From Saprospiraceae bacterium (lineage in GTDB: Bacteria > Bacteroidota > Bacteroidia > Chitinophagales > Saprospiraceae), in contig JAHDFP010000018.1 of assembly GCA_020628095.1 (NCBI GenBank), positions 1-64,000 of the forward strand: a DNA stretch of 64,000 nt, read 5' to 3'. How positions within the stretch are numbered: the stretch's first letter is position 1; every line of letters starts with the position of its first letter. Below are positions 1-64,000 of this stretch, in pieces. Both the position numbers and the translations under genes were made by a program. Below the pieces are notes generated by a model. That model made no database searches, had not been told where the DNA came from, and worked only from the letters and a program-made list of their open reading frames with translations.

Positions 1-76
1 AAGTCTTCACCTAAAGGTGAGGGATTTTCTCCCATTCCCCGATGGTGACATTAATAGTAAAAGTAAAGAGAAACTT

Positions 77-1063
77 ATGAAAGCAATGATACTCAATCAA
101 TATGGCAGCGAATCCAAATTTGAAATTTCGGAAATAGAAAAACCTAACGCAGCAAGTAATGAAGTTCTTATAAAAATAGCCGCATCCAGCGTCAATACGG
201 TGGATACGATGATTCGTACAATGGGAAAAGACCTTCCATTATCACCTGATCTTCCAGCAATCATAGGAATGGACTTTGCTGGTGTGGTGGAAGAAGTTGG
301 CTCCGATGTCAGCAATTTCCAAGTAGGAGACGAAGTCTATGGCTGTGCAGGTGGGTTAGCAAATTTGCCTGGAGCATTAGCAGAATATATCTCAGCCGAT
401 AGCCGGCTCATAGCCCATAAACCCAAAAATATATCCATGAGAGAAGCGGCGGCTCTCCCTCTAGTGGCGATTACAGCATACGAGGGACTGGAGCGCGCAG
501 GAATAAAGAAAGGTCAAAAAGTACTCGTACATGGAGGGTCTGGTGGTGTAGGGCATGTTGCGCTACAATTAGCTAAACACTTTGGAGCGGAGGTTTGCTC
601 TACTGGAGGTGGCGAAAAACAAATGGCTTTGATAGAAGAACTAGGTGCTACAGCAATAAATTATAAAACGGAGAAAGTAGAGGACTATGTGCAAAAGCAT
701 ACTGGTGGAGCTGGATTCGATATCGTATATGACTCTGTAGGAGGTGCTAACATGATAAATTCATTTAATGCCGCCAAGCTCAACGGGCATGTCGTTAGCA
801 CGGTGTCTTTATGTGAGTTAGATCTTACTTTGGCACACTTTAAGGGATTATCTCTGCATGTTGTATTCATGCTTATACCTATGCTACATAACTACCAACG
901 AGAAGAGCATAACCGCATATTAAGTGATGTATCAAGAATAGTGGAAGCCGGTGCGCTCAGACCAATCGTGGATACTAACAGGTATTCTCTAGAGGAAGTA
1001 CAGCAAGCACATGCACGGTTATCCAGTGGAGAAGGAATGGGCAAAGTTGTCGTAGAAAATTAG
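77..1063 (+). CDS. MDR-family NAD(P)H-dependent alcohol dehydrogenase / quinone oxidoreductase
   Basis: A 328-residue member of the medium-chain dehydrogenase/reductase superfamily. The N-terminal GroES-like half carries the typical segment IIGMDFAGVVEEVG, and the Rossmann half carries VLVHGGSGGVGHVALQLAK near residue 150 for NAD(P)H binding. The cluster of four cysteines that binds structural zinc in classical alcohol dehydrogenases is absent, so it is closer to the zinc-independent quinone oxidoreductase branch. The frame stays open to a GTG at 17, but the ATG at 77 follows a purine-rich stretch (aaagtaaagag) and matches the usual family N-terminus, so I prefer it. It is followed directly by two more oxidoreductase genes on the same strand. 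The substrate cannot be predicted. Confidence 0.85.
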   Translation: MKAMILNQYGSESKFEISEIEKPNAASNEVLIKIAASSVNTVDTMIRTMGKDLPLSPDLPAIIGMDFAGVVEEVGSDVSNFQVGDEVYGCAGGLANLPGALAEYISADSRLIAHKPKNISMREAAALPLVAITAYEGLERAGIKKGQKVLVHGGSGGVGHVALQLAKHFGAEVCSTGGGEKQMALIEELGATAINYKTEKVEDYVQKHTGGAGFDIVYDSVGGANMINSFNAAKLNGHVVSTVSLCELDLTLAHFKGLSLHVVFMLIPMLHNYQREEHNRILSDVSRIVEAGALRPIVDTNRYSLEEVQQAHARLSSGEGMGKVVVEN

Positions 1064-2030
1064 AAAATTTTATTCTGGTTCAGGCATTTGAACAAATTAA
1101 CCGAGGCTTCAATCAAGTTTTTGAGCCTAATTCACTTAGCATTGGCTTAGTTGTACCTATAGAGGAGTACAGCAATAGTTCTGTACCTAGGTTACAGCAG
1201 CAACTGGCAAGAGTAAGGTTAGCAGAATCTTTAGGATATAAAGCAATATGGCTAAGGGACGTGCCTCTGCATGTCCCTTCTTTTGGAGATGCAGGTCAGA
1301 CTTATGATCCCTTCACTTATTTAGGTTATCTATCTGGTCAGACTAAAAATATTGCCTTAGGCATCGCTAGTATTGCTCTACCGCTACACCATCCTCTACA
1401 TATCGCCAAATCAGCCGCTACGGTAGATCAATTATCCAATGGTCGACTTATACTTGGCGTAGCCTCAGGAGATCGCTACGAAGAATATCCCGCAACGAAT
1501 ACAGAATACGATAAGCGGGGAATTTTATTTAGAGAAGCGTTCGATTATATACGTCAGGCTCAGTTAGAATTTCCCATAATAGAAAATAATAGATGGGGAC
1601 AAGTGGACGGAAAATCAGACGTATTACCCAAACCATACGGCAGCAAAATACCTCTGCTTATAACTGGTCACAGCCAGCAAAATATTAGCTGGATATCAGA
1701 ACATGGTGACGGATGGATGTACTATCCTCGCAACCTTTATATGCAAGAATATAATATAAAAGAATGGAGACAATCTATCCCCAAACTCAGGGAATAAATA
1801 AACCATTCCTACAGCCACTATATATCGACTTGCAATCAGATGATGATTATAAGCCTGTAGGCATTCATCTAGGAATCAGAACTGGTATCAACTATTTATT
1901 AGATTATTTTCACCAATTGAAACGTATAGGAGTTAACCACATAGCCATAAATCTCAGGTTTAATATGGATAACATCCAAAAGACAATGGAAACTTTGGCA
2001 CAAAAAGTATTGGTACATTTTCATAATTAA
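1063..2030 (+). pseudogene. Luciferase-like monooxygenase (LLM class), frameshifted and without a standard start
   Basis: The translation resembles the flavin-dependent luciferase-like oxidoreductases of the BA3436-type subfamily. Frame 1 gives SLSIGLVVPIEEY, RLAESLGYKAIWLRDVPLHV, DPFTYLGYLSGQT and HGDGWMYYPRN up to a TAA at 1795. The expected C-terminal part (KPFLQPLYIDL through IGVNHIAINLRF) continues in the next frame up to 2030. One extra C in the CCCC run at 1779-1782 would join the two frames. At the 5' end the frame is open back into the preceding gene, but no ATG, GTG or TTG lies upstream of the conserved region. Only ATT at 1072 or CTG at 1075 could serve. The two lesions together suggest a decaying gene, although the frameshift alone could be a sequencing error. 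Confidence 0.75.
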
Positions 2031-2046
2031 GTCAATAACTCGAAAA

Positions 2047-2853
2047 ATGAACAAAACAATCCTGATTACGGGAAGCACTGACGGAATAGGAAAATTAGCG
2101 GCTATAAAAATGGCCAGCGAGGGCCATCATATATATCTGCATGGAAGAAACGAGGAAAAACTAAAAAGGGTCATGGAAGAAGTAAAGAGTTCATCATCCA
2201 ATGATAATATAGATGGGTTCGTTGCCGATTTTTCTGATTTAGATCAGGTACGCAAGATGATAGAAGAAGTGAAGAATAAAACAAACTCAATCGACATCTT
2301 AGTTAACAATGCTGGAATATTTAAGACCCCCCGTGAGATAACCAAACATAAGATAGATGTGCGAATAGTCGTCAATTATCTTGCACCTTATCTTCTGACT
2401 TATGGCTTATTAGATATAATAAAACAAGGTAAAGAACCAAGGATAATTAATCTCAGCTCTGCGGCGCAGAGCGAAGTCTCAGCAGGTTTGCTCAATGGAA
2501 ATATAAAGGTATCAAGTCAAGAGGCTTATGCCCAAAGTAAATTGGCCATATTAATCTGGAGTTTTTATTTAGCAGAACAAGAACCGAAAATAACGTCTAT
2601 AGCACTCAATCCAGGGTCATTGCTCAATACAAATATGGTAAGAGAAGCCTACGGAAGATATTGGTCGTCAGCTGATAAGGGAGCTAACATAATACATGAA
2701 GTCTCTCTATCTGATATACATAGTGGAAATACAGGAAAGTATTACGATAACGACAAGGGAGGTTATGGGCCAGCTCATTCTGACGCCTATAATTCCGATA
2801 AAATTAATAAGCTAATAGATGCCACAGAATCTATCCTAACAGCCTATAAATGA
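2047..2853 (+). CDS. Short-chain dehydrogenase/reductase (SDR)
   Basis: A 268-residue cytoplasmic NAD(P)-dependent oxidoreductase. The N-terminal cofactor motif TGSTDGIG is at residues 8-15, followed by the NNAG motif near residue 87, a Ser in INLSSAAQS, and the catalytic YAQSK (YxxxK). The chain shows similarity to retinol-dehydrogenase-like SDRs (VNYLAPYLLTYGLLD, TSIALNPGSLLNT). It starts 16 bases after the end of the broken monooxygenase and is co-oriented with the MDR gene, so the three were probably one oxidoreductase transcription unit. The substrate is unknown. Confidence 0.85.
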   Translation: MNKTILITGSTDGIGKLAAIKMASEGHHIYLHGRNEEKLKRVMEEVKSSSSNDNIDGFVADFSDLDQVRKMIEEVKNKTNSIDILVNNAGIFKTPREITKHKIDVRIVVNYLAPYLLTYGLLDIIKQGKEPRIINLSSAAQSEVSAGLLNGNIKVSSQEAYAQSKLAILIWSFYLAEQEPKITSIALNPGSLLNTNMVREAYGRYWSSADKGANIIHEVSLSDIHSGNTGKYYDNDKGGYGPAHSDAYNSDKINKLIDATESILTAYK

Positions 2854-2897
2854 TCTTACAGCAGACCGTCTCTAGTAAAATGAGAAGTATAAAAGAC

Positions 2898-2981
2898 CTA
2901 TATCTCGCCTCTGTCAGCTAGGTAATATACAACTCCGATAACAACCGCGATAGAGACACCCATAAAAGAAAGCATTGACAT
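2898..2981 (-). CDS. Possible 27-residue single-membrane-span peptide
   Basis: On the reverse strand, starting 40 bases after the topoisomerase stop codon, there is an open frame of 27 codons. Three Met codons (positions 1, 3 and 7) are followed by a hydrophobic run (GVSIAVVIGVVYYLA) and a short charged tail (DRGEI). It looks like a one-pass membrane microprotein. A run of this size can occur by chance, and no ribosome binding site is evident. I report it because the hydrophobic/charged layout is convincing and the space is otherwise empty. Confidence 0.3.
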   Translation of the reverse strand: MSMLSFMGVSIAVVIGVVYYLADRGEI

Positions 2982-3021
2982 GATAATCCGTTTTTTGCTA
3001 AGTTATAAATAAAAAGACTTC

Positions 3022-5670
3022 CTAAAAATCAAACTCTATGGTATCACCAGGATTAATTATACCATTCTTTTTTGATTGGTTGCCTTTATTATCCTTTAGA
3101 CTTGCATCATTTGATTTTGTAACACTTTTACTTACACTTTTATCTTCCTCGCCGTGCTCTTCTATCTTTAATATTTTATACTCACCTAATTTATTACCTA
3201 TAGCCTTCCATCCTTTGACACCTATAAATTCAGATAAATCTATTTCTTCCTCTTGTTTCTGATTATTTTTCTTGTAACTAAATTTCACCACTGGCGTCTC
3301 GCTCAATGTTGCCAAATACAACTTAGACGACTTATGATGTGAGATAAACTTGGTGTAGACATCCTCGCTTTGTGTCTCTATATGGAAACGCTTGACCATC
3401 GTCCAACCTTTCTCCCCCTCGTAGTAGACGCAACTCAGGACGGTCTCTTCGTACAGCTTTTCTGCATCTATAAGATTAGGACCATCATATTTTTTATCAA
3501 AATTGAATTCACTCAGCATATAAGTTCCGTTCTTATAGACTGTGATTATCATTTCTCCTGACTCGAATTCGCCAAGATATTTGCCATGTCCCTCTTTATT
3601 CAATCTTCCACTGGTCAAATCTATCCATACCTCCACTGCTCCTAGAGAGCTTTCTCCTACTTCTAACTGAGTCACCTTACGGACAGGCCACTTAGTGACG
3701 ATATTACCTTTAGATCCCCTACCCTTAATCTCTAGGTCGGCAAAATCAAAATCAAAGACCTTCTTTTTGGCCCGACACCCTGGCGTCAACTGTATCTGCA
3801 CAGTCTCCGTCTCTCCATTAGGATGGGCCGCAAAGTACACCACCTTATTCTTGGCATCACCTGTCGTCAGATCATACTCTTTGTCTCTGGTAATCGAGGT
3901 TACATTGAATCTTTTAGCGTAAGCACGTCCCGATTTGGCATCTATATATATCATGTTATAGGTCGTGCGCTCATCTCCTTTCTTCCATACGGCCGCATGC
4001 AATAAGTTCTTACCTATGAATACCTTATCACCATTTCTTACCACTCGCATAGTACCCTGCTTAGTAAATCCAATGATATCGTCGATATCAGAACACTCAG
4101 AGATAAACTCATCTTTTTTGATACCCGTACCTATAAATCCTTCTTTTCTATTGACATATAGTTTGGCATTCTTAGCAACAACAGCGACCGCCTTGATGGT
4201 ATCAAATTCTGCAATTTCTGTTTTGCGCTCTTTTCCTTTACCATACTTTTCTAATAATCGTTCGAAGTAGGCAATGGCATATTCAGTTAGATGTTTGAGG
4301 TCATAATTAACTTGCTTTAGTTCATCTTCTATGGATTTAAGTAATTCATCGGTTTTGAACTTATTATACTTCGAGATTTTTTTGATTTTTATCTCGGTCA
4401 ATTTGATTATGTCTTCCTCAGTTATTTCTCTTTTTAGTTTGAGACGTTTATCATTTTTGGTCGCCTTGTCCCCAGGGGTCTTGACATACTTACGCAATCC
4501 TTTATCTATTATCTTGAGCACCTCTTCAAAAGACTCTGCCTCCTCTATATCCCTGTATATCCTATTTTCTATAAATATCTTCTCCAGACTAACGGCATGC
4601 CATTTTTCGAGTAATTCACTCTTTTGTATCTCTAGTTCTTTCTTGAGTAATCCCTTCGTATTTTCTGCCGATATCTTTAGCAGATCATCGACTCCACAGA
4701 ACAAGGGCTTCTTATCTGCAATGACTACCGCATTAGGTGATATGGATATTTCACAATTAGTAAATGCGTACAATGCCTCTAGGGTCACTTCCGCAGATAC
4801 ACCTGAGGGGAGTTCCAGCAGTATTTCGACGTTCTTAGCCGTATTATCTATGACCTTTTTGATCTGTATTTTACCCTTGTCATTCGCCTTGAGGATGCTA
4901 TCAATCAGATTGCCAGTCGTCACACCATAAGGCAATTCTGTGATAGCCAGAGTCTTTTTATCTCTCTGCTCTATACGCGCGCGGACTTTTACCTTTCCTC
5001 CTCTTTTGCCTTGGTTATACTCGGAGACATCTATTTTTCCTCCTGTCTGAAAATCTGGATACAGCTTAAATCTTTTCCCTTCTAAGGCCTTGATCGAGGC
5101 TTTAATAAGTTCTACGAAATTATGTGGTAATATCTTAGTCGAAAGGCCCACCGCAATCCCTTCTACCCCTTGTGCGAGCACTAGAGGAAATTTCATAGGG
5201 AGTGTTATTGGCTCTTTGTTTCGACCATCATAAGATAGTTGCCACTCCGTCGTCTTGGCATTGAATGCCACATCCAGAGCAAACTTGGTCAGTCGAGCTT
5301 CTATATATCTCGGTGCTGCCGAAGCATCACCCGTTATGTAGTTACCCCAGTTACCCTGCGTATCAATAAGCAAATCTTTCTGCCCCAGATTAACCAGAGC
5401 CGCACCTATCGCGGCGTCCCCATGTGGATGATACTGCATCGTCTGACCTATCACATTAGCCACCTTATGATAACGACCATCATCTATCTTCTTGAGTGTA
5501 TGCAGTATTCTTCGCTGCACGGGTTTTAGCCCGTCTTCTATGGCAGGTACCGCCCTCTCCAGAATCACATAGGAAGCATAGTCAAGGAAGTACTCCTTGT
5601 ACATTCCTTCCAGTCCACCATTGCTTTTTTCTGGGTCTAACGATATTGCTTTTACTTTGGATTTACTCAT
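3022..5670 (-). CDS. parC: DNA topoisomerase IV subunit A (type IIA topoisomerase, breakage-reunion subunit)
   Basis: An 882-residue type IIA topoisomerase A subunit that cleaves and religates DNA and works with a separate ATPase subunit (ParE/GyrB type) to decatenate chromosomes. The N-terminal region carries YASYVILERAVPAIEDGLKP and QRRILH, the HPHGDAAIG helix (residues 81-89, equivalent to the quinolone-resistance region) and the catalytic tyrosine in APRYIEARL (Tyr122). The C-terminal third has divergent beta-pinwheel-type repeats and ends in a charged tail. The sequence lacks a recognisable GyrA-box (QRRGGKG), which favours topoisomerase IV over gyrase. The ATPase subunit is not in this window. 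A good Bacteroidota promoter lies at 5713-5742. Confidence 0.9.
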   Translation of the reverse strand: MSKSKVKAISLDPEKSNGGLEGMYKEYFLDYASYVILERAVPAIEDGLKPVQRRILHTLKKIDDGRYHKVANVIGQTMQYHPHGDAAIGAALVNLGQKDLLIDTQGNWGNYITGDASAAPRYIEARLTKFALDVAFNAKTTEWQLSYDGRNKEPITLPMKFPLVLAQGVEGIAVGLSTKILPHNFVELIKASIKALEGKRFKLYPDFQTGGKIDVSEYNQGKRGGKVKVRARIEQRDKKTLAITELPYGVTTGNLIDSILKANDKGKIQIKKVIDNTAKNVEILLELPSGVSAEVTLEALYAFTNCEISISPNAVVIADKKPLFCGVDDLLKISAENTKGLLKKELEIQKSELLEKWHAVSLEKIFIENRIYRDIEEAESFEEVLKIIDKGLRKYVKTPGDKATKNDKRLKLKREITEEDIIKLTEIKIKKISKYNKFKTDELLKSIEDELKQVNYDLKHLTEYAIAYFERLLEKYGKGKERKTEIAEFDTIKAVAVVAKNAKLYVNRKEGFIGTGIKKDEFISECSDIDDIIGFTKQGTMRVVRNGDKVFIGKNLLHAAVWKKGDERTTYNMIYIDAKSGRAYAKRFNVTSITRDKEYDLTTGDAKNKVVYFAAHPNGETETVQIQLTPGCRAKKKVFDFDFADLEIKGRGSKGNIVTKWPVRKVTQLEVGESSLGAVEVWIDLTSGRLNKEGHGKYLGEFESGEMIITVYKNGTYMLSEFNFDKKYDGPNLIDAEKLYEETVLSCVYYEGEKGWTMVKRFHIETQSEDVYTKFISHHKSSKLYLATLSETPVVKFSYKKNNQKQEEEIDLSEFIGVKGWKAIGNKLGEYKILKIEEHGEEDKSVSKSVTKSNDASLKDNKGNQSKKNGIINPGDTIEFDF

Positions 5671-5712
5671 TTATTATAAAAAGAACTAATGTTTATAACA
5701 TTGATAATCATG

Positions 5713-5742
5713 CAAATATAGGATGGATTTTTATGAATTCAA
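5713..5742 (-). promoter_or_regulatory. Bacteroidota-type promoter of parC
   Basis: Read on the reverse strand, TATATTTG (5720 to 5713) matches the -7 consensus TAnnTTTG exactly. A TTG (5742 to 5740) lies 19 bases further upstream at the -33 position. The start codon follows about 40 bases downstream. The rest of 5671-5933 is AT-rich, and I see no other gene in it. Confidence 0.5.
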
Positions 5743-5933
5743 TAAAAGCCACAACTGTTTTGGACTACATATCTTTGGTGGTTTTCATTTAAGATTTAAA
5801 CCTTAATCGCTGATTCCTTCCAAATAAAAAAGTATTTCTCACCCTTGTCTCACAACGGACATCAGATCAAATTCCATAGATTAATACAATGACGATCATG
5901 CATCAGATAAAAAACAGACATACTTTTATATTG

Positions 5934-6011
5934 ATGAACAAAACTACTATCATATTCTCTTGCTCATTTTCGGCGACTTGTTGCTGTCTATGTTGTTGCT
6001 TAGTCTATTGA
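5934..6011 (+). CDS. Cysteine-rich leader peptide (attenuator uORF)
   Basis: A 25-codon frame beginning ATG AAC AAA and ending in TGA at 6009-6011. The product starts MNKTTIIF and ends TCCCLCCCLVY. Seven of 25 codons are Cys (TGC 5961; TGT, TGC, TGT 5979-5987; TGT, TGT, TGC 5991-5999), six of them within seven codons and just before the stop. This is the arrangement of amino-acid-sensing leader peptides such as those of the trp and his operons, but for cysteine. It lies 88 bases upstream of the ATP-grasp gene and directly ahead of an antiterminator/terminator pair. Polycysteine leader peptides that sense Cys supply are known in mycobacteria. I know of none described in Bacteroidota. Confidence 0.65.
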   Translation: MNKTTIIFSCSFSATCCCLCCCLVY

Positions 6012-6012
6012 C

Positions 6013-6056
6013 TGGGAAGAGGATATTATAGTACATAAGAAATATAAGCCTTCCCA
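6013..6056 (+). promoter_or_regulatory. Antiterminator pairing of the cysteine attenuator
   Basis: TGGGAAG at 6013-6019 begins one base after the leader stop codon. It is an exact reverse complement of CTTCCCA at 6050-6056, the loop-proximal seven bases of the 5' arm of the terminator. The intervening 30 bases are AT-rich. A ribosome reaching the stop codon would cover 6013-6019 and allow the terminator to form. One stalled on the Cys codons would leave it free to pair and disrupt the terminator. The pairing is seen in the sequence; the switching is inferred. Confidence 0.6.
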
Positions 6057-6077
6057 TTTATTTGGGAGGGCTTTTTT
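6046..6077 (+). terminator. Intrinsic terminator of the cysteine attenuator
   Basis: An 11-bp stem (6046-6056 with 6063-6073, one G-U pair), a six-base loop (TTTATT) and a run of six T (6072-6077). It sits between the leader peptide and the start of the ATP-grasp gene at 6100 on the same strand. There is no complete upstream gene on that strand to terminate, so it is expected to act as a regulated stop. Confidence 0.75.
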
Positions 6078-6099
6078 ACTTGGATTAAAAAATAATGAG

Positions 6100-7062
6100 A
6101 TGTCTAAAATTTTTGTCATTCACGAAAACGAAGCTTGGTTACCACCATTAAGAAGCGCCTTAGAAGAGCTAAACCTACCTTACGAGGAATGGAACATCAA
6201 TCAACACGTGTTGGATCTGAGCGATGCACCTCCCGAGGGTATCTTTTATAATCGTATGAGTGCATCCGCACATACTCGTGACCATAGATATGCTCCTGAG
6301 ATTACAGGCTCTATATTGACCTGGCTCGAAAGTCATGGCAGAACTATAATAAATGGCAGAAAAGCCCTTCAGTTGGAATTACGAAAATCTGAACAGTATC
6401 TGGAGCTACAAAAATTTGGAATCCAACATCCCAGAACTGTCATAGCCAATCACAAAAATCTAATCATCCAAGCCGCCAAAAAACTAAACCTATTTCCTTT
6501 TATACTCAAACCCAATAGAGGTGGCAAGGGAGCTGGTGTGCAACTTATATATTCTATAGAAAGTCTACAGTCTGCCATCAATAACAACCAAATAGGAGAA
6601 AGTCTCGATAGTATATGGCTCGTCCAACAATACATCAAGCCAAAAAATCAAAGAGTTACAAGAGTAGAAATAATCGGAGGAGAATTACTATATGCGGTGA
6701 GCATCAATGCCAGCAATGGATTTGAGCTATGCCCAGCCGATGCTTGCCAGATAGGTGATTCTTTTTGTCCCGTAGGAGAATCAAAGGATAGTCCCAAGTT
6801 CTCCATTATCGATAATTATCATAATGAGGACCTATCCAAATATATCTCGTTCTTAAAAACCAATGACATTGGTGTCGGTGCACTAGAATATGCAGAAGAT
6901 GCAGACGGTAAGCGCTATGTCTATGATGTCAATACTAATACAAACTACAACTCAGCTGCCGAACTAACGTATGGTAACATGCGACGTGGCATGTACACTA
7001 TTGCAGAATATCTAGGACAACAACTAGAACAAGTCATTCCATCGGCAGCGGTGATGGTCTAA
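6100..7062 (+). CDS. RimK-like ATP-grasp ligase
   Basis: A 320-residue cytoplasmic ATP-grasp enzyme of the RimK/alpha-L-glutamate-ligase type, which forms amide bonds through an acyl-phosphate. The N-terminal pre-ATP-grasp domain spans about residues 1-95. The ATP-binding lysine lies in FILKPNRGG (Lys137) with the glycine loop GGKGAG at 141-146. The metal-binding end is ALEYAED (Glu263) and VYDVNTNTNYN (276-284). The acceptor substrate is not predictable from sequence. The gene is preceded by a cysteine-codon attenuator, so its product is probably needed when cysteine, or Cys-tRNA, is short. This could mean it uses or conserves cysteine, for example in a small thiol peptide, but that is inference. 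The transcript ends at the bidirectional terminator at 7119-7153. Confidence 0.8.
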   Translation: MSKIFVIHENEAWLPPLRSALEELNLPYEEWNINQHVLDLSDAPPEGIFYNRMSASAHTRDHRYAPEITGSILTWLESHGRTIINGRKALQLELRKSEQYLELQKFGIQHPRTVIANHKNLIIQAAKKLNLFPFILKPNRGGKGAGVQLIYSIESLQSAINNNQIGESLDSIWLVQQYIKPKNQRVTRVEIIGGELLYAVSINASNGFELCPADACQIGDSFCPVGESKDSPKFSIIDNYHNEDLSKYISFLKTNDIGVGALEYAEDADGKRYVYDVNTNTNYNSAAELTYGNMRRGMYTIAEYLGQQLEQVIPSAAVMV

Positions 7063-7118
7063 GGAATTTTATAATCTAAGAAATAGATCGAAGAACATCT
7101 TACTGCTAATAAAAAAGA

Positions 7119-7153
7119 ACCGATTGGATAAAAGACTTCAATACCAATCGGTT
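7119..7153. terminator. Bidirectional terminator between convergent genes
   Basis: A 10-bp perfect inverted repeat, AACCGATTGG (7119-7128) and CCAATCGGTT (7144-7153). On the reverse strand it is followed by CTTTTTTA, which suits the 1974-residue gene ending at 7173. On the forward strand ATTTTAC follows, which suits the ATP-grasp gene. Confidence 0.7.
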
Positions 7154-7172
7154 ATTTTACTTTCTTAAAATA

Positions 7173-10100
7173 CTACCTGACCAAGGTCAAATCTCCTACT
7201 ATAATTCGCTCCTGATTATTTTCTAATTGTAACTCTATCATGTACACATAGACCCCTATTTCTGCCTCTACATTATTATAATAACCGTCCCAAGCTGCCT
7301 CGTCGGCATCGGGTAATACATTAGAAGCAGAATAGACGAGGTTACCGAGACGATCATATATATTGAATAAGTTTATACGTTCCACATTATCCGTATTGAA
7401 TAATCTAAAGGAATTTTCTTTATCGTCTATCGAAAATATGTTAGGTACGTATATGTCTTCTTCCGGCGGTAAGATAACTCTCACTGACAATTGGTCTAGG
7501 GCTACACAACCATTTACATCTGTAATCTGTATTGCGATGGTGTTATCTTCCGATACTATGGATCTATATTCCAGAGAATCTAAACCAAGTATACCAGACA
7601 GATCTGACCATTCTATACCAGACAGGTCTGATTCCAATATGTTGACTAATGCATTAATAGTAATCTCGCTATCGAGTTCTACTTCTCTGTCTTCTCCTAG
7701 ATCAACAGTAATAACTTCTGGCTCTTCGATTATTATTTCTTGGCTTTCACTCTGGCAACCGTTCTCGTCTACTATATATACCGAATACATCCCAGGAGAC
7801 AAGCCTTCTATGATTTTGCCACTTTCTTGTACGATGTCATTGAGATAGCAAGTATAGGGGCCACTCGTAGGGCTTTCTATTACAATTTCTATAGTCCCAT
7901 TATCATCTCCAAAACATAAAACATCATCAGCGATATAGGTAAAATCTGGATTCGCTATCTTCACTAAGATAATTTCTGTCGAGCTAGATGGACAGCTATT
8001 AGTGCTTAAAAATGAGTAGGTAAAATTACTTTGCCCAATAGGTAAGTTATCAAGCTCTACCATATCTGATAGTATCATACTATCTATAGACCAGATGCCT
8101 CCATCATCTTCATTTTCTATAAGATCTACTAATGTGATGTTGAGCTCTTCGTCACAATAGATGGCTGGATCAAGCTGTTCTCCACTCGACAAATATTCAT
8201 CCAACGTTATGGCAATAATCACTTCTGGATCACAGGCAGGCGGATAAGATGCGTCATCTATTAGGTATATAAGCTCGTATTCGCCAGCAGTTCGGTCAAG
8301 TATGTCTAAGTCCAAACCATTAACAGCAGGGATATTGTAAAGGTTGTTTGGACTAGCAATAGACCATTCGCCTCTATATGGCCCTGTGTCAAATTGTGAC
8401 AACTCCAATACAGAATCACTATTACATGCCTCAAGTGGAGAATTACTAAAAACAGGACAGTCGCATGCCACAACAGTAATGACTATAGACTGAGTGGAAC
8501 CCTCACAAAACGGCTCGTAACTAGTAGTCGAAAATTCGAGAACATAATCACCTTCGCTTACATTAGCAAAATCAATTACATTTCCAGTTATGGATAATAA
8601 TGATCCTACATTCCATTCTCCGTTATCAGGTCTATCTTGGAATAAGTCATCTAAAGAAATTGTTGCACCAAAAAGTGGGTTATTACATATCTCAAAGTCC
8701 TCAACCAAGCTGAATGTCCAAGGTATCTGAGCATTAACTTCAAGAGATATGTCCTGCAACAATGCACACTCCTCATCTATATCCATGAGTCTCCATACAT
8801 CGGATTCTTTTGTTGCTACAAAACTTAACTGATCTCCTTCGTCTTCTAAAGTCTGAGCACGTTGCTCACCATCTTCGTTCTCAAATATTAAACTCACTGG
8901 ATATCCACCATTGACAGTAATATCAAAAAAGGTACTATCACCCAAACACACATTGGCGGTAGTCTCTGCGACTTCTACACTAACCTGTGGCAACCAAACA
9001 ACCACCGCAGGATCTGAAAACTGAAAGCACACATCATCCAAATTGATAGCATCATTAATAGATTCTCCTATGACGGCATTTAGATAGTATGTCTCATTGA
9101 CCTGCATTGTGTTATCAAAAGCGATAGGCTCTCCATAAGATATTGCGAACACATTGCCTATGGTTGTTGCACCTCCGTCATGTAATATATAAGCTAAGGT
9201 ATCTCCATCTTCTAATATGTAATCTTGATTAGAAATGTTGACATCCAATAATTCTGTCGTGCAAAGACTGATAGGAGTGGAATCAATGGTTCCTGGATCG
9301 GACATGCATTCACATAATATTGGTCCTACTGTTATCGTGCTTTCGCATGAAAAACGGTTTATTATCGTAAAGGTCGATTCTACACTTGGGTCTAATTGCT
9401 CAGAGGTGTAGTTGCCATTAGCACTTACCCCATTGATAATATACGGTGCTCCTGAGTCTAAGAGATCAATACTTAAAGTATAACTGGCTAAGTCAGGCGC
9501 GCATTCTGTAACCAAATTATTATAATCAGGCAATGGATGCTGAATGACGCGTAGAGTATCCTGATTAGTGCAGATCCCACTAGTTCGCCACTCCAATAGA
9601 TATTCTCCTACTGTATCAAAGGTGAAATCTGAATTTGCCGAATTAGGGTTTTCTATTTCTATGACTGCACCTACTGGATTATCTATCAATGTCCATTCTC
9701 CATTACTCGGACTAGCTGATAGTGGGACCATAAAATCACAGGTTTCTATCATATCTGATACGCTTACATCTGGTATACTATTCCATCTTACAGGTTGACC
9801 CATTGCAATATCGAGACAAGCATCATCTAAGTCTACTGCGCCATTAAGCTCGTTACCTACAACGTAGGAAATGTAATATGTCTCATCCAAAGTAAGCTGA
9901 GCAGAATACCCGAACACACCTGTTGCGTTACTATCGATTACCCGACCTAAAACCGATGTACTCGATGTGTGCAAAACGTATAAGCCGATATCATCAGGAT
10001 CTAAAAAACTACCTGTCACTAATGTAGAATAGGCAGAATCTTGAGTTCCGCAGATTTCTATAATCTGATTACTCATACTACCTGAATTAGAATCACAATC

Positions 10101-13097
10101 ACATAATTTTTTACCTGTGATAACAGAGGATGCGCATCCTGTAGAATCAGTAACAGAAAAACTATATTCGTTTCCCGTGGCTATCTCTTCTGTAGTAAAA
10201 ATATTGCCGCTAAAAGAACCCGCTAAACTAGTCTGGAATGGGGAACTACCTGTTACTTCAAAACTAATAGTGTAAGCATCATTAGTTGGGTTACACCGCT
10301 CTACAACATTTATAATCTGAGGATTGGTTTCAAAATTGATTTCTAATTGATATGATTCTTCACAAAAGTTATTACCATAGGTATACTCGATACTATAGAC
10401 TCCTGACTCATTGGTTATCACCGATGTCGGGATAGAATTATTTTCACTAAAATCGAGTGTGCTTGGACCGCTGACTTGAGACCATGTAATAAAATCGGCA
10501 TTGCTTGGAAGTTCCCCATTGATATCTAAGGTGTTATCACAAGTACTGAGTCCGCTATCCAGGTCTATTTCTCCAAAATAAGTAAACACAACAGGTTGAC
10601 CATTGGAGATAGATAGACATGGATCGTCTATATCTACTTCACCATTAAATTCATTGCCAACTATATAGCTGATGTAGTATATGGTATTGGCATCCATTTG
10701 GTTATCATCGAAAAAGAATATGCCTGTGCTATTGTAAGCCAAAATATCACCAAGGAAATCTTCGTCTCCATTATGCAAATAATATAAGCCCAAATCATTA
10801 TTGTCTAAGACGCCGTTTTGATCCCAAAACGCCATGACTTCCACATCATCTACAATACAACCTGTCAATAGATCATTAGGCATAGATCCCGCATCACTAA
10901 GACATGGACATGTATAATCTCCTTGAACGAAAGTCGTACAACCCGCATCATCTTCTATCTCGAAAAAATAGGAGCTACCAGATTCTATAACTTCTGATAT
11001 AAAGCTAGTACTACTTATCTCGACTCCGTTTATTCTAATAGGTTCTACATTACCTATAACTTCAAAACTGACGGTGTATTCATTTTCCAATGTACAATCA
11101 TAAAACAGATCAACCACTTCAGGTACGGCTAGTATCTCAATATCGATTTCGAATGAAGACTGACAACCATTATTATCTTCCAATAATCTTATGGTGTAAA
11201 TACCAGGGTCTGACGCTTCCGCACTTGTAGGTACTGCATTATCTGGCGCAAAAGTAATATCACCTGGTCCATCTATCAGCGACCATATTATTTCTGTGTT
11301 ATTAAATACCTGAGCATCCAAAGAAAATTGTAGATCACAAGATGGAGTAACAGGAATTATTTCAGGATAAGGATACTCGTACAAATTGATGTCTTGACAG
11401 ATCGGGCCTTGCATCGTTCCACAATCCGTTAGCACCTCGAGACATAAAGTGCCTATGCCCTCGGCATCGCCTTCGTAGGTAACTTCATTAGTTCCTTCAC
11501 CTGAGGTGATTATAAGATTAGTTGCTGTCCAGATATATTCGGTGACAGCAGGATCTTCTAATACGTTGCTTGTCTCTTGATCACCAAGGCACAATTCGGA
11601 CGGGCCGTCTATTTCGTCTGGAATGGTATAATCAAATCTTATATCCACATCCACACATAAAGGCTCACCGACACATCCTCCTAGATTATCGATAAGCTCT
11701 ATACATATTTCTCCTACAGACTCTTCATTTATCCATTCTATCTCTACACTTTCATCTGTTTGGCTGAGGATAGTACCATCTGTTACGGTAACCGAATAGC
11801 TCTGATCAAATCCAGGACTGGGTGAAAAAGTGTAATCTCTGATTTCGCCTGGACAAACCATAAAGTCTCCCATGATATCCAGTGGTTCGGGTTCTCTGAC
11901 ATCTACATTTATACAGCTTTCAGGTGGGGCACAAGGCTCGTTGACTAATATGCAGATCAAACCAGGACCTGAAATCCATTCTATAGTTATTATATCGTCT
12001 GTAACAAAAAATGTGGCGAATCCGCCTGATGTTATGGAAACTATATAGTCGAATGAGGGATTATAGTCTCCTATCACATATTCTACGAGAACTCCCGCAC
12101 ATATCTCTATGGGACCTATTATAGTAGGTTGAATAACTTGAGGAAATATAGTAACATCTACACACACATCTGAGATGTCGGCGCAATATGTCCCGGCATC
12201 TATATCACCTTGTATATCACTAAGTGTAACTCCAGGCCCAGGCAATAATCCTGCATCATTTATCAGATAAGATAACCCGCAGACCTGATAATCTCCTGGT
12301 GGATAAGAAGTCAGATCGGTTGTCATATTGATATCTATAACATTGCCTGTGGCAGCGTCAGCAATGATATAGGTATAATCGAAGTCGGAAGCTGGTGGCC
12401 GATTTCCATTAGGGAAGCTAGGTGGTGCAGAAAAACTTAGCCCAGGATCTCCCTGACATAAGGCTATAGGACTTAATGACAGTTCTCCACCTTCCGCTAC
12501 GCAAAAAGGAGGCGGCGGTACACAAAACCCCGGATTACTACAACCCAGTCCCGAGTCATCCGCAAAGCCTATCGTCCAAAAAAGTAAAGTTGTTTCGTCT
12601 GCGAAAACATTATCCGTCATAAGTAGCTGCCACGTTCCATCCACTGGACCTGAGAGCTGTTCTAGACAGTTACCATCAGCTGGATAATAGGTACCAAAGT
12701 ATGATCCATTATCCACGTATCCAGCACCAGAATCAAATTGGGCTGGGAAACCACCGTCGGGCGATGCACCCTGATCACATGATAGAAAACAAATGTCAAA
12801 AGAAATATTCTGTCCTACCCCTATACCTGTCTCTAATATCAAATCTATCGAAGAGCCATCAGGAGCAATTATCGTAGCATTAAATTCTGGGATCGCATCA
12901 CTTAGTAACTCCAGACATATCTGACACACCTGTTGGCCATTAGATCCTAAGGTTGGATTGACAGCTCCAGATATACCCATAGAGCTTATAGCACTTCCAT
13001 TACTTGGGACTACAATGGAACAATCTTGGCAATCACATTGGGCAATAAGCAAAGCGGCTTGAAAGGAAAATGCTATGAATAAAATTAATCTAACCAT
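7173..13097 (-). CDS. Giant secreted surface protein with T9SS type B sorting domain
   Basis: A 1974-residue exported protein. A signal peptide (about residues 1-19, MVRLILFIAFSFQAALLIAQ) is followed by a Cys-rich, proprotein-convertase-P-like beta domain to about residue 185. A long series of PKD/Ig-like modules comes next (the pattern GP..IC.G is repeated). A distinctive module of about 110 residues occurs three times; its copies end in YISYIVGNEFNGEVDIDDPC, YISYVVGNELNGAVDLDDAC and YLNAVIGESINDAINLDDVC. The last 90 residues (IYVPNIFS, FNIYDRLGNLVY, WDGYYNN, GVYVYMIEL, GDLTLVR) are the gliding-motility-associated C-terminal domain used as a type B T9SS signal. It is probably a cell-surface adhesin or matrix protein. 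There is no catalytic domain that I recognise. Confidence 0.85.
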   Translation of the reverse strand: MVRLILFIAFSFQAALLIAQCDCQDCSIVVPSNGSAISSMGISGAVNPTLGSNGQQVCQICLELLSDAIPEFNATIIAPDGSSIDLILETGIGVGQNISFDICFLSCDQGASPDGGFPAQFDSGAGYVDNGSYFGTYYPADGNCLEQLSGPVDGTWQLLMTDNVFADETTLLFWTIGFADDSGLGCSNPGFCVPPPPFCVAEGGELSLSPIALCQGDPGLSFSAPPSFPNGNRPPASDFDYTYIIADAATGNVIDINMTTDLTSYPPGDYQVCGLSYLINDAGLLPGPGVTLSDIQGDIDAGTYCADISDVCVDVTIFPQVIQPTIIGPIEICAGVLVEYVIGDYNPSFDYIVSITSGGFATFFVTDDIITIEWISGPGLICILVNEPCAPPESCINVDVREPEPLDIMGDFMVCPGEIRDYTFSPSPGFDQSYSVTVTDGTILSQTDESVEIEWINEESVGEICIELIDNLGGCVGEPLCVDVDIRFDYTIPDEIDGPSELCLGDQETSNVLEDPAVTEYIWTATNLIITSGEGTNEVTYEGDAEGIGTLCLEVLTDCGTMQGPICQDINLYEYPYPEIIPVTPSCDLQFSLDAQVFNNTEIIWSLIDGPGDITFAPDNAVPTSAEASDPGIYTIRLLEDNNGCQSSFEIDIEILAVPEVVDLFYDCTLENEYTVSFEVIGNVEPIRINGVEISSTSFISEVIESGSSYFFEIEDDAGCTTFVQGDYTCPCLSDAGSMPNDLLTGCIVDDVEVMAFWDQNGVLDNNDLGLYYLHNGDEDFLGDILAYNSTGIFFFDDNQMDANTIYYISYIVGNEFNGEVDIDDPCLSISNGQPVVFTYFGEIDLDSGLSTCDNTLDINGELPSNADFITWSQVSGPSTLDFSENNSIPTSVITNESGVYSIEYTYGNNFCEESYQLEINFETNPQIINVVERCNPTNDAYTISFEVTGSSPFQTSLAGSFSGNIFTTEEIATGNEYSFSVTDSTGCASSVITGKKLCDCDSNSGSMSNQIIEICGTQDSAYSTLVTGSFLDPDDIGLYVLHTSSTSVLGRVIDSNATGVFGYSAQLTLDETYYISYVVGNELNGAVDLDDACLDIAMGQPVRWNSIPDVSVSDMIETCDFMVPLSASPSNGEWTLIDNPVGAVIEIENPNSANSDFTFDTVGEYLLEWRTSGICTNQDTLRVIQHPLPDYNNLVTECAPDLASYTLSIDLLDSGAPYIINGVSANGNYTSEQLDPSVESTFTIINRFSCESTITVGPILCECMSDPGTIDSTPISLCTTELLDVNISNQDYILEDGDTLAYILHDGGATTIGNVFAISYGEPIAFDNTMQVNETYYLNAVIGESINDAINLDDVCFQFSDPAVVVWLPQVSVEVAETTANVCLGDSTFFDITVNGGYPVSLIFENEDGEQRAQTLEDEGDQLSFVATKESDVWRLMDIDEECALLQDISLEVNAQIPWTFSLVEDFEICNNPLFGATISLDDLFQDRPDNGEWNVGSLLSITGNVIDFANVSEGDYVLEFSTTSYEPFCEGSTQSIVITVVACDCPVFSNSPLEACNSDSVLELSQFDTGPYRGEWSIASPNNLYNIPAVNGLDLDILDRTAGEYELIYLIDDASYPPACDPEVIIAITLDEYLSSGEQLDPAIYCDEELNITLVDLIENEDDGGIWSIDSMILSDMVELDNLPIGQSNFTYSFLSTNSCPSSSTEIILVKIANPDFTYIADDVLCFGDDNGTIEIVIESPTSGPYTCYLNDIVQESGKIIEGLSPGMYSVYIVDENGCQSESQEIIIEEPEVITVDLGEDREVELDSEITINALVNILESDLSGIEWSDLSGILGLDSLEYRSIVSEDNTIAIQITDVNGCVALDQLSVRVILPPEEDIYVPNIFSIDDKENSFRLFNTDNVERINLFNIYDRLGNLVYSASNVLPDADEAAWDGYYNNVEAEIGVYVYMIELQLENNQERIIVGDLTLVR

Positions 13098-13486
13098 GAA
13101 TTCAATTATTTAGGAACTTTCAGAAACTTGACTCAAACAATTATCAATCATTATTGTAATGCCCAGTATTCCACCAAGTGCTCAGAATCTCATTGTTAAA
13201 AAATCTATCTCACATTTACTCAAAAGAAAAATAGAAGGAAACTAATCTTAAACTAAAAGATAATACTATTCTCATGATGTTTAGATCATATACGATTATT
13301 TTCCTGTATTAATTGATTTTTTTGAGGCACTCACTCTTATATATTGATTTCTTTCAAAAAGGTTGTATCCAATGAAGAAAATTTCATTTTTTTTCTCGAA
13401 AGAAACTACAGAATGAACAACACTATATTAAAAAAGGGCTATGAGAAAATCTGTTCTATAGCGAAATCATATATGATGATATGCGT
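13098..13486. other. AT-rich intergenic stretch without a convincing gene
   Basis: Upstream of both the giant T9SS gene (leftward) and sulP (rightward), so it must hold promoters for both. I see only AT-rich sequence and one short open frame of 30 codons (13413-13505). That frame has no distinctive composition and overlaps the operator candidate, so I do not call it. Confidence 0.4.
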
Positions 13487-13517
13487 TAGTATTACTAATT
13501 TTTAGGTAGTATTACTA
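13487..13517. promoter_or_regulatory. Tandem palindromic operator candidate ahead of sulP
   Basis: The 11-mer TAGTATTACTA occurs twice, at 13487-13497 and 13507-13517. Each copy is an odd palindrome (TAGTA, central T, TACTA). The repeat distance is exactly 20 bp, close to two helical turns, so both sites face the same side of the DNA. The second copy ends 35 bases before the SulP start codon. This is a typical layout for cooperative binding of a dimeric regulator. The regulator is unknown. Confidence 0.5.
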
Positions 13518-13552
13518 TATTACATAAGTTCTATACTTACAAACTCATCAAT

Positions 13553-15406
13553 ATGCTCGATAAACTTGGCTTCGACTTCAAACATTTTAGAGGAGATTTT
13601 TTTGGTGGTGTAACCGCTGGTATTGTTGCACTTCCATTGGCATTAGCATTCGGTGTTCAGTCTGGCTTAGGCCCAAGTGCTGGTTTATATGGAGCCATTT
13701 TCATAGCCTTTTTCGCAGCTCTGTTTGGTGGAACTAACACCCAGATTTCTGGACCTACAGCTCCTATGACAGCAGTCAGTATGCTTATAGTCGCAGGAAT
13801 CGTCGCGGCTAATGATGGTGACGTACAAAAAGCTCTGCCTTCCATATTGATAGTATTCTTGTTAGCAGGACTATTCCAGATAGGATTAGGTGTTATCGGA
13901 ATTGGCAAATACATTAAGTATATACCCTATCCTGTGGTATCAGGCTTTATGACCGCTATAGGGGTTATTATACTTGTCACTCAGATCTTACCAGCGATAG
14001 GATATTATCCTAAAGAGGATGCCGAATATGTCAGCCAATACGAGGCACAAGCTCAAGAGGTTATCCTAGAAAATATACTAAGAGACGAAGCGGGAGAAGG
14101 AATCCTAGTACTGGACAATTTTAAAGAGACCATCAGTAGAGCTAATGAAATAACACCAGCCGCCATTGCTAAAGAGAGTCAGACCCTCGCTGGTGCAAAT
14201 ACCAGTGGTGTATTAGGAGCACTCAAAATATTGCCAAGAGCAGTGCAGAATATCAGATGGCTTGAGCTATGGATAGCGCTGGCTACTATTTTTATTATTT
14301 ATGGTTTCAAACGAATTACCACCGCCGTACCGAGTACCCTCGTGGCGCTCTTGGTAGTCAGTGGAGTCGCCATTGCCATGAATCTTGACTATTATCCGAT
14401 AGCAGAAATACCTAGCGGATTTCCAAAACCAGAACTCGGCATGTTCACTAATCTGAGCTGGTCTAGTATAGCGCCTTACATCGTGACTGCCTTTCTATTA
14501 AGTTTATTAGGAGCTATAGATTCTTTATTGACTTCTATAGTCGCTGATAATATGACGAAGACAAGGCATAAGCCAAATAAAGAACTCATAGGTCAAGGAA
14601 TAGGTAACTCGATAGCAGCTATTTTCGGTGGCTTACCAGGTGCGGGTGCTACGATCCGTACAGTGGTCAATATTAATGCCGGAGGAAAGACAAGATTATC
14701 TGGTATGATTGCGGGTTTACTATTGATGACTATATTATTAGTCCTAGGACCTATCGCATCAAAAATACCAGCCGCTGTATTAGCGGGAATCCTTATAACT
14801 GTAGGTATCGGCGTTATGGATTATAAAGGCCTGAAGGCGATCCCTCACATGCCTTTCGCAGAGGTGGCTATCATGTTGACCGTATTGGCTATCGCTTCTT
14901 TCTATGACTTGATCGTTGCTGTCGGTGTCGGGCTTGTTATTGCCTCTCTTATGTTTATGAAAAAGATTGGTGACTTGACCGCTCAGAAGTCCAAGGTTCA
15001 ATCTCTGAATGAAGAAGAAGCCTGGTCAGATGAAGGCAAGTTTCCGGAAAATCTCAAAGAGGAAGTATTTATTAAGCATATAGATGGACCACTTTTCTTT
15101 GGTTCGACTTCTGATTTTCAGCAATTAGCTATGCAGATACCTAATACGGCATCGACGGTTATGATACGTATGGACAAAGTCCCTTATATGGACCAGTCAG
15201 GACTGTATGCCATGGAAGATATATTGGTCGATCTCCGTCAGAATAATATCAAGGTACTCTTAGTCGGACTCAAGGAGCAGCCCCGTTATATGCTGGAGCG
15301 TATCGATATTATTCCAGATCTGATATCAGAGGATCTCATATTTGATGATGTGGACACTAGTTTTACTTGGATGAAAGAAAATGTTGAGGATTTGTTCCCT
15401 GTGTAG
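13553..15406 (+). CDS. SulP/SLC26-family inorganic anion transporter
   Basis: A 617-residue inner-membrane permease. The N-terminal part has the SulP signature region (GGVTAGIVALPLALAFGVQSG, SGPTAPMTAV) and about 12 hydrophobic segments up to roughly residue 475. A cytoplasmic STAS domain follows (HIDGPLFFGSTSDF, VPYMDQSGLYAMEDIL) to the C-terminus. Family members carry sulfate, bicarbonate or other anions, and the sequence does not decide which. An extra soluble insert at about residues 155-215 interrupts the membrane domain. Two palindromes just upstream suggest transcriptional control. The gene stands alone, with a 204-base gap before the sigma factor. Confidence 0.88.
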   Translation: MLDKLGFDFKHFRGDFFGGVTAGIVALPLALAFGVQSGLGPSAGLYGAIFIAFFAALFGGTNTQISGPTAPMTAVSMLIVAGIVAANDGDVQKALPSILIVFLLAGLFQIGLGVIGIGKYIKYIPYPVVSGFMTAIGVIILVTQILPAIGYYPKEDAEYVSQYEAQAQEVILENILRDEAGEGILVLDNFKETISRANEITPAAIAKESQTLAGANTSGVLGALKILPRAVQNIRWLELWIALATIFIIYGFKRITTAVPSTLVALLVVSGVAIAMNLDYYPIAEIPSGFPKPELGMFTNLSWSSIAPYIVTAFLLSLLGAIDSLLTSIVADNMTKTRHKPNKELIGQGIGNSIAAIFGGLPGAGATIRTVVNINAGGKTRLSGMIAGLLLMTILLVLGPIASKIPAAVLAGILITVGIGVMDYKGLKAIPHMPFAEVAIMLTVLAIASFYDLIVAVGVGLVIASLMFMKKIGDLTAQKSKVQSLNEEEAWSDEGKFPENLKEEVFIKHIDGPLFFGSTSDFQQLAMQIPNTASTVMIRMDKVPYMDQSGLYAMEDILVDLRQNNIKVLLVGLKEQPRYMLERIDIIPDLISEDLIFDDVDTSFTWMKENVEDLFPV

Positions 15407-15570
15407 GGGAACGAATCCTCGAATTACAACCCGATAATCAATAGTTTACATATACAGATTCCGTAAATCAGGGTATTCGTATTTCTTATTAGCTTTAAAA
15501 GTCACACCTTTTTATAAAATTTTAATAAAAAGCAGCATACTCGGTTAACGTGACGTTATAGAGGTGCAAA

Positions 15571-15578
15571 TAAATTTG
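15571..15578 (+). promoter_or_regulatory. Possible -7 box for the ECF sigma gene
   Basis: TAAATTTG matches the Bacteroidota -7 consensus TAnnTTTG and lies 33 bases before the start codon. No good TTTG is seen at the expected -33 distance, so this is a half-match only. Confidence 0.35.
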
Positions 15579-15610
15579 GAGAGAGGTATTTCTGTAATAC
15601 TTTAGTCACC

Positions 15611-16174
15611 ATGGAATTAACATTGAACATTCAAGAAAGCGAAAAGGACTTTATCCGCGCCTGTGTTCTCAACGAAGAATGGGCGCAGAAGAAGATATAT
15701 GAAGAGCACTACTCCATCATGTATCCTGTCTGCCTACGATATGCCAATGATGCAGAAGAAGCACTAGATATACTGCATGAAGGTTTCATCAAAGTATTCA
15801 GACATATAGGGAAATACTCGGTGGGGACATCTCTCAAAGCCTGGATAAAAAGAATTATGGTAAATACAGCTATAGATTATTATCGCAAAAAAAGCAGAAG
15901 ACGCACCAGCGATCTGGATGATGCCAGAGGCGTGGAAGTCGGCGGATCTGATGCGGTGAGCGATATGGCTACCCAGGAAATTCTTTTGGCTCTACAAGAA
16001 TTATCGCCTGCCTACAGACAGGTTTTCAATCTTTATATTATAGAAGGATACTCTCACAAAGAGGTCGCAGATAAGCTAAATATCTCTGAGAGCACTTCTA
16101 GGTCCAATCTTGTGAAAGCAAGACAAAAATTAAAAAGCATTTTGTTATCAAAAGGTATCGAATATGGAGGATAA
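15611..16174 (+). CDS. ECF-type RNA polymerase sigma factor
   Basis: A 187-residue sigma-70-family protein with only regions 2 and 4. Region 2 includes DAEEALDILHEGFIKVFRHI (about residues 50-70) and the -10 recognition helix SLKAWIKRIMVNTAIDYYRK. Region 4 includes LSPAYRQVFNLYIIEGYSHKEVADKL and the recognition helix ISESTSRSNLVKARQKL. It is coupled to the next gene by an 11-base overlap, so the two products should be made together. Pairs of this kind in Bacteroidota link a sigma factor to a membrane or envelope partner. Confidence 0.9.
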   Translation: MELTLNIQESEKDFIRACVLNEEWAQKKIYEEHYSIMYPVCLRYANDAEEALDILHEGFIKVFRHIGKYSVGTSLKAWIKRIMVNTAIDYYRKKSRRRTSDLDDARGVEVGGSDAVSDMATQEILLALQELSPAYRQVFNLYIIEGYSHKEVADKLNISESTSRSNLVKARQKLKSILLSKGIEYGG

Positions 16175-17654
16175 GAGATTCGATGATATTATAAAAGGAA
16201 AGTTGGCGAATCTCTCCAGTGAGGCTACTCCTCGTTGGGATTTATTCTTAGAAAAGAAAAATCAATACGCCCAAAAGAAATCTGACAAACAGTTTGACAA
16301 TTCGCTAAGAGAATCTCTTTCTAATCATACTGTCCCGTATAATTCTGACCATTGGGTGTTGCTCAAAGAAAGACTAGAGCGGATATATGCTATCAAGACT
16401 AGACTCTATACGATCAAGTCTTATGAGGTCCTGGCATTGCTTTTACTTACTCTGGGATTCGGGAATATAGATTCGTCTTATTGGAATTCTGCAAATTCGT
16501 ATTACCCATCCATAGTGCTAGAGGAAACTGAAGAAGATAATTTGAGAGATAATGATGTAAAAATCATCAACCAAGAATTACTCGCCGAGGTAGAAGAAAA
16601 TGATGTTACAGAAGGCACAAATATTTCTACCAGAAAAGCATCCACGGAGCACAAGACGACGACAATAAAGAATACAATAGTTGCTGAGAACAAAAGCAGC
16701 TTAGGCAAGCGTAATGATTTACCTAATCAGAGGTCTGTCGTTGACGGTAATAATAATACGAATACAACTGAGGCAATTGTTAGCCATAGAACTAAGGAAA
16801 ACGCGATAAATACGCCTTTAGACATAATCCATGAAAGCAAAGGTCTTCTCGCTTTAGCTCAATCTATTGACCCTATCAAAAGTCAATTGGCACCTGATGG
16901 TAAAACGATAACTCTTATAAAAGAAGGAAACACTCCTAAGAAGAAAGCGAATAAAGAATATACAGATGATAGCTGGTTACATTTCAATGTTCATTTTGAT
17001 AATAATGTAATCTCTACGGCCTATCACCCAGATTATAACGTCAATGGTCCTACGAGAGGTGAGATGTTTGGATTCTCAGCTTCAGTACTATATAGCTTTG
17101 AGAAAAAAGCGATGGAGTACGAGACGGGATTAGCTTATACCAGTTTTGATAAACTCTGGAATTTTTCGGAAACATTTTATGCAGGTCCTGACGTGATGAA
17201 ATACTTTTTGACTAATGTTCATTTTGATATCGTATCAGTTCCATTGCGAGCCAAATATCATTTTGTCGAAAACGAAGATTGGTCTCTGTTCTTATCAGGA
17301 GGTCTATCCTTAGGAGTCATCGCTAATGCGAATTACACAGAAAATATAGACAAAATAGGACTCAGAACAATAAGACAGGGGCAACCCATCCCGACAAGAC
17401 CTGATGTCATCACTTCTCCTTTCCAGAATACACAACCTTTTACTAAAGGTATTTTCCAAGGGGGCAGTATAAGTGACAACGTCATGGCTAATGCGACTCT
17501 GGGTATCGGTATGCAAAGAAATATTACACCTATGACTTCAGCATATTTTATGGGTGATTTACAACTCGGTCTTTTGGACAACTCTTATGGACCGACACAA
17601 ATAGAAAGGATTAACAAATTCTCAATTGGTTTTGGATTAAAACGTAAGTTTTAG
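16164..17654 (+). CDS. Putative membrane protein with C-terminal outer-membrane beta-barrel, partner of the sigma factor
   Basis: A 496-residue protein overlapping the sigma gene. The first 85 residues are charged and predicted cytoplasmic, with two similar stretches (RWDLFLEKKNQ and HWVLLKERLER). A hydrophobic segment follows (YEVLALLLLTLGFG, about residues 90-105), then a long Asn/Thr/Glu-rich linker. The last 220 residues look like an outer-membrane beta-barrel domain of the PorT-like class, with alternating aromatic residues, FGFSASVLYSFEKK and a terminal FSIGFGLKRKF. The position and the cytoplasmic head suggest an anti-sigma or sensor role spanning the envelope, which is inferred. Confidence 0.6.
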   Translation: MEDKRFDDIIKGKLANLSSEATPRWDLFLEKKNQYAQKKSDKQFDNSLRESLSNHTVPYNSDHWVLLKERLERIYAIKTRLYTIKSYEVLALLLLTLGFGNIDSSYWNSANSYYPSIVLEETEEDNLRDNDVKIINQELLAEVEENDVTEGTNISTRKASTEHKTTTIKNTIVAENKSSLGKRNDLPNQRSVVDGNNNTNTTEAIVSHRTKENAINTPLDIIHESKGLLALAQSIDPIKSQLAPDGKTITLIKEGNTPKKKANKEYTDDSWLHFNVHFDNNVISTAYHPDYNVNGPTRGEMFGFSASVLYSFEKKAMEYETGLAYTSFDKLWNFSETFYAGPDVMKYFLTNVHFDIVSVPLRAKYHFVENEDWSLFLSGGLSLGVIANANYTENIDKIGLRTIRQGQPIPTRPDVITSPFQNTQPFTKGIFQGGSISDNVMANATLGIGMQRNITPMTSAYFMGDLQLGLLDNSYGPTQIERINKFSIGFGLKRKF

Positions 17655-17687
17655 TTTTAGAAGTAAGTTTGATATGTTTTTAAAAGA

Positions 17688-17719
17688 AAAGCCTTGCTCG
17701 TAGTAACGAGCAAGGCTTT
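17688..17719. terminator. Bidirectional terminator between the beta-barrel gene and smpB
   Basis: A perfect 13-bp inverted repeat, AAAGCCTTGCTCG (17688-17700) and CGAGCAAGGCTTT (17707-17719), with a six-base loop. A T-rich tract follows in each direction (CGATTTTTTATT forward; CTTTTCTTTT reverse). Confidence 0.8.
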
Positions 17720-17726
17720 CGATTTT

Positions 17727-18179
17727 TTATTTCATCTTATTGAGTCGATCCAAATCTCGTTTGGCATCTCGATCCTTAATAGATTGTCTTTTGTCATAAG
17801 ACTTCTTACCCTGAGCTAAGAATATTTCCAATTTGGCAAATCCTCGATCAGAAAAGAATATTCGATAAGGAATAATCGTCAAGCCCTTTTCTGTTGAGCG
17901 ACGATGTATTTTTTTGAGTTCAGACTTTTTGAGGAGTAGCTTACGATCTCTACGTGTTTCATGATTATGGATATTGCCATACTCGTATTCTCCTATGAAC
18001 AGGTTCTTGACATATAATTCATGCTCTTTGAATAGGCAAAAAGCATCATTCAGATTGGCATTGGCACGACGAAGGGATTTGACCTCTGTACCTTGCAGCA
18101 TAATCCCCGCTTCGAATCCTTGCAAAAAATGATACTCAAATTTGGCCTTACGATTTACTATTTCTTTAGGTGTATCCAA
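17727..18179 (-). CDS. smpB: SsrA-binding protein SmpB
   Basis: A 150-residue protein that binds tmRNA and is required for trans-translation rescue of stalled ribosomes. The conserved segments are all present: NRKAKFEYHFLQGFEAGIMLQGTEVKSLR at the N-terminus, LYVKNLFIGEY, HNHETRRDRKLLL, and the C-terminal basic tail (YDKRQSIKDRDAKRDL). The length is normal for the family. It starts 8 bases after the peptidase gene ends and is probably cotranscribed with it. The tmRNA gene itself is not in this window. Confidence 0.95.
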   Translation of the reverse strand: MDTPKEIVNRKAKFEYHFLQGFEAGIMLQGTEVKSLRRANANLNDAFCLFKEHELYVKNLFIGEYEYGNIHNHETRRDRKLLLKKSELKKIHRRSTEKGLTIIPYRIFFSDRGFAKLEIFLAQGKKSYDKRQSIKDRDAKRDLDRLNKMK

Positions 18180-18187
18180 TTCGTTGT

Positions 18188-20395
18188 TTATGGTCTTTTT
18201 ACTACGTCATTCTCTAATGTCCCCGACTTCAATTTCTGATCTAAAAAATTAGTCATCTTTTTATAGAGGTGATATCTTGTATTGCCCCCATAGATGCCAT
18301 GATTCTTATTAGTATATAGATAAGTATCGAATTGTTTATTCGCATTGACCAAAGCATTAGCCATCTCTGCCGAATTTTGAAAATGTACATTATCATCCAT
18401 CAGGCCATGCACAAGAAGATAATTACCTTTTAGTTGGTCTACGAAGTTTATTGGAGAATTTTGCTCATAGCCATCTTCGTTTTCTTCGCGGGTACGCATA
18501 TACCGTTCTGTGTAGATGGTATCATACCACTTCCAGTTAGTAACTGGCGCTACTGCAATAGCTGACTTGAATACATCATTTCCTTTGAACAAAGCCAATG
18601 AAGACATGTATCCCCCATAACTCCATCCAAATATGCCGATCCTCGACTTATCAACGAAAGGCAAATTACCTAAATACTTGGCCGCTTCTATCTGATCCAT
18701 AGTTTCATACTTACCTAGCTCCAGATAAGTCATTTTTTTGAACTCAGACCCACGGGCTCCTGTCCCTCTATTATCTACGGAGACAACAATATACCCTTGC
18801 TGCGCCAACATCTGAAACCACCAATAGTTCTGTCCTTTCCAGCTATCCGTCACGGTCTGACTCCCCGGACCACCATAGACGTGCATAAACAAAGGGTAAC
18901 TCCTATTCTTATCAAAACCTTGAGGCTTTATCATCCAACCATTGAGCGATACATTCTCTGATGTAGTGAACTCAAAAAACTCTACTGGAGCGACTTCCAC
19001 CGCCTCTTGCGTCGCTGACAAGTCTGCATTATCCTCTATGGTTCGGACTTTTTTATTATTACGGCTGTAGACGATATAACTTGCAGGCTGATTGATGTCG
19101 CTATGCGAATTGACATAATAATCGAAAGTACTGCTGAACTGTGCGCTATTAGTGCCAGATGTGGCAGACATTTTCTTGGGCGACTGCCCCTTGAGATTAG
19201 CAGAATATATTTCTCTACGCAAAGGACTTTCTTTGGCTGCCTGAAAGAATATCCTCTGATTCTTAGCATCATATCCATAGAAGTCAGTGACATCATATTC
19301 TCCAGTAGTCAATGCAGTCGACTTTCCTTTCATGTCGTGTAGATATAGATGATTATATCCCGTCTTCTCACTTGACCAGATAAACTGTTTCTTATTGTCT
19401 AAAAATCTTATATCGTCTGTGATGTCTATGTAATACTTGCTTTCTTCTTTAAGTATAGAATTACTTTTGCCACTTATGGCATTAAAGTTTAAGACCTCTA
19501 GCATATTCTGATGTCTATTCATCTTATAGACGAATAGCTGGTTGGGGTCTTTGGTCCATTTTATTCTTGGTATATAATGCTCATCCTCACCTAATGATAG
19601 GTCTATCGTTTTTTCTGTTTCTATATTATAAATGTGGGCCGTGACGATGGCATTCTTCTCTCCTACCTTTGGATATTTGAACGTGATGTATTCTGGATAG
19701 ACCTCATTTTTGTGCTTCGTCATGGTAAACTCTGGCACTTCGTTTTCGTCAAATCTCTGATAAGCGATCTTCTTAGAATCAGGACTCCAGAAAAAGGCCT
19801 TAGCAAAAGAAAATTCTTCCTCATATACCCAATCAGCTGCACCATTGATAATCTTATTTTTTTCTCCATCCATAGTCACAGGAAGCGTAACCCCAGAATC
19901 CAAATCCAAATAGTAGATATTATTATCCCACACATAGGCCACCTTTTTTCCATCGGGCGATAATGTAGCATACATGATTTTGTCTTCATCATATATGGCA
20001 GTAAGAGAATTTGTCTTACGATTATACAAATGAAAATTGGCCTTTGACGATCTCCTGTAGATAGACTCCTTATTGGACTCTATCATGATTTGACTTTCGT
20101 CATGATTAAAACCATAAGCACTAATCTTTCCTTCGAAACCTGACTGATCTTTAAGCGATTCTCCTGCCAGTATATCGGAGACAAATTCACCCGTTGTAAG
20201 ATCGTATCGTTTGATTGTGTTACTTTCTAATCGAGTATAATGCTGCCCATCATTCATAAACTTAAATCCAGGCACTCTTTTTCCAATATACTTATAGTTC
20301 TGCCATATATCCTCTAGGTTGATCTTCTGCTGTGAGTACACAGATGGTAATAGAAAACATATCAAGAGGGAAAGAGAAAACAATTTTAATTTCAT
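18188..20395 (-). CDS. Prolyl oligopeptidase family S9 (dipeptidyl peptidase IV type)
   Basis: A 735-residue exported serine peptidase that removes N-terminal dipeptides, usually after Pro or Ala. A signal peptide (LFSLSLLICFLLPSVYSQ) is followed by the beta-propeller DPPIV_N domain with the conserved DWVYEEEF motif, which contains the Glu pair that anchors the substrate amino terminus. The C-terminal alpha/beta-hydrolase domain has the catalytic triad Ser592 (GWSYGGY), Asp667 (HGLMDDNVHF) and His699 (NKNHGIYGG). It is most likely periplasmic and serves peptide utilisation. Confidence 0.92.
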   Translation of the reverse strand: MKLKLFSLSLLICFLLPSVYSQQKINLEDIWQNYKYIGKRVPGFKFMNDGQHYTRLESNTIKRYDLTTGEFVSDILAGESLKDQSGFEGKISAYGFNHDESQIMIESNKESIYRRSSKANFHLYNRKTNSLTAIYDEDKIMYATLSPDGKKVAYVWDNNIYYLDLDSGVTLPVTMDGEKNKIINGAADWVYEEEFSFAKAFFWSPDSKKIAYQRFDENEVPEFTMTKHKNEVYPEYITFKYPKVGEKNAIVTAHIYNIETEKTIDLSLGEDEHYIPRIKWTKDPNQLFVYKMNRHQNMLEVLNFNAISGKSNSILKEESKYYIDITDDIRFLDNKKQFIWSSEKTGYNHLYLHDMKGKSTALTTGEYDVTDFYGYDAKNQRIFFQAAKESPLRREIYSANLKGQSPKKMSATSGTNSAQFSSTFDYYVNSHSDINQPASYIVYSRNNKKVRTIEDNADLSATQEAVEVAPVEFFEFTTSENVSLNGWMIKPQGFDKNRSYPLFMHVYGGPGSQTVTDSWKGQNYWWFQMLAQQGYIVVSVDNRGTGARGSEFKKMTYLELGKYETMDQIEAAKYLGNLPFVDKSRIGIFGWSYGGYMSSLALFKGNDVFKSAIAVAPVTNWKWYDTIYTERYMRTREENEDGYEQNSPINFVDQLKGNYLLVHGLMDDNVHFQNSAEMANALVNANKQFDTYLYTNKNHGIYGGNTRYHLYKKMTNFLDQKLKSGTLENDVVKRP

Positions 20396-20610
20396 AAGGT
20401 CTTATTTTATATCTAAGCGATAAGAAGTTTGGAGTACAAATATCAATGAAAAAAGGGAATCTACCACTTCTCAGGCATTATTCCCACTTGGTAATTTTCT
20501 TATGGATATTAGGGACTAAGTTAAAGTAGCAAATGTCCTAAAAACACAAAGAGAATATAACCTCATTATGAGTTGCTTTTATTAAGTTACAGTTTGTTAA
20601 ACGTCAAACT

Positions 20611-23600
20611 ATGAAAAGAATATCTACTCTAAGAGTTGCCTCTATCTTTATTTTAATGACATTCATTTTGGCCTTCTCTGGCGAACACCCCACAGGTAGG
20701 ACAGGAGCACCTGGAGACTCATCGTGTAATGTGAGTTGCCATACAGGTTCTGCTAATTTTTCGGGGGCAATCAATATTTCTGGATTACCAGGTACGCCCA
20801 TTCCAGGTCAGACATACACTCTGAGTGTAGATTTGTCTGCCGCAGGAGCCGCTATGGGTGGATTCTCACTAGTTGCATTGGATTCTAATGACAGTAATGC
20901 AGGCAATTTCTCTGGACCAGACGGCAGCAGTTCTATAAGAATGGCAGGCGGTCGAGAATACTGGGGACATAACCCAGCACAAAGTCTCGCTGGTGGCTCA
21001 GCGACTTGGTCTGTGGACTGGACAGCACCTAATATTAGCGATGATGTTACTTTTTATGTCTGTGGCGTGGCAGCCAATGGCAATGGTGGAAATAGTGGCG
21101 ATGAGACTGTATTCAGTGATGAGACGATTACTATTACGGCAATGACCGAATTGGATTTAGATTTTGTGGAAGTGTTCGATCCAACTTGTTTTGGGGGTTC
21201 TGACGGACTGGCTTGTGTTATCGTTAACAACGGTGTATCTCCTTACCTATATCAATGGTCCAACGGCGTAGACGAATTTTGCATAGAGGGTGTAACAGCT
21301 GGGACCTACGATGTTACCGTTACAGATAGCCAAGGAAGTACGGGAGAAGGGAGCATCACTCTGCAAGAAACACCACCTATCCAAGACAATGCATTCGTTG
21401 CAGATATAACTTGCTTTGGTAATAGTGACGGAGTTATTGAACTAAACCCGACAGGCGGTGGAGGGACTCCCGAATGTGTATGGGATTTTGGAATGGGTTG
21501 CACCCAAGAAAATCTCGCTGCTGGTATATACATGGTTACAGTCCAGACAAGATTCCAAGGCGGTGGAGTCAGATGTTCTGAGGTTTTCACTTACGAGATA
21601 ATAGAGCCAATAGAATTAGAAGCAGATATATCTAGTACACCAGCAGATCAGGGCAGTAACGGAACAGCAACTGCCGAAGGCCTAGGTGGAACCGCTCCTT
21701 ATAATTTTCAATGGTCTAATGGAGTCAGTGATAATGGTGTACTCGAATCCACGATCACAGATCTTGCACCAGATATCTATTTGGTCACAATTACAGATAT
21801 AAATGACTGCGAAATAATAGAAGAAATTACGGTAACAGGCTCAGCTTGTAATCTATTATTAAGCACTCAAGTAGATAACATATCCTGTGCAGGAGCGGAT
21901 GATGGTGTCATTTTACTCAACGTGAGTGGAGCTTCTGGTAATGAGACATACTTATGGTCCAATGGGGCCACGACCCCGGACCTTTCTGGATTATCTGCTG
22001 GCACTTATGATGTAACTGTCAGTGATGGTCCAGCCTGTGAGGAGTCATTGGAAAATATAACTATTACAGAACCTAGTGCCCTCCGTTCAGAGCTCGTCGT
22101 ACGATCTAATCCATCTTGTCCTAATATAGAAAACGGTCGTCTGGCCATAACGGTAGATGGTGGAACGATGGGTTACGACTTATTGTGGTCTAATGGCGCA
22201 AGCAATGATACCACAATAACAGGAATGGATACTATTATCAATCTCCCAGATACACTCACTTTTCTTTCGGTCGGATGGTATGCTTTTACACTGACCGATG
22301 CTAGTGGTTGCGAACTCATAGATTCTGTAGAAATGCGGAATGGCGATGTGCTAGCACCTTTCGTTACATTAAAAGATATTACTGTAGAACTGGATGGCAA
22401 TAGCACCGCGGATGCGGTCACTTTTGCTGATGTAGATGATGGGTCATTTGATAATTGTGGGATAGGCAGTGTAGAGTTTTCTGCTGGACCATTTGATTGT
22501 AACGATGTAGGAACCAGAAGATATGATGCCACCGTCACAGACGACAATGGCAATAGCACTACCGAAACAGTAAGGATAACGGTGGAAGAAAAAATTGCAC
22601 CAGAAATAGATTGCAGCCTTTCTTCTGTAGAATCTAATAGTTGTGATGCAATCACTTATGTGCAACCTCTGGCGACAGATAATTGCGGCATAGATGAAAT
22701 CACCTTAGTGGAAGGCTTACAGAGTGGATCGTCTTTCCCAGCAGGAACTAACACAGTAACCTATCGAGCTACCGACGAAAGCGGCAATACCGCAGATTGT
22801 TCTTTTACCATTACAGTAAATAATGATCTTGGTGCAGATTTCTTGATCACAGATACGAGCTGTGGAGAAGAGAACGGACAGATCGAAATTACACCGACTG
22901 GAGGCACGCCTCCTTATGACATATCACCAAACTTGCAAGGTAGAGAAGACTTGAGAGCAAGGGATTATACCTTTCTCATAACAGATGCGGAGGGCTGTAG
23001 TTATGAAGAAACAGTAACCGTAATGGAATCAAACAACGATTTAGAAGTAAACATTACCACTCAAGATGTGCTCTGTAATGGTGATGCCACAGGGTCCGTA
23101 GAATTAGACATTACCGGCGGTTCAAGCCCATACTTAATCACATTTAATTTTCCCAATATTTCACCCGACAATCTTCCAGCAGGAGACTACAATGTAGTTA
23201 TACAAGATGAGACAGGTTGTACGATAGATGAATCCTTTAGCATCGAAGAACCATCTCCTATAATGGTAGATTATAACGCTACATGTGACGAATTACCGAC
23301 ACTGATTATATCTGGCGGTTCTGGCGGATATACTATAGATACGGTGATGAAGGCTTCTATTGTAACTTATACCGTGGAAGACGTAAATGGGTGCAGCACT
23401 TCTCAAGATATTGAATTACTTACCTCACCTGACATAGAACTCGTAGAGATAACAGATCAAACAAATTTCTCTAACGGAAGCATTGATGTGAATATAGAAG
23501 AAGAAGGTATAAGTAGTATTATCTGGTACACCGAATGGGGAGAAGAAATCTCAACCGAAGAAGACCTTACAGATGCAGTGGCTGGAACCTATATCATAAC

Positions 23601-23916
23601 GATCACTTATGACAATGGCTGCATCTCGACAGCATCTTATGATATATTACTAAACACAAGCATTATAGAGGATTTAGATAATTCTATTCTTAAGCTCTAT
23701 CCTAATCCAGTATCATCTATGATAACTATAGAGTATAAGGATAAGGCGGATTATAAGGTCAAAATTTATAATACAGAGGGAGAGTTGTTATATAAGAAGA
23801 ATAATATCAAAGAAAAGGCGTCAGTAGATGTACAAAATTTCTCATCAGGAATATATCTTCTCAGACTAAGTGGAGACGATGGAAAAGAGGTAGTCAAGAG
23901 ATTTTTAAAACAATAA
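20611..23916 (+). CDS. Secreted multi-domain protein with choice-of-anchor-V-like N-terminus and T9SS type A sorting domain
   Basis: An 1101-residue surface protein. The N-terminal signal region is followed by a domain that begins GEHPTGRTGAPGDSSC and contains CNVSCHTG, a Cys-x3-Cys-His variant of a motif that is usually CxxCH in this type of domain. Several SprB-type repeats follow (pattern C.G..DG, YLYQWSNG, GTYDVTVTD; about residues 185-480). Two HYR-like modules come next (VTDDNGNSTTETVRITVEE and ATDESGNTADCSFTITVN), then more SprB-like units. The end (LKLYPNPVSSMITIEY, YNTEGELLY, GIYLLRLSGDDGKEVVKRF) is a standard type A T9SS sorting domain. It is likely an adhesin or motility-related surface protein. 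Confidence 0.85.
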   Translation: MKRISTLRVASIFILMTFILAFSGEHPTGRTGAPGDSSCNVSCHTGSANFSGAINISGLPGTPIPGQTYTLSVDLSAAGAAMGGFSLVALDSNDSNAGNFSGPDGSSSIRMAGGREYWGHNPAQSLAGGSATWSVDWTAPNISDDVTFYVCGVAANGNGGNSGDETVFSDETITITAMTELDLDFVEVFDPTCFGGSDGLACVIVNNGVSPYLYQWSNGVDEFCIEGVTAGTYDVTVTDSQGSTGEGSITLQETPPIQDNAFVADITCFGNSDGVIELNPTGGGGTPECVWDFGMGCTQENLAAGIYMVTVQTRFQGGGVRCSEVFTYEIIEPIELEADISSTPADQGSNGTATAEGLGGTAPYNFQWSNGVSDNGVLESTITDLAPDIYLVTITDINDCEIIEEITVTGSACNLLLSTQVDNISCAGADDGVILLNVSGASGNETYLWSNGATTPDLSGLSAGTYDVTVSDGPACEESLENITITEPSALRSELVVRSNPSCPNIENGRLAITVDGGTMGYDLLWSNGASNDTTITGMDTIINLPDTLTFLSVGWYAFTLTDASGCELIDSVEMRNGDVLAPFVTLKDITVELDGNSTADAVTFADVDDGSFDNCGIGSVEFSAGPFDCNDVGTRRYDATVTDDNGNSTTETVRITVEEKIAPEIDCSLSSVESNSCDAITYVQPLATDNCGIDEITLVEGLQSGSSFPAGTNTVTYRATDESGNTADCSFTITVNNDLGADFLITDTSCGEENGQIEITPTGGTPPYDISPNLQGREDLRARDYTFLITDAEGCSYEETVTVMESNNDLEVNITTQDVLCNGDATGSVELDITGGSSPYLITFNFPNISPDNLPAGDYNVVIQDETGCTIDESFSIEEPSPIMVDYNATCDELPTLIISGGSGGYTIDTVMKASIVTYTVEDVNGCSTSQDIELLTSPDIELVEITDQTNFSNGSIDVNIEEEGISSIIWYTEWGEEISTEEDLTDAVAGTYIITITYDNGCISTASYDILLNTSIIEDLDNSILKLYPNPVSSMITIEYKDKADYKVKIYNTEGELLYKKNNIKEKASVDVQNFSSGIYLLRLSGDDGKEVVKRFLKQ

Positions 23917-23938
23917 ATCTCTCTGATTAAATAAAATT

Positions 23939-23975
23939 AAGAGGGCTGTCAGATTGATTATCTGACAGCCCTCTT
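23939..23975. terminator. Strong bidirectional terminator between the T9SS gene and pckA
   Basis: A 16-bp perfect stem (23939-23954 with 23960-23975; core GAGGGCTGTCAGAT) with a five-base loop, ending in TTTT on the forward strand. It serves both convergent genes. Confidence 0.85.
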
Positions 23976-24002
23976 TTCGTAAAACTCAATTTCATAGAAT
24001 AA

Positions 24003-25622
24003 TTAAACCAACTCTAATGTTTGTATTCGCGGAGCCGCTTGGCTTATATTTTTATCTACCTTATCAGCAAATTGCTCAAAGTTCTCATTGAACAATTCCG
24101 CCAGTTCCATGCGCTTGTTATCAAAAGCCTCCTTATCCACCCAAGAGTTTCTTGGATGCAATATTTCTCCTGGGACATCAGGACAATAACTCGGTATCTG
24201 TAGATCAAAGACTTCAAAATTAGAGTAAGAAATATCCTCTAGTTTTTGCTCTAGTACAGCATTGATAAGAGCACGGGTATGCTTGAGGGCAATCCTGTGG
24301 CCAATCATATAAGGTCCGCCTGTCCATCCTGTATTGACCAGCCACACATTGACTTGATGTTTTCGGATTTTTTCTCCGAGTAGCTTTGCATATTCATTGG
24401 GATGCAAAGGCATAAACGGTGCACCGAAACAAGCAGAGAATGTAGCAACAGGTTCGCTTATGCCCTCCTCTGTTCCTGCAACCTTCGCTGTATAGCCTGA
24501 TATAAAATAGTACATTGCCTGATCCACCGATAATTTGGATAGTGGAGGCAGTATTCCGAAAGCATCACAGGTCAGAAAGAAAATATTTTCAGGATGCTCA
24601 GAGACTTGATCCTGGCAGTTATTCTTGATATGGTGTATGGGGTAAGAGACTCTAGTGTTTTGGGTAATGGAGTCATCATTGAAGTTAGGACGTGAGGTAC
24701 CAGGAAAGAATTTTATATTCTCCAATATAGCACCTGGCTTGATCGCATTCCATATTTCTGGCTCTGTTTCTTTTCTTAGTCCGATACACTTGGCATAGCA
24801 TCCTCCTTCGAAATTGAACAAACCATCGTCAGACCATCCATGCTCATCATCTCCTATGAGCTGTCTAGAGCTATCTGCTGACAAGGTTGTTTTGCCCGTT
24901 CCACTCAGGCCAAAAAATACGGCCGCATCTCTTTCCGCACCGACATTAGCCGAGCAATGCATGGAGAGTGCGTTCTTATCCTGAGGTAAGTGATAATTCA
25001 GTACGGAGAACATTCCTTTTTTGATCTCGCCTGTATAGCCAGTACCACCTATAATGATGCTCTTAGAGGAAAAATCAATAATAGAAAAGTTAGAACTTCT
25101 AGTACCATGTAGATTAGGGTCAGCAGAGTAACTAGGTGCGCAATAAATGGTCCACTCAGGAGAGAAGTCCAATATCTCTTGATCCGACAATCTGATGAAC
25201 ATATTATGCACGAAATGTGCACTCCACGGTTTCTCTGCTATAACTCTTACTTTGATTCTAAAGTTAGGGTCAGAGCAAATTGCCGCATCCTTGATATAGA
25301 CATCTTTGTCAGAAAGATATTGGCATATATTCTCTCTGAGAGTTAGAAAGTTTTCTGGTTCTATCGGTTGATTGATGTTATTCCAATCTACCGAATGCAT
25401 GGTCATATTATCTCGTACGATATATCTATCCTGAGGCGATCTTCCAGTAAAATTACCTGTATGGATAGTAAGCGTACCATTATGAGAAAGGGTTCCTTGG
25501 TTAGTCCTTAGCGTGTGTTCCACTAAGTCTTTAGGTTTGAGGTTCCAGAAAGCTGATTTCCATGTTTCGATGTGGCTAGTTGTAAGTGAAGCGTTAGGAT
25601 TTTTGATTCCAAATTGGCGCAT
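24003..25622 (-). CDS. pckA: Phosphoenolpyruvate carboxykinase (ATP)
   Basis: A 539-residue cytoplasmic enzyme that converts oxaloacetate and ATP to phosphoenolpyruvate and CO2, the entry step of gluconeogenesis. Family marks are the RSPQDRYIVRD region (61-71), the P-loop GLSGTGKT at 238-245, the metal-binding segment GDDEHGWSDDG and NTGWTGGPYMIGHR. The length is that of the ATP-dependent family. It is divergently transcribed from a Crp/Fnr-type regulator with a conspicuous palindrome in between, so the regulator may control it. Confidence 0.95.
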   Translation of the reverse strand: MRQFGIKNPNASLTTSHIETWKSAFWNLKPKDLVEHTLRTNQGTLSHNGTLTIHTGNFTGRSPQDRYIVRDNMTMHSVDWNNINQPIEPENFLTLRENICQYLSDKDVYIKDAAICSDPNFRIKVRVIAEKPWSAHFVHNMFIRLSDQEILDFSPEWTIYCAPSYSADPNLHGTRSSNFSIIDFSSKSIIIGGTGYTGEIKKGMFSVLNYHLPQDKNALSMHCSANVGAERDAAVFFGLSGTGKTTLSADSSRQLIGDDEHGWSDDGLFNFEGGCYAKCIGLRKETEPEIWNAIKPGAILENIKFFPGTSRPNFNDDSITQNTRVSYPIHHIKNNCQDQVSEHPENIFFLTCDAFGILPPLSKLSVDQAMYYFISGYTAKVAGTEEGISEPVATFSACFGAPFMPLHPNEYAKLLGEKIRKHQVNVWLVNTGWTGGPYMIGHRIALKHTRALINAVLEQKLEDISYSNFEVFDLQIPSYCPDVPGEILHPRNSWVDKEAFDNKRMELAELFNENFEQFADKVDKNISQAAPRIQTLELV

Positions 25623-25645
25623 ATCTCTTTTTGATTTGTGCGACT

Positions 25646-25653
25646 CAAAATTA
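25646..25653 (-). promoter_or_regulatory. Possible -7 box for pckA
   Basis: On the reverse strand this reads TAATTTTG, matching TAnnTTTG, and lies 24 bases before the pckA start codon. No matching -33 element is evident. Confidence 0.35.
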
Positions 25654-25785
25654 GACTTAGACTTTCCCTTCGATAGTGTGTTCCTTACATGAAGCCGAGG
25701 CGAAAACTGACTTTTTAATAGTGTCAGAAAAACAAAAAGCCTTTATAGATTGGAAGAAAGATTATCATATACGCATAATTTATAA

Positions 25786-25808
25786 TATGTTAAAATTGTG
25801 TTAACATA
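25786..25808. promoter_or_regulatory. Palindromic operator candidate between pckA and the Crp/Fnr gene
   Basis: A perfect 8-bp inverted repeat, TATGTTAA (25786-25793) and TTAACATA (25801-25808), with a 7-base spacer. It lies in the 311-base divergent intergenic region, about 165 bases from the pckA start and 125 bases from the regulator start. It could be the binding site of the adjacent regulator. Its sequence is not the textbook Crp or Fnr site. I see no gene in the rest of 25623-25933. Confidence 0.4.
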
Positions 25809-25933
25809 ATCATTGCTCTTCCCAACATGTAGACCTGCTTGCACATCAATAACAAAGAAAAAATTGAAATTTATTTACGAGACAGTAGGGGTATTCGGTT
25901 TGGCGTTCATCATAGGAAATAAAAGATCTGCCA

Positions 25934-26623
25934 ATGGATTATTCTGCAAAATTTACAGCTTTAGAGGGATTAAAAATATTTTCAGTACTTCCACAAATTC
26001 AATTAGAAGCACTTTCGCATCATTGTATAAAAGCAGAAATACCCAAAAATGAATTTATCTTTTCTGTAGGAGACACTATACAATACGTATGTGTTGTAAT
26101 AGAGGGTTCTGTAAAAGTCGGACTCAATACGCAATCCGATAGAATACTTATAAAAGAAATAGCCCATCAAAACGATCTTATAGGAGAAAACTTACTACCT
26201 GATGCCAAATACAGAAGGCAATTCGCCCAAGCTCTGACTCCTGTGAGCTTACTCAAAATACCTATGAGCTATTACAAATCGCTACTAGAAAAGAATCCAC
26301 TACTATGCCATGAGCTTACTAAGTTGTTCGTCAACAAATTATCTCAACTAGAAGAGAGAATGAACAATTTCATTTTCAAAAAAGCACAAACGCGCATAGT
26401 GACCTTCTTAAAAAATACTGCCCTCAGAAAGGGAATTAAAATAGGTATAGACGAAATTCTAATTAACCACGGACTATCTCACAAGGAAATAGCCAACATT
26501 ACAGATACTTCCAGACAGACTGTAGCACGCGTTTTGGGAGAACTAAAGAAAAATGGAATAATTCATTTTAGTACACGGAAACCCAACAAGATACTTATCC
26601 GAGATATGATGAGTTTGTGTTAG
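25934..26623 (+). CDS. Crp/Fnr-family transcriptional regulator
   Basis: A 229-residue regulator. The N-terminal cyclic-nucleotide-binding-like beta-roll covers about residues 10-120 (FIFSVGDTIQYVCVVIEGSVKVG). A long dimerisation helix follows, then a C-terminal winged helix with the recognition helix in LSHKEIANITDTSRQTVARVLGELKK. The residues that bind cAMP in Crp (the RGE...R pattern) are not clearly present, and there is no N-terminal Cys cluster as in Fnr, so the signal is unknown. It is divergent from pckA, which suggests control of carbon flow; this is inferred from context. Confidence 0.85.
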   Translation: MDYSAKFTALEGLKIFSVLPQIQLEALSHHCIKAEIPKNEFIFSVGDTIQYVCVVIEGSVKVGLNTQSDRILIKEIAHQNDLIGENLLPDAKYRRQFAQALTPVSLLKIPMSYYKSLLEKNPLLCHELTKLFVNKLSQLEERMNNFIFKKAQTRIVTFLKNTALRKGIKIGIDEILINHGLSHKEIANITDTSRQTVARVLGELKKNGIIHFSTRKPNKILIRDMMSLC

Positions 26624-26741
26624 AACATGTTAATTAGTATAATACTTAGAAAGTCTTCGGCACTAGTTGGGGACTTTTTGTTTTTAGATGGAAATAAGTA
26701 GGATTTAGCGAGGGATCATCTATCAAATTGTTATGTTATCC

Positions 26742-26749
26742 TATCTTTG
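26742..26749 (+). promoter_or_regulatory. Possible -7 box for the TerC-family gene
   Basis: TATCTTTG matches TAnnTTTG and ends 23 bases before the start codon. No good -33 TTTG is seen at the usual spacing. Confidence 0.35.
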
Positions 26750-26772
26750 AACAGAAATAAAAAAGTTCTAAT

Positions 26773-27615
26773 ATGTTATGGATGGTCATGCCAGATTTTG
26801 CCAGTTCAGAAGTATGGATGAGTCTACTTACACTGACTTTTCTAGAAATTGTATTAGGTGTCGATAACATTATTTTTATATCGATCGCCGCAGGAAAAAT
26901 AGACGAAAAAGATCGCAAAAAGGCTACTAACATCGGTCTTATATTGGCTATGGTCATGAGAATAGCCTTGCTATTCGGAATATCCATATTGATAGCCATG
27001 AAAGACCCTTGGATCAAAATCGACAATGATTTCTTTCTTGGCGGATTTTCTGGACAGAGCCTCATTCTTATAGCGGGTGGATTATTCCTTCTATACAAAA
27101 GTGTCACAGAAATACATCATAAGCTAGAGGGAGATTCGCATGAAAATGCGGGGAAAGGAAAAAATTCCACTTTCACCAATGCTATAATACAAATCACACT
27201 TATCAATATAGTTTTCTCATTTGATTCCATATTGACCGCTGTAGGTATGACTAATGGATTAGAAGGGGCATTGGTTATTATGGTGGTAGCCGTCGTTGTA
27301 TCAGTCCTGGTCATGATGCTATTCGCAGTACCAGTAGGTAATTTTGTCAATAAGCATCCGACTATTCAGATGCTTGGACTATCGTTTTTAATTCTCATCG
27401 GATTCATGCTTATCGTAGAGGGATGTCATCTGGCACATGTTTCTTTCTTGGGTAACGAAATAGGTGCCGTGCCGAAAGGATATCTATATTTTGCTATTGC
27501 ATTCTCACTATTAGTGGAGTTCCTCAATATGAAATTGAGGAAAAAACAAAAACCAGTACAACTCAATAACGCCATACAAGAGGCTAAACAAGATGGAATA
27601 ACGGACTATGCTTAA
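26773..27615 (+). CDS. TerC-family integral membrane protein
   Basis: A 280-residue inner-membrane protein with about seven hydrophobic segments. The family motifs LEIVLGVDNIIFISIAAGK and INIVFSFDSILTAVGM each carry the conserved Asp inside the membrane. Members are linked to metal ion (especially manganese) export and tellurite resistance. The final residues overlap the start of the exonuclease gene by 8 bases, so the two are translationally coupled. The ATG at 26773 could be replaced by the Met eight codons later. Confidence 0.85.
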   Translation: MLWMVMPDFASSEVWMSLLTLTFLEIVLGVDNIIFISIAAGKIDEKDRKKATNIGLILAMVMRIALLFGISILIAMKDPWIKIDNDFFLGGFSGQSLILIAGGLFLLYKSVTEIHHKLEGDSHENAGKGKNSTFTNAIIQITLINIVFSFDSILTAVGMTNGLEGALVIMVVAVVVSVLVMMLFAVPVGNFVNKHPTIQMLGLSFLILIGFMLIVEGCHLAHVSFLGNEIGAVPKGYLYFAIAFSLLVEFLNMKLRKKQKPVQLNNAIQEAKQDGITDYA

Positions 27616-28444
27616 AAACACATTCGAGCTAAAAAAAGACATTGTTTTTTTCGATGTAGAGGCCACAGGACTCAATGTCGTCAAAGATAGAATCATACAA
27701 ATAGCACTGATCAAATTCTCTCAGGATACTGAAGAGCCTCAAGAACTCATGATGCTTATCAACCCAGGTCATGTGCTAATCAGCGAAGAGGCATTTGCGG
27801 TACACGGGATATCTCCTTCCATGTTAGCTAACAAGCCGACTTTTGATAAGGTAGCGGAGAGGTTATGGGATTTTATAGGAGATGCCGATCTAGCAGGTTA
27901 TAATTCTGATAGATTTGACATTCCTATTTTGATGGAAGAATTTGCCAGATGTGGGATGGAATTGGATTTGGATAATAGAAAAACTGTGGACGTCCAGAAG
28001 ATATTCTATAAGATGGAGCCACGTACGCTTTCTGCGGCTTATAGACTATACTGTGACAAGCATATAGATAACGCCCATGATGCTCTGGCCGACGTTAGAG
28101 CCACAGTAGAAGTACTACAGGGACAAATCAGACGTTATAAAGACGTAGAATATATAGATGGTGACGGATTTACACATCCAGCGCCCATAGATAATAACAT
28201 CGACAAGCTGGCCTCATTTACTAATGATGCCAGAACGGTGGATGTCACACAACGCTTGAAGTACAATCAAAGAGGAGAAATCGTATTCAACTTTGGAAAG
28301 TATATAGGTAAAAATGCAGCAGAAATACTCTCAAAGGACAGACAATACTATAATTGGATCTTGGAAAAAGATTTCTCTGCGCAAGTCAAACAAATCGTTA
28401 AGCGCATTGTCAAGGAGTATGATCAAGCAAATCCTAAGTCTTAG
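27608..28444 (+). CDS. DEDDh-family 3'-5' exonuclease
   Basis: A 278-residue protein with an N-terminal DnaQ-type exonuclease domain (about residues 10-180). The acidic motifs are visible: FFDVEATGLN (Asp and Glu), NSDRFDIPIL, and HDALADVRAT with the catalytic His. A C-terminal extension (VFNFGKYIGKNAAEIL, YYNWILEKDFSAQVK) resembles the small DUF3820-type domain often attached to such nucleases. It lacks polymerase subunit features, so it is a stand-alone exonuclease for DNA repair or RNA trimming. It is coupled at both ends (8-base overlap upstream, 26-base overlap downstream). Confidence 0.85.
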   Translation: MLKNTFELKKDIVFFDVEATGLNVVKDRIIQIALIKFSQDTEEPQELMMLINPGHVLISEEAFAVHGISPSMLANKPTFDKVAERLWDFIGDADLAGYNSDRFDIPILMEEFARCGMELDLDNRKTVDVQKIFYKMEPRTLSAAYRLYCDKHIDNAHDALADVRATVEVLQGQIRRYKDVEYIDGDGFTHPAPIDNNIDKLASFTNDARTVDVTQRLKYNQRGEIVFNFGKYIGKNAAEILSKDRQYYNWILEKDFSAQVKQIVKRIVKEYDQANPKS

Positions 28445-29204
28445 CATATTCGTTCTCTTTATTACCATTTATTCCTGCGAAGAAACAGAAGATGGATGTC
28501 TGGATTTATTAGGTGCTAATTATGATGTGCATGCGGTCAGTGCTTGTGACTCGTGCTGTACCTACCCCACTCTCAGAATCAACTATCGTCTGATGTACGA
28601 TACATTAGCTATCAGTACAAGGGATACATTTTATATAGAGGAGAAAGATACCTTTAGACTAAAGAGTCTTCAATTTCCTATTTCTGATATACAATTACAC
28701 GGAACTCTGGAAGATTATGAGATAAGGGACTCATTGAAAATTAATAATCTAGTAGACAAAGATGACTATCAATTACTAAGAACAGCCAAAACCTATTCCA
28801 TAGGAGACATAAGATTTGAAGATTATTTGGATAGTATATCTTTATCCATAGGATTAGATTCTGACCTACTGCAGATGTACGCACCTTATGACGAGATAGA
28901 TCAGAACAGTACTCTGGACGAAGTTATAGATAGTCTTTATGTAGAAACAATAGAAGAATTTAATCTACTCAAATTTCAATTTCAGCTAGCAGATAGCATC
29001 AGGCTGATAGAAGTATGTTGTCAGCGACCTGAAATATTACAATTTCCGCTGGATACAAGTAATGTCGGCGGAAGCAACTTTCTGATCAATATGGAAGTAG
29101 ATATAAAAGAACTGATCGGAGATACGAAAGCATCATACACTGACGAACAGATCGCAAATATTCTGGAACAAAATCTTTATAATTCTATTTCTATTAAAAA
29201 GTAA
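28419..29204 (+). CDS. MbnP-like lipoprotein
   Basis: A 261-residue exported lipoprotein. Start chosen at 28419, where a signal peptide with lipobox ITIYSC begins; the frame is open further upstream inside the exonuclease gene but without a sensible start. The mature N-terminus has a Cys-rich segment (CLDLLGANYDVHAVSACDSCCTYP) of the type common before such domains. The body (LKSLQFPISDIQLHG, YSIGDIRFEDYLDSISLSIGLDSDL) follows the MbnP fold pattern. The next gene encodes a di-heme peroxidase of the MbnH type, which is the usual partner. The protein contains no tryptophan at all, whereas MbnP in methanotrophs carries the Trp that MbnH oxidises. The family assignment is moderate. Confidence 0.55.
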   Translation: MIKQILSLSIFVLFITIYSCEETEDGCLDLLGANYDVHAVSACDSCCTYPTLRINYRLMYDTLAISTRDTFYIEEKDTFRLKSLQFPISDIQLHGTLEDYEIRDSLKINNLVDKDDYQLLRTAKTYSIGDIRFEDYLDSISLSIGLDSDLLQMYAPYDEIDQNSTLDEVIDSLYVETIEEFNLLKFQFQLADSIRLIEVCCQRPEILQFPLDTSNVGGSNFLINMEVDIKELIGDTKASYTDEQIANILEQNLYNSISIKK

Positions 29205-29207
29205 ATA

Positions 29208-30308
29208 TTGATCAGAGCGACGATTATATTATTTTTCTTTTTACTGCTGTCTTGCGATCCAGAGGAGACGCCTATGGAGAGAATAGACATCGATCTCACT
29301 CATATTCCCTACAAGCCTGATACACTCCAGCTTGATGTGCCAGATTACTTTCCCATATTCGAACAACCAGAAGATAACATTCTCACCACAGAAGGTGCAC
29401 GACTAGGACAACATCTTTTCTATGACAATATATTGAGTAGAGATAGTCTGATGTCTTGTTCTACGTGCCATTTTCCAGAAGGGAGCTTTACGGATAACAA
29501 GGCCTTTAGTGAGGGCGTAGATGGGATAGAAGGTCCGCGCAGCGCCATGTCTTTGGTTAATATTGGTTTTTTCTACAGAGGTTTATTTTGGGATGGGCGG
29601 ATAAATACTCTCGAAGAGCAAGCCCTTTTACCCATAGAAGACCCTATAGAATTACATACCACATGGATAGAAGTCATACCAAAGATTCAGCGCATTCCTG
29701 CTTATCAGGAAATGTACAGAGAAGCCTTTGGCATCACCAATGCTAATCAAATCACCAAGGAATTAACCGCTAAAGCCTTGGCCCAATTCCAAAGAACAAT
29801 CGTCTCATCAGGAGAAAGCAAATATGACAAAGTACAAGCTGGAAGAGCCATTTTCACCCCACAAGAACAAATGGGGTTTGATATATTTTTTGATACCGAA
29901 ATAGATCTTCCAGATGGTCAGTGTGCCCATTGCCACGATGGTCCTTTACTTACCACTAATGAGTATCTTAATAATGGTCTGGACGAGGCGGCTTATTGGG
30001 ATGACTTCATAGATACTGGTCATGGTGGCATTACGGGCAATCAATTTGACAAGGGAAAATTTAGAGTGCCGACCTTACGTAACATAGAATTCTCTGCGCC
30101 GTATATGCACGATGGAAGATTCGAGACACTAGAAGAAGTGATGGAACATTATGTATCGGGAGGTGAGATGTCTATAGGAAAGAGTCCTTTTATGGACCCT
30201 GATTCTATCGTACTAAATCAAACCCACATGGAAGCTGTCATAGCCTTCATGAAAACTCTTTCTGATCCTGTTATGATGGAAAACCCAAATCTTTCCAATC
30301 CACACTAA
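29208..30308 (+). CDS. Di-heme cytochrome c peroxidase family (MbnH/MauG-like) lipoprotein
   Basis: A 366-residue exported protein with two c-type heme sites, CSTCH (84-88) and CAHCH (239-243). A signal peptide ends in the lipobox LLSC near residue 16. The body matches bacterial cytochrome c peroxidases (GARLGQHLFYDNILSRDSLMSC, GPRSAMSLVNI, FWDGRINTLEEQAL, KFRVPTLRNI, YMHDGRFETLEEVMEHY). It starts at TTG, 3 bases after the preceding lipoprotein gene, so the two form a unit. Members reduce peroxide or oxidise a protein partner. The MbnP-like neighbour favours the second role, by inference. Confidence 0.85.
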   Translation: MIRATIILFFFLLLSCDPEETPMERIDIDLTHIPYKPDTLQLDVPDYFPIFEQPEDNILTTEGARLGQHLFYDNILSRDSLMSCSTCHFPEGSFTDNKAFSEGVDGIEGPRSAMSLVNIGFFYRGLFWDGRINTLEEQALLPIEDPIELHTTWIEVIPKIQRIPAYQEMYREAFGITNANQITKELTAKALAQFQRTIVSSGESKYDKVQAGRAIFTPQEQMGFDIFFDTEIDLPDGQCAHCHDGPLLTTNEYLNNGLDEAAYWDDFIDTGHGGITGNQFDKGKFRVPTLRNIEFSAPYMHDGRFETLEEVMEHYVSGGEMSIGKSPFMDPDSIVLNQTHMEAVIAFMKTLSDPVMMENPNLSNPH

Positions 30309-30367
30309 AAAAATAGCAGCCCAAGAATTACCTCTGAGCTGCCATCATTTATTATTTTCTATATAAT

Positions 30368-31198
30368 TTAAAACCGATAGCTCAGACCAGAACTAGCAGA
30401 GATAAGATGCGTTCCTTGCAGATTATTAGGATGTACTCTAAAACCAACACCCCTTCTTATGATAAGATTAAATTCTAACTTCTCGAGAAATTTTATGTTG
30501 GTCCAATCAAAAGAAACCCCAAGCCCACCTTCTAAAAATATTCTTTGATTAGTGCTGATGCCTGGGTCAAAGCATTCTTCCATATAAAAAGACTCTATGT
30601 TATCATCTATGAAATTGTCCGCATTACCTGGATTAATATTATCCGCCAGCAAATTAGAAGATCCTGAGATGCATAGGTCATTATTGTAGGAAGCTCCTAT
30701 ATTAGTTCCGACACCTCCATACAGATTTAAAGGTCCTATCACTTTCAGTCTATATAAAAGACTGGCCTCCAATGCAAGTTCATCATGTGTTGTATGAAAA
30801 TTAATGTATTCGCCTCGTGTAAAATCAGTGAATCTGTTTTCATAAGTTACGGCATCCACTCGATTAGGCATATAAACCAAATTGGTTCTTAATTCAAAAT
30901 TTTTAAAAGATGGATGCTCTAGACTTAAACCAAATCTGAAGTGCGGATTTTCGCATGTGCCTCCGACCATGTCTTGACCATTGAAGTTAAGGTCTTTGAG
31001 ATCGGAAAATCTATCATTAGGAATTTGATCTATAAAATATGAATGATCAAGATTATAAATCATATCCATATCGTTACCGATAGAAAAATTGATCTTGGTC
31101 ACTTTGAGTTTATTGCCGAGACTAACTGTCTCTATCTCTTGAGCGCATGTATTGGACCATACAAAACAGGTAATTAAAACAGCATAAATAATTTTCAT
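30368..31198 (-). CDS. Putative outer-membrane beta-barrel protein
   Basis: A 276-residue exported protein with a clear signal peptide (IIYAVLITCFVWSNTCAQ). The rest alternates polar and hydrophobic residues in strand-like runs (FRFGLSLEHPSFKNFELRTNLVYMP, ELALEASLLYRLKVIGPLNLYGGVGTNIG) and ends in ISASSGLSYRF. This is a typical barrel signature with a terminal aromatic residue. I do not recognise a specific family. It is divergent from the LVIVD-repeat protein. Confidence 0.6.
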   Translation of the reverse strand: MKIIYAVLITCFVWSNTCAQEIETVSLGNKLKVTKINFSIGNDMDMIYNLDHSYFIDQIPNDRFSDLKDLNFNGQDMVGGTCENPHFRFGLSLEHPSFKNFELRTNLVYMPNRVDAVTYENRFTDFTRGEYINFHTTHDELALEASLLYRLKVIGPLNLYGGVGTNIGASYNNDLCISGSSNLLADNINPGNADNFIDDNIESFYMEECFDPGISTNQRIFLEGGLGVSFDWTNIKFLEKLEFNLIIRRGVGFRVHPNNLQGTHLISASSGLSYRF

Positions 31199-31407
31199 CG
31201 TTCTTAGTTATGAAGTGAAGATAAAATAGTTCAACATCGTAAATGTAAACCCGATTATGCGAACCAAATCTTTACAAAAGATTAAGGCCCGTTAATTATT
31301 TCATAATAAAGTCATCATGACAGATTAGCTTGACGATAACAATGATACATTCATCGAAAAATATCTACTGCTCTCAGCAGATAATTATCTTTATAAATAA
31401 AAAAACG

Positions 31408-33837
31408 ATGAAACAAATTTTACTTCTTGGTTTTCTATTGTCTTCATTTTTTGGCTCAGCTCAGCTCAATATGGAACTACTATCTGAGGTAGAGTATCCT
31501 GGCAATGCAGGTAATGATGTGTGGGGTTATGTCGCCCCAGATAATAGTGAATATGCCATCATGGGAACTTTTGACGGCGTATCAGTGGTCAATATTACCG
31601 ATCCAGAAAACCCTATCGAGGTAGACTTTATCGAGCAACAAGGATCGACATGGAGAGATATAAAAACATGGGGAGAATATGCCTATGTCACGGCCGACGA
31701 ACAAGGCACAACGGATGGTCTGCTCGTAATCGATATGCGAAATCTTCCAGATTCCATCTCCTATCAAAACATGAACTTACAAGTACCAGGAGAGGGTATT
31801 ATCAACACGTGTCACAATCTTTACATTGACGAATTTGGCTATGCCTACCTATCAGGATGTGGCAGTCTCAACGCAGGCGGATTGTTGATATGGGATGTGG
31901 CGACTACTCCAGGAGAACCAATATTCGCAGGTTTAGGTTTTCGAGAGTACTCTCATGATGTATATGTCAGAGATAACATCGCCTACAGTTCTGAGATCGC
32001 AAAAACTCCTCAGACGACCTTCAGCGCTTATGATGTTAGCGACAAATCCAATGTGACTCTATTAGGATCTCAATTTACACCAGGCAATGCCACTCATAAT
32101 GCTTGGCTCTCTGATGACGGCAAGACCATATTTACTACGGACGAAGTAGCTGACGCACCCATAGCTTCCTATGACGTATCCGACTTATCGGATATAAGAT
32201 TACTCGATGAGTATAGACCTTCTGCTACGCTCAATACTGGCGTCGTTCCTCATAATGTCCATGTGTGGGATGATTGGCTTATTATATCCTATTACACGGA
32301 TGGATGTATTGTAGTGGATGCCGCAAGGCCAGATAACTTAATAGAAGTAGGTAATTTCGATACTTTCTTTGGAGTCGGTGCTGGATTCAATGGGGCTTGG
32401 GGCGCTTATCCATTCTTTCCATCAGGTACTGTCATTGTAGGAGAAATGGGTGGAGAATTTATGTCAGGAGATTCTAACGGGAAACTAGTCGTCCTCAGGC
32501 CTACTTATGTGCGTGCCTCTTACCTAGAAGGACTTATCACTAATAGTGAAGATGGTTTGTCCATCAATAATGCAGAAGTCGTAATAGACGGTCTTAACGT
32601 CCAAGAGTTCTCTAAGGCCAATGGAGAATACAAGACAGGAACCCATGAAAACGGCACATTTACCGTCACGGTAAGTGCTTTTGGATTCGAATCCGTGACA
32701 AGAGATGTAATACTAGAAAATGGTCAACTTACTACAGAAAATTTCGAGTTGACACCTTTACCAAGGATTGACATAGATTTGACAATAGTGGATGAGATGA
32801 CAAATGAGGGTATAGAAAATGCCAAAGTATTATTCACATCAGGGGCACAAAATTTTGAATATACAACTGACGAAAATGGCAACGTACTAATTACTGATTT
32901 TGTAAGCACAGAATACGAGATTATCGCAGGTGCTTGGGGGTACCAATATAATATAGCTGCGCAGGACTTTAGTCAGTTTGCATCTGGTAATGGATACGAA
33001 ATTAGATTGGAAGAGGGTTATGAAGATATATTCTCATTAGATCTAGGATGGGAGAAAAATTTTACTGGATTTCAAGGGGCATGGGAAAGGGGCATTCCTA
33101 TTGGACAATCTCAAGGTGGAGTTTTTCTAGCACCAGGTTCGGATTCCGATGACCTTGGCAACCATTGTTATGTGACTGGAAACAGCAGAAATTTTTCCGA
33201 TGGATTTATGATAGGGAATGCAGAACTTTTATCCCCAGTTTTTGATGTAACAGATATGATGGACCCAGTAATAGAATATGATACGTGGTTCTGGGTATCT
33301 ACATTTAATGGTCAGGTGGACTCTGAAGATTACATTATTTATATAGACAATGGTATAGAAAGAGTGGTTATAGATAGCCTTGATTTTGATCTAGCAGCCA
33401 TCTTTGCTGGAGAACCTAACCAATGGACTCCAAGTAGAAAAATTGGGTTAAAAGATTATATATCGATTACGGATAGTATGAGGTTAGTCGCTCAGATTTC
33501 CGAAGAAGGATTCAATAGCGCCGTGGAAGGTGGATTTGATAATTTCAGATTATATGATTCAGGATTAATAAGTACAGAGGAAATAATAGTAGATAACTCA
33601 TACAACATCTATCCCAATCCTAGTCAGGAGTTTTTCAATCTCAGAATAAATAATCCGTCTAATGAAAGTATCAATCTATCTGTCTATAATCTCAATGGTC
33701 AAATCATAGAATCACAAACATTAAGACCTTATAGCAAAAAGATAGATTTCGGATATAACCTAAACGCTGGATCTTATTTTGTCAAAATCGTCAATGCTGA
33801 AGGTCAAGCACAATTCAAAAAAATAATAAAGCTGTAA
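31408..33837 (+). CDS. LVIVD-repeat (choice-of-anchor B type) secreted protein with T9SS type A sorting domain
   Basis: About 809 residues from the preferred start at 31408, where a signal peptide begins (MKQILLLGFLLSSFFGSAQ); the frame is open to 31330. The N-terminal 380 residues are a beta-propeller of LVIVD-type repeats (SVVNITDPENPIEVDFIEQQ, YDVSDKSNVTLLG, HNVHVWDDWLIISYYTDG). Two carboxypeptidase-regulatory-like modules follow (EGLITNSEDGLSINNAEVVI and IDLTIVDEMTNEGIENAKVL), then a jellyroll-type domain. The end (YNIYPNPSQEFFNLRI, NLNGQIIESQ, GSYFVKIVNAEGQAQFKKIIKL) is a type A sorting domain. It is surface exposed or released; its ligand is unknown. Confidence 0.85.
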   Translation: MKQILLLGFLLSSFFGSAQLNMELLSEVEYPGNAGNDVWGYVAPDNSEYAIMGTFDGVSVVNITDPENPIEVDFIEQQGSTWRDIKTWGEYAYVTADEQGTTDGLLVIDMRNLPDSISYQNMNLQVPGEGIINTCHNLYIDEFGYAYLSGCGSLNAGGLLIWDVATTPGEPIFAGLGFREYSHDVYVRDNIAYSSEIAKTPQTTFSAYDVSDKSNVTLLGSQFTPGNATHNAWLSDDGKTIFTTDEVADAPIASYDVSDLSDIRLLDEYRPSATLNTGVVPHNVHVWDDWLIISYYTDGCIVVDAARPDNLIEVGNFDTFFGVGAGFNGAWGAYPFFPSGTVIVGEMGGEFMSGDSNGKLVVLRPTYVRASYLEGLITNSEDGLSINNAEVVIDGLNVQEFSKANGEYKTGTHENGTFTVTVSAFGFESVTRDVILENGQLTTENFELTPLPRIDIDLTIVDEMTNEGIENAKVLFTSGAQNFEYTTDENGNVLITDFVSTEYEIIAGAWGYQYNIAAQDFSQFASGNGYEIRLEEGYEDIFSLDLGWEKNFTGFQGAWERGIPIGQSQGGVFLAPGSDSDDLGNHCYVTGNSRNFSDGFMIGNAELLSPVFDVTDMMDPVIEYDTWFWVSTFNGQVDSEDYIIYIDNGIERVVIDSLDFDLAAIFAGEPNQWTPSRKIGLKDYISITDSMRLVAQISEEGFNSAVEGGFDNFRLYDSGLISTEEIIVDNSYNIYPNPSQEFFNLRINNPSNESINLSVYNLNGQIIESQTLRPYSKKIDFGYNLNAGSYFVKIVNAEGQAQFKKIIKL

Positions 33838-33856
33838 ATAGAGAAATAAAATAATG

Positions 33857-35104
33857 TCAAGTGGTTTCTGAGTAGAGTCTTGGAAACCACTTTTTTATTA
33901 TAGATAAATAAAAAGGTGCCGCATACACTGCAAGCAATGGCTCCAGAGTAATCACTCTGAATCTGTTAATAGGAAAAAAGACGAAAAAGATAATGGCAAT
34001 AGTAACGATCAGGCTAAGTAAAAGAGCATGTTTCTTCCATTGTCTTCTGTGCACCCATAAAAACACATAGGCTGGCAAGTATAATAAAAGACCAGATACA
34101 AAACTGATTAACCAAACTGGTCTAGAATAATATTGCCAATCCAAGCCTGGTAACAAATATCGTTTTAGTGCAAAAAACTTAAGTGCAAAAAACTTCTTGG
34201 GATTATCTACTATCCAATTCAAAGCTATCTTAAGTCTCATCTCATTTCTTATCCTCGGTGACCCAGCATTCACTTTTCCATACCCCGCGAAAACATATTC
34301 TTTATCAAAGACAAAAGATGGGTCGCATATTCTGGCCACATTGTTATCCCCTACCCTTTCTGGATTAGTGAAACAGGAATAGGTCTCATCGCTGTGACCT
34401 AATAAAAATAGAGAGGCATTACCATGACTTGATATGGTGAATACATTATGAATTCTTTTATTTACTAATCCATGTGGAAGGACAAATACAAAGACGCAAA
34501 TGAGAAATAGCAAGATGTTCTTGGGTGATGTTGTCTTATACATCATCCAAAGCAAAAACGGAATAAGAATAATTACATGAGATTTAGTAAGTAAGGCCAA
34601 TGAAAAAAAACATGAGGCAAGAATAGTATCTCGACTCCTATCTGATCTAAGATGGACTAAAAAAAAGTATATGAAAAAAATAAAGTAAGCCTGAAACGAT
34701 GTCTCTTGGGTAAGTGTAAAATTATACCACAAGGTTAATGGATAGAAGATATATATCAGGCCAGTCATCAGAGATAAGGCTCTTTTCTGAAATAATAGAT
34801 ACGCAATTTTGTATATACAGACCGACGATAATCCGATTAATAAAAATTGGAATCCTACAGCTATCTCTTGCCAATGTCCTATGGATATCCACTTACATAG
34901 AGCTAAAGTGTATGGATATAACGGAGCACTTATATACGCGATGATATCCAGATTATAATTCCCACCAACTATTTGCTGACTAAGATTGTCATATCTGTAA
35001 GAATCCCCGAAAAGCTCAAAATTATCATAGCCGCTTATTACCTTGAATAATACTCTGACTAAAAGGCATAAGAAAAAAACATAGAAGCAATCAGATCGAC
35101 GCAT
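33857..35104 (-). CDS. Polytopic membrane protein, GT39/ArnT-like glycosyltransferase family
   Basis: A 415-residue inner-membrane protein with around ten hydrophobic segments. The first periplasmic loop has DSYRYDNLSQQIVGGNYNLD, in the place where GT-C enzymes carry an acidic motif. YIFYPLTLWYNFTLTQETSFQAYFIF is also typical of the dolichyl-phosphate-mannosyltransferase-like clan. Such enzymes transfer sugars from lipid carriers to proteins or lipids in the periplasm. Acceptor and donor are unknown. It starts 19 bases downstream of galE on the same strand, so the two are likely cotranscribed, which fits a role in surface glycan synthesis. Confidence 0.7.
   Translation of the reverse strand: MRRSDCFYVFFLCLLVRVLFKVISGYDNFELFGDSYRYDNLSQQIVGGNYNLDIIAYISAPLYPYTLALCKWISIGHWQEIAVGFQFLLIGLSSVCIYKIAYLLFQKRALSLMTGLIYIFYPLTLWYNFTLTQETSFQAYFIFFIYFFLVHLRSDRSRDTILASCFFSLALLTKSHVIILIPFLLWMMYKTTSPKNILLFLICVFVFVLPHGLVNKRIHNVFTISSHGNASLFLLGHSDETYSCFTNPERVGDNNVARICDPSFVFDKEYVFAGYGKVNAGSPRIRNEMRLKIALNWIVDNPKKFFALKFFALKRYLLPGLDWQYYSRPVWLISFVSGLLLYLPAYVFLWVHRRQWKKHALLLSLIVTIAIIFFVFFPINRFRVITLEPLLAVYAAPFYLSIIKKWFPRLYSETT
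33859..33892 (+). terminator. Terminator of the LVIVD-repeat gene, inside the end of the convergent gene
   Basis: AAGTGGTTTC (33859-33868) and GAAACCACTT (33883-33892) form a 10-bp perfect stem with a 14-base loop, followed by TTTTATT. On the reverse strand the same bases encode the last 12 codons or so of the glycosyltransferase, ending KKWFPRLYSETT. Confidence 0.7.
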
Positions 35105-35123
35105 AACTTATGACGTTACTAGA

Positions 35124-36152
35124 TCAATCTATATTTCGGATTTTTTTCTCCCAGTTCCAGGCTGACGCGGTCATTTCATCTAGACTCAACTCTGTTTGCC
35201 ATCCAAGGACATCCTTGGCCTTTGAGGTATCGGCAAATATTTCCATGACATCGCCCGCTCTACGAGGTGCTATTTTGTGGTTGAGTTTCTTACCGCTAAC
35301 TTTTTCGAAAGACTTGATGACATCCATAACGGAGTATCCTTGACCCGTTCCGATATTGAATACCTCATAAGGTTTTTCCTGTGCCGAATCCATGAGTCTT
35401 TTCATAGCCACGACATGCGCCTTAGCTAGATCTACCACATGTATATAATCACGGACAGCAGTTCCATCTTTTGTCGTGTAATCATCGCCGTAGACATTCA
35501 GTTGTTCTCTGAGGCCAGCGGCCGTCTGCGTGATAAAAGGCATGAGGTTATTAGGAACACCGCGAGGTAACTCACCTATCTGAGTCGAGTCATGGGCTCC
35601 TATAGGATTGAAATATCTAAGAGAGATAACCTGCATTGGTTTATCTCCATTTTTAGTGTAGTCGAATAATATTTCTTCACCCATCTGCTTAGTATTACCA
35701 TAAGGTGAGGCGGCTGGTTTCACTGGTGTACCCTCGGTAACTGGCAAAATATCTGGTTCTCCATATACTGTACAAGAGCTAGAAAAAATCAAGTCATTGA
35801 TACCATAGTCTTCCATACACTGCATCACATTGATCAATCCTACGATATTATTCTTGTAATATAACAAGGGCTTATTGACACTTTCATTGACTGCTTTGAG
35901 CGCAGCAAAATGTATGACCCCAATAGCATCCTGGTGCTTTTCAAAAAACCTATTGGTCGCATCCCAATCACTCAACTCCACTTGCTCAAAATCTGGCTGT
36001 ATTCCAGTTATTGCCTTGATACCATCCAATACGGATACTTCAGAATTAGACAAATTATCTACGATCACTGGTACTATTCCATTATCGATCAATTCCACGA
36101 CGACATGAGATCCGATATATCCCATCCCTCCTGTTACTATTATCTTTTGCAT
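35124..36152 (-). CDS. galE: UDP-glucose 4-epimerase
   Basis: A 342-residue cytoplasmic enzyme of the extended SDR family that interconverts UDP-glucose and UDP-galactose. The NAD-binding motif TGGMGYIGSH is at residues 7-16. The catalytic set Ser/Tyr/Lys is seen in SSSCTVYG and in SPYGNTK (YxxxK). Substrate-region motifs include LRYFNPIGAH and RDYIHVVDLAKAH. Length and order match GalE closely. The membrane glycosyltransferase follows in the same transcription unit. Confidence 0.95.
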   Translation of the reverse strand: MQKIIVTGGMGYIGSHVVVELIDNGIVPVIVDNLSNSEVSVLDGIKAITGIQPDFEQVELSDWDATNRFFEKHQDAIGVIHFAALKAVNESVNKPLLYYKNNIVGLINVMQCMEDYGINDLIFSSSCTVYGEPDILPVTEGTPVKPAASPYGNTKQMGEEILFDYTKNGDKPMQVISLRYFNPIGAHDSTQIGELPRGVPNNLMPFITQTAAGLREQLNVYGDDYTTKDGTAVRDYIHVVDLAKAHVVAMKRLMDSAQEKPYEVFNIGTGQGYSVMDVIKSFEKVSGKKLNHKIAPRRAGDVMEIFADTSKAKDVLGWQTELSLDEMTASAWNWEKKIRNID

Positions 36153-36282
36153 GATATGCTATAAATATGTAAGTAAAGATAGGTCTAATTTGCAGAGCAT
36201 AGAGATCGTAAATATTTTATAATACCCTCCTATTATATTTCTCATTGAAATTTATTTTATAGATTGTGATGAATAAAGTATT

Positions 36283-36984
36283 ATGGACAAACGGGTACAA
36301 AATGCGGCAGCAGCCGTCTCTGACATAAAAGATAATATGACTTTGATGGTGGGTGGATTTGGGTTATGCGGTATTCCAGAAAACTCCATAGCTGCCCTCG
36401 TGGACAATAATATTTTTGGTCTTACCTGTATATCCAATAATGCAGGAGTCGATGATTTCGGTTTGGGTTTACTCTTACAGAAAAAGCAAATCAAAAAAAT
36501 GATCTCCTCATACGTAGGAGAAAATGACGAATTCGAAAGACAAATGCTAAGTGGAGAACTGGAAGTAGAACTTATACCGCAAGGTACCTTGGCGCAAAGA
36601 TGTCAGGCGGCTGGTGCAGGCATTCCTGCATTTTACACACCAGCAGGCTTTGGGACGGAAGTGGCAGAAGGAAAAGAAGTAAGGTATTTTAATGGCAAGC
36701 CACATCTTATGGAACATGCTTTCGAGGCCGACTTTGCAATAGTCAAAGCATGGAAAGGTGATCAGAACGGCAACCTTGTCTATAAAGGAACGGCAAGGAA
36801 TTTTAATCCTTTGATGGCCATGGCTGGCAAGATAACCATTGCCGAAGTAGAAGAATTAGTTCCTCTTGGCACACTCGACCCTAATCATATACATACTCCA
36901 GGAATATTTGTACAAAGGATATTCCAAGGTATCAACTATGAAAAAAGAATAGAACAAAAAACAGTACTCAAAAGAACCCAGTAA
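36283..36984 (+). CDS. scoA: 3-oxoacid CoA-transferase subunit A
   Basis: A 233-residue subunit of succinyl-CoA:3-ketoacid CoA-transferase, which activates acetoacetate using succinyl-CoA. Marks of the alpha subunit are [15 protein letters not shown] near the start, [33 protein letters not shown] and [18 protein letters not shown]. It is the first gene of an operon with subunit B (6 bases downstream) and an NhaC-family carrier. Confidence 0.92.
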
Positions 36985-36990
36985 AACGAT

Positions 36991-37647
36991 ATGCTAGATA
37001 AAAACGGAATTGCACAGCGCATCGCTCAGGAGCTAGTAGATGGATGGTACGTTAATCTAGGGATAGGTATACCGACTCTCGTCGCTAATTATATTCCTCA
37101 AGATATTAATGTCGAATTCCAATCAGAAAATGGGATACTCGGAATGGGGCCTTTCCCTTATGAGGGCGAAGAAGATGCGGACCTCATTAATGCAGGAAAA
37201 CAAACCATTACCGCCATGCCTGGCGCATCTATTTTTGATTCGGCTACTAGTTTTGCTATGATCAGAGGAAAACATATCCAACTGACGGTACTGGGTGCGA
37301 TGGAAGTAGCACAAAACGGTGATATCGCCAACTGGAAAATACCAGGGCGGATGGTCAAGGGTATGGGAGGTGCAATGGACTTGGTAGCATCTGCGGATAA
37401 CATCGTCGTAGCTATGATGCACACTAACAAAAAAGGAAAATCAAAGCTACTGAAGAAATGTACACTTCCACTTACTGGAGTCGGCTGTGTCAAAAGAGTG
37501 GTCACTAATATGGCTGTCTTGGACATAAAAGAAAACGCCTTCCACCTCATAGAGCGTGCACCTGGGGTATCTATAGATCAGATCAAAGAATCAACAGAAG
37601 GAGAGCTTGTAATAGAAGGTAATATTCCAGAAATGAAACTAAACTGA
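36991..37647 (+). CDS. scoB: 3-oxoacid CoA-transferase subunit B
   Basis: A 218-residue beta subunit of the CoA-transferase. The catalytic glutamate lies in the conserved SENGILGMGPFP segment (residues 47-58). Other marks are YVNLGIGIPTLVANY, INAGKQTITAMPGASIFDSA and GAMDLVASADNIVVAM. It pairs with subunit A just upstream. The NhaC-family gene follows after 4 bases. Confidence 0.93.
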   Translation: MLDKNGIAQRIAQELVDGWYVNLGIGIPTLVANYIPQDINVEFQSENGILGMGPFPYEGEEDADLINAGKQTITAMPGASIFDSATSFAMIRGKHIQLTVLGAMEVAQNGDIANWKIPGRMVKGMGGAMDLVASADNIVVAMMHTNKKGKSKLLKKCTLPLTGVGCVKRVVTNMAVLDIKENAFHLIERAPGVSIDQIKESTEGELVIEGNIPEMKLN

Positions 37648-37651
37648 TACT

Positions 37652-39127
37652 GTGCGAGAAAACGAAAATATAGTAGAGAACAAATCTCTGGATATCAAAG
37701 AGGCTCTTATACCCATTATTATATTAGTTGCTCTGCTTAGTTATAATATCTTTTTTGCCGAAGGTTCTTGGCTAGGGGATTATTCCAATCATTACATATT
37801 ACTCATAGGCGCATTAGTTGCCGTTATGGTAGGGCTATATAATCAGACCTCAATAGGCACCATGGTAGCCGAGGTATTCTCTAATCTTAGAAGTGTCATG
37901 GTTCCTATTCTTATATTATGTCTCGTCGGTGCACTAGCAGGTACTTGGCTAATCAGTGGCATTATTCCTACCATGATCTACTATGGTCTGAAAATATTGA
38001 ACCCCACCATATTCCTTCCTGCTACTGTTATCATAGCTTCTATTATTTCTTTAGCTACAGGTAGTTCCTGGACTACATCTGCTACTGTAGGTATCGCACT
38101 TATAGGAATAGGTCAAGCCATAGGTATGCCTGCTGGCATGATCGCAGGTGCCGTAATATCAGGCGCTTATTTTGGCGATAAGATGTCTCCACTCTCGGAT
38201 ACGACTAATCTAGCGCCTGCAATGGCAGGATCTGACTTGTTTACACATATAAGATATATGATGTACACGACAGTTCCTTCGATTATTATAACGCTCATTA
38301 TATTCATTATCCTTAGTGTCACATCTGACACTAACGGGTCTACAGATGTCTCATTACTACTCAGTTCTTTAGAGCAAGATTTTCAGATAACGCCAGCCCT
38401 ATTTATTGTTCCCGCCATCGTTATTGTTTTAATAATCAGAAAAACCAAACCACTAATTGCTCTTTCTGTCGGCGTTATTTCGGCCGCAATTTTTGCACTT
38501 ATATTCCAACCGCATATTGTCGCACAAATAACTGGTCAGACCTCCCTTGATCTATCCAGCGGCATCAAGGGTATATTGATGGCCATCTTTACCGATGTGA
38601 GTGTTGCTACGGAAAATGACATTCTGAGAGACTTATTTTCTTCGGGTGGTATGAAAGGGATGCTTTGGACTATATTACTTATTACTGCAGCTATGATCTT
38701 TGGAGGTATCATGGATGGTATAGGAGCGTTGTCTAGAATAAGTCAAGCACTACTAGGATTAGCACAATCTGTATTAGGGCTTTTTGCAAGTACTGTTGCC
38801 AGTGCTCTCGCACTTAATATTACAGCGTCCGACCAATACTTAGCCATTGTTGTCCCAGGAAAAATGTTTGCTCAGGCTTATGAAGACAAAGGACTCGCAC
38901 CAGAAAATCTTAGTCGTACACTAGAAGATGCTGGTACCGTGACTTCCGTTCTTATCCCTTGGAATACTTGTGGAGCCTATCAGGCGGGTGTGCTCGGAGT
39001 TTCTGTATTCGATTATTTCTTTTACGCTATTTTTAATTGGTTGAGTCCTTTTATGACCCTATTCGTCGCTGGATTATCTATTAAAATAAGATACTTAAAG
39101 ACTCGTCCATCAGTTATTTCCGCTTAA
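37652..39127 (+). CDS. NhaC-family Na+/H+ antiporter or organic-anion carrier
   Basis: A 491-residue inner-membrane carrier with about 11-12 hydrophobic spans. Typical NhaC motifs are ATGSSWTTSATVGIALIGIG, GAVISGAYFGDKMSPLSDTTNLAPAMAG and NTCGAYQAGVLGV. Family members exchange Na+ for H+ or, in some cases, exchange organic acids (malate/lactate carriers). It starts with GTG 4 bases after scoB and clearly belongs to that operon. This makes a role in acetoacetate or short-chain acid transport plausible, though this is inference from position. Confidence 0.85.
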   Translation: MRENENIVENKSLDIKEALIPIIILVALLSYNIFFAEGSWLGDYSNHYILLIGALVAVMVGLYNQTSIGTMVAEVFSNLRSVMVPILILCLVGALAGTWLISGIIPTMIYYGLKILNPTIFLPATVIIASIISLATGSSWTTSATVGIALIGIGQAIGMPAGMIAGAVISGAYFGDKMSPLSDTTNLAPAMAGSDLFTHIRYMMYTTVPSIIITLIIFIILSVTSDTNGSTDVSLLLSSLEQDFQITPALFIVPAIVIVLIIRKTKPLIALSVGVISAAIFALIFQPHIVAQITGQTSLDLSSGIKGILMAIFTDVSVATENDILRDLFSSGGMKGMLWTILLITAAMIFGGIMDGIGALSRISQALLGLAQSVLGLFASTVASALALNITASDQYLAIVVPGKMFAQAYEDKGLAPENLSRTLEDAGTVTSVLIPWNTCGAYQAGVLGVSVFDYFFYAIFNWLSPFMTLFVAGLSIKIRYLKTRPSVISA

Positions 39128-39289
39128 ATAATCTCAATTTTAGCTACTCTTGTAAAGTGGCTTACATTACAAAGGGCTAATAACTGACGGCTTCACTACA
39201 TTTAAATCTTTAGACAACATAGGCTCTACATTTATTTGCAATTGGGCTACTATCACGCGTACCTTTGAAGTGTTAAAGTCGTTAGAACC

Positions 39290-39895
39290 ATGAGTGTGAA
39301 CCAATTTGGAATCGCTGACCCCAGCGTATTATCTCCGCTTAATGTCGGTGATATAACTCCATATTTTTCTGGTATTGACCAAGAGGGAAATTTTCTGTCT
39401 TCAGAGAGACTCTCGCAGCAAGGTCCGTATATTCTATTTTTCTACAGAGGATTCTGGTGTAATTTCTGCATTCGCCACCTTTCCAAATTTCAAGAAAAGC
39501 TAAACGAATTAGATGACCAAGGTATAAAGGTCGTCGTCGTTACACCAGAAAAATATGACCATATAAGAACAACCATAGACAAAGCAAAAATTAAGTTTTC
39601 AGTAATCCATGATGAGTTCAATTATATCATGGAGAGCTTTGGAGTAGCGTATGAGGTTGATCCACAATACGTTGAAGAAAAATTAATTCCTCAGAATTTG
39701 GACTTGAAACAGATTAACAATCAATCTGTTCCGATGCTACCCGTGCCCGCTTCTTTCGTCATTAATAGTCACAAGAAAATATCTTATGTCCACTATGATA
39801 TTAACTACGAAAAAAGAGCGGATATAGACGAGATGATGGCTGCCTTGTATGGAGTCCCCACTAAAAGGGGAGAACACACACTTCCATTGAACTAA
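39290..39895 (+). CDS. Peroxiredoxin-like protein (AhpC/TSA family)
   Basis: A 201-residue thioredoxin-fold protein with the active-site segment FYRGFWCNFCIRHL (CxxC) where peroxiredoxin-like proteins have the peroxidatic Cys. IKVVVVTPEKYDHIRTT and FSVIHDEFNYIMESFGVAYEVD agree with the family. It has no signal peptide, so it is cytoplasmic. A 162-base gap separates it from the upstream operon, so it probably has its own promoter. It is thought to reduce peroxides or act as a thiol oxidoreductase. Confidence 0.75.
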   Translation: MSVNQFGIADPSVLSPLNVGDITPYFSGIDQEGNFLSSERLSQQGPYILFFYRGFWCNFCIRHLSKFQEKLNELDDQGIKVVVVTPEKYDHIRTTIDKAKIKFSVIHDEFNYIMESFGVAYEVDPQYVEEKLIPQNLDLKQINNQSVPMLPVPASFVINSHKKISYVHYDINYEKRADIDEMMAALYGVPTKRGEHTLPLN

Positions 39896-39907
39896 ATCGC
39901 AATCCCT

Positions 39908-42900
39908 TTATAAAAGAACAATTTTAGTCAAATATGACTCTTTCCCTGTTCTCACCTTAAGATAGTATACGCCACTATCCTTACCGATCATACGACTTGA
40001 TATTTCTAGTCTATTGTCTCCTGTATTTGCATAAGAGTTTTCTGTATGCAATAATCTTCCTATCCTGTCAAAAATCTCTAAAGTAATTTTTTGTGAGTAC
40101 TCTGACTTGAAATTCAAATAAGTTACATCCGAAAAAGGATTAGGATTAACACTCCATACAATTTCGGATTTGTTATTCACATGATCGAACTTAATATTCC
40201 GCAAGCCAATTTTCTCAGTTTCAAGAATGTAAACCTCATTATTCAATCTGTGTAAAGAAGGCTTGTCTATATTACTTGCAATGATCGAGAACAGTAAGCC
40301 ATCTATGCTCTTTGTGATTTGACTGCTTATCGTATGACTTATAGTAAGCAGAGATTCTTCTTTATTATAGAAATATTCTCCTTCCATAATTGCACAATTC
40401 TCTGATATCATATCCATAAAACCATTTGCCTCTAGTTGCAATTGCATTCCAAGTAGGTCAATAGATTGGTCGATATAAAAATCGTACCGCCTGAGATTAT
40501 CACCAAGATTAATTTCTTTGATTTCCATATTAATAAGCTCGCTAGATCGGCTTTCTAATTCGTTATCACCGTTTACATCTCCAATTTTTACTCCGACCAA
40601 ATCCAAAGTCTCTCGATCTTTGCTAATTAGAATACCGCCATCTTCTCTAAACCACGGATTATATATATCCATAGCTTGACCGCCATTGCCAAATTTCCAA
40701 CTTTCGTTATTAGGGAATTCATCATATATACCTAAGATTAATTTCCTCAGTTCTATCAAGTCAATTGCCGTTATGCTTTGCGTATTGTTTACATCGGCAG
40801 CTATATAATCATAAGGATCAGAAAAAATGTCCATTCCCAATATATGTCTCTGTATAAGCACAATATCTAATGTCGAGACCCCGTCTAAGTGATTCCGATT
40901 ATTATGTGCTTGTATTTTATAGCTTAACCCAGAAGGCACATTATCAAAGGCATAGGCACCTTCCGTATCTGTAGTGGAGCTAGCGACGTATATGTCACTA
41001 TGATCAGATAAAAGATCTAGCTGCACTTGAGACATAGGCAGCCCATCAGAACTAACAACATAACCTAAGATATCCTTTGATGAATTTTCTTCGGAGCACC
41101 CCGCATAGATGCGTACCTCGTCTATGTCCCATACGGCCACGTCAACATCTCTTCCTATCAAACAATACGGCAATAACTCAAACCTAAATACACTGGACTG
41201 GTCTACGGTAAACTCCGGTATACTAAGAAAAACAAAATCTTCTTTAGTCCATAAGAAAGAAGTTTCTATATCGATTTGACTGTAAATTTCTACATCATTT
41301 TTTAGTATCCTGATACCGTATAAGGTGGGAAAATTATTAGGGCCAGTCTGGCCTGCAATCCATTCGAAAAAAGCTGGAGATTTCTGATAAAAACTCAGTC
41401 CACTGAGTGTTACACTCTCTCCATTTTTAGGTTCTACAAAAACTTCAAAGATTATGGATTTTTCGTGGCCGCTCTGATACTCACAATCATCCAATGCATC
41501 GACACACATAGCCACTCCGTCAAAACCAGGAGTACAAGAGTGCGCATTGATACTCGGATTATCTCTGTAAATATTACTAGTGAAAAAATCAGCACAAGAA
41601 ATCTCATTAGGCTGAGTACTGGTGAATCGGCTATAATCTATCGACTTACAATCATTCAGGTCATAATATAGTACGACATCCTCCACGCTTACATTTATAG
41701 TAAGTGTACTATCACAACCACTATCAGAAATCAAAGATTGCTGGTAGACACCTGAGGCATCGTAAGTCTCATCATTTATTATCACAGAATCCCCTTGGAA
41801 TATAAGTACATCAATAGTCTCTGCACTATTATCCCTGACTTCTACCTCAAAATCACAGGTCGTGCTTTGTGATTCTCCGATGGCATCCGTCCATCTTAGC
41901 GTTGCAGTATAAATACCAGATCGAGAGACTTCTATTACTTCCCCGGTTGCATTACTGAGGTTAGGGCCCTGCCATTCGATGTTATCGTAATTAGGGATGT
42001 TGGCTCCAGAAGGAATAACTGAGTAGTCTACAAATAACTCTGCCGTCTCGCCTTCGCATATTATGGATGTACCTCTTATTGTACACACATATTCAGGTTC
42101 TGTAATATTCACAACGATAGTTATCGTGCTATCGCATCCATTATCCGCCGTAACGACCTGAGTATAGATGCCTGTGCTGGTATAGCTTTCATCGTTAATA
42201 ATTATGGTATCGCCCAAGAATCCAGCGGTATCAATCTGCGAAAAAGAATTATTTAACCCTGAGATTTCAGCTTGACAAGTTGTTGACTTGACTTCTCCCC
42301 TATCATTTTCATATTCTATAGTTACAGAATAATCGCCAGGAGCATCTAGCATAATTTGCTCTCCCATAGTAGATCCTATGATTCCAGTTCCTATCCATTC
42401 TATATCTCTAATAATTGGATCATTTGCCTCTGGTGGACTTTTTTCAGTTTCTACTTGTAATAGAATGCTATCCCCTACACAAAGATTATTAGGACCTACA
42501 ACTTCGCAGCTTAGATCAACATCTACAAATCTTACTGTCACAACGATGGTAAGAATACTATCACAACCATTAGCGGCTACCAGAGATTGTATATAAGTGC
42601 CATCTGCATCATAAGTTTCGCTGTTTATTATTATGCTAGTTCCTTCATCTATGATAGTATCTATCCTTGATTCCTGTACGGGTAATATTTCTATTTGTTT
42701 TTCGCAGGATGTCATGCAAGTTTCGTCTGTATCAGTCTGCCATGTCGCACTAAATCTATACGTTCCTGACTGGTCCACTTCTACTTCCAAGTCTGAAGTA
42801 TTGCCAATAACAGATGGCCCTTCCCATCTTGTATCCAGAAGATCTGGCGTATTAGCATTACTTGGATTTAGAACTAACTCGGCATTGAGTATGGCGGACT

Positions 42901-44425
42901 CATTCTCACATATTTGATCAGGACCAGTAACCACACATTCATAATATGAAGGCAGTAAGAAAACCTCTTGACGAGTTGTCAGCTGAGAAAACCACCAGGA
43001 ATTTATTGTATTCAGATTCCCAAATCCAATTGTATTGGGGGCACTATAGTTAGACCATGTATGACATGGTAGTGCGCATCCACCTAATTGGACTTGTGGT
43101 TCGCCAGTGCCAGAGGCAACCGATATATTAGAGTCATCATAGAATAGCTTAGGTTCTTCCCCTGCAGGACGGACCGCCTCTATATTAAAACCATTAAGCA
43201 AAAGTTCTGCATCATAAATAGGAAAATGATATATACCCTGTGCAAATGAAATAGATATAGGTACTTCTCTTGTATTAGATCCATCCACATGATTGCCTTG
43301 ACCATCTATTCCATCCCATGTCAGACAAGTGGATACCCCCACCTGAGATGGTTCTACATCTATGGTGAGAATAACATCTCTAGAGTCAGGCGTAAACTCG
43401 CCATCGTTACCTTCAAAATCCAATAGAACCTCAACTTGCCCTTCCTTTGAACTGACAAACTGAATGCAAAAATCATCTCTTTCGCATCTAGATATTCCCT
43501 CGAAATCTAATTCTCCTAGCTCTGCAGTGATACATATATCCGTCGGATCATTAAGAAAAATTGCATATTCTGCAATAGCACGATTTCCATTCTCAAAACT
43601 CTTTCTATCCTCTGTAATGTTCCCCGTATTCTCGATACCAAAACTATTGAAGGCAATGTTAAAAGCTGCTGGCCTGAATTCACTACCGTTAAAATCTATC
43701 TTAGTAATATATGCGGCCTCTGGGTTAGATATATCGGGCGCACATACATAGAAAGCACCATTGAAAGGACGCTCTGGAAATCCAAAATCATTAACCGCAA
43801 AGAAAGCCCAGTTATAAGACCAGACTCTACCTTTTTTCTCTGACATGTCTCCTGACGAATTATTAACAACAGTAATATCCCAGTATCCTATCAAAAACTG
43901 GTCTGCATTGGGCGACTCAAACTCTATATAATAATCTCCCTTAGCATTAAAGCCACCAGATCGCAATTGATTACTTGATATTTCTAAGGCATTATAGCCT
44001 CCAGCATTATCCAATTGCATTGGACCATTAAAGCCCTCAGACCAACCATTAATTATTCCTTCCCGAGTCAAAGCATTTATACTGCCATTATAAATAACAT
44101 TGCCATTAGGATCTTTGATTCTGAAATCAAAGTCGACACTAAAACTTATAGATCCTGTCTGGTTAAGTGCACCCCGGCTAAATCCAAGTAAGATAGATTC
44201 ATTAGTAGGGTCTGATATATGTATGTGCAATCGGCTATTGATATTGACATCTTGATAGCTGGCAAAATTGTTGAACTCTGGACTGTTGATATGTAAGGCG
44301 GCTATATCATTAGTCTGATTGCCGTCTATGGTAATATTTCCATTAGGTGCTAATTCTCTGGTACCTTCACCAAAGAGTAATGAACTTATCAGTAGAGATA
44401 GAAGCAGTGTAACGATCTTATACAT
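39908..44425 (-). CDS. Large secreted protein with GCDS-type repeats, dockerin-like region and T9SS type A sorting domain
   Basis: A 1505-residue exported protein. A signal peptide (MYKIVTLLLSLLISSLLFGEG) is followed by a roughly 480-residue N-terminal region of beta-rich domains. Three units of a short module follow, with the pattern INxExYxxxGxYxQxLxxxxGCDSxxTIxVxV, alternating with Ig-like units (CEVVGPNNLCVGDSILLQVE). After that comes a jellyroll-like stretch and a carboxypeptidase-regulatory unit (GYVVSSDGLPMSQVQLDLL). Next is a dockerin-type segment with two calcium-loop-like halves (DGVSTLDIVLIQRHILG and DVNNTQSITAIDLIELRKLILG). The sequence closes with a type A sorting domain (WSVNPNPFSDVTYLNF, FDRIGRLLH, SGVYYLKVRTGKESYLTKIVLL). 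Confidence 0.83.
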   Translation of the reverse strand: MYKIVTLLLSLLISSLLFGEGTRELAPNGNITIDGNQTNDIAALHINSPEFNNFASYQDVNINSRLHIHISDPTNESILLGFSRGALNQTGSISFSVDFDFRIKDPNGNVIYNGSINALTREGIINGWSEGFNGPMQLDNAGGYNALEISSNQLRSGGFNAKGDYYIEFESPNADQFLIGYWDITVVNNSSGDMSEKKGRVWSYNWAFFAVNDFGFPERPFNGAFYVCAPDISNPEAAYITKIDFNGSEFRPAAFNIAFNSFGIENTGNITEDRKSFENGNRAIAEYAIFLNDPTDICITAELGELDFEGISRCERDDFCIQFVSSKEGQVEVLLDFEGNDGEFTPDSRDVILTIDVEPSQVGVSTCLTWDGIDGQGNHVDGSNTREVPISISFAQGIYHFPIYDAELLLNGFNIEAVRPAGEEPKLFYDDSNISVASGTGEPQVQLGGCALPCHTWSNYSAPNTIGFGNLNTINSWWFSQLTTRQEVFLLPSYYECVVTGPDQICENESAILNAELVLNPSNANTPDLLDTRWEGPSVIGNTSDLEVEVDQSGTYRFSATWQTDTDETCMTSCEKQIEILPVQESRIDTIIDEGTSIIINSETYDADGTYIQSLVAANGCDSILTIVVTVRFVDVDLSCEVVGPNNLCVGDSILLQVETEKSPPEANDPIIRDIEWIGTGIIGSTMGEQIMLDAPGDYSVTIEYENDRGEVKSTTCQAEISGLNNSFSQIDTAGFLGDTIIINDESYTSTGIYTQVVTADNGCDSTITIVVNITEPEYVCTIRGTSIICEGETAELFVDYSVIPSGANIPNYDNIEWQGPNLSNATGEVIEVSRSGIYTATLRWTDAIGESQSTTCDFEVEVRDNSAETIDVLIFQGDSVIINDETYDASGVYQQSLISDSGCDSTLTINVSVEDVVLYYDLNDCKSIDYSRFTSTQPNEISCADFFTSNIYRDNPSINAHSCTPGFDGVAMCVDALDDCEYQSGHEKSIIFEVFVEPKNGESVTLSGLSFYQKSPAFFEWIAGQTGPNNFPTLYGIRILKNDVEIYSQIDIETSFLWTKEDFVFLSIPEFTVDQSSVFRFELLPYCLIGRDVDVAVWDIDEVRIYAGCSEENSSKDILGYVVSSDGLPMSQVQLDLLSDHSDIYVASSTTDTEGAYAFDNVPSGLSYKIQAHNNRNHLDGVSTLDIVLIQRHILGMDIFSDPYDYIAADVNNTQSITAIDLIELRKLILGIYDEFPNNESWKFGNGGQAMDIYNPWFREDGGILISKDRETLDLVGVKIGDVNGDNELESRSSELINMEIKEINLGDNLRRYDFYIDQSIDLLGMQLQLEANGFMDMISENCAIMEGEYFYNKEESLLTISHTISSQITKSIDGLLFSIIASNIDKPSLHRLNNEVYILETEKIGLRNIKFDHVNNKSEIVWSVNPNPFSDVTYLNFKSEYSQKITLEIFDRIGRLLHTENSYANTGDNRLEISSRMIGKDSGVYYLKVRTGKESYLTKIVLL

Positions 44426-44559
44426 TAGCAGGTCGATTTAGAAAATAAGTATATAACACTAAAGTTATATATATAATTATCTGATATGTAAAATATTGAT
44501 TGGAAATATTATATATATGAAACTTAGTGTAATAACAACCGTCTATCTCATAATAACCT

Positions 44560-47376
44560 CTATCTAACCAGATGAAAAGTTCCTGCAACCACCTCACTAC
44601 TTCCATCGATAAATAAAAGCTCAAACATATAAGTGTAGGTCCCCATTTCTGCAGGCTTACCCTGAAAGTCTCCATCCCATCCATGATTAATCACTTGATG
44701 ATTAAAGACTTTATCTCCTTCGTACATATTATTACCCCATCTGTCAAAGACATATAATTTACTAGCTGCAAGCGTCGGTGATGCGCCGAGATAGAAGTTG
44801 TCGTTAAAGCTATCACCATCAGGTGTGAAGACATTGGGTATGTAGATATCTTTCTCTATTCGACTTTTGACGAATACCGAATCTAGGGCCACACAATAGA
44901 AAATGTTGACACTTTCAAAATATATCCAGTTCTCATCTTTGACTTGATATTCGAGTTCTATAGAGTTGGATAAGACGCTATCAGACTCGTACCACACATT
45001 GGATATGAGCTCTGGACCTATAATCTCTGGTTCTAAATAAAGGGTCGCTCCATATTCTTCTTCCAGCTCTTCGTCTATGTTAATTCTTGATAGATTCTCG
45101 GCAACATATAGCTCTAAGGTCACCAAACTATCACAACCGTAGACATTGCTAAGTGTCTGCGTATATGATCCCGTCAGAAAATACTCTTGATTTCCAAACT
45201 GATACTTATCACCTCCACATATTGTATCAAATATGGTCGTATAAGAACTAGGGTATATGGATAATTGCAATTCTACCAGACTATCACAACCTGTGTATGA
45301 CTCTAATAGAAAATTATAAGTTCCTGAGTCTACAATATTCTCACCCTGAAAAACAAACACATCATTATCACAGATATCTTCACTGATATTAGTTAATATT
45401 TCTTGATCCACATCCAAATGTAAAATGACCAGGCTATCACAAAAACGACTGTTTTGTAAGGTATCATAATATATCCCAGGCTGATCTAAGAAACTTGCCC
45501 CAAACTGTATTTGTTCGCCATAACAGATTGTTTCGCTATACTCAAAAACGCTATGTTCTTGTTGTGTAAATTCGATGCCCACAATACTATCACACTGCTG
45601 ATAGGAGCTCAATGTATCATAGTAAATTCCTGGCTCCTCTATCCACCTGTTGTGGAAAAGGTAAGGGTCTCCCTCGCATAATTCGACGAAAAATAATTGT
45701 GGGAATATATAGGGTGTCATTTCCACATTATACTGATGTACCATAGAGTCACATCCTGTATGTAATGAAGGAATATAATCATAGAAGGTTCCAGTACTTC
45801 TGACCCATCTGTCATAGACAAAAATAGAATCGTGATAACAGATTAAAGTATCAATCACCAAAGTATCCAATGGTGCGGCATAGTGCGGATTCCATTCTAT
45901 TTGTTTAGTTAAGGTATCCCTACATTGGATTTCATTCTCGGAGACTAAGGTGAGCTCATAAAAGCCATTTTTATCATATTGGTAAGTGGGTTGAAAAACA
46001 TCCAATTCAGTACCATCGCCCATATCCCAAGTATATTGAATGTCATCTGGCTGGCTTAGATTAGAAAACTGTATAGGACCCGCAACGCATGGATCATGGT
46101 CATATTCAAAGTCCAGTTCCATCGGCTCAGGAACGAAGAATTTCATATAAGTTGTATCCTTACATTCTATGCTATCGTTAAGTATCATTTCGGCAAAGTA
46201 TGTTCCCCACTGAGGAATTTCAATGGTATGGTTTCTGAGGTCGGGACCTGTAATTGTAGATATCCGAGATTGTGTCTCGGAGGATATATTCCATGTATAA
46301 CTTTTGATAAAGTTCTCATCCGTGCTAAGATTGACAATATCAAAGGTCAAATCATCACAAGATTCGAAATAGGCTACTTCCTTATTGGTAACAGGGTCTA
46401 GGAAAAATGAGTCCCTTTCTATTTCTGCCACCAATCTCTCTGAGCATGGAATAACATTAAACTCAAAATCCCTTCTGACCGTACTGAGTAAGACACCGTC
46501 TCTATATTCTTCTATGCATATAGCCAATACATAAGACCCAAGAGTTGTCGGTACACCATGTAGCAAACCATTCTCGGCATCTATACCTATCATAGGTGCT
46601 CCTCCCAATGGATTATCAGAACTATAAGGTGCGACAAACTCTAATTCCAGATAATTAGGAGGACATATCAGAGGATCGGGTGTAGTACATCCACAGCATC
46701 GTGGTGGAGATACATCATGAGGAGCGGGATAGATTGGATTACAAAAAGAATAAGCTATCGAATCTCCATCTGTATCTATGGCTTTAGTAGTGATATCCAC
46801 ATCATACCCCATGCATATAAAATGAGGTGGTATCTCTGTGAAGAAAGGACTGCTATTGCCTAGCCTCTGAGCATCTGGACTTATGATGACATCATACACG
46901 GCTCCTACTCTATCATAGTCTATATTATTGATGGTATAATTACGACAACACTTTTGGTATGATATCATGTAGTCATAATTAGATACCTCCAACTCTAGTT
47001 CGAAGGTATAAGTAGTGGCCTCTAGCTTCGTACTGTTGATAAACAAAGTACGACAAGGATTAGTGTGGGGTTGTATTTCTCTGACTGGGCCTATCGGGAT
47101 ATTTCGTACAACATCATAGACCTCCCAGTCTCCATTCGCGGTCTGTCTATAGATACCAAAATCCACCTGCGAATCATAATCTATACCTTCGGGGTCACGA
47201 TATAGATTGAGTGTAATATCAAAAAGCACTCTGGTATTATCCGCAGAATGTGATTTGTAGGTATAGATAATCTCTCCACCGACTATATGAGAGGACTTGG
47301 CCCACTGCGGAAAGAAAGCTATAATAAAAAACAATACAAGGCATGACCCACTTTTGAAAACAGAATCTACATACAT
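44560..47376 (-). CDS. PKD- and GCDS-repeat surface protein with T9SS type B sorting domain
   Basis: A 938-residue exported protein. A short signal segment is followed by SSHIVGGEIIYTY, a frequent opening of gliding-associated surface proteins. The N-terminal half includes a PKD domain (IQYTWDMGDGTELDVFQPTY, QYDKNGFYELTLVSENEIQC). Five repeats ending in CDSxVxxxxxV follow. The C-terminal 90 residues (IYIPNVFTPDGDSFNDNF, YVFDRWGNNMYEGDKV, GWDGDFQGKPAEMGTYTYMF, GTFHLVR) are a clear type B sorting domain. It lies directly upstream of the 1505-residue protein on the same strand and shares the same kind of repeat. Confidence 0.85.
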   Translation of the reverse strand: MYVDSVFKSGSCLVLFFIIAFFPQWAKSSHIVGGEIIYTYKSHSADNTRVLFDITLNLYRDPEGIDYDSQVDFGIYRQTANGDWEVYDVVRNIPIGPVREIQPHTNPCRTLFINSTKLEATTYTFELELEVSNYDYMISYQKCCRNYTINNIDYDRVGAVYDVIISPDAQRLGNSSPFFTEIPPHFICMGYDVDITTKAIDTDGDSIAYSFCNPIYPAPHDVSPPRCCGCTTPDPLICPPNYLELEFVAPYSSDNPLGGAPMIGIDAENGLLHGVPTTLGSYVLAICIEEYRDGVLLSTVRRDFEFNVIPCSERLVAEIERDSFFLDPVTNKEVAYFESCDDLTFDIVNLSTDENFIKSYTWNISSETQSRISTITGPDLRNHTIEIPQWGTYFAEMILNDSIECKDTTYMKFFVPEPMELDFEYDHDPCVAGPIQFSNLSQPDDIQYTWDMGDGTELDVFQPTYQYDKNGFYELTLVSENEIQCRDTLTKQIEWNPHYAAPLDTLVIDTLICYHDSIFVYDRWVRSTGTFYDYIPSLHTGCDSMVHQYNVEMTPYIFPQLFFVELCEGDPYLFHNRWIEEPGIYYDTLSSYQQCDSIVGIEFTQQEHSVFEYSETICYGEQIQFGASFLDQPGIYYDTLQNSRFCDSLVILHLDVDQEILTNISEDICDNDVFVFQGENIVDSGTYNFLLESYTGCDSLVELQLSIYPSSYTTIFDTICGGDKYQFGNQEYFLTGSYTQTLSNVYGCDSLVTLELYVAENLSRINIDEELEEEYGATLYLEPEIIGPELISNVWYESDSVLSNSIELEYQVKDENWIYFESVNIFYCVALDSVFVKSRIEKDIYIPNVFTPDGDSFNDNFYLGASPTLAASKLYVFDRWGNNMYEGDKVFNHQVINHGWDGDFQGKPAEMGTYTYMFELLFIDGSSEVVAGTFHLVR

Positions 47377-47467
47377 ATACTAAGAGTACTTTGTTAGATT
47401 AGATAAAGACTCTTGGGAAATCTTGACTTTGACTATTTTGTTTTGAAGCGGGAGGAATTTGCAGTTC

Positions 47468-47475
47468 CAAATTTA
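47468..47475 (-). promoter_or_regulatory. Possible -7 box for the 938-residue T9SS gene
   Basis: On the reverse strand this reads TAAATTTG, a TAnnTTTG match, about 90 bases upstream of the start codon. No clear -33 partner. Confidence 0.3.
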
Positions 47476-47506
47476 TAACGAGAAAAACTGAAATATATTA
47501 GGGGAA

Positions 47507-48523
47507 TCACCCATTTATTGCGGAATCTTCGTTTTGGACATATTTCATTCCGACGACTTGGACAGCAAATTCGAATATGGCGTCCTGTACATCTTTCCAG
47601 TTGGGATTCATATACTCTGATGAAATAACATGTCCTTTCCCATTAGCGAAAGGCTTGAATACTTGCTTATCCTTAGGTGTAGATATTTGCTTTTCGAAAT
47701 TATGAATGGCATCTATGGATATGATGTCATCAAAGTTTTCTTCGTCTTTATAATAATAACCGACGAATACAGGATCACTAAATTGTTTAATCACATCTGG
47801 GGTCATTGTTTGGTTGACAAGCTCGCGCACGGCAATTGGTCCTTCTATCCTATTTTTTGTAGTCCAATATTTATGAATGTCATCGTTACCTTCCCATTCT
47901 CGATAATCGCCGCCCATCATTTTTCTGAAAATCTGCTTTCCCCAAGGTTTTACGAGAAGCTGAGAATTAGGGTCATGTAGATCAAAATTGGGTGAGGTCA
48001 TAATATGTGCCACGACATCTTCATCGTCAAGATATGCCGACAAGGTACATCCTGTACTGGTAGAAATAATTATGACTTTTTCTCCTATTATCTTAGCTAT
48101 TGCAATGGCCTCCTTAGCTGATTCCACCCACTTTTTAGGATCGAGCTCAGCGAATGCATCTATATCCGAAAGCCCGTGAAGATAAAGTCGTGGCAAGTAA
48201 GTATTGCATCCAAATGTCTTAGCAAAATTATTCAGGATCGGCTGGCATTCCCCATGACTTGCGGAGTATCCATGCAGATACACCACAGAAAAAGGTGTCT
48301 TGCTGAGTGAATCTACCCAGACAAATTGTGATTGGTTATCTGCTTTGATGTGTTCTATTTTACTCTCTTTGTTATCCACATATTGTTGAATATTCGTAAG
48401 TGGAATATCCAAAGTCATAGCCTCATTATCTACAGCATCATAACTTACAGAAGGACCAAAGAAATAGAGAGTCGCAAGACCGACGACGAGCATTAATAAA
48501 ATCTTGACACTTGCTTTTACCAA
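47507..48523 (-). CDS. Alpha/beta-hydrolase-fold protein
   Basis: A 338-residue protein with an N-terminal membrane anchor (VKASVKILLMLVVGLATLYFFG). The hydrolase core has the oxyanion segment YLHGYSASHGECQPIL. The nucleophile elbow is IIISTSTGCTL, where the central Ser is in STSTG rather than a strict GxSxG. A late GKGHVIS would supply the catalytic His. It is therefore membrane anchored and faces the periplasm. Substrate unknown; carboxylesterase or lipase activity is likely. It is divergent from the C1 peptidase. Confidence 0.7.
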   Translation of the reverse strand: MVKASVKILLMLVVGLATLYFFGPSVSYDAVDNEAMTLDIPLTNIQQYVDNKESKIEHIKADNQSQFVWVDSLSKTPFSVVYLHGYSASHGECQPILNNFAKTFGCNTYLPRLYLHGLSDIDAFAELDPKKWVESAKEAIAIAKIIGEKVIIISTSTGCTLSAYLDDEDVVAHIMTSPNFDLHDPNSQLLVKPWGKQIFRKMMGGDYREWEGNDDIHKYWTTKNRIEGPIAVRELVNQTMTPDVIKQFSDPVFVGYYYKDEENFDDIISIDAIHNFEKQISTPKDKQVFKPFANGKGHVISSEYMNPNWKDVQDAIFEFAVQVVGMKYVQNEDSAING

Positions 48524-48601
48524 ATTTTTGTTACTTTATCTTGGATTACCAAATTGATAATTGAAGGTATTCTTTTTACAAATTATTGATGTACTAATAT
48601 T

Positions 48602-49699
48602 ATGAAATTATTTACTACCCTTATTTTTTTATCCTTAACCGTTCTAGTCAGTGGTCAATACGAATTCTCCCACACTAAAGACATCCAATGTACCCCTGTC
48701 AAAAATCAGGCGCGTACTGGCACCTGCTGGAGTTTCGCAACGACATCCTTCATAGAGTCCGAACTGATGCGTATGGGCAAAGGAAAACATGATCTCTCGG
48801 AAATGTTCGTCGTAAGAAATATATATAAGGACAAAGCCATGAATTATCTTCTGAGACAGGGCAAAGCCAATTTTTCGCAAGGAAGTCTATCTCACGATCT
48901 GATGCGCATCATGAAAAAAGGCGGTGTTGTACCAGAAAAAATATACTCTGGACTACAAGAAGGAGACAAGAGGCATAATCACAGCGAGATGGAAGCTGTA
49001 CTAAAGGGTTTCATGGATGGCGTACTCAAGTCAAAAAATCCGAGTGCCAAATGGAAAGTGGCTTTCGATGGGATCTTAGATGCATACATGGGAGATTATC
49101 CAGAATCATTCAAGTATAATGGAAAAGAAACAACACCACATGAGTTAGCAGAAAACCTTGGCTTGGATGCTGACGAATATGTTTCACTTACGTCCTTTAC
49201 CCATCATCCATTTTATAAAAAATTTATTCTTGAGATTCCAGATAATTATTCTAATGGTCACTTCTATAATGTGCCTTTGGACGAGCTAATGGAGGCCATA
49301 GATGCTGCTGTCAGCAAGGGCTACACAGTCGCATGGGATGGTGATGTCTCAGAGAAAGGATTTGACGCAAGAAAAGGGATCGCTGTTTTACCTACGGACG
49401 AAGGGCGAAAAGATTTGTTTGATAATCCAGGAGAAGAGCTAAAAGTAGATCAGGAAATAAGACAGAGTCAGTTTGAAAATTTCAAAACCACTGATGACCA
49501 TCTTATGCATATTGTCGGCAAGGCAAAAGATCAGAAAGGAAACGAATACTATATTATCAAAAACTCATGGGGAGAGATTAGTCCTTACAAAGGTTATCTG
49601 TACATGTCAAAAGCATACGTCCAAATGAAGACGGTTGCAGTTATGCTGCATCAGGATGTTTTATCTCCTAAGCTCAAATCTTTGATCTCAGAAGAGTAA
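48602..49699 (+). CDS. Papain-family C1 cysteine peptidase
   Basis: A 365-residue exported peptidase. A signal peptide (LFTTLIFLSLTVLVSGQ) is followed at once by the catalytic domain. The active-site Cys is in NQARTGTCWSFATTSFIES (CWSF), the His in DDHLMHIVGKA, and the Asn in IKNSWGE. The insert between Cys and His is long (over 200 residues), as in the bleomycin hydrolase/aminopeptidase C branch of the family. It differs from that branch in being exported. It is likely a periplasmic aminopeptidase or protein-degrading enzyme. Confidence 0.85.
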   Translation: MKLFTTLIFLSLTVLVSGQYEFSHTKDIQCTPVKNQARTGTCWSFATTSFIESELMRMGKGKHDLSEMFVVRNIYKDKAMNYLLRQGKANFSQGSLSHDLMRIMKKGGVVPEKIYSGLQEGDKRHNHSEMEAVLKGFMDGVLKSKNPSAKWKVAFDGILDAYMGDYPESFKYNGKETTPHELAENLGLDADEYVSLTSFTHHPFYKKFILEIPDNYSNGHFYNVPLDELMEAIDAAVSKGYTVAWDGDVSEKGFDARKGIAVLPTDEGRKDLFDNPGEELKVDQEIRQSQFENFKTTDDHLMHIVGKAKDQKGNEYYIIKNSWGEISPYKGYLYMSKAYVQMKTVAVMLHQDVLSPKLKSLISEE

Positions 49700-49720
49700 T
49701 AAGGACTTATATAGATAAGC

Positions 49721-50500
49721 TCAGGGGTTCTTTGTATTTTCGACTTGACTGATAAGATTATCGAGCGTGTCGTTCATAACTAAAGAAGCATCTTTGATAA
49801 CCTTCAGTTCTTTGACCACGTGATTCTGATTAGCCTCGCGCATCTTAAGATTGATGAGGTCAGAGTAATTAGAGATATTATGTATAGGTGTTTTTAATTC
49901 GTGCGAAGCTAAAGAAATCAAATTTTCCAGTTCTCTAGATTTTTTCTTAAGCAATAATTTTTGATTTTCATTGACGGCCAGTACCGATCGTATGATCATC
50001 ACTATAATGGTAAGACCGAATAGAAAGTATAGAACATTCGCACTGGAGTTAATTTCCTTAGCCAATGGAGAGTCGTAATGCGCCAGAAAGTATTGAGCAA
50101 AACTATACGCTGCTATGATATAGCCGATTAAAAAAAGCTGGTGCGACGTCTCAGAGAACAAAAGAATAACACTGACTATGAATACAAGGTATAGCGGCTC
50201 TAACTTAAGATTGATACCATAGACGCAATATATAATCGTCAATATAGCAATGATGAGTACGATGAGCAGGGTCTTGGATAATAAGTGAAAATTGAACTTA
50301 TTCAACAATAGACAACCAATAAGAGAGGCAATGATAATACCACCAGCCATCACATCATACCAGTCTTGGTGATATACATTAATCAAGGAATTAATCAGCG
50401 ACAGAAAGATACCTGTCAGAGCGATATAGTTAGCCAGTCTTATTTTTAGTCGCTCGTCTTTACTCTTGACATCATACACACCCCATGAACTCAGCTTCAT
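49721..50500 (-). CDS. Histidine-kinase-like membrane protein lacking the ATPase domain
   Basis: A 259-residue protein with about six hydrophobic segments (residues 25-175), a short coiled region and a HisKA phosphoacceptor domain. The H-box is SLASHELKTPIHNISNYSDLI. The chain then ends after DTLDNLISQVENTKNP, where a normal kinase would continue into the HATPase_c domain (N, G1 and G2 boxes). Only 21 bases separate its stop from the end of the C1 peptidase gene, so there is no room for the missing part. It may be a truncated kinase remnant or an acceptor phosphorylated by another kinase. Confidence 0.7.
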   Translation of the reverse strand: MKLSSWGVYDVKSKDERLKIRLANYIALTGIFLSLINSLINVYHQDWYDVMAGGIIIASLIGCLLLNKFNFHLLSKTLLIVLIIAILTIIYCVYGINLKLEPLYLVFIVSVILLFSETSHQLFLIGYIIAAYSFAQYFLAHYDSPLAKEINSSANVLYFLFGLTIIVMIIRSVLAVNENQKLLLKKKSRELENLISLASHELKTPIHNISNYSDLINLKMREANQNHVVKELKVIKDASLVMNDTLDNLISQVENTKNP

Positions 50501-50608
50501 AAAAATGTCATTATAGATAATAAAGATAAATCTTATTAACCTAAAGAATTGTAAATACTAGACAGAATGTAATTATTATGCTAAGTCTGATAATAACAAA
50601 ATGAAGTA

Positions 50609-51211
50609 TTATACCCCAAAGATAGGAAACGCTCCAAGGTCATCCTCATTATCCAAATCGGACAACTCAGTCATTTTTTTGTAACTAAGTCCTTCTTGTT
50701 CTATTTTCTCTATAGTTTGTCGAGAGACCTCAGATGTACTCCAGTCGATATTTTTGAACAAAGACAAATGCAAAGCCTTCATACCTAACATGTAATATCC
50801 TCCGTCCTTGGTCGGACCTATTACAACATCATAATTATTTAAAAGTCTAAAGGCCTCCTCTATTATATCAGAACTTAATTCGGGACAGTCGCTACCAATA
50901 ATCACGGCTTTATCCTCCATGAGTAGGACGGACCGGAAGGCTTCTTTCATCCGATGTCCGAGGTCTCCCGTGGATTGCATGGACTTAATATAAGTACGAC
51001 TACTCCATAGATCATTTTGATCCACAAAGTCACTATAGAAAAGATACTTTTTGCAGTCTATATCTTTAGTGATCCGATGGGTATGTTGCAGTAAATTCTT
51101 GTATACCAGCAGGGCCTTTTCGTTACCCACCGTAGCCGCGAGTCTAGTCTTACATTTTCCGATTGTCGGATTTTTGACGAAAATTATAAGTCCTGCGATG
51201 CTTCTATTGAT
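50609..51211 (-). CDS. DUF2064/TIGR04282-type glycosyltransferase without a standard start codon
   Basis: Nucleotidyl-/glycosyltransferase-A-fold protein of the TIGR04282 type, linked in some genomes to arsenosugar synthesis. The conserved N-terminal nucleotide-binding stretch GLIIFVKNPTIGKCKTRLAA lies in frame upstream of the first GTG (at 51130). The frame is open back to a TAA at 51214-51212, and the codon just after that stop is ATC (51211-51209), with AAT AGA AGC next. No ATG, GTG or TTG precedes the conserved part. The rest (VIIGSDCPELSSDIIEEAF, GPTKDGGYYMLGMK) is intact. Either ATC is used or the start codon has mutated. Beginning at 51130 would delete the substrate loop. It follows the adaptor gene by 12 bases. 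Confidence 0.6.
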   Translation of the reverse strand: MNRSIAGLIIFVKNPTIGKCKTRLAATVGNEKALLVYKNLLQHTHRITKDIDCKKYLFYSDFVDQNDLWSSRTYIKSMQSTGDLGHRMKEAFRSVLLMEDKAVIIGSDCPELSSDIIEEAFRLLNNYDVVIGPTKDGGYYMLGMKALHLSLFKNIDWSTSEVSRQTIEKIEQEGLSYKKMTELSDLDNEDDLGAFPIFGV

Positions 51212-51223
51212 TTAGGTAGATTA

Positions 51224-52615
51224 TCATTTGGATTCCTCATCTTCTTCACTCTCTTCTCCATCCTTTTCTTTCTTATCCTTGAGATTGACGGCAGTTCCCT
51301 CTTTTAGCTTAGACGAAATGGCTGCATAAGGACCACTCACGATCTCCTCATCCGCCTCCAGACCACTTAGGATTTCTATATACTCGTCATCCTGTATGCC
51401 TGTCTTGACTTCTTTCATGGCAACAGTATCCGCATTGACTACGAAGACCACTTCCTTGTACTGTGCATCCTCATCTCCTTTATCATCATTCTTCTTATCA
51501 TCCTCATCTATTTCTCTAGCAGTTACGGCTTGAATAGGTATCGTCAGTGCATCATCCACCTTATTAGTATATATATCCACCGAAGCAGACATCCCTGGTC
51601 GGAATGGATGCGGTTGCCCAGACTTGAGCATATCTTTATATGAGTCAGCATCCATTCTTATCTTGACTATGAAATTAGTCACCTGATCCGAATTGAGCAT
51701 GGCTGCGTTACCTATATTGGAAGCGGAATTAGCAATTTCCGTAATACGACCTTTGAATATCTGATCTAAATAAGCATCTACCTCTATATCCACAGCATCA
51801 TCCATAGATACCCTGATGATATCATTCTCTGAGACATCTACCTGCACCTCCATAGAGTTAAGATTAGCAATACGCATCATCTCTGTACCTGCCATCTGGA
51901 TCGTCCCGACAACGCGCTCTCCTTGCTCTACGCTCAGGCTAGATACGATGCCACTAACAGGAGACTTGATGGTCGTTCGGCTTAGGTTAGTTTTCAATTC
52001 TTTTAGCGTAGCCTCGGCAGATTTGACACTATATTCGGAAGACTTGATGGTTTGTTCGGCTGCTCTAATGTTGGCTTCCGCCGACTTTAGATTGGCCTGC
52101 AGATTTTCTACATTGGCCATAGAAACTTCATAGTCTGCATCAGAGAGGATGCCTTCATCCTTCAGTGATTTGTTTCTTTCCAATATTTTCTTGGCGTTCT
52201 TTAGCTGAGATACGATCTGCTCTTTCTGTGCTATACTGGCTTCTCTTTGGCTTCTTGTCATAGCTAACTGTGACTTAGAGCCACTAAGAGAAGCTTCTCC
52301 ACGCTGAACCGTTGAGACATAACTTTCAGGATCTATCTTAGCCAATAGTTGACCTGCTCTTACGGAGTCCCCTTCCATCACATATAACTCGACGATCTCA
52401 CCCGATACATCAGAGCTAATCTTAACCTCTTTTTCTGGAAAAATCCTTCCTGAGGCAGACACGGTTTCGTTGAGTGTTCTTTTTTCTACTTTCTGGACAT
52501 CTACAGTAATTCCTTTAGGTTTACTTTTTCCTTTGAACCATGCCAAAACGATAAGTATCCCAAGAATAAGTAAAAGGATAATAATAAGTCCAAATCGCCT
52601 TTTCTTCTTAGCCAT
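51224..52615 (-). CDS. Periplasmic adaptor subunit of an efflux system (HlyD/MacA-like)
   Basis: A 463-residue membrane-fusion protein. An N-terminal transmembrane anchor (LIIILLLILGILIVLAWF) is followed by the lipoyl halves, with ISSDVSGEIVELYVMEGDSV and TIKSPVSGIVSSLSVEQGERV flanking a long coiled-coil hairpin (about residues 100-205). Beta-barrel and membrane-proximal domains complete the fold. Near the C-terminus there is an acidic insert (DEDDKKNDDKGDEDAQ) and a strongly charged tail. It connects an inner-membrane transporter to the TolC channel. It starts 3 bases after the TolC gene ends. The ABC or RND transporter component is not found in this window. Confidence 0.88.
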   Translation of the reverse strand: MAKKKRRFGLIIILLLILGILIVLAWFKGKSKPKGITVDVQKVEKRTLNETVSASGRIFPEKEVKISSDVSGEIVELYVMEGDSVRAGQLLAKIDPESYVSTVQRGEASLSGSKSQLAMTRSQREASIAQKEQIVSQLKNAKKILERNKSLKDEGILSDADYEVSMANVENLQANLKSAEANIRAAEQTIKSSEYSVKSAEATLKELKTNLSRTTIKSPVSGIVSSLSVEQGERVVGTIQMAGTEMMRIANLNSMEVQVDVSENDIIRVSMDDAVDIEVDAYLDQIFKGRITEIANSASNIGNAAMLNSDQVTNFIVKIRMDADSYKDMLKSGQPHPFRPGMSASVDIYTNKVDDALTIPIQAVTAREIDEDDKKNDDKGDEDAQYKEVVFVVNADTVAMKEVKTGIQDDEYIEILSGLEADEEIVSGPYAAISSKLKEGTAVNLKDKKEKDGEESEEDEESK

Positions 52616-52618
52616 TAA

Positions 52619-54061
52619 TTAGATTTTCATTGGTTTTCCTAAATAGAATTCGAGTGTTTTGACAGCAAAAATGTAGTTATACTTATCTATAAGAGCGGTC
52701 AATTCAGCATTTTCTAGGTTCGTCTTTTGCGTTTCCCACTCAAAAGAATTAGCCGCGCCGATGTCTAGTCTTTTAGTCGTATTATCAAGAGCTAATCTCT
52801 GAGCTTCTACAGTTTTTCGCGAGGCTTCGAGCCTTTTCTTGGCTGCACGCGCATCTGCTATGGACTGCTGCACTGTAATTTTTAGCGTTTCGAGCATCTG
52901 ATCTTTCGCGTAACTAGAACGCAATGCGTTAAGTTTTGCTCTTTCTATATTGGCATTGGCAGAACCATTGTTATATATAGGCACATTCAGACCAAAACCA
53001 AACCTGTAAGATAAATTGCCATTTAGCTGATCGAGATATTGGTCTTTGAAAATAGGAGCCAAACCCTCTGAACTTATTGTAATAGGTACATCAGTCACAG
53101 GAAATCTCGAATCATTAGAAGAAACATTGACGGTCTGACTTGTCGTCGCTGGCTCGAATCCATCGATAATCTGTCCTCTACTAGAGTACCCCGTGCCGAA
53201 TGATCCAGACATGCTCAACGAAGGGTATTTAGCTGCTTCGGCGATTTTTATACCTAGATCCGCGGACTCCATTCTCAGTTCACTTGCTGTTATGTCTAGT
53301 CGGTTTTTCTTTGCCAGTTCGTAAGCCTCTGCAAAAGAAATAAGATCAGGGTCCGTTGTAATCTCTACGTCATCTGGTTCTATCACTTCCATATCGGCAT
53401 CTGGAGGGATGAGCATTACCTGCTTGAGATTAAGCAGGTTAAGTTCTAAAGAATTCGTAGAACTGACCAAATTCTGTTCTGACGTGGCGATTTGTGCTTC
53501 AAGGTTTAATAGTTCAGATCTTGGTCTAGCACCTGCATTTATCAATTTGCTGATTTGGTCATACTGCTGCTGGTTCAGTGCTAACTGCCTCTCCGATATT
53601 TCAATATTTTCTTTTGCGAACAATACATTCAAATAATTGACCGCTACTTGTAAAGAAATGTTTCTTCTGTTTTGTTCTAGATCATTTTGACTAGCCTCTA
53701 GATTGATTTCGTTCTGTTTGATAGTATTAGTAATCCGTGAGGCATTCCATAGCAGGACACCAGAAGAAACACCAAAATTGTTAGAAAAGATAGACTGGGT
53801 GCTGAACTCGTTCGTAATAGGATCTATATTTCGTCCAAAATTCCAGTTAACACCAGCACTACCATTAAGACTCGGATATCTTGAGTCCTTGGCTTGTTTT
53901 AGATTGACTTCGTCTATTTGTGCGTTGATTGAGGATTGTTTGATGTCAAGATTATGATCTAAAGCATGAGCGACACATTTCTCTAGTGACCATATTTCCT
54001 GACCTAAGGCTGGACCTATAACGCCTAAGAAAAAACAAACGACAGCTAAGTATTTCATCAC
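52619..54061 (-). CDS. TolC-family outer-membrane efflux protein
   Basis: A 480-residue exported protein with a signal peptide (YLAVVCFFLGVIGPALGQ). The body has two alpha-helical repeats of the outer-membrane-efflux type (SLEKCVAHALDHNLDIKQS, QQYDQISKLINAGARPRSELLNLEAQI, and in the second half ISFAEAYELAKKNRLDI). It ends near YNYIFAVKTLEFYLGKP, typical for the family. It forms the trimeric outer-membrane channel of a tripartite pump together with the adaptor encoded next to it. Confidence 0.9.
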   Translation of the reverse strand: MMKYLAVVCFFLGVIGPALGQEIWSLEKCVAHALDHNLDIKQSSINAQIDEVNLKQAKDSRYPSLNGSAGVNWNFGRNIDPITNEFSTQSIFSNNFGVSSGVLLWNASRITNTIKQNEINLEASQNDLEQNRRNISLQVAVNYLNVLFAKENIEISERQLALNQQQYDQISKLINAGARPRSELLNLEAQIATSEQNLVSSTNSLELNLLNLKQVMLIPPDADMEVIEPDDVEITTDPDLISFAEAYELAKKNRLDITASELRMESADLGIKIAEAAKYPSLSMSGSFGTGYSSRGQIIDGFEPATTSQTVNVSSNDSRFPVTDVPITISSEGLAPIFKDQYLDQLNGNLSYRFGFGLNVPIYNNGSANANIERAKLNALRSSYAKDQMLETLKITVQQSIADARAAKKRLEASRKTVEAQRLALDNTTKRLDIGAANSFEWETQKTNLENAELTALIDKYNYIFAVKTLEFYLGKPMKI

Positions 54062-54221
54062 TTCACTTGATAATTGAATATAATACTACTAATAGAATAA
54101 TATATAAACGTAAATATTCTATGAAGCTATTTAATTATTGGATGAAAGAAATTATAATATTGCATTAAATTTGGATTCCTGATTTGGCAGCTTGACCGAA
54201 TCATCCACGTTTATAACAGAT

Positions 54222-54305
54222 GCCGAAGTGGTGGAATTGGTAGACACGCTGGACTCAAACTCCAGTGCCTTCAAAAGCGTGTGGGTTCGAGTCCCACCTT
54301 CGGTA
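54222..54305 (+). tRNA. tRNA-Leu (anticodon CAA)
   Basis: A complete class II cloverleaf. The acceptor stem is GCCGAAG (54222-54228) with CTTCGGT (54298-54304), and the discriminator A is at 54305. The anticodon arm is CTGGA-CTCAAAC-TCCAG, giving anticodon CAA. A long variable arm is present and the T arm contains GGTTCGAGTCC. CCA is not encoded. It stands alone between the TolC gene and a small membrane protein. Confidence 0.95.
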
Positions 54306-54549
54306 CTATTTTCCAAATTATCTTCATATATCTGCAAAAATTACTAGCTTATCATATAGTTAGTTGAAGAAATTTAACATAACATCATCGAAAACATATT
54401 ACAATTTTAAATAATATGTTTTAACTTAGTATTCAAATGTTTAAGCAAAATCAGGTTCACATTTGAAAAATTGCATGCCCCAACTTTTAATAAGGACAAA
54501 ACCAAGTTATAATCAAACTTTGAAGAACTAAATCAAAAATGAGCTAAAA

Positions 54550-54783
54550 ATGAAATCATTAATTCTCTTAGTATTTTTCTCAATCATAGCTGTTTTTACT
54601 ACTTATTTCAAAGGTATGTCATCCATTTCGCAAGGTATCGCTGGTCTTGTTATCGCCTTGGGATTATATTTTCTAATACTCAGGATTTGGAAAAATGATC
54701 CATCAAAATCTCTTGCTAAGAATCCAAATTTGAAAAATAGAATTATCTCAGACTCTAAGAGGGAGTTTTATAATCTTAATTGA
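54550..54783 (+). CDS. Small membrane protein, two predicted spans
   Basis: A 77-residue protein with two hydrophobic stretches (SLILLVFFSIIAVFTTYF and GIAGLVIALGLYFLILRIW) and a basic, polar C-terminal tail (DPSKSLAKNPNLKNRIISDSKREFY). I do not recognise the family. It has its own upstream region of 244 bases after the tRNA gene, in which I see no other gene. Confidence 0.5.
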   Translation: MKSLILLVFFSIIAVFTTYFKGMSSISQGIAGLVIALGLYFLILRIWKNDPSKSLAKNPNLKNRIISDSKREFYNLN

Positions 54784-54990
54784 GCTATAGAATAGTCATT
54801 TCGGCACGCTGAGAATTAGCTTATTTCTTAGAATAGACGATTAGTATATCATATCTGCTATTATATCTTTAGCTAAGGCCTATCTCTATTTTATCTACCT
54901 GTCCATTAACTTAAGTGTTACGCACCATCATCAAATATTAGAAAAACTTGATTACATTGAGGATAACGAGCAAAAGAATAAGTATACCTT

Positions 54991-55539
54991 ATGTACAAAA
55001 TCACATCAATCTTACTCCTTTCAATACTAACAATAAGCTGTACAAACATTGAACAAAGCAGTGAGAAAAATCAAAAAATAAAACAGCTACAATTAGAGCT
55101 TGATAGTCTAAAAAAACTAAACGTAGAAAAATCAAATACAATGAAAGGACAGATCGCAACATTTTTGACGTTTCAAAAAGAAGATGCAGAAGAGGCCATG
55201 AATTTTTATATAGAACTATTTGACAACTCAAAAATCGAAAATATCAAGCGGTGGGGAACGGAAGGACCTGGAAAAGAAGGGACGATTATGCATGCCACAT
55301 TTAGTCTGAATGGAAAATTGTATATGTGCAGCGATAGTCCTGCTATTCACGATTGGGGCTTCACGCCGGCAGTTTCTAATTATGTAGAATGCGAGGACGA
55401 AAACCAGCTAGAAGAATTGTACGAAAAACTATCGGAAAATGGACAAGTCATGATGCCACTAAACAACTATGGCTTTAGTCAGAAATTTGGCTTCGTCCAA
55501 GATAAATTTGGAATCTCTTGGCAACTAAATCTTCAATAG
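54991..55539 (+). CDS. Lipoprotein with VOC (PhnB-like) domain
   Basis: A 182-residue protein. The N-terminal signal peptide ends in the lipobox LTISC, and a short coiled-coil linker follows (KIKQLQLELDSLKKLNVEK). The remainder (residues 50-182) is a VOC/PhnB-type domain: IATFLTFQKEDAEEAMNFYIELF, GKEGTIMHATFSLNGKLYMC, GFTPAVSNYVECED and KFGFVQDKFGISWQLNL. PhnB-type proteins of the 3-demethylubiquinone-methyltransferase-like class are normally cytoplasmic, so a lipid-anchored copy is unusual. Function unknown. Confidence 0.7.
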   Translation: MYKITSILLLSILTISCTNIEQSSEKNQKIKQLQLELDSLKKLNVEKSNTMKGQIATFLTFQKEDAEEAMNFYIELFDNSKIENIKRWGTEGPGKEGTIMHATFSLNGKLYMCSDSPAIHDWGFTPAVSNYVECEDENQLEELYEKLSENGQVMMPLNNYGFSQKFGFVQDKFGISWQLNLQ

Positions 55540-55574
55540 AAATAGCTCATCCAATAATATAAGTCAATAAAAAA

Positions 55575-55602
55575 AGGTGATCAAAAACCAATTTGACCAC
55601 CT
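55575..55602 (-). terminator. Terminator of the four-module lipoprotein gene
   Basis: AGGTGATCAAA (55575-55585) pairs with TTTGACCACCT (55592-55602), with one A-C mismatch and a six-base loop. On the reverse strand it is followed by TTTTTTTATT. On the forward strand only a delayed T-run follows (ATCACAATTTTTT), so it mainly serves the reverse gene. Confidence 0.65.
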
Positions 55603-55628
55603 ATCACAATTTTTTAGATCATTTGTAT

Positions 55629-56993
55629 TTAGTCACAAGATCTTCTCAATCTTTGTACTTCTTCTTTGGAATTAAGAGTAATTTGCTGATCGTCGAAAAT
55701 CACATCTAGCGGGAACACTAATTCGCCAACACCTCTTGCATCAGGATTATCTTGACGCCAAATAGCAACCATGTCCGCAAGATCTTCTCTACTATCTCCC
55801 GTAAGTATAGATCCGTCAGTCATCTCTAGGCTCAACGGATAGACAAACTCAAAACATGGCTCTTGCTCATCATCCTGATCTCTATCGTCATTATCTCGGT
55901 CGTCACCTCTATCATCATCCCGATCATCGTCGCCATCTCTGTCATCACCACGATCTCCTTGGCATGCGGCATATAGTCTTTCTAACCCTTGTAGTCCATC
56001 TAGAGTTATCTCTGCATCACCGAATATGACATCCACGGGGAAGATAAGTTTTGGCTCTTCTTCTGAGTCAGGATTATCCGTATACCAATTACCCATCTGC
56101 TCTCTTATTTCTAATCTATCATTACCCGAGATAACATTGCCATCTGGCATCTCATAACTTATCGGAAATACAAATTCGAAACAAGACTCATCATCATTGT
56201 CCCTATCGCCATCTCTATCATTCTCTCTATCTCCATCCTGTCCCCTATCCTGTCGACGGTCTTGTATACACGCTCGTCTTAGCCTTTGGAGCTCCTGTCT
56301 ATTATTGAGAGTAATCTGCTCTTCATTATAGACTACATCTACAGGATATACTAGGCTTCTTCGAGGACGTGCATCGGGATTATCTTCTCTCCATGCTTTG
56401 AACTGTTCTTTCAGATCTTCTATAGAATCTCCAGAAATTATTGTACCATCAAACAACTCATAACTTATCGGAAATACAAACTCAAAACAAGGTTCTCTAT
56501 CGTGATTACCTCTATCTCCATCGCGGTCATCTTTGTCATCTTCCTCGTCTTTATCATCGTCATCATCACGATCATTATCTCCTTCACATGATTTTTTAAG
56601 TCTTATCATTTGAGCTTCGTTCTCTATGGTAAGACTTGCATCATCCTTAAGGACATCTACAGGATATATCAGTTCTGGTCCTTCTTTGGATTCTTCCTTA
56701 TCGTCATACCACAACTTTAATAGCTCTTCTAATTCTTCATCATTATTGACGGAAACTTGTGATTCGTCAGGCAAATCAAACGAAACAGGATAAACGAACT
56801 CAAAACAATCATTGCCCCCTTGGGCAGAATCTTCTTTATCGTCGTCCCATTCACCCGTATCTTCTGTATCACCATCTAATACCCATTCCTTGGTATCGCC
56901 TTCTTCCTCTACATACTTCTCCCCTTCATCCTTAGCGCACCCAATAATCAGAATTAGAGGTAAGAAAAACACTCTATATATTAATTTATACAT
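55629..56993 (-). CDS. Lipoprotein with four Cys-bounded repeat modules joined by Asp/Arg-rich linkers
   Basis: A 454-residue lipoprotein (lipobox ILIIGC). It contains four modules of about 75 residues. Each begins C-F-E-F-V-[FY]-P-[IVL]-S and ends R-L-x-x-[AS]-C, so it can be closed by a disulfide. Inside each, two halves look alike: [FY]P[IVL]S...DG..I.....DL...W, then L[VIF][YF]P[VL]DV....ITL.....L.RL...C. Linkers of 25-35 residues are almost pure Asp, Arg, Gly and Asn, of the calcium-binding-tail kind. I do not recognise the family by name. A probable -7 box (TAATTTTG on the reverse strand) lies at 57013-57020. Confidence 0.6.
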   Translation of the reverse strand: MYKLIYRVFFLPLILIIGCAKDEGEKYVEEEGDTKEWVLDGDTEDTGEWDDDKEDSAQGGNDCFEFVYPVSFDLPDESQVSVNNDEELEELLKLWYDDKEESKEGPELIYPVDVLKDDASLTIENEAQMIRLKKSCEGDNDRDDDDDKDEEDDKDDRDGDRGNHDREPCFEFVFPISYELFDGTIISGDSIEDLKEQFKAWREDNPDARPRRSLVYPVDVVYNEEQITLNNRQELQRLRRACIQDRRQDRGQDGDRENDRDGDRDNDDESCFEFVFPISYEMPDGNVISGNDRLEIREQMGNWYTDNPDSEEEPKLIFPVDVIFGDAEITLDGLQGLERLYAACQGDRGDDRDGDDDRDDDRGDDRDNDDRDQDDEQEPCFEFVYPLSLEMTDGSILTGDSREDLADMVAIWRQDNPDARGVGELVFPLDVIFDDQQITLNSKEEVQRLRRSCD

Positions 56994-57012
56994 GCTTAAA
57001 TTTTTAGTCTTC

Positions 57013-57020
57013 CAAAATTA
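57013..57020 (-). promoter_or_regulatory. Possible -7 box for the four-module lipoprotein
   Basis: CAAAATTA on the forward strand reads TAATTTTG on the reverse strand, matching TAnnTTTG 20 bases before the start codon. The -33 element is not recognisable. Confidence 0.35.
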
Positions 57021-57235
57021 ATCTATTATAACCATGAAATCTGGTTAATAATGTTAATTTGACCTTCGCCCGTAAGTAACTATTACTGTAAGTCAATAAG
57101 CCATTCACTTCCACTATTATTTAAAGTATAAGCAAGCTGTTATATAGTACTAAACGCAATGTTAATGGACGCCGGTGTAAATATAATATGATATAGAAAA
57201 ACCTATTATTGATATATCTATAGTATCAATTAGTT

Positions 57236-57778
57236 ATGATCATTATGAAGGGTAACAATAATCTGTACGTGATAGTAGTCGTCATATTAATCACATTATC
57301 TTGTTGCACAGAGAAGAAGTCATCAACAAAGGTCAAAGACAAACTCCCGTCTTTTGATCATGATCTAAGTTATATTCCATACGATACCCAACAAGATAAT
57401 CCAACCTACATCATCTGCGATTCTACCAATTTCCATTCAGGTAGAAACAGGGTACAATACATTGGTGGAAACAAAAAATTAAAAGAGGACATCACCCTCC
57501 GTTATAATTTCAGGTCACAATACGAATCTTTCAATGGATACATTGTCGTACTCTTCTTAGTTAATTGCAACGGTCAGCGAGGAAGGTTCCGCACCCAATC
57601 TTTGAATCTTGATTTTACTCCATCCAAGAGTCCTGATGATCTGGAAAACTATGTAAAAGGTATAATAAAAACCTTGGATAACTGGAAGTGGTCCACTTAT
57701 CATGAAAACGGAATGGAATACTCAAAATTTGTAAATTTAAAATTCCGCAATGGCCAAATCGAATATGTTATTCTATAG
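57236..57778 (+). CDS. Small lipoprotein with TonB-C-like end
   Basis: A 180-residue lipoprotein with a signal peptide and lipobox LSCC (the second Met, at 57245, could also be the start). The C-terminal part (FNGYIVVLFLVNCNGQRGRFRTQSLNLDF, IIKTLDNWKWSTYHENGMEYSKFVNLKFRNGQIE) resembles a TonB C-terminal-type domain, as found in many Bacteroidota envelope proteins. This is a fold-level impression. The gene overlaps the next one by 29 bases, so they are coupled. Confidence 0.45.
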   Translation: MIIMKGNNNLYVIVVVILITLSCCTEKKSSTKVKDKLPSFDHDLSYIPYDTQQDNPTYIICDSTNFHSGRNRVQYIGGNKKLKEDITLRYNFRSQYESFNGYIVVLFLVNCNGQRGRFRTQSLNLDFTPSKSPDDLENYVKGIIKTLDNWKWSTYHENGMEYSKFVNLKFRNGQIEYVIL

Positions 57779-58592
57779 GTTCTATGTAGTGACATTACTG
57801 TTATGGCATGGAGCTAATATTAGTAGTCAGGGTAATTGCCTTCTATATAAAGAGGGAAGTAAAGAAAGGCAAGCATGCGAGTTATCCCATCGAGTCGCAG
57901 AATACAGACAAGGCAGCAGAGAATCTCAGGACTTACTCGACCAAGTAATCAAACTAAACCCAAATTACGCTTGGGCCTACTACGAAAAATCCGTACCGTT
58001 CTTCAAACGTGGATTACTCTCAGAAGGTCTATGGCTAATCAATAAAGCCATAGAATTAGAGCCAAATAAATACTTGTACTACCGCGCCTACTGGTACTTT
58101 TATAATCGTAGCTATGACAACTGCATTAAAGACTTAGAAGAACTGTATACCATTTATAATCCAACTTACCGAAGCACCCCAGGAGGGGAATTAGAAATGA
58201 GATTGTTGCTTGGAATAAGTTACACATATAAGAACAATCCCGCCAAAGGTATTAAATGGGTGCAGGACCTGATGGAAGATTATAAAGAGCAACCACATCT
58301 GAAGGGATTATATGACCATTACTGCCTAGGCATACTCTACTTCAATAATCAACAATATGATCTGGCGAAAACTGAGTTTGAAAAACAGACGTCTGTAGAC
58401 GACAACTTCGCAGACACCTATTATTATCTCGGATTAATTAGTCAAAAAAGAGAAGAAAATGGCGTAGCTAAGAGATTTTTTCAGATTGCTTTAGAAAAGA
58501 TGAACGGTCTTACAGGTGGATATAGCACCAATCTATTTACTGAGATGAACATATATAAAAAAGATATTGAATTAGCCCTACGGCAACTTTAG
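57750..58592 (+). CDS. Tetratricopeptide-repeat protein, exported
   Basis: A 280-residue protein with a hydrophobic N-terminal segment (FYVVTLLLWHGANISSQG) that looks like a signal peptide. The remainder is TPR: PNYAWAYYEKSVPFFKRGLLSEGLWLINKAIELEPNKYLYY, LLGISYTYKNNPAKGIKWVQDL and DTYYYLGLISQKREENGVAKRFFQIALEK. TPRs bind other proteins; the partner is unknown. It is coupled to the lipoprotein gene upstream. Confidence 0.65.
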   Translation: MAKSNMLFYRFYVVTLLLWHGANISSQGNCLLYKEGSKERQACELSHRVAEYRQGSRESQDLLDQVIKLNPNYAWAYYEKSVPFFKRGLLSEGLWLINKAIELEPNKYLYYRAYWYFYNRSYDNCIKDLEELYTIYNPTYRSTPGGELEMRLLLGISYTYKNNPAKGIKWVQDLMEDYKEQPHLKGLYDHYCLGILYFNNQQYDLAKTEFEKQTSVDDNFADTYYYLGLISQKREENGVAKRFFQIALEKMNGLTGGYSTNLFTEMNIYKKDIELALRQL

Positions 58593-58654
58593 TTCTTCTG
58601 AACCGAACTAATAAACAAGATTAAATTTTTATCATTGAGGTCAAATCATCTACG

Positions 58655-59059
58655 ATGTCAGGAGAAAAAAATCTAAAAAAACTAATCAGCAATTTAAGGC
58701 CTATCTTGAATGAAGGAGAATATGTATTTGTTTCGGTTGCTGACGCTTCCATTATACCAAGAAATCTTAGTCTTGTAGAAATAAAGGAAAAGGAAGGTAT
58801 CACCTTGGTGCTAAGTAAAAACGATGCAGATAGGCTCGACTTACCATATAGTTATATTGCTACATGGATTACTCTAGAGGTTCATTCTTCTTTAGAGGCC
58901 ATCGGATTGACGGCCGCATTTTCGAGAGCGTTAGCTGCTGCTAATATTAGCTGCAATGTAATCGCAGGATACTACCATGACCATATTTTTGTCGACCACA
59001 AGGATAGTCAATTAGCCCTACAAACGCTGATAAAATTGTCAGAATCAATTAACGAATAA
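58655..59059 (+). CDS. ACT-domain-containing protein
   Basis: A 134-residue cytoplasmic protein in two halves. Residues 1-65 (LKKLISNLRPILNEGEYVFVSV, SLVEIKEKEGITLVLSKNDADRL) and 66-134 (ATWITLEVHSSLEAIGLTAAFSRALAAANISCNVIAGYYHDHIFVD) follow the pattern of a short double-ACT protein. ACT domains bind amino acids, but no enzyme domain is present. The ligand is unknown. Confidence 0.7.
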   Translation: MSGEKNLKKLISNLRPILNEGEYVFVSVADASIIPRNLSLVEIKEKEGITLVLSKNDADRLDLPYSYIATWITLEVHSSLEAIGLTAAFSRALAAANISCNVIAGYYHDHIFVDHKDSQLALQTLIKLSESINE

Positions 59060-59165
59060 AAAAATAAGCACTGAATAATATCCGCAGGCATTATTTTTTT
59101 AACGTTTTAAAATCTATTACCTCCAAGAAGAGTTAGTTACTTTACATTAACAAAAATTTAATTAC

Positions 59166-59375
59166 ATGAAAAAACTGATCATTGCAGCTTGTTCTATACT
59201 CTTTTTTGCGGCAGCGTGTACGGAGAAAAAAAGTACTAAAAACTTAGAAAACAAAGGGGATTCTGAGCAAATCGAATCCATCGAAAAGGAAAATGAAGAA
59301 TTAAAAAAATTAGAAGATGATATCCAAAGTGACATCAAAGAAATAGATGACATTCTTGACGAAGTGGACAAATAG
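59166..59375 (+). CDS. Small acidic coiled-coil lipoprotein
   Basis: A 69-residue lipoprotein with signal peptide and lipobox FAAACTEKK. The mature part is nearly all Lys/Glu/Asp with heptad spacing (IESIEKENEELKKLEDDIQSDIKEIDDILDEV), a short coiled coil. It is followed after 42 bases by the Lys-rich exported protein. Confidence 0.5.
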   Translation: MKKLIIAACSILFFAAACTEKKSTKNLENKGDSEQIESIEKENEELKKLEDDIQSDIKEIDDILDEVDK

Positions 59376-59417
59376 ATCATAGAAATCGTCTTAATGAAAA
59401 CACTAAAACATCGAATC

Positions 59418-60143
59418 ATGAAAAATTTAAAACTAATAACGGCAAAATCATTGATGGTTCTACTTCTTTTTGGATTGTCCTCTTTGCATCTAAATGCGCA
59501 AGGTCAAGGTAAGGGAAAGGGGAAAGAGAAAATGGAAGAAATGAAAGAAAAAGGCAACTCTAAAGCGAAAGAAATAAAAGCTAAGGGCAAATCAAAGTCC
59601 GATGAAATGAAGAATAAGGGAAAAGCCAAAGCGGAGGAGATGAAAAATAAAATAAAAGACAGGGATCAAGATGACGAAATAGATGAAGGTGAAGAAAAAC
59701 TGAAGGGTAAAGAAAAAGCTGAAAAGATGAAAAGCAAGAATAAAGACAAAGGTGATGATGACGATGACAATGATGAAGAATTAGAAGATAAGAAAGTAAA
59801 AAGTAAAGAGGATAAAAAGTCCAAAGGACATGCCTACGGAAAAAACAAGGGCGAGACGTCTGGAAAGGAATTTGGGCAAGCTAGAGCACAAGCAGCCAAG
59901 TCAAAAAATAAAGAACGAAAAGAGACCTTAGGTCAAACTGCTAATCGCGGAAACGACAAAGTCAAAGAAGCCAAAGAAAAAATCAAGAACGCTAAGGATA
60001 AAGCAAAAAAAGAGAAAGAGGAAGGAAAGATATCTGAAGCAGAATACAAAGAAAAAGAGGAAAAATTAAAACAGGCCGAAAAGAAGGTCTCGGAGCTAGA
60101 AGTCAAGGTAAGTGAGGCGAAGAAGAAAATAAAACAAGATTAG
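59418..60143 (+). CDS. Exported Lys/Glu-rich low-complexity protein
   Basis: About 241 residues from the preferred start at 59418, which begins a normal signal peptide (NLKLITAKSLMVLLLFGLSSLHLNAQ); the frame opens at 59394. The mature protein is highly charged. Early copies of a short unit (AKEIKAKGKSKSDEMKNKGKAKAEEMKNK) are followed by a long acidic/basic stretch, then HAYGKNKGETSGKEFGQARAQAA, and a coiled-coil end (ISEAEYKEKEEKLKQAEKKVSELEVKVSEAKKKI). I do not recognise the family. It ends before a strong terminator. Confidence 0.55.
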   Translation: MKNLKLITAKSLMVLLLFGLSSLHLNAQGQGKGKGKEKMEEMKEKGNSKAKEIKAKGKSKSDEMKNKGKAKAEEMKNKIKDRDQDDEIDEGEEKLKGKEKAEKMKSKNKDKGDDDDDNDEELEDKKVKSKEDKKSKGHAYGKNKGETSGKEFGQARAQAAKSKNKERKETLGQTANRGNDKVKEAKEKIKNAKDKAKKEKEEGKISEAEYKEKEEKLKQAEKKVSELEVKVSEAKKKIKQD

Positions 60144-60174
60144 ACAGTAGAGAAGACCGGATTGTATCATGATA

Positions 60175-60213
60175 AAGCCAAATACTTTTTGAAAGTAAAA
60201 GTATTTGGCTTTT
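60175..60213 (+). terminator. Terminator after the Lys-rich protein gene
   Basis: A 16-bp perfect stem, AAAGCCAAATACTTTT (60175-60190) with AAAAGTATTTGGCTTT (60198-60213), a seven-base loop, then TTTATTTT. It may also help to end the convergent arylsulfotransferase-like gene. Confidence 0.85.
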
Positions 60214-60218
60214 TTATT

Positions 60219-61841
60219 TTAATTATCAGTGATTAGCAAAGCACTATAAGTTTCTCCTGTGGTCAAATCATTAATCAAACCAAAGACTACATTGGAATCA
60301 TTAAAAATGTATGATGGAATATAATGTACATTTTCCTTAGCCACTTCCCGATATATGACCTGACCACCTATGGTAGTGAATGTGATCAACCATTTGTGGT
60401 CTGTCGAATTAATAACACCTATACCTCCGTTACTATTTGTGAAATAGGATCTATCATCCGATGGTGGTAATCGATCCAAAGTACTCAAAACGACAGACTG
60501 ACAATCATCCTCTATCGGTGATAACTCTATGGGTACAGACGGCTCTAGTATTTTATCCGCTAATCCTTCGTAATCGGAAGCATACCTTGTTGCTCTGAAA
60601 AGAGAATTGAATCGCGGTCGTGCACCTTGTACTCCAGGCCCACCATTTCTATTGACGGGATAGATATATTCCCATACTAATTCTTCTTCAGCACTAATCT
60701 CCATAAGATGTCCACTCCTTCCTTCGAGTATAAGTAGGTTGCCATTATCCAATACCTGTACTCCTGACAAAATATCAGAATACAACGATGGATTAGTATA
60801 GCTCATAAAGACTTCTTCATCACCAAAACCGTTGTTATAAACGTAGTTACCGTCCGATGAAGGATTACGAAAAAGCAAAGCCGCAGATTGTCGATTGCTT
60901 ATATACTCGTTATTGAATACACTAAAATCATACTTATTATCATCAGACAATATCCATTTTATATCATGTTGCTTATTTAACTTTCTATCACTTTCATCGC
61001 CCCTATTATAAGCTTGAGGGTTTCCATACCGGTATAATATATCGCCACCTTTACCATATATCCCTCCGATACTTCCTTCGGCTTCTTCCGTTGTGGTCGA
61101 GTGATCGATAATATATATCTCGCTAGTATTTCTGGCGCTGACAGCAATCTGATCTAAGGCTTCGTTATAATCGACTGCATTGATATGAAGCCAATCTTCA
61201 TTGACTCTTTGCTGACCATCTATATAGTTGATATTCATTTTTTCTGGATGGTCAGATATTATACCATAATTTTCCAGACTTGGGTTATGATCTTGTATGA
61301 GGTGATCCCAGATACTCCATCTCCATACTATATCATACTGATTATTATCCAGTATCTCTATCTCCAGCAGAGCTTCAGACCAAACTGCCCCATCTTCTAT
61401 GCGGCCTTTTTCTTTGGCCTCCGCTTCTGATTTTAATTCCCACACAGTACATAAAAAGTTACCATTAGGTAATAGTGCCATATCATGGTGAGACTGCCGC
61501 ATATTATCGGCTATACGAATACTCCACAACAGCTCTCCATCCCAGTCGAATAACTCGAATACACCCCCTGCTCCACCTGCATTAAAAGCACCATCTACCA
61601 ATCCCGCTCTCAATAATGATCCATCCTTCCTCAGATAACATGCCTGTCCAGCTGGGTACTCACTTATCCATTCGTTGACTATATATCCACAGGCGTCGAT
61701 GAGATAAGTTGATTCGTTATTACTCATGAGTGTATAACCTTGATCCGCTTGGTCAGTATAGTGGATAAGGCCTAATGTCCTGTCCTGAGCTATAAAGCAA
61801 TAGGGCATAAAAATTAAAATCAAGAAAGAAAAACCTCTCAT
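60219..61841 (-). CDS. Arylsulfotransferase (ASST)-like exported protein
   Basis: A 540-residue exported protein with a signal peptide (FSFLILIFMPYCFIAQ). The body resembles the beta-propeller of aryl-sulfate sulfotransferases: GYTLMSNNESTYLIDACGYIVNEW, SHHDMALLPNGNFLCTVWE, DWLHINAVDYNEALDQIAVSARNTSEIYIIDHS, QHDIKWI and SGVQVLDNGNLLILEGRSGHLMEIS. His residues are present in these motifs. The last 90 residues may be a divergent T9SS-type tail, but no clear sorting motif is seen. Confidence 0.7.
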   Translation of the reverse strand: MRGFSFLILIFMPYCFIAQDRTLGLIHYTDQADQGYTLMSNNESTYLIDACGYIVNEWISEYPAGQACYLRKDGSLLRAGLVDGAFNAGGAGGVFELFDWDGELLWSIRIADNMRQSHHDMALLPNGNFLCTVWELKSEAEAKEKGRIEDGAVWSEALLEIEILDNNQYDIVWRWSIWDHLIQDHNPSLENYGIISDHPEKMNINYIDGQQRVNEDWLHINAVDYNEALDQIAVSARNTSEIYIIDHSTTTEEAEGSIGGIYGKGGDILYRYGNPQAYNRGDESDRKLNKQHDIKWILSDDNKYDFSVFNNEYISNRQSAALLFRNPSSDGNYVYNNGFGDEEVFMSYTNPSLYSDILSGVQVLDNGNLLILEGRSGHLMEISAEEELVWEYIYPVNRNGGPGVQGARPRFNSLFRATRYASDYEGLADKILEPSVPIELSPIEDDCQSVVLSTLDRLPPSDDRSYFTNSNGGIGVINSTDHKWLITFTTIGGQVIYREVAKENVHYIPSYIFNDSNVVFGLINDLTTGETYSALLITDN

Positions 61842-61905
61842 AATATTAAAAGAAAAGGGTTGACTTACTTAGAAGCCAACCCTCTGTAAATTTTATTCGT
61901 AATTA

Positions 61906-64000
61906 TTAAAAATTAAAGCCTAATCTACCGAATAAGTACATTCCATCTGATCCCATCTGGACAGAATCATTAAATCCACCCTGATCCGTCCATCCATCAA
62001 ACTGAGGTGTCGGATAAGCATTCAATAAATTATTTGCACCTAAAGTTAACTTCAAATTATTAGTCAAATTATATCCAAGACTCAGGTCTAGGACACCCGC
62101 ACTTTCGTATATATCTGTAGCCACCGCAAATAATGCATCGGCTTCCGCTTGATTAGTAGCAGGTGAATCTACCCATTGAAAATCCTGTAACGTTACTTCA
62201 CTAAATAAGGTATAGTTCAACTGTATATCAAAACCAGCTAGCTCAGTACCTACATTAAATCCTATCTTATAATCTGGCGCCGCCGCTTCCAGGTATGCTC
62301 TAGAAAAAGGACCAAAGAAAGTGTACTCGTTGAGGTCACCACTGTTGATACTTTCTATTTCAGTATTGTTGAAATTAGCCGCTATCCCTACGTTCAATCT
62401 ATTCGCATCTGTTATATTCAATCGGTATCCCAATACAATATCTACTCCCGTTGTTTTAGTATCGACACCATTAGCAAAAAACTGGGCCGCATCTGCTCCG
62501 ACATTAAGAGATGACGCATCGAATACATCCGTCAGTACTATCCTGTCGGTTACACTTATCTGATATGCATCTATCGTCGCTGTCAATCCATCCTTTTTAT
62601 AGGTCAATCCCACGGCAAGGTTATTGGCTTTCTCCTCCTTGAGAGATTCTATACCGAATCCTTTGGCTACTGTGCTGGTATTAGATGCCAATAATGTTCT
62701 TTCTGATCTTCCCGCAACAATATTATTAAACAACAAATTGTAATGAATCTGAGACAAGGATGGTGCCCTAAAGCCCGAAGACACAGAAGCCCTAATAGAT
62801 AGTCCATCCATTAATTTGTATCGTGTTGCTAGCTTATAATTAAGCGTATTACCAAAGTCACTATAGTTTTCGTAACGTAATGCTGCCGCTACAAGAAAGG
62901 CATCTGACACATTCAATTCGACATCACCAAAGAAACCGATATTCGATCTATTTCTATCTACTTCATTAGCAGGACTATATCCAGGAAATCCTTGAGATCC
63001 TCCAGAAGGTTGCTGACCAAATTCGTTGACAAAAGGCGTCTGTACGGCAGGGTTAGTTATCGCGATACCGTTTTCGTCATAGGTTGCATAAGAGGCCTCT
63101 TCTCCTGCAAATATTCTGAAATTCTCTGATCGGAATTCTGTTCCGAAAGCAAAGTTGAGACCACTCATAATGCCATCATAATACTTAGAAAAATTAAGAC
63201 CCGTGACATTCATACTAAGACTATGTCCTCCCGCATCAAAATCCGTCGGAGAGGCCGCACCCAATGATGCATTATTAGACCCCTTAATGAAGTAGTGAAA
63301 ATTATTATCTCCGTAGGTGTGACTAAAGTCGGCAGTCCATCCACTAGCTAAATCATGCTTAACCCCTACGGTAGCAGATTTATCTTTGATGATGGAAGTG
63401 ATACGCGGTGTAAATCCATTAGGATATAAACTAGGTACAGCTCTGGAGTCACCATCTGCACCAGGAGCACTTCTAGAAAATGCAAATGCATCGGTATCTC
63501 TATCTCCTATTCCACCGAACATATATAACTCCGTATTATCACCTAAAGGTATCGCACCGTTAGCCATAAATTGGAATTGATCCACAGCCGCGGATCCGTA
63601 TCCTTTCCTCCAAGAGAATCCTGGTCTAAGTGTTCTGTCTTTAGTTAAATATTCAGTCGTCAGATTAATATATCCGCCTTCGTCGCCGAGACTCATTCCG
63701 TAATTCAAATCTACCTTCGTCGTATTACCATCGAATGCCTTATCTCCATCTGGGTCTAACACACGTTGCTTACCGTCTACATTGAATAAAGCATCACCAT
63801 ATTGTTCCTCGTAAGTTTCTCCTACCGCCGTACTATATGCGCCGTAGGTTACACCACCCGTTACACCATTGGTCTTATCCTTTAGTACGATATTAATAAC
63901 ACCGGCTATTGCATCTGATCCATACTGTGCCGATGCACCATCTCTCAAGACTTCTATCCTTTTGATAGCTGAGGCAGGAATGGCATTGAGGTCAGTACCA
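61906..64000 (-). CDS. TonB-dependent receptor, 5' end cut by the window edge
   Basis: The C-terminal part (at least 697 residues) of an outer-membrane receptor. The open frame continues to the right edge. The visible N-terminal stretch (LNAIPASAIKRIEVLRDGASAQYGSDAIAGVINIVLK) is the conserved end of the plug domain. The remainder is the 22-strand barrel with typical motifs (GLSIRASVSSGFRAPSLSQIHY, NNLAVGLTYKKDGLTATIDAYQI, NLKLTLGANNLLNAYP) and ends in LFGRLGFNF, with a terminal aromatic residue. It imports a substrate across the outer membrane with TonB energy. The ligand is unknown, and no SusD-like partner is seen to its left. Confidence 0.9.
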   Translation of the reverse strand, partial: GTDLNAIPASAIKRIEVLRDGASAQYGSDAIAGVINIVLKDKTNGVTGGVTYGAYSTAVGETYEEQYGDALFNVDGKQRVLDPDGDKAFDGNTTKVDLNYGMSLGDEGGYINLTTEYLTKDRTLRPGFSWRKGYGSAAVDQFQFMANGAIPLGDNTELYMFGGIGDRDTDAFAFSRSAPGADGDSRAVPSLYPNGFTPRITSIIKDKSATVGVKHDLASGWTADFSHTYGDNNFHYFIKGSNNASLGAASPTDFDAGGHSLSMNVTGLNFSKYYDGIMSGLNFAFGTEFRSENFRIFAGEEASYATYDENGIAITNPAVQTPFVNEFGQQPSGGSQGFPGYSPANEVDRNRSNIGFFGDVELNVSDAFLVAAALRYENYSDFGNTLNYKLATRYKLMDGLSIRASVSSGFRAPSLSQIHYNLLFNNIVAGRSERTLLASNTSTVAKGFGIESLKEEKANNLAVGLTYKKDGLTATIDAYQISVTDRIVLTDVFDASSLNVGADAAQFFANGVDTKTTGVDIVLGYRLNITDANRLNVGIAANFNNTEIESINSGDLNEYTFFGPFSRAYLEAAAPDYKIGFNVGTELAGFDIQLNYTLFSEVTLQDFQWVDSPATNQAEADALFAVATDIYESAGVLDLSLGYNLTNNLKLTLGANNLLNAYPTPQFDGWTDQGGFNDSVQMGSDGMYLFGRLGFNF

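Follow-up and report, generated by a model that had tools for sequence, protein, structure and literature searches.

A probable cysteine-responsive transcription attenuator in front of an ATP-grasp ligase gene in Saprospiraceae and its likely membership in a wider cysteine and sulfur regulon

In a 64,000-nt stretch of DNA from a Saprospiraceae bacterium (hereafter the window), a short ORF crowded with cysteine codons and an intrinsic terminator separate an ATP-grasp ligase gene from a divergently oriented neighbor, raising the question of what controls this ligase and in response to which signal. A preliminary description of the locus had proposed a ribosome-mediated transcription attenuator sensing charged tRNA-Cys, a reading to which we assign a probability of roughly 0.9 on the basis of comparative sequence analysis. 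The parts it listed (a leader of 25 codons with seven Cys, six of which fall in a seven-codon block, the strand TGGGAAG and its complement CTTCCCA inside an 11-bp terminator, the six T and the ligase gene) were all located exactly, to the base (Table 1).

Table 1 Features of the leader region and adjacent genes, in positions of the window
Feature	Position	Strand	Details and basis
Leader ORF MNKTTIIFSCSFSATCCCLCCCLVY	5934..6011	+	ATG 5934, TGA 6009-6011; 25 codons, 7 Cys
Putative regulatory codon block Cys-Cys-Cys-Leu-Cys-Cys-Cys	5979..5999	+	Ends three codons before leader stop
Antiterminator strand TGGGAAG	6013..6019	+	Sequence read, exchange test, folding model
Second predicted antiterminator helix	6023-6027:6041-6045	+	Folding model
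Intrinsic terminator	6046..6077	+	11-bp stem 6046-6056/6063-6073
CTTCCCA, complement of TGGGAAG within terminator 5' arm	6050-6056	+	
Predicted hairpin of untranslated leader, hiding 6013-6019	5945..6033	+	Leader fold and folding model
-7-box-like site TACTTTTA	5921..5928	+	One mismatch from TAnnTTTG; 5 nt 5' of leader ATG
Target gene, ATP-grasp ligase, RimK/LysX-like, 320 aa	6100..7062	+	ORF, profile and structure comparison
Divergent gene, topoisomerase IV/GyrA-type subunit	3022-5670	-	ORF; named by eye

Attenuators of the trp and his type combine a leader ORF, an antiterminator overlapping the 5' arm of the terminator and a third hairpin. The window element resembles them in having a leader ORF with regulatory codons, an antiterminator strand complementary to the terminator 5' arm, an intrinsic terminator and a hairpin predicted for the untranslated state, and taken alone it is a textbook attenuator. 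Both the leader ORF and its run of codons for a single amino acid are conserved, the terminator lies between leader and gene, and in folding computations the antiterminator excludes the terminator and is placed so as to become available when a ribosome stalls on the run. Unlike the trp and his systems, the element uses Cys codons, occurs in Bacteroidota and probably starts just behind a -7 box, and other genes of the regulon described below often carry two full attenuators in series.

In the proposed mechanism, transcription would begin at the leader ATG or a few bases earlier, with a ribosome trailing the polymerase. When Cys-tRNA is scarce the ribosome would stall in the Cys block, and 6013-6019 (with 6023-6027) would pair with 6050-6056 (with 6041-6045) before the 3' arm of the terminator exists, letting the polymerase continue into the ligase gene. 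When Cys-tRNA is plentiful the ribosome would arrive at the stop codon and cover 6013-6019, and the terminator would form. If the leader is not translated at all, the 5945-6033 hairpin would hide the antiterminator and transcription would likewise end, a state that refines the earlier reading. A folding model with an assumed ribosome footprint of 15 nt from the A site, a round figure, gave the antiterminator a probability of 0.74-0.91 when RNA synthesis had reached 6058 and the ribosome occupied the Cys block; a ribosome at the leader stop prevented the antiterminator from forming, and in the absence of any ribosome the hairpin concealed it. The T run of the terminator consists of six T at 6072-6077, of which the first two are base-paired. 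As the complete terminator is computed to be far more stable at equilibrium than the antiterminator (-19.3 vs -9.9 kcal/mol), the device would have to act kinetically.

The leader as a whole folds more stably than 200 of 200 shuffles (z = -5.99). The 7-base complement by itself is only modestly unusual, with 10 of 200 shuffles pairing equally well, so the weight of the case lies in the comparison with relatives. A scan of both strands of the window for leader-plus-terminator units returned a single one, at 5934-6077. Away from the expected place the same scan found nine units in 1,278,690 nt (both strands, 80 loci), two of which are the real leader of locus L040 discussed below, and shuffled upstream regions yielded units in 2/920. 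None of 19 weak Rfam matches within 5700-6200 reached a family gathering cut-off, and no Rfam family matched above cut-off at 13 loci of the regulon.

Ligase matches at E <= 0.001 were present in 39 of the 199 genomes of the family set, the window genome included. The gene is sporadic: apart from the window genome, just 14 of the 199 carry it at 62-67% identity, and of two same-genus genomes one lacks a match. The Cys-run ORF was found at all 13 of these 14 loci that have upstream sequence, with the terminator recognized by eye; the sequence of the remaining locus, L016, ends too near the gene. A scan of a named genome collection gave 333 ligase relatives, of which 80 were kept (L032-L111), or 81 loci with the window; this set overlaps the family set of 14, and the two are not independent. 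A leader-terminator unit lies within 450 nt of the gene in 32 of the 81. Restricting the set to loci of at least 60% identity whose upstream DNA is readable leaves 24, counting the window; the unit is present in 23 of these, 22 times within 450 nt. The other is L040, where the unit sits 3.3 kb upstream, ahead of an operon of a metY-like gene (named by eye and containing masked bases), a MetX-homoserine dehydrogenase fusion and the ligase. No unit was seen within 450 nt at L054 (60% identity), and L055 is cut and was left out of the 24. Below 60% identity the unit occurs in 10/56 loci (L057, L059, L060, L062, L081, L086, L096, L098, L099 and L103); the other 46, some with less than 450 nt of upstream DNA, have none within 450 nt, and none was found at those of the 56 labeled Alpha- or Gammaproteobacteria. 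At L102 there is just a Cys-rich ORF with a TTG start, a type outside the counting of the unit scan. Four loci labeled Flavobacteriales (L096, L098, L099 and L103) form a distinct group whose leaders are of a separate type and whose antiterminator is strong; in L096 it is 11 bp and exact (by eye), and at that locus an FAD-oxidoreductase-like gene (by eye) begins where the ligase gene ends.

The preliminary description had suggested comparing the leader frame and Cys block with those of close relatives. Both are conserved, and the residues around and outside the Cys run vary (by eye). In 81 leaders (34 ligase and 47 cysM) the run is written with 273 TGT and 111 TGC codons. Compensatory changes in the terminator, likewise proposed as a check, are evident in a set of 40 leaders, from which RNAalifold recovered the terminator with both-side changes and pairing kept in 10 of its 11 pairs.

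Since the position of the antiterminator and its bulges differ between leaders, it was assessed by exchange rather than column by column. In 33 leaders (32 ligase and one cysM) the strand after the Cys run was paired with every terminator 5' arm, and cognate pairings averaged -13.1 kcal/mol vs -9.9 kcal/mol for non-cognate ones, a difference equaled in 0/5000 permutations that ignore relatedness. The best pairing starts 1-17 nt past the last Cys codon in 33/33. The expected coupling of each antiterminator to its own terminator thus stands as an average tendency and does not extend to most single leaders: the own terminator is the best of the 33 partners in only 7, that of the window ranks fourth, and the pairings of L036, L037, L039 and L043 are equaled by 32-53 of 200 shuffles. 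In many relatives the leader ORF itself contains the antiterminator strand, which a ribosome completing translation is therefore bound to cover.

These results bear directly on one alternative, namely a plain terminator behind a chance ORF, without any switching. Such an arrangement would agree with the dominance of the terminator at equilibrium and with the ease with which shuffles match the short complement. It would, however, have no purpose here, because the upstream gene points away and the terminator can end only transcripts begun in the leader. Neither the presence of the unit in nearly all near relatives and its rarity in the controls nor the preference for cognate pairing in the exchange test fits a chance arrangement, and we regard this alternative as very unlikely.

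The attenuator reading gains further weight from the genes in front of which the same leaders recur. When six genomes were searched with a polyCys pattern, a second leader with a terminator came to light in genome G091, preceding an operon for CysM-like, JAB/Mec-like, ThiS/CysO-like and MoeZ-like proteins. Relatives of this CysM occur in 35/199 genomes at E <= 1e-70 and are absent from the window genome (G000). CysM-type loci carry the unit in 25 of 30 cases and two complete units in tandem in 22; the complete CysM-Mec-CysO-MoeZ order was read in L172 only. A covariance model (R1) was built from 40 leaders, and 20 further strong matches were picked and fetched. The unit is present in 19 of these regions, with two units in 16, and L221 has no leader. 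In 16 regions the leader stands ahead of a sulfite/nitrite-reductase-type protein accompanied by a siroheme methyltransferase, in two ahead of a cysH-type and in one ahead of a cysS-type gene; L213, L212, L226 and L229 were checked against NCBIfam and Pfam and the genes of the rest were named by eye. The reductase passes Pfam domains and reaches no NCBIfam cut-off, so the name sulfite reductase is drawn from context. Tandem polyCys units were seen at L143, L145, L146, L148, L151, L155, L156, L213, L218 and other loci, before cysM and sulfite-reductase-type operons.

Among metY genes over the family cut-off, four of nine have the unit (L232, L234, L235 and L239) and five do not. The metY leader of the window genome itself, MMCCCMMICCMTVRRQML, mixes Met and Cys and is followed by a terminator (L239, G000:C8 about 69010-70289); the metY coding match there is split in two near codon 31, by a frameshift or an assembly error. 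None of 11 cysK genes over cut-off and none of four lower-scoring cysKM relatives has the unit. The putative target genes make or use the amino acid presumed to be sensed in the CysM-CysO, cysH, cysS and metY members, and probably in the sulfite-reductase-type operon. Because the same leaders precede cysteine-biosynthesis genes, the Cys logic gains independent support. The window element would then be one member of a larger regulon in Saprospiraceae-type genomes, which extends the preliminary description while supporting its central proposal.

Outside the family R1 is rare, with matches at E <= 1e-5 in 10 of 395 phylum genomes, the window genome included. At this level L293 and L297 look like clear leaders; the former precedes a CysK-like gene and the latter CysM-Mec-like genes (genes named by eye). 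L296 and L298-L301 were rejected as leaders on reading, and L294 is doubtful. At about 1620-1765, L295, from another phylum genome, has an Ile/Val-rich leader, MYQLFAVIIIVIIIPLRV, and a terminator, followed by a gene resembling branched-chain aminotransferases (by eye). In the window genome 21 of 22 R1 matches at E <= 1 have E values of 0.006 or worse, and the weak matches L302, L304, L308 and L309 have no polyCys leader and resemble ordinary gene-end terminators. As weak R1 matches are not leaders, the 147/199 genomes with R1 at E <= 0.01 do not give its prevalence.

The downstream genes also speak to the frame in which the run is read. YTG encodes Leu wherever TGY encodes Cys, and translation in another frame would turn the element into a leucine attenuator; in the window a TTG-started frame (5960-6031) and an ATG-started frame from 5990 read Leu codons across the Cys block. 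An ATG opens the Leu frame in only 6/34 ligase and 13/47 cysM leaders vs 32/34 and 47/47 for the Cys frame, counts that are partly circular, the leaders having been selected by their Cys-frame ORF. Interruptions of the run (CCAACC, CCMCMCC) preserve the Cys frame, and the leaders are followed by sulfur and cysteine genes instead of leu genes, which makes leucine sensing extremely unlikely. Arrest by a Cys-rich nascent peptide sensing metal, redox or a drug instead of Cys-tRNA charging deserves equally little credence: metal binding is conceivable for CC-rich peptides in general, but the residues flanking the run are not conserved (by eye), and in several metY leaders Met codons occur alongside Cys codons, in line with what that pathway produces.

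For the start of transcription, we take the Bacteroidota -7 box consensus to be TAnnTTTG and scored boxes ending 3-17 nt before the leader start codon, with shuffled controls. First leaders have an exact box in 16/77 and a box with at most one mismatch in 38/77, vs 2.1% and 21.8% in shuffles. For second leaders of tandem pairs the counts are 1/40 and 6/40, vs 1.6% and 25.1%. Half of the first leaders have no -7-like box. The enrichment near first-leader starts suggests that many leader ORFs are leaderless or nearly so; the -7-like site of the window itself is a weak candidate for a start signal.

What the ligase does is a separate question. The RimK-like assignment of the preliminary description held at the level of domain and fold, since Pfam RimK (PF08443) passes with 34.5 bits against a cut-off of 21 and the predicted structure (mean pLDDT 86.6, poor at 210-229) lies nearest to ArgX, LysX and RimK; it did not hold at the level of the RimK family TIGR00768, where the score of 65.3 bits falls below the cut-off of 143.4. 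LysX (TIGR02144) scored 58.4 bits against 275.6, and among the NCBIfam matches listed none reaches its cut-off. The protein differs from LysX, ArgX and RimK in its identity of at most 21% in alignments and in a conserved CPxDxC motif. In an alignment of 42 sequences C211 and C216 never vary and C223 hardly does; residues 207-225, comprising the invariant motif and the near-invariant Cys, form a loop that is poorly placed by the model and may bind metal or be catalytic. A search of 6 genomes for LysW, the carrier of LysX and ArgX, gave no hit; this makes a LysW route less likely and leaves other carriers unaffected.

Neighbor clustering across ligase loci gave no conserved partner, only local hints. 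One is the metY-like, metX/hom operon that ends with the ligase at L040. At L033 the strand of the ligase carries, 1.7 kb downstream and past an opposite-strand gene, a cysE-like gene (by eye) together with a cysK gene (TIGR01136 over cut-off). On a Pediococcus plasmid the ligase is accompanied by an annotated thioredoxin-domain protein and a dicarboxylate/amino-acid symporter nearest to DctA/GltP (below cut-off), a permease-like gene (by eye) lies near the ligase of L102, and annotated amino acid permeases adjoin a 33% relative in Spirosoma. Relatives of the ligase appear under record labels of several phyla. Judged by its regulation, the ligase appears tied to cysteine or sulfur metabolism, and it probably serves cysteine or sulfur supply by an as yet unnamed ligation. 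Perhaps, though this is a rather unlikely combination, it performs a novel ATP-dependent step in acquiring or storing cysteine, such as adding an amino acid onto a sulfur precursor or, in the manner of LysX and ArgX with LysW, onto a carrier, while the tandem leaders act as gates in series that make the cysteine regulon of the family respond more sharply.

Attenuation by Cys leader peptides has been reported for Actinobacteria and, in front of cysS, for Rhodobacterales (PMC1262725, PMC8632094). The mycobacterial polycysteine leader ORFs are leaderless according to the title of Canestrari 2020, and Seliverstov 2005 (PMC1262725) describes no conserved terminator hairpins for them and suggests Rho. 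They share with the window element a short Cys-run ORF before sulfur genes and differ from it in that the latter has an intrinsic terminator with a matched antiterminator. The uORFC-8-2 motif before cysS in Rhodobacterales combines a Cys-codon uORF with an intrinsic terminator (PMC8632094); it has, unlike the window element, two tandem Cys codons in a two-stem structure, a single target and an alphaproteobacterial distribution. The preliminary description knew of no Cys leader-peptide attenuator in Bacteroidota, and none was found in the open-licence literature, the coverage of which is incomplete. For F. psychrophilum one study describes indications that amino-acid operons are preceded by leader-peptide attenuators, and Cys may be among the amino acids concerned (PMC9723704). 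The variant part of the present system would be the Cys regulon itself, the tandem copies and the combination of a probable start near a -7 box with an intrinsic terminator.

If the proposed reading is true, Bacteroidota would gain a cysteine regulon controlled through leader peptides, and its serial attenuator pairs could be measured for cooperativity. An orphan ATP-grasp ligase would moreover be placed in cysteine or sulfur metabolism, and its substrate could therefore be sought directly.
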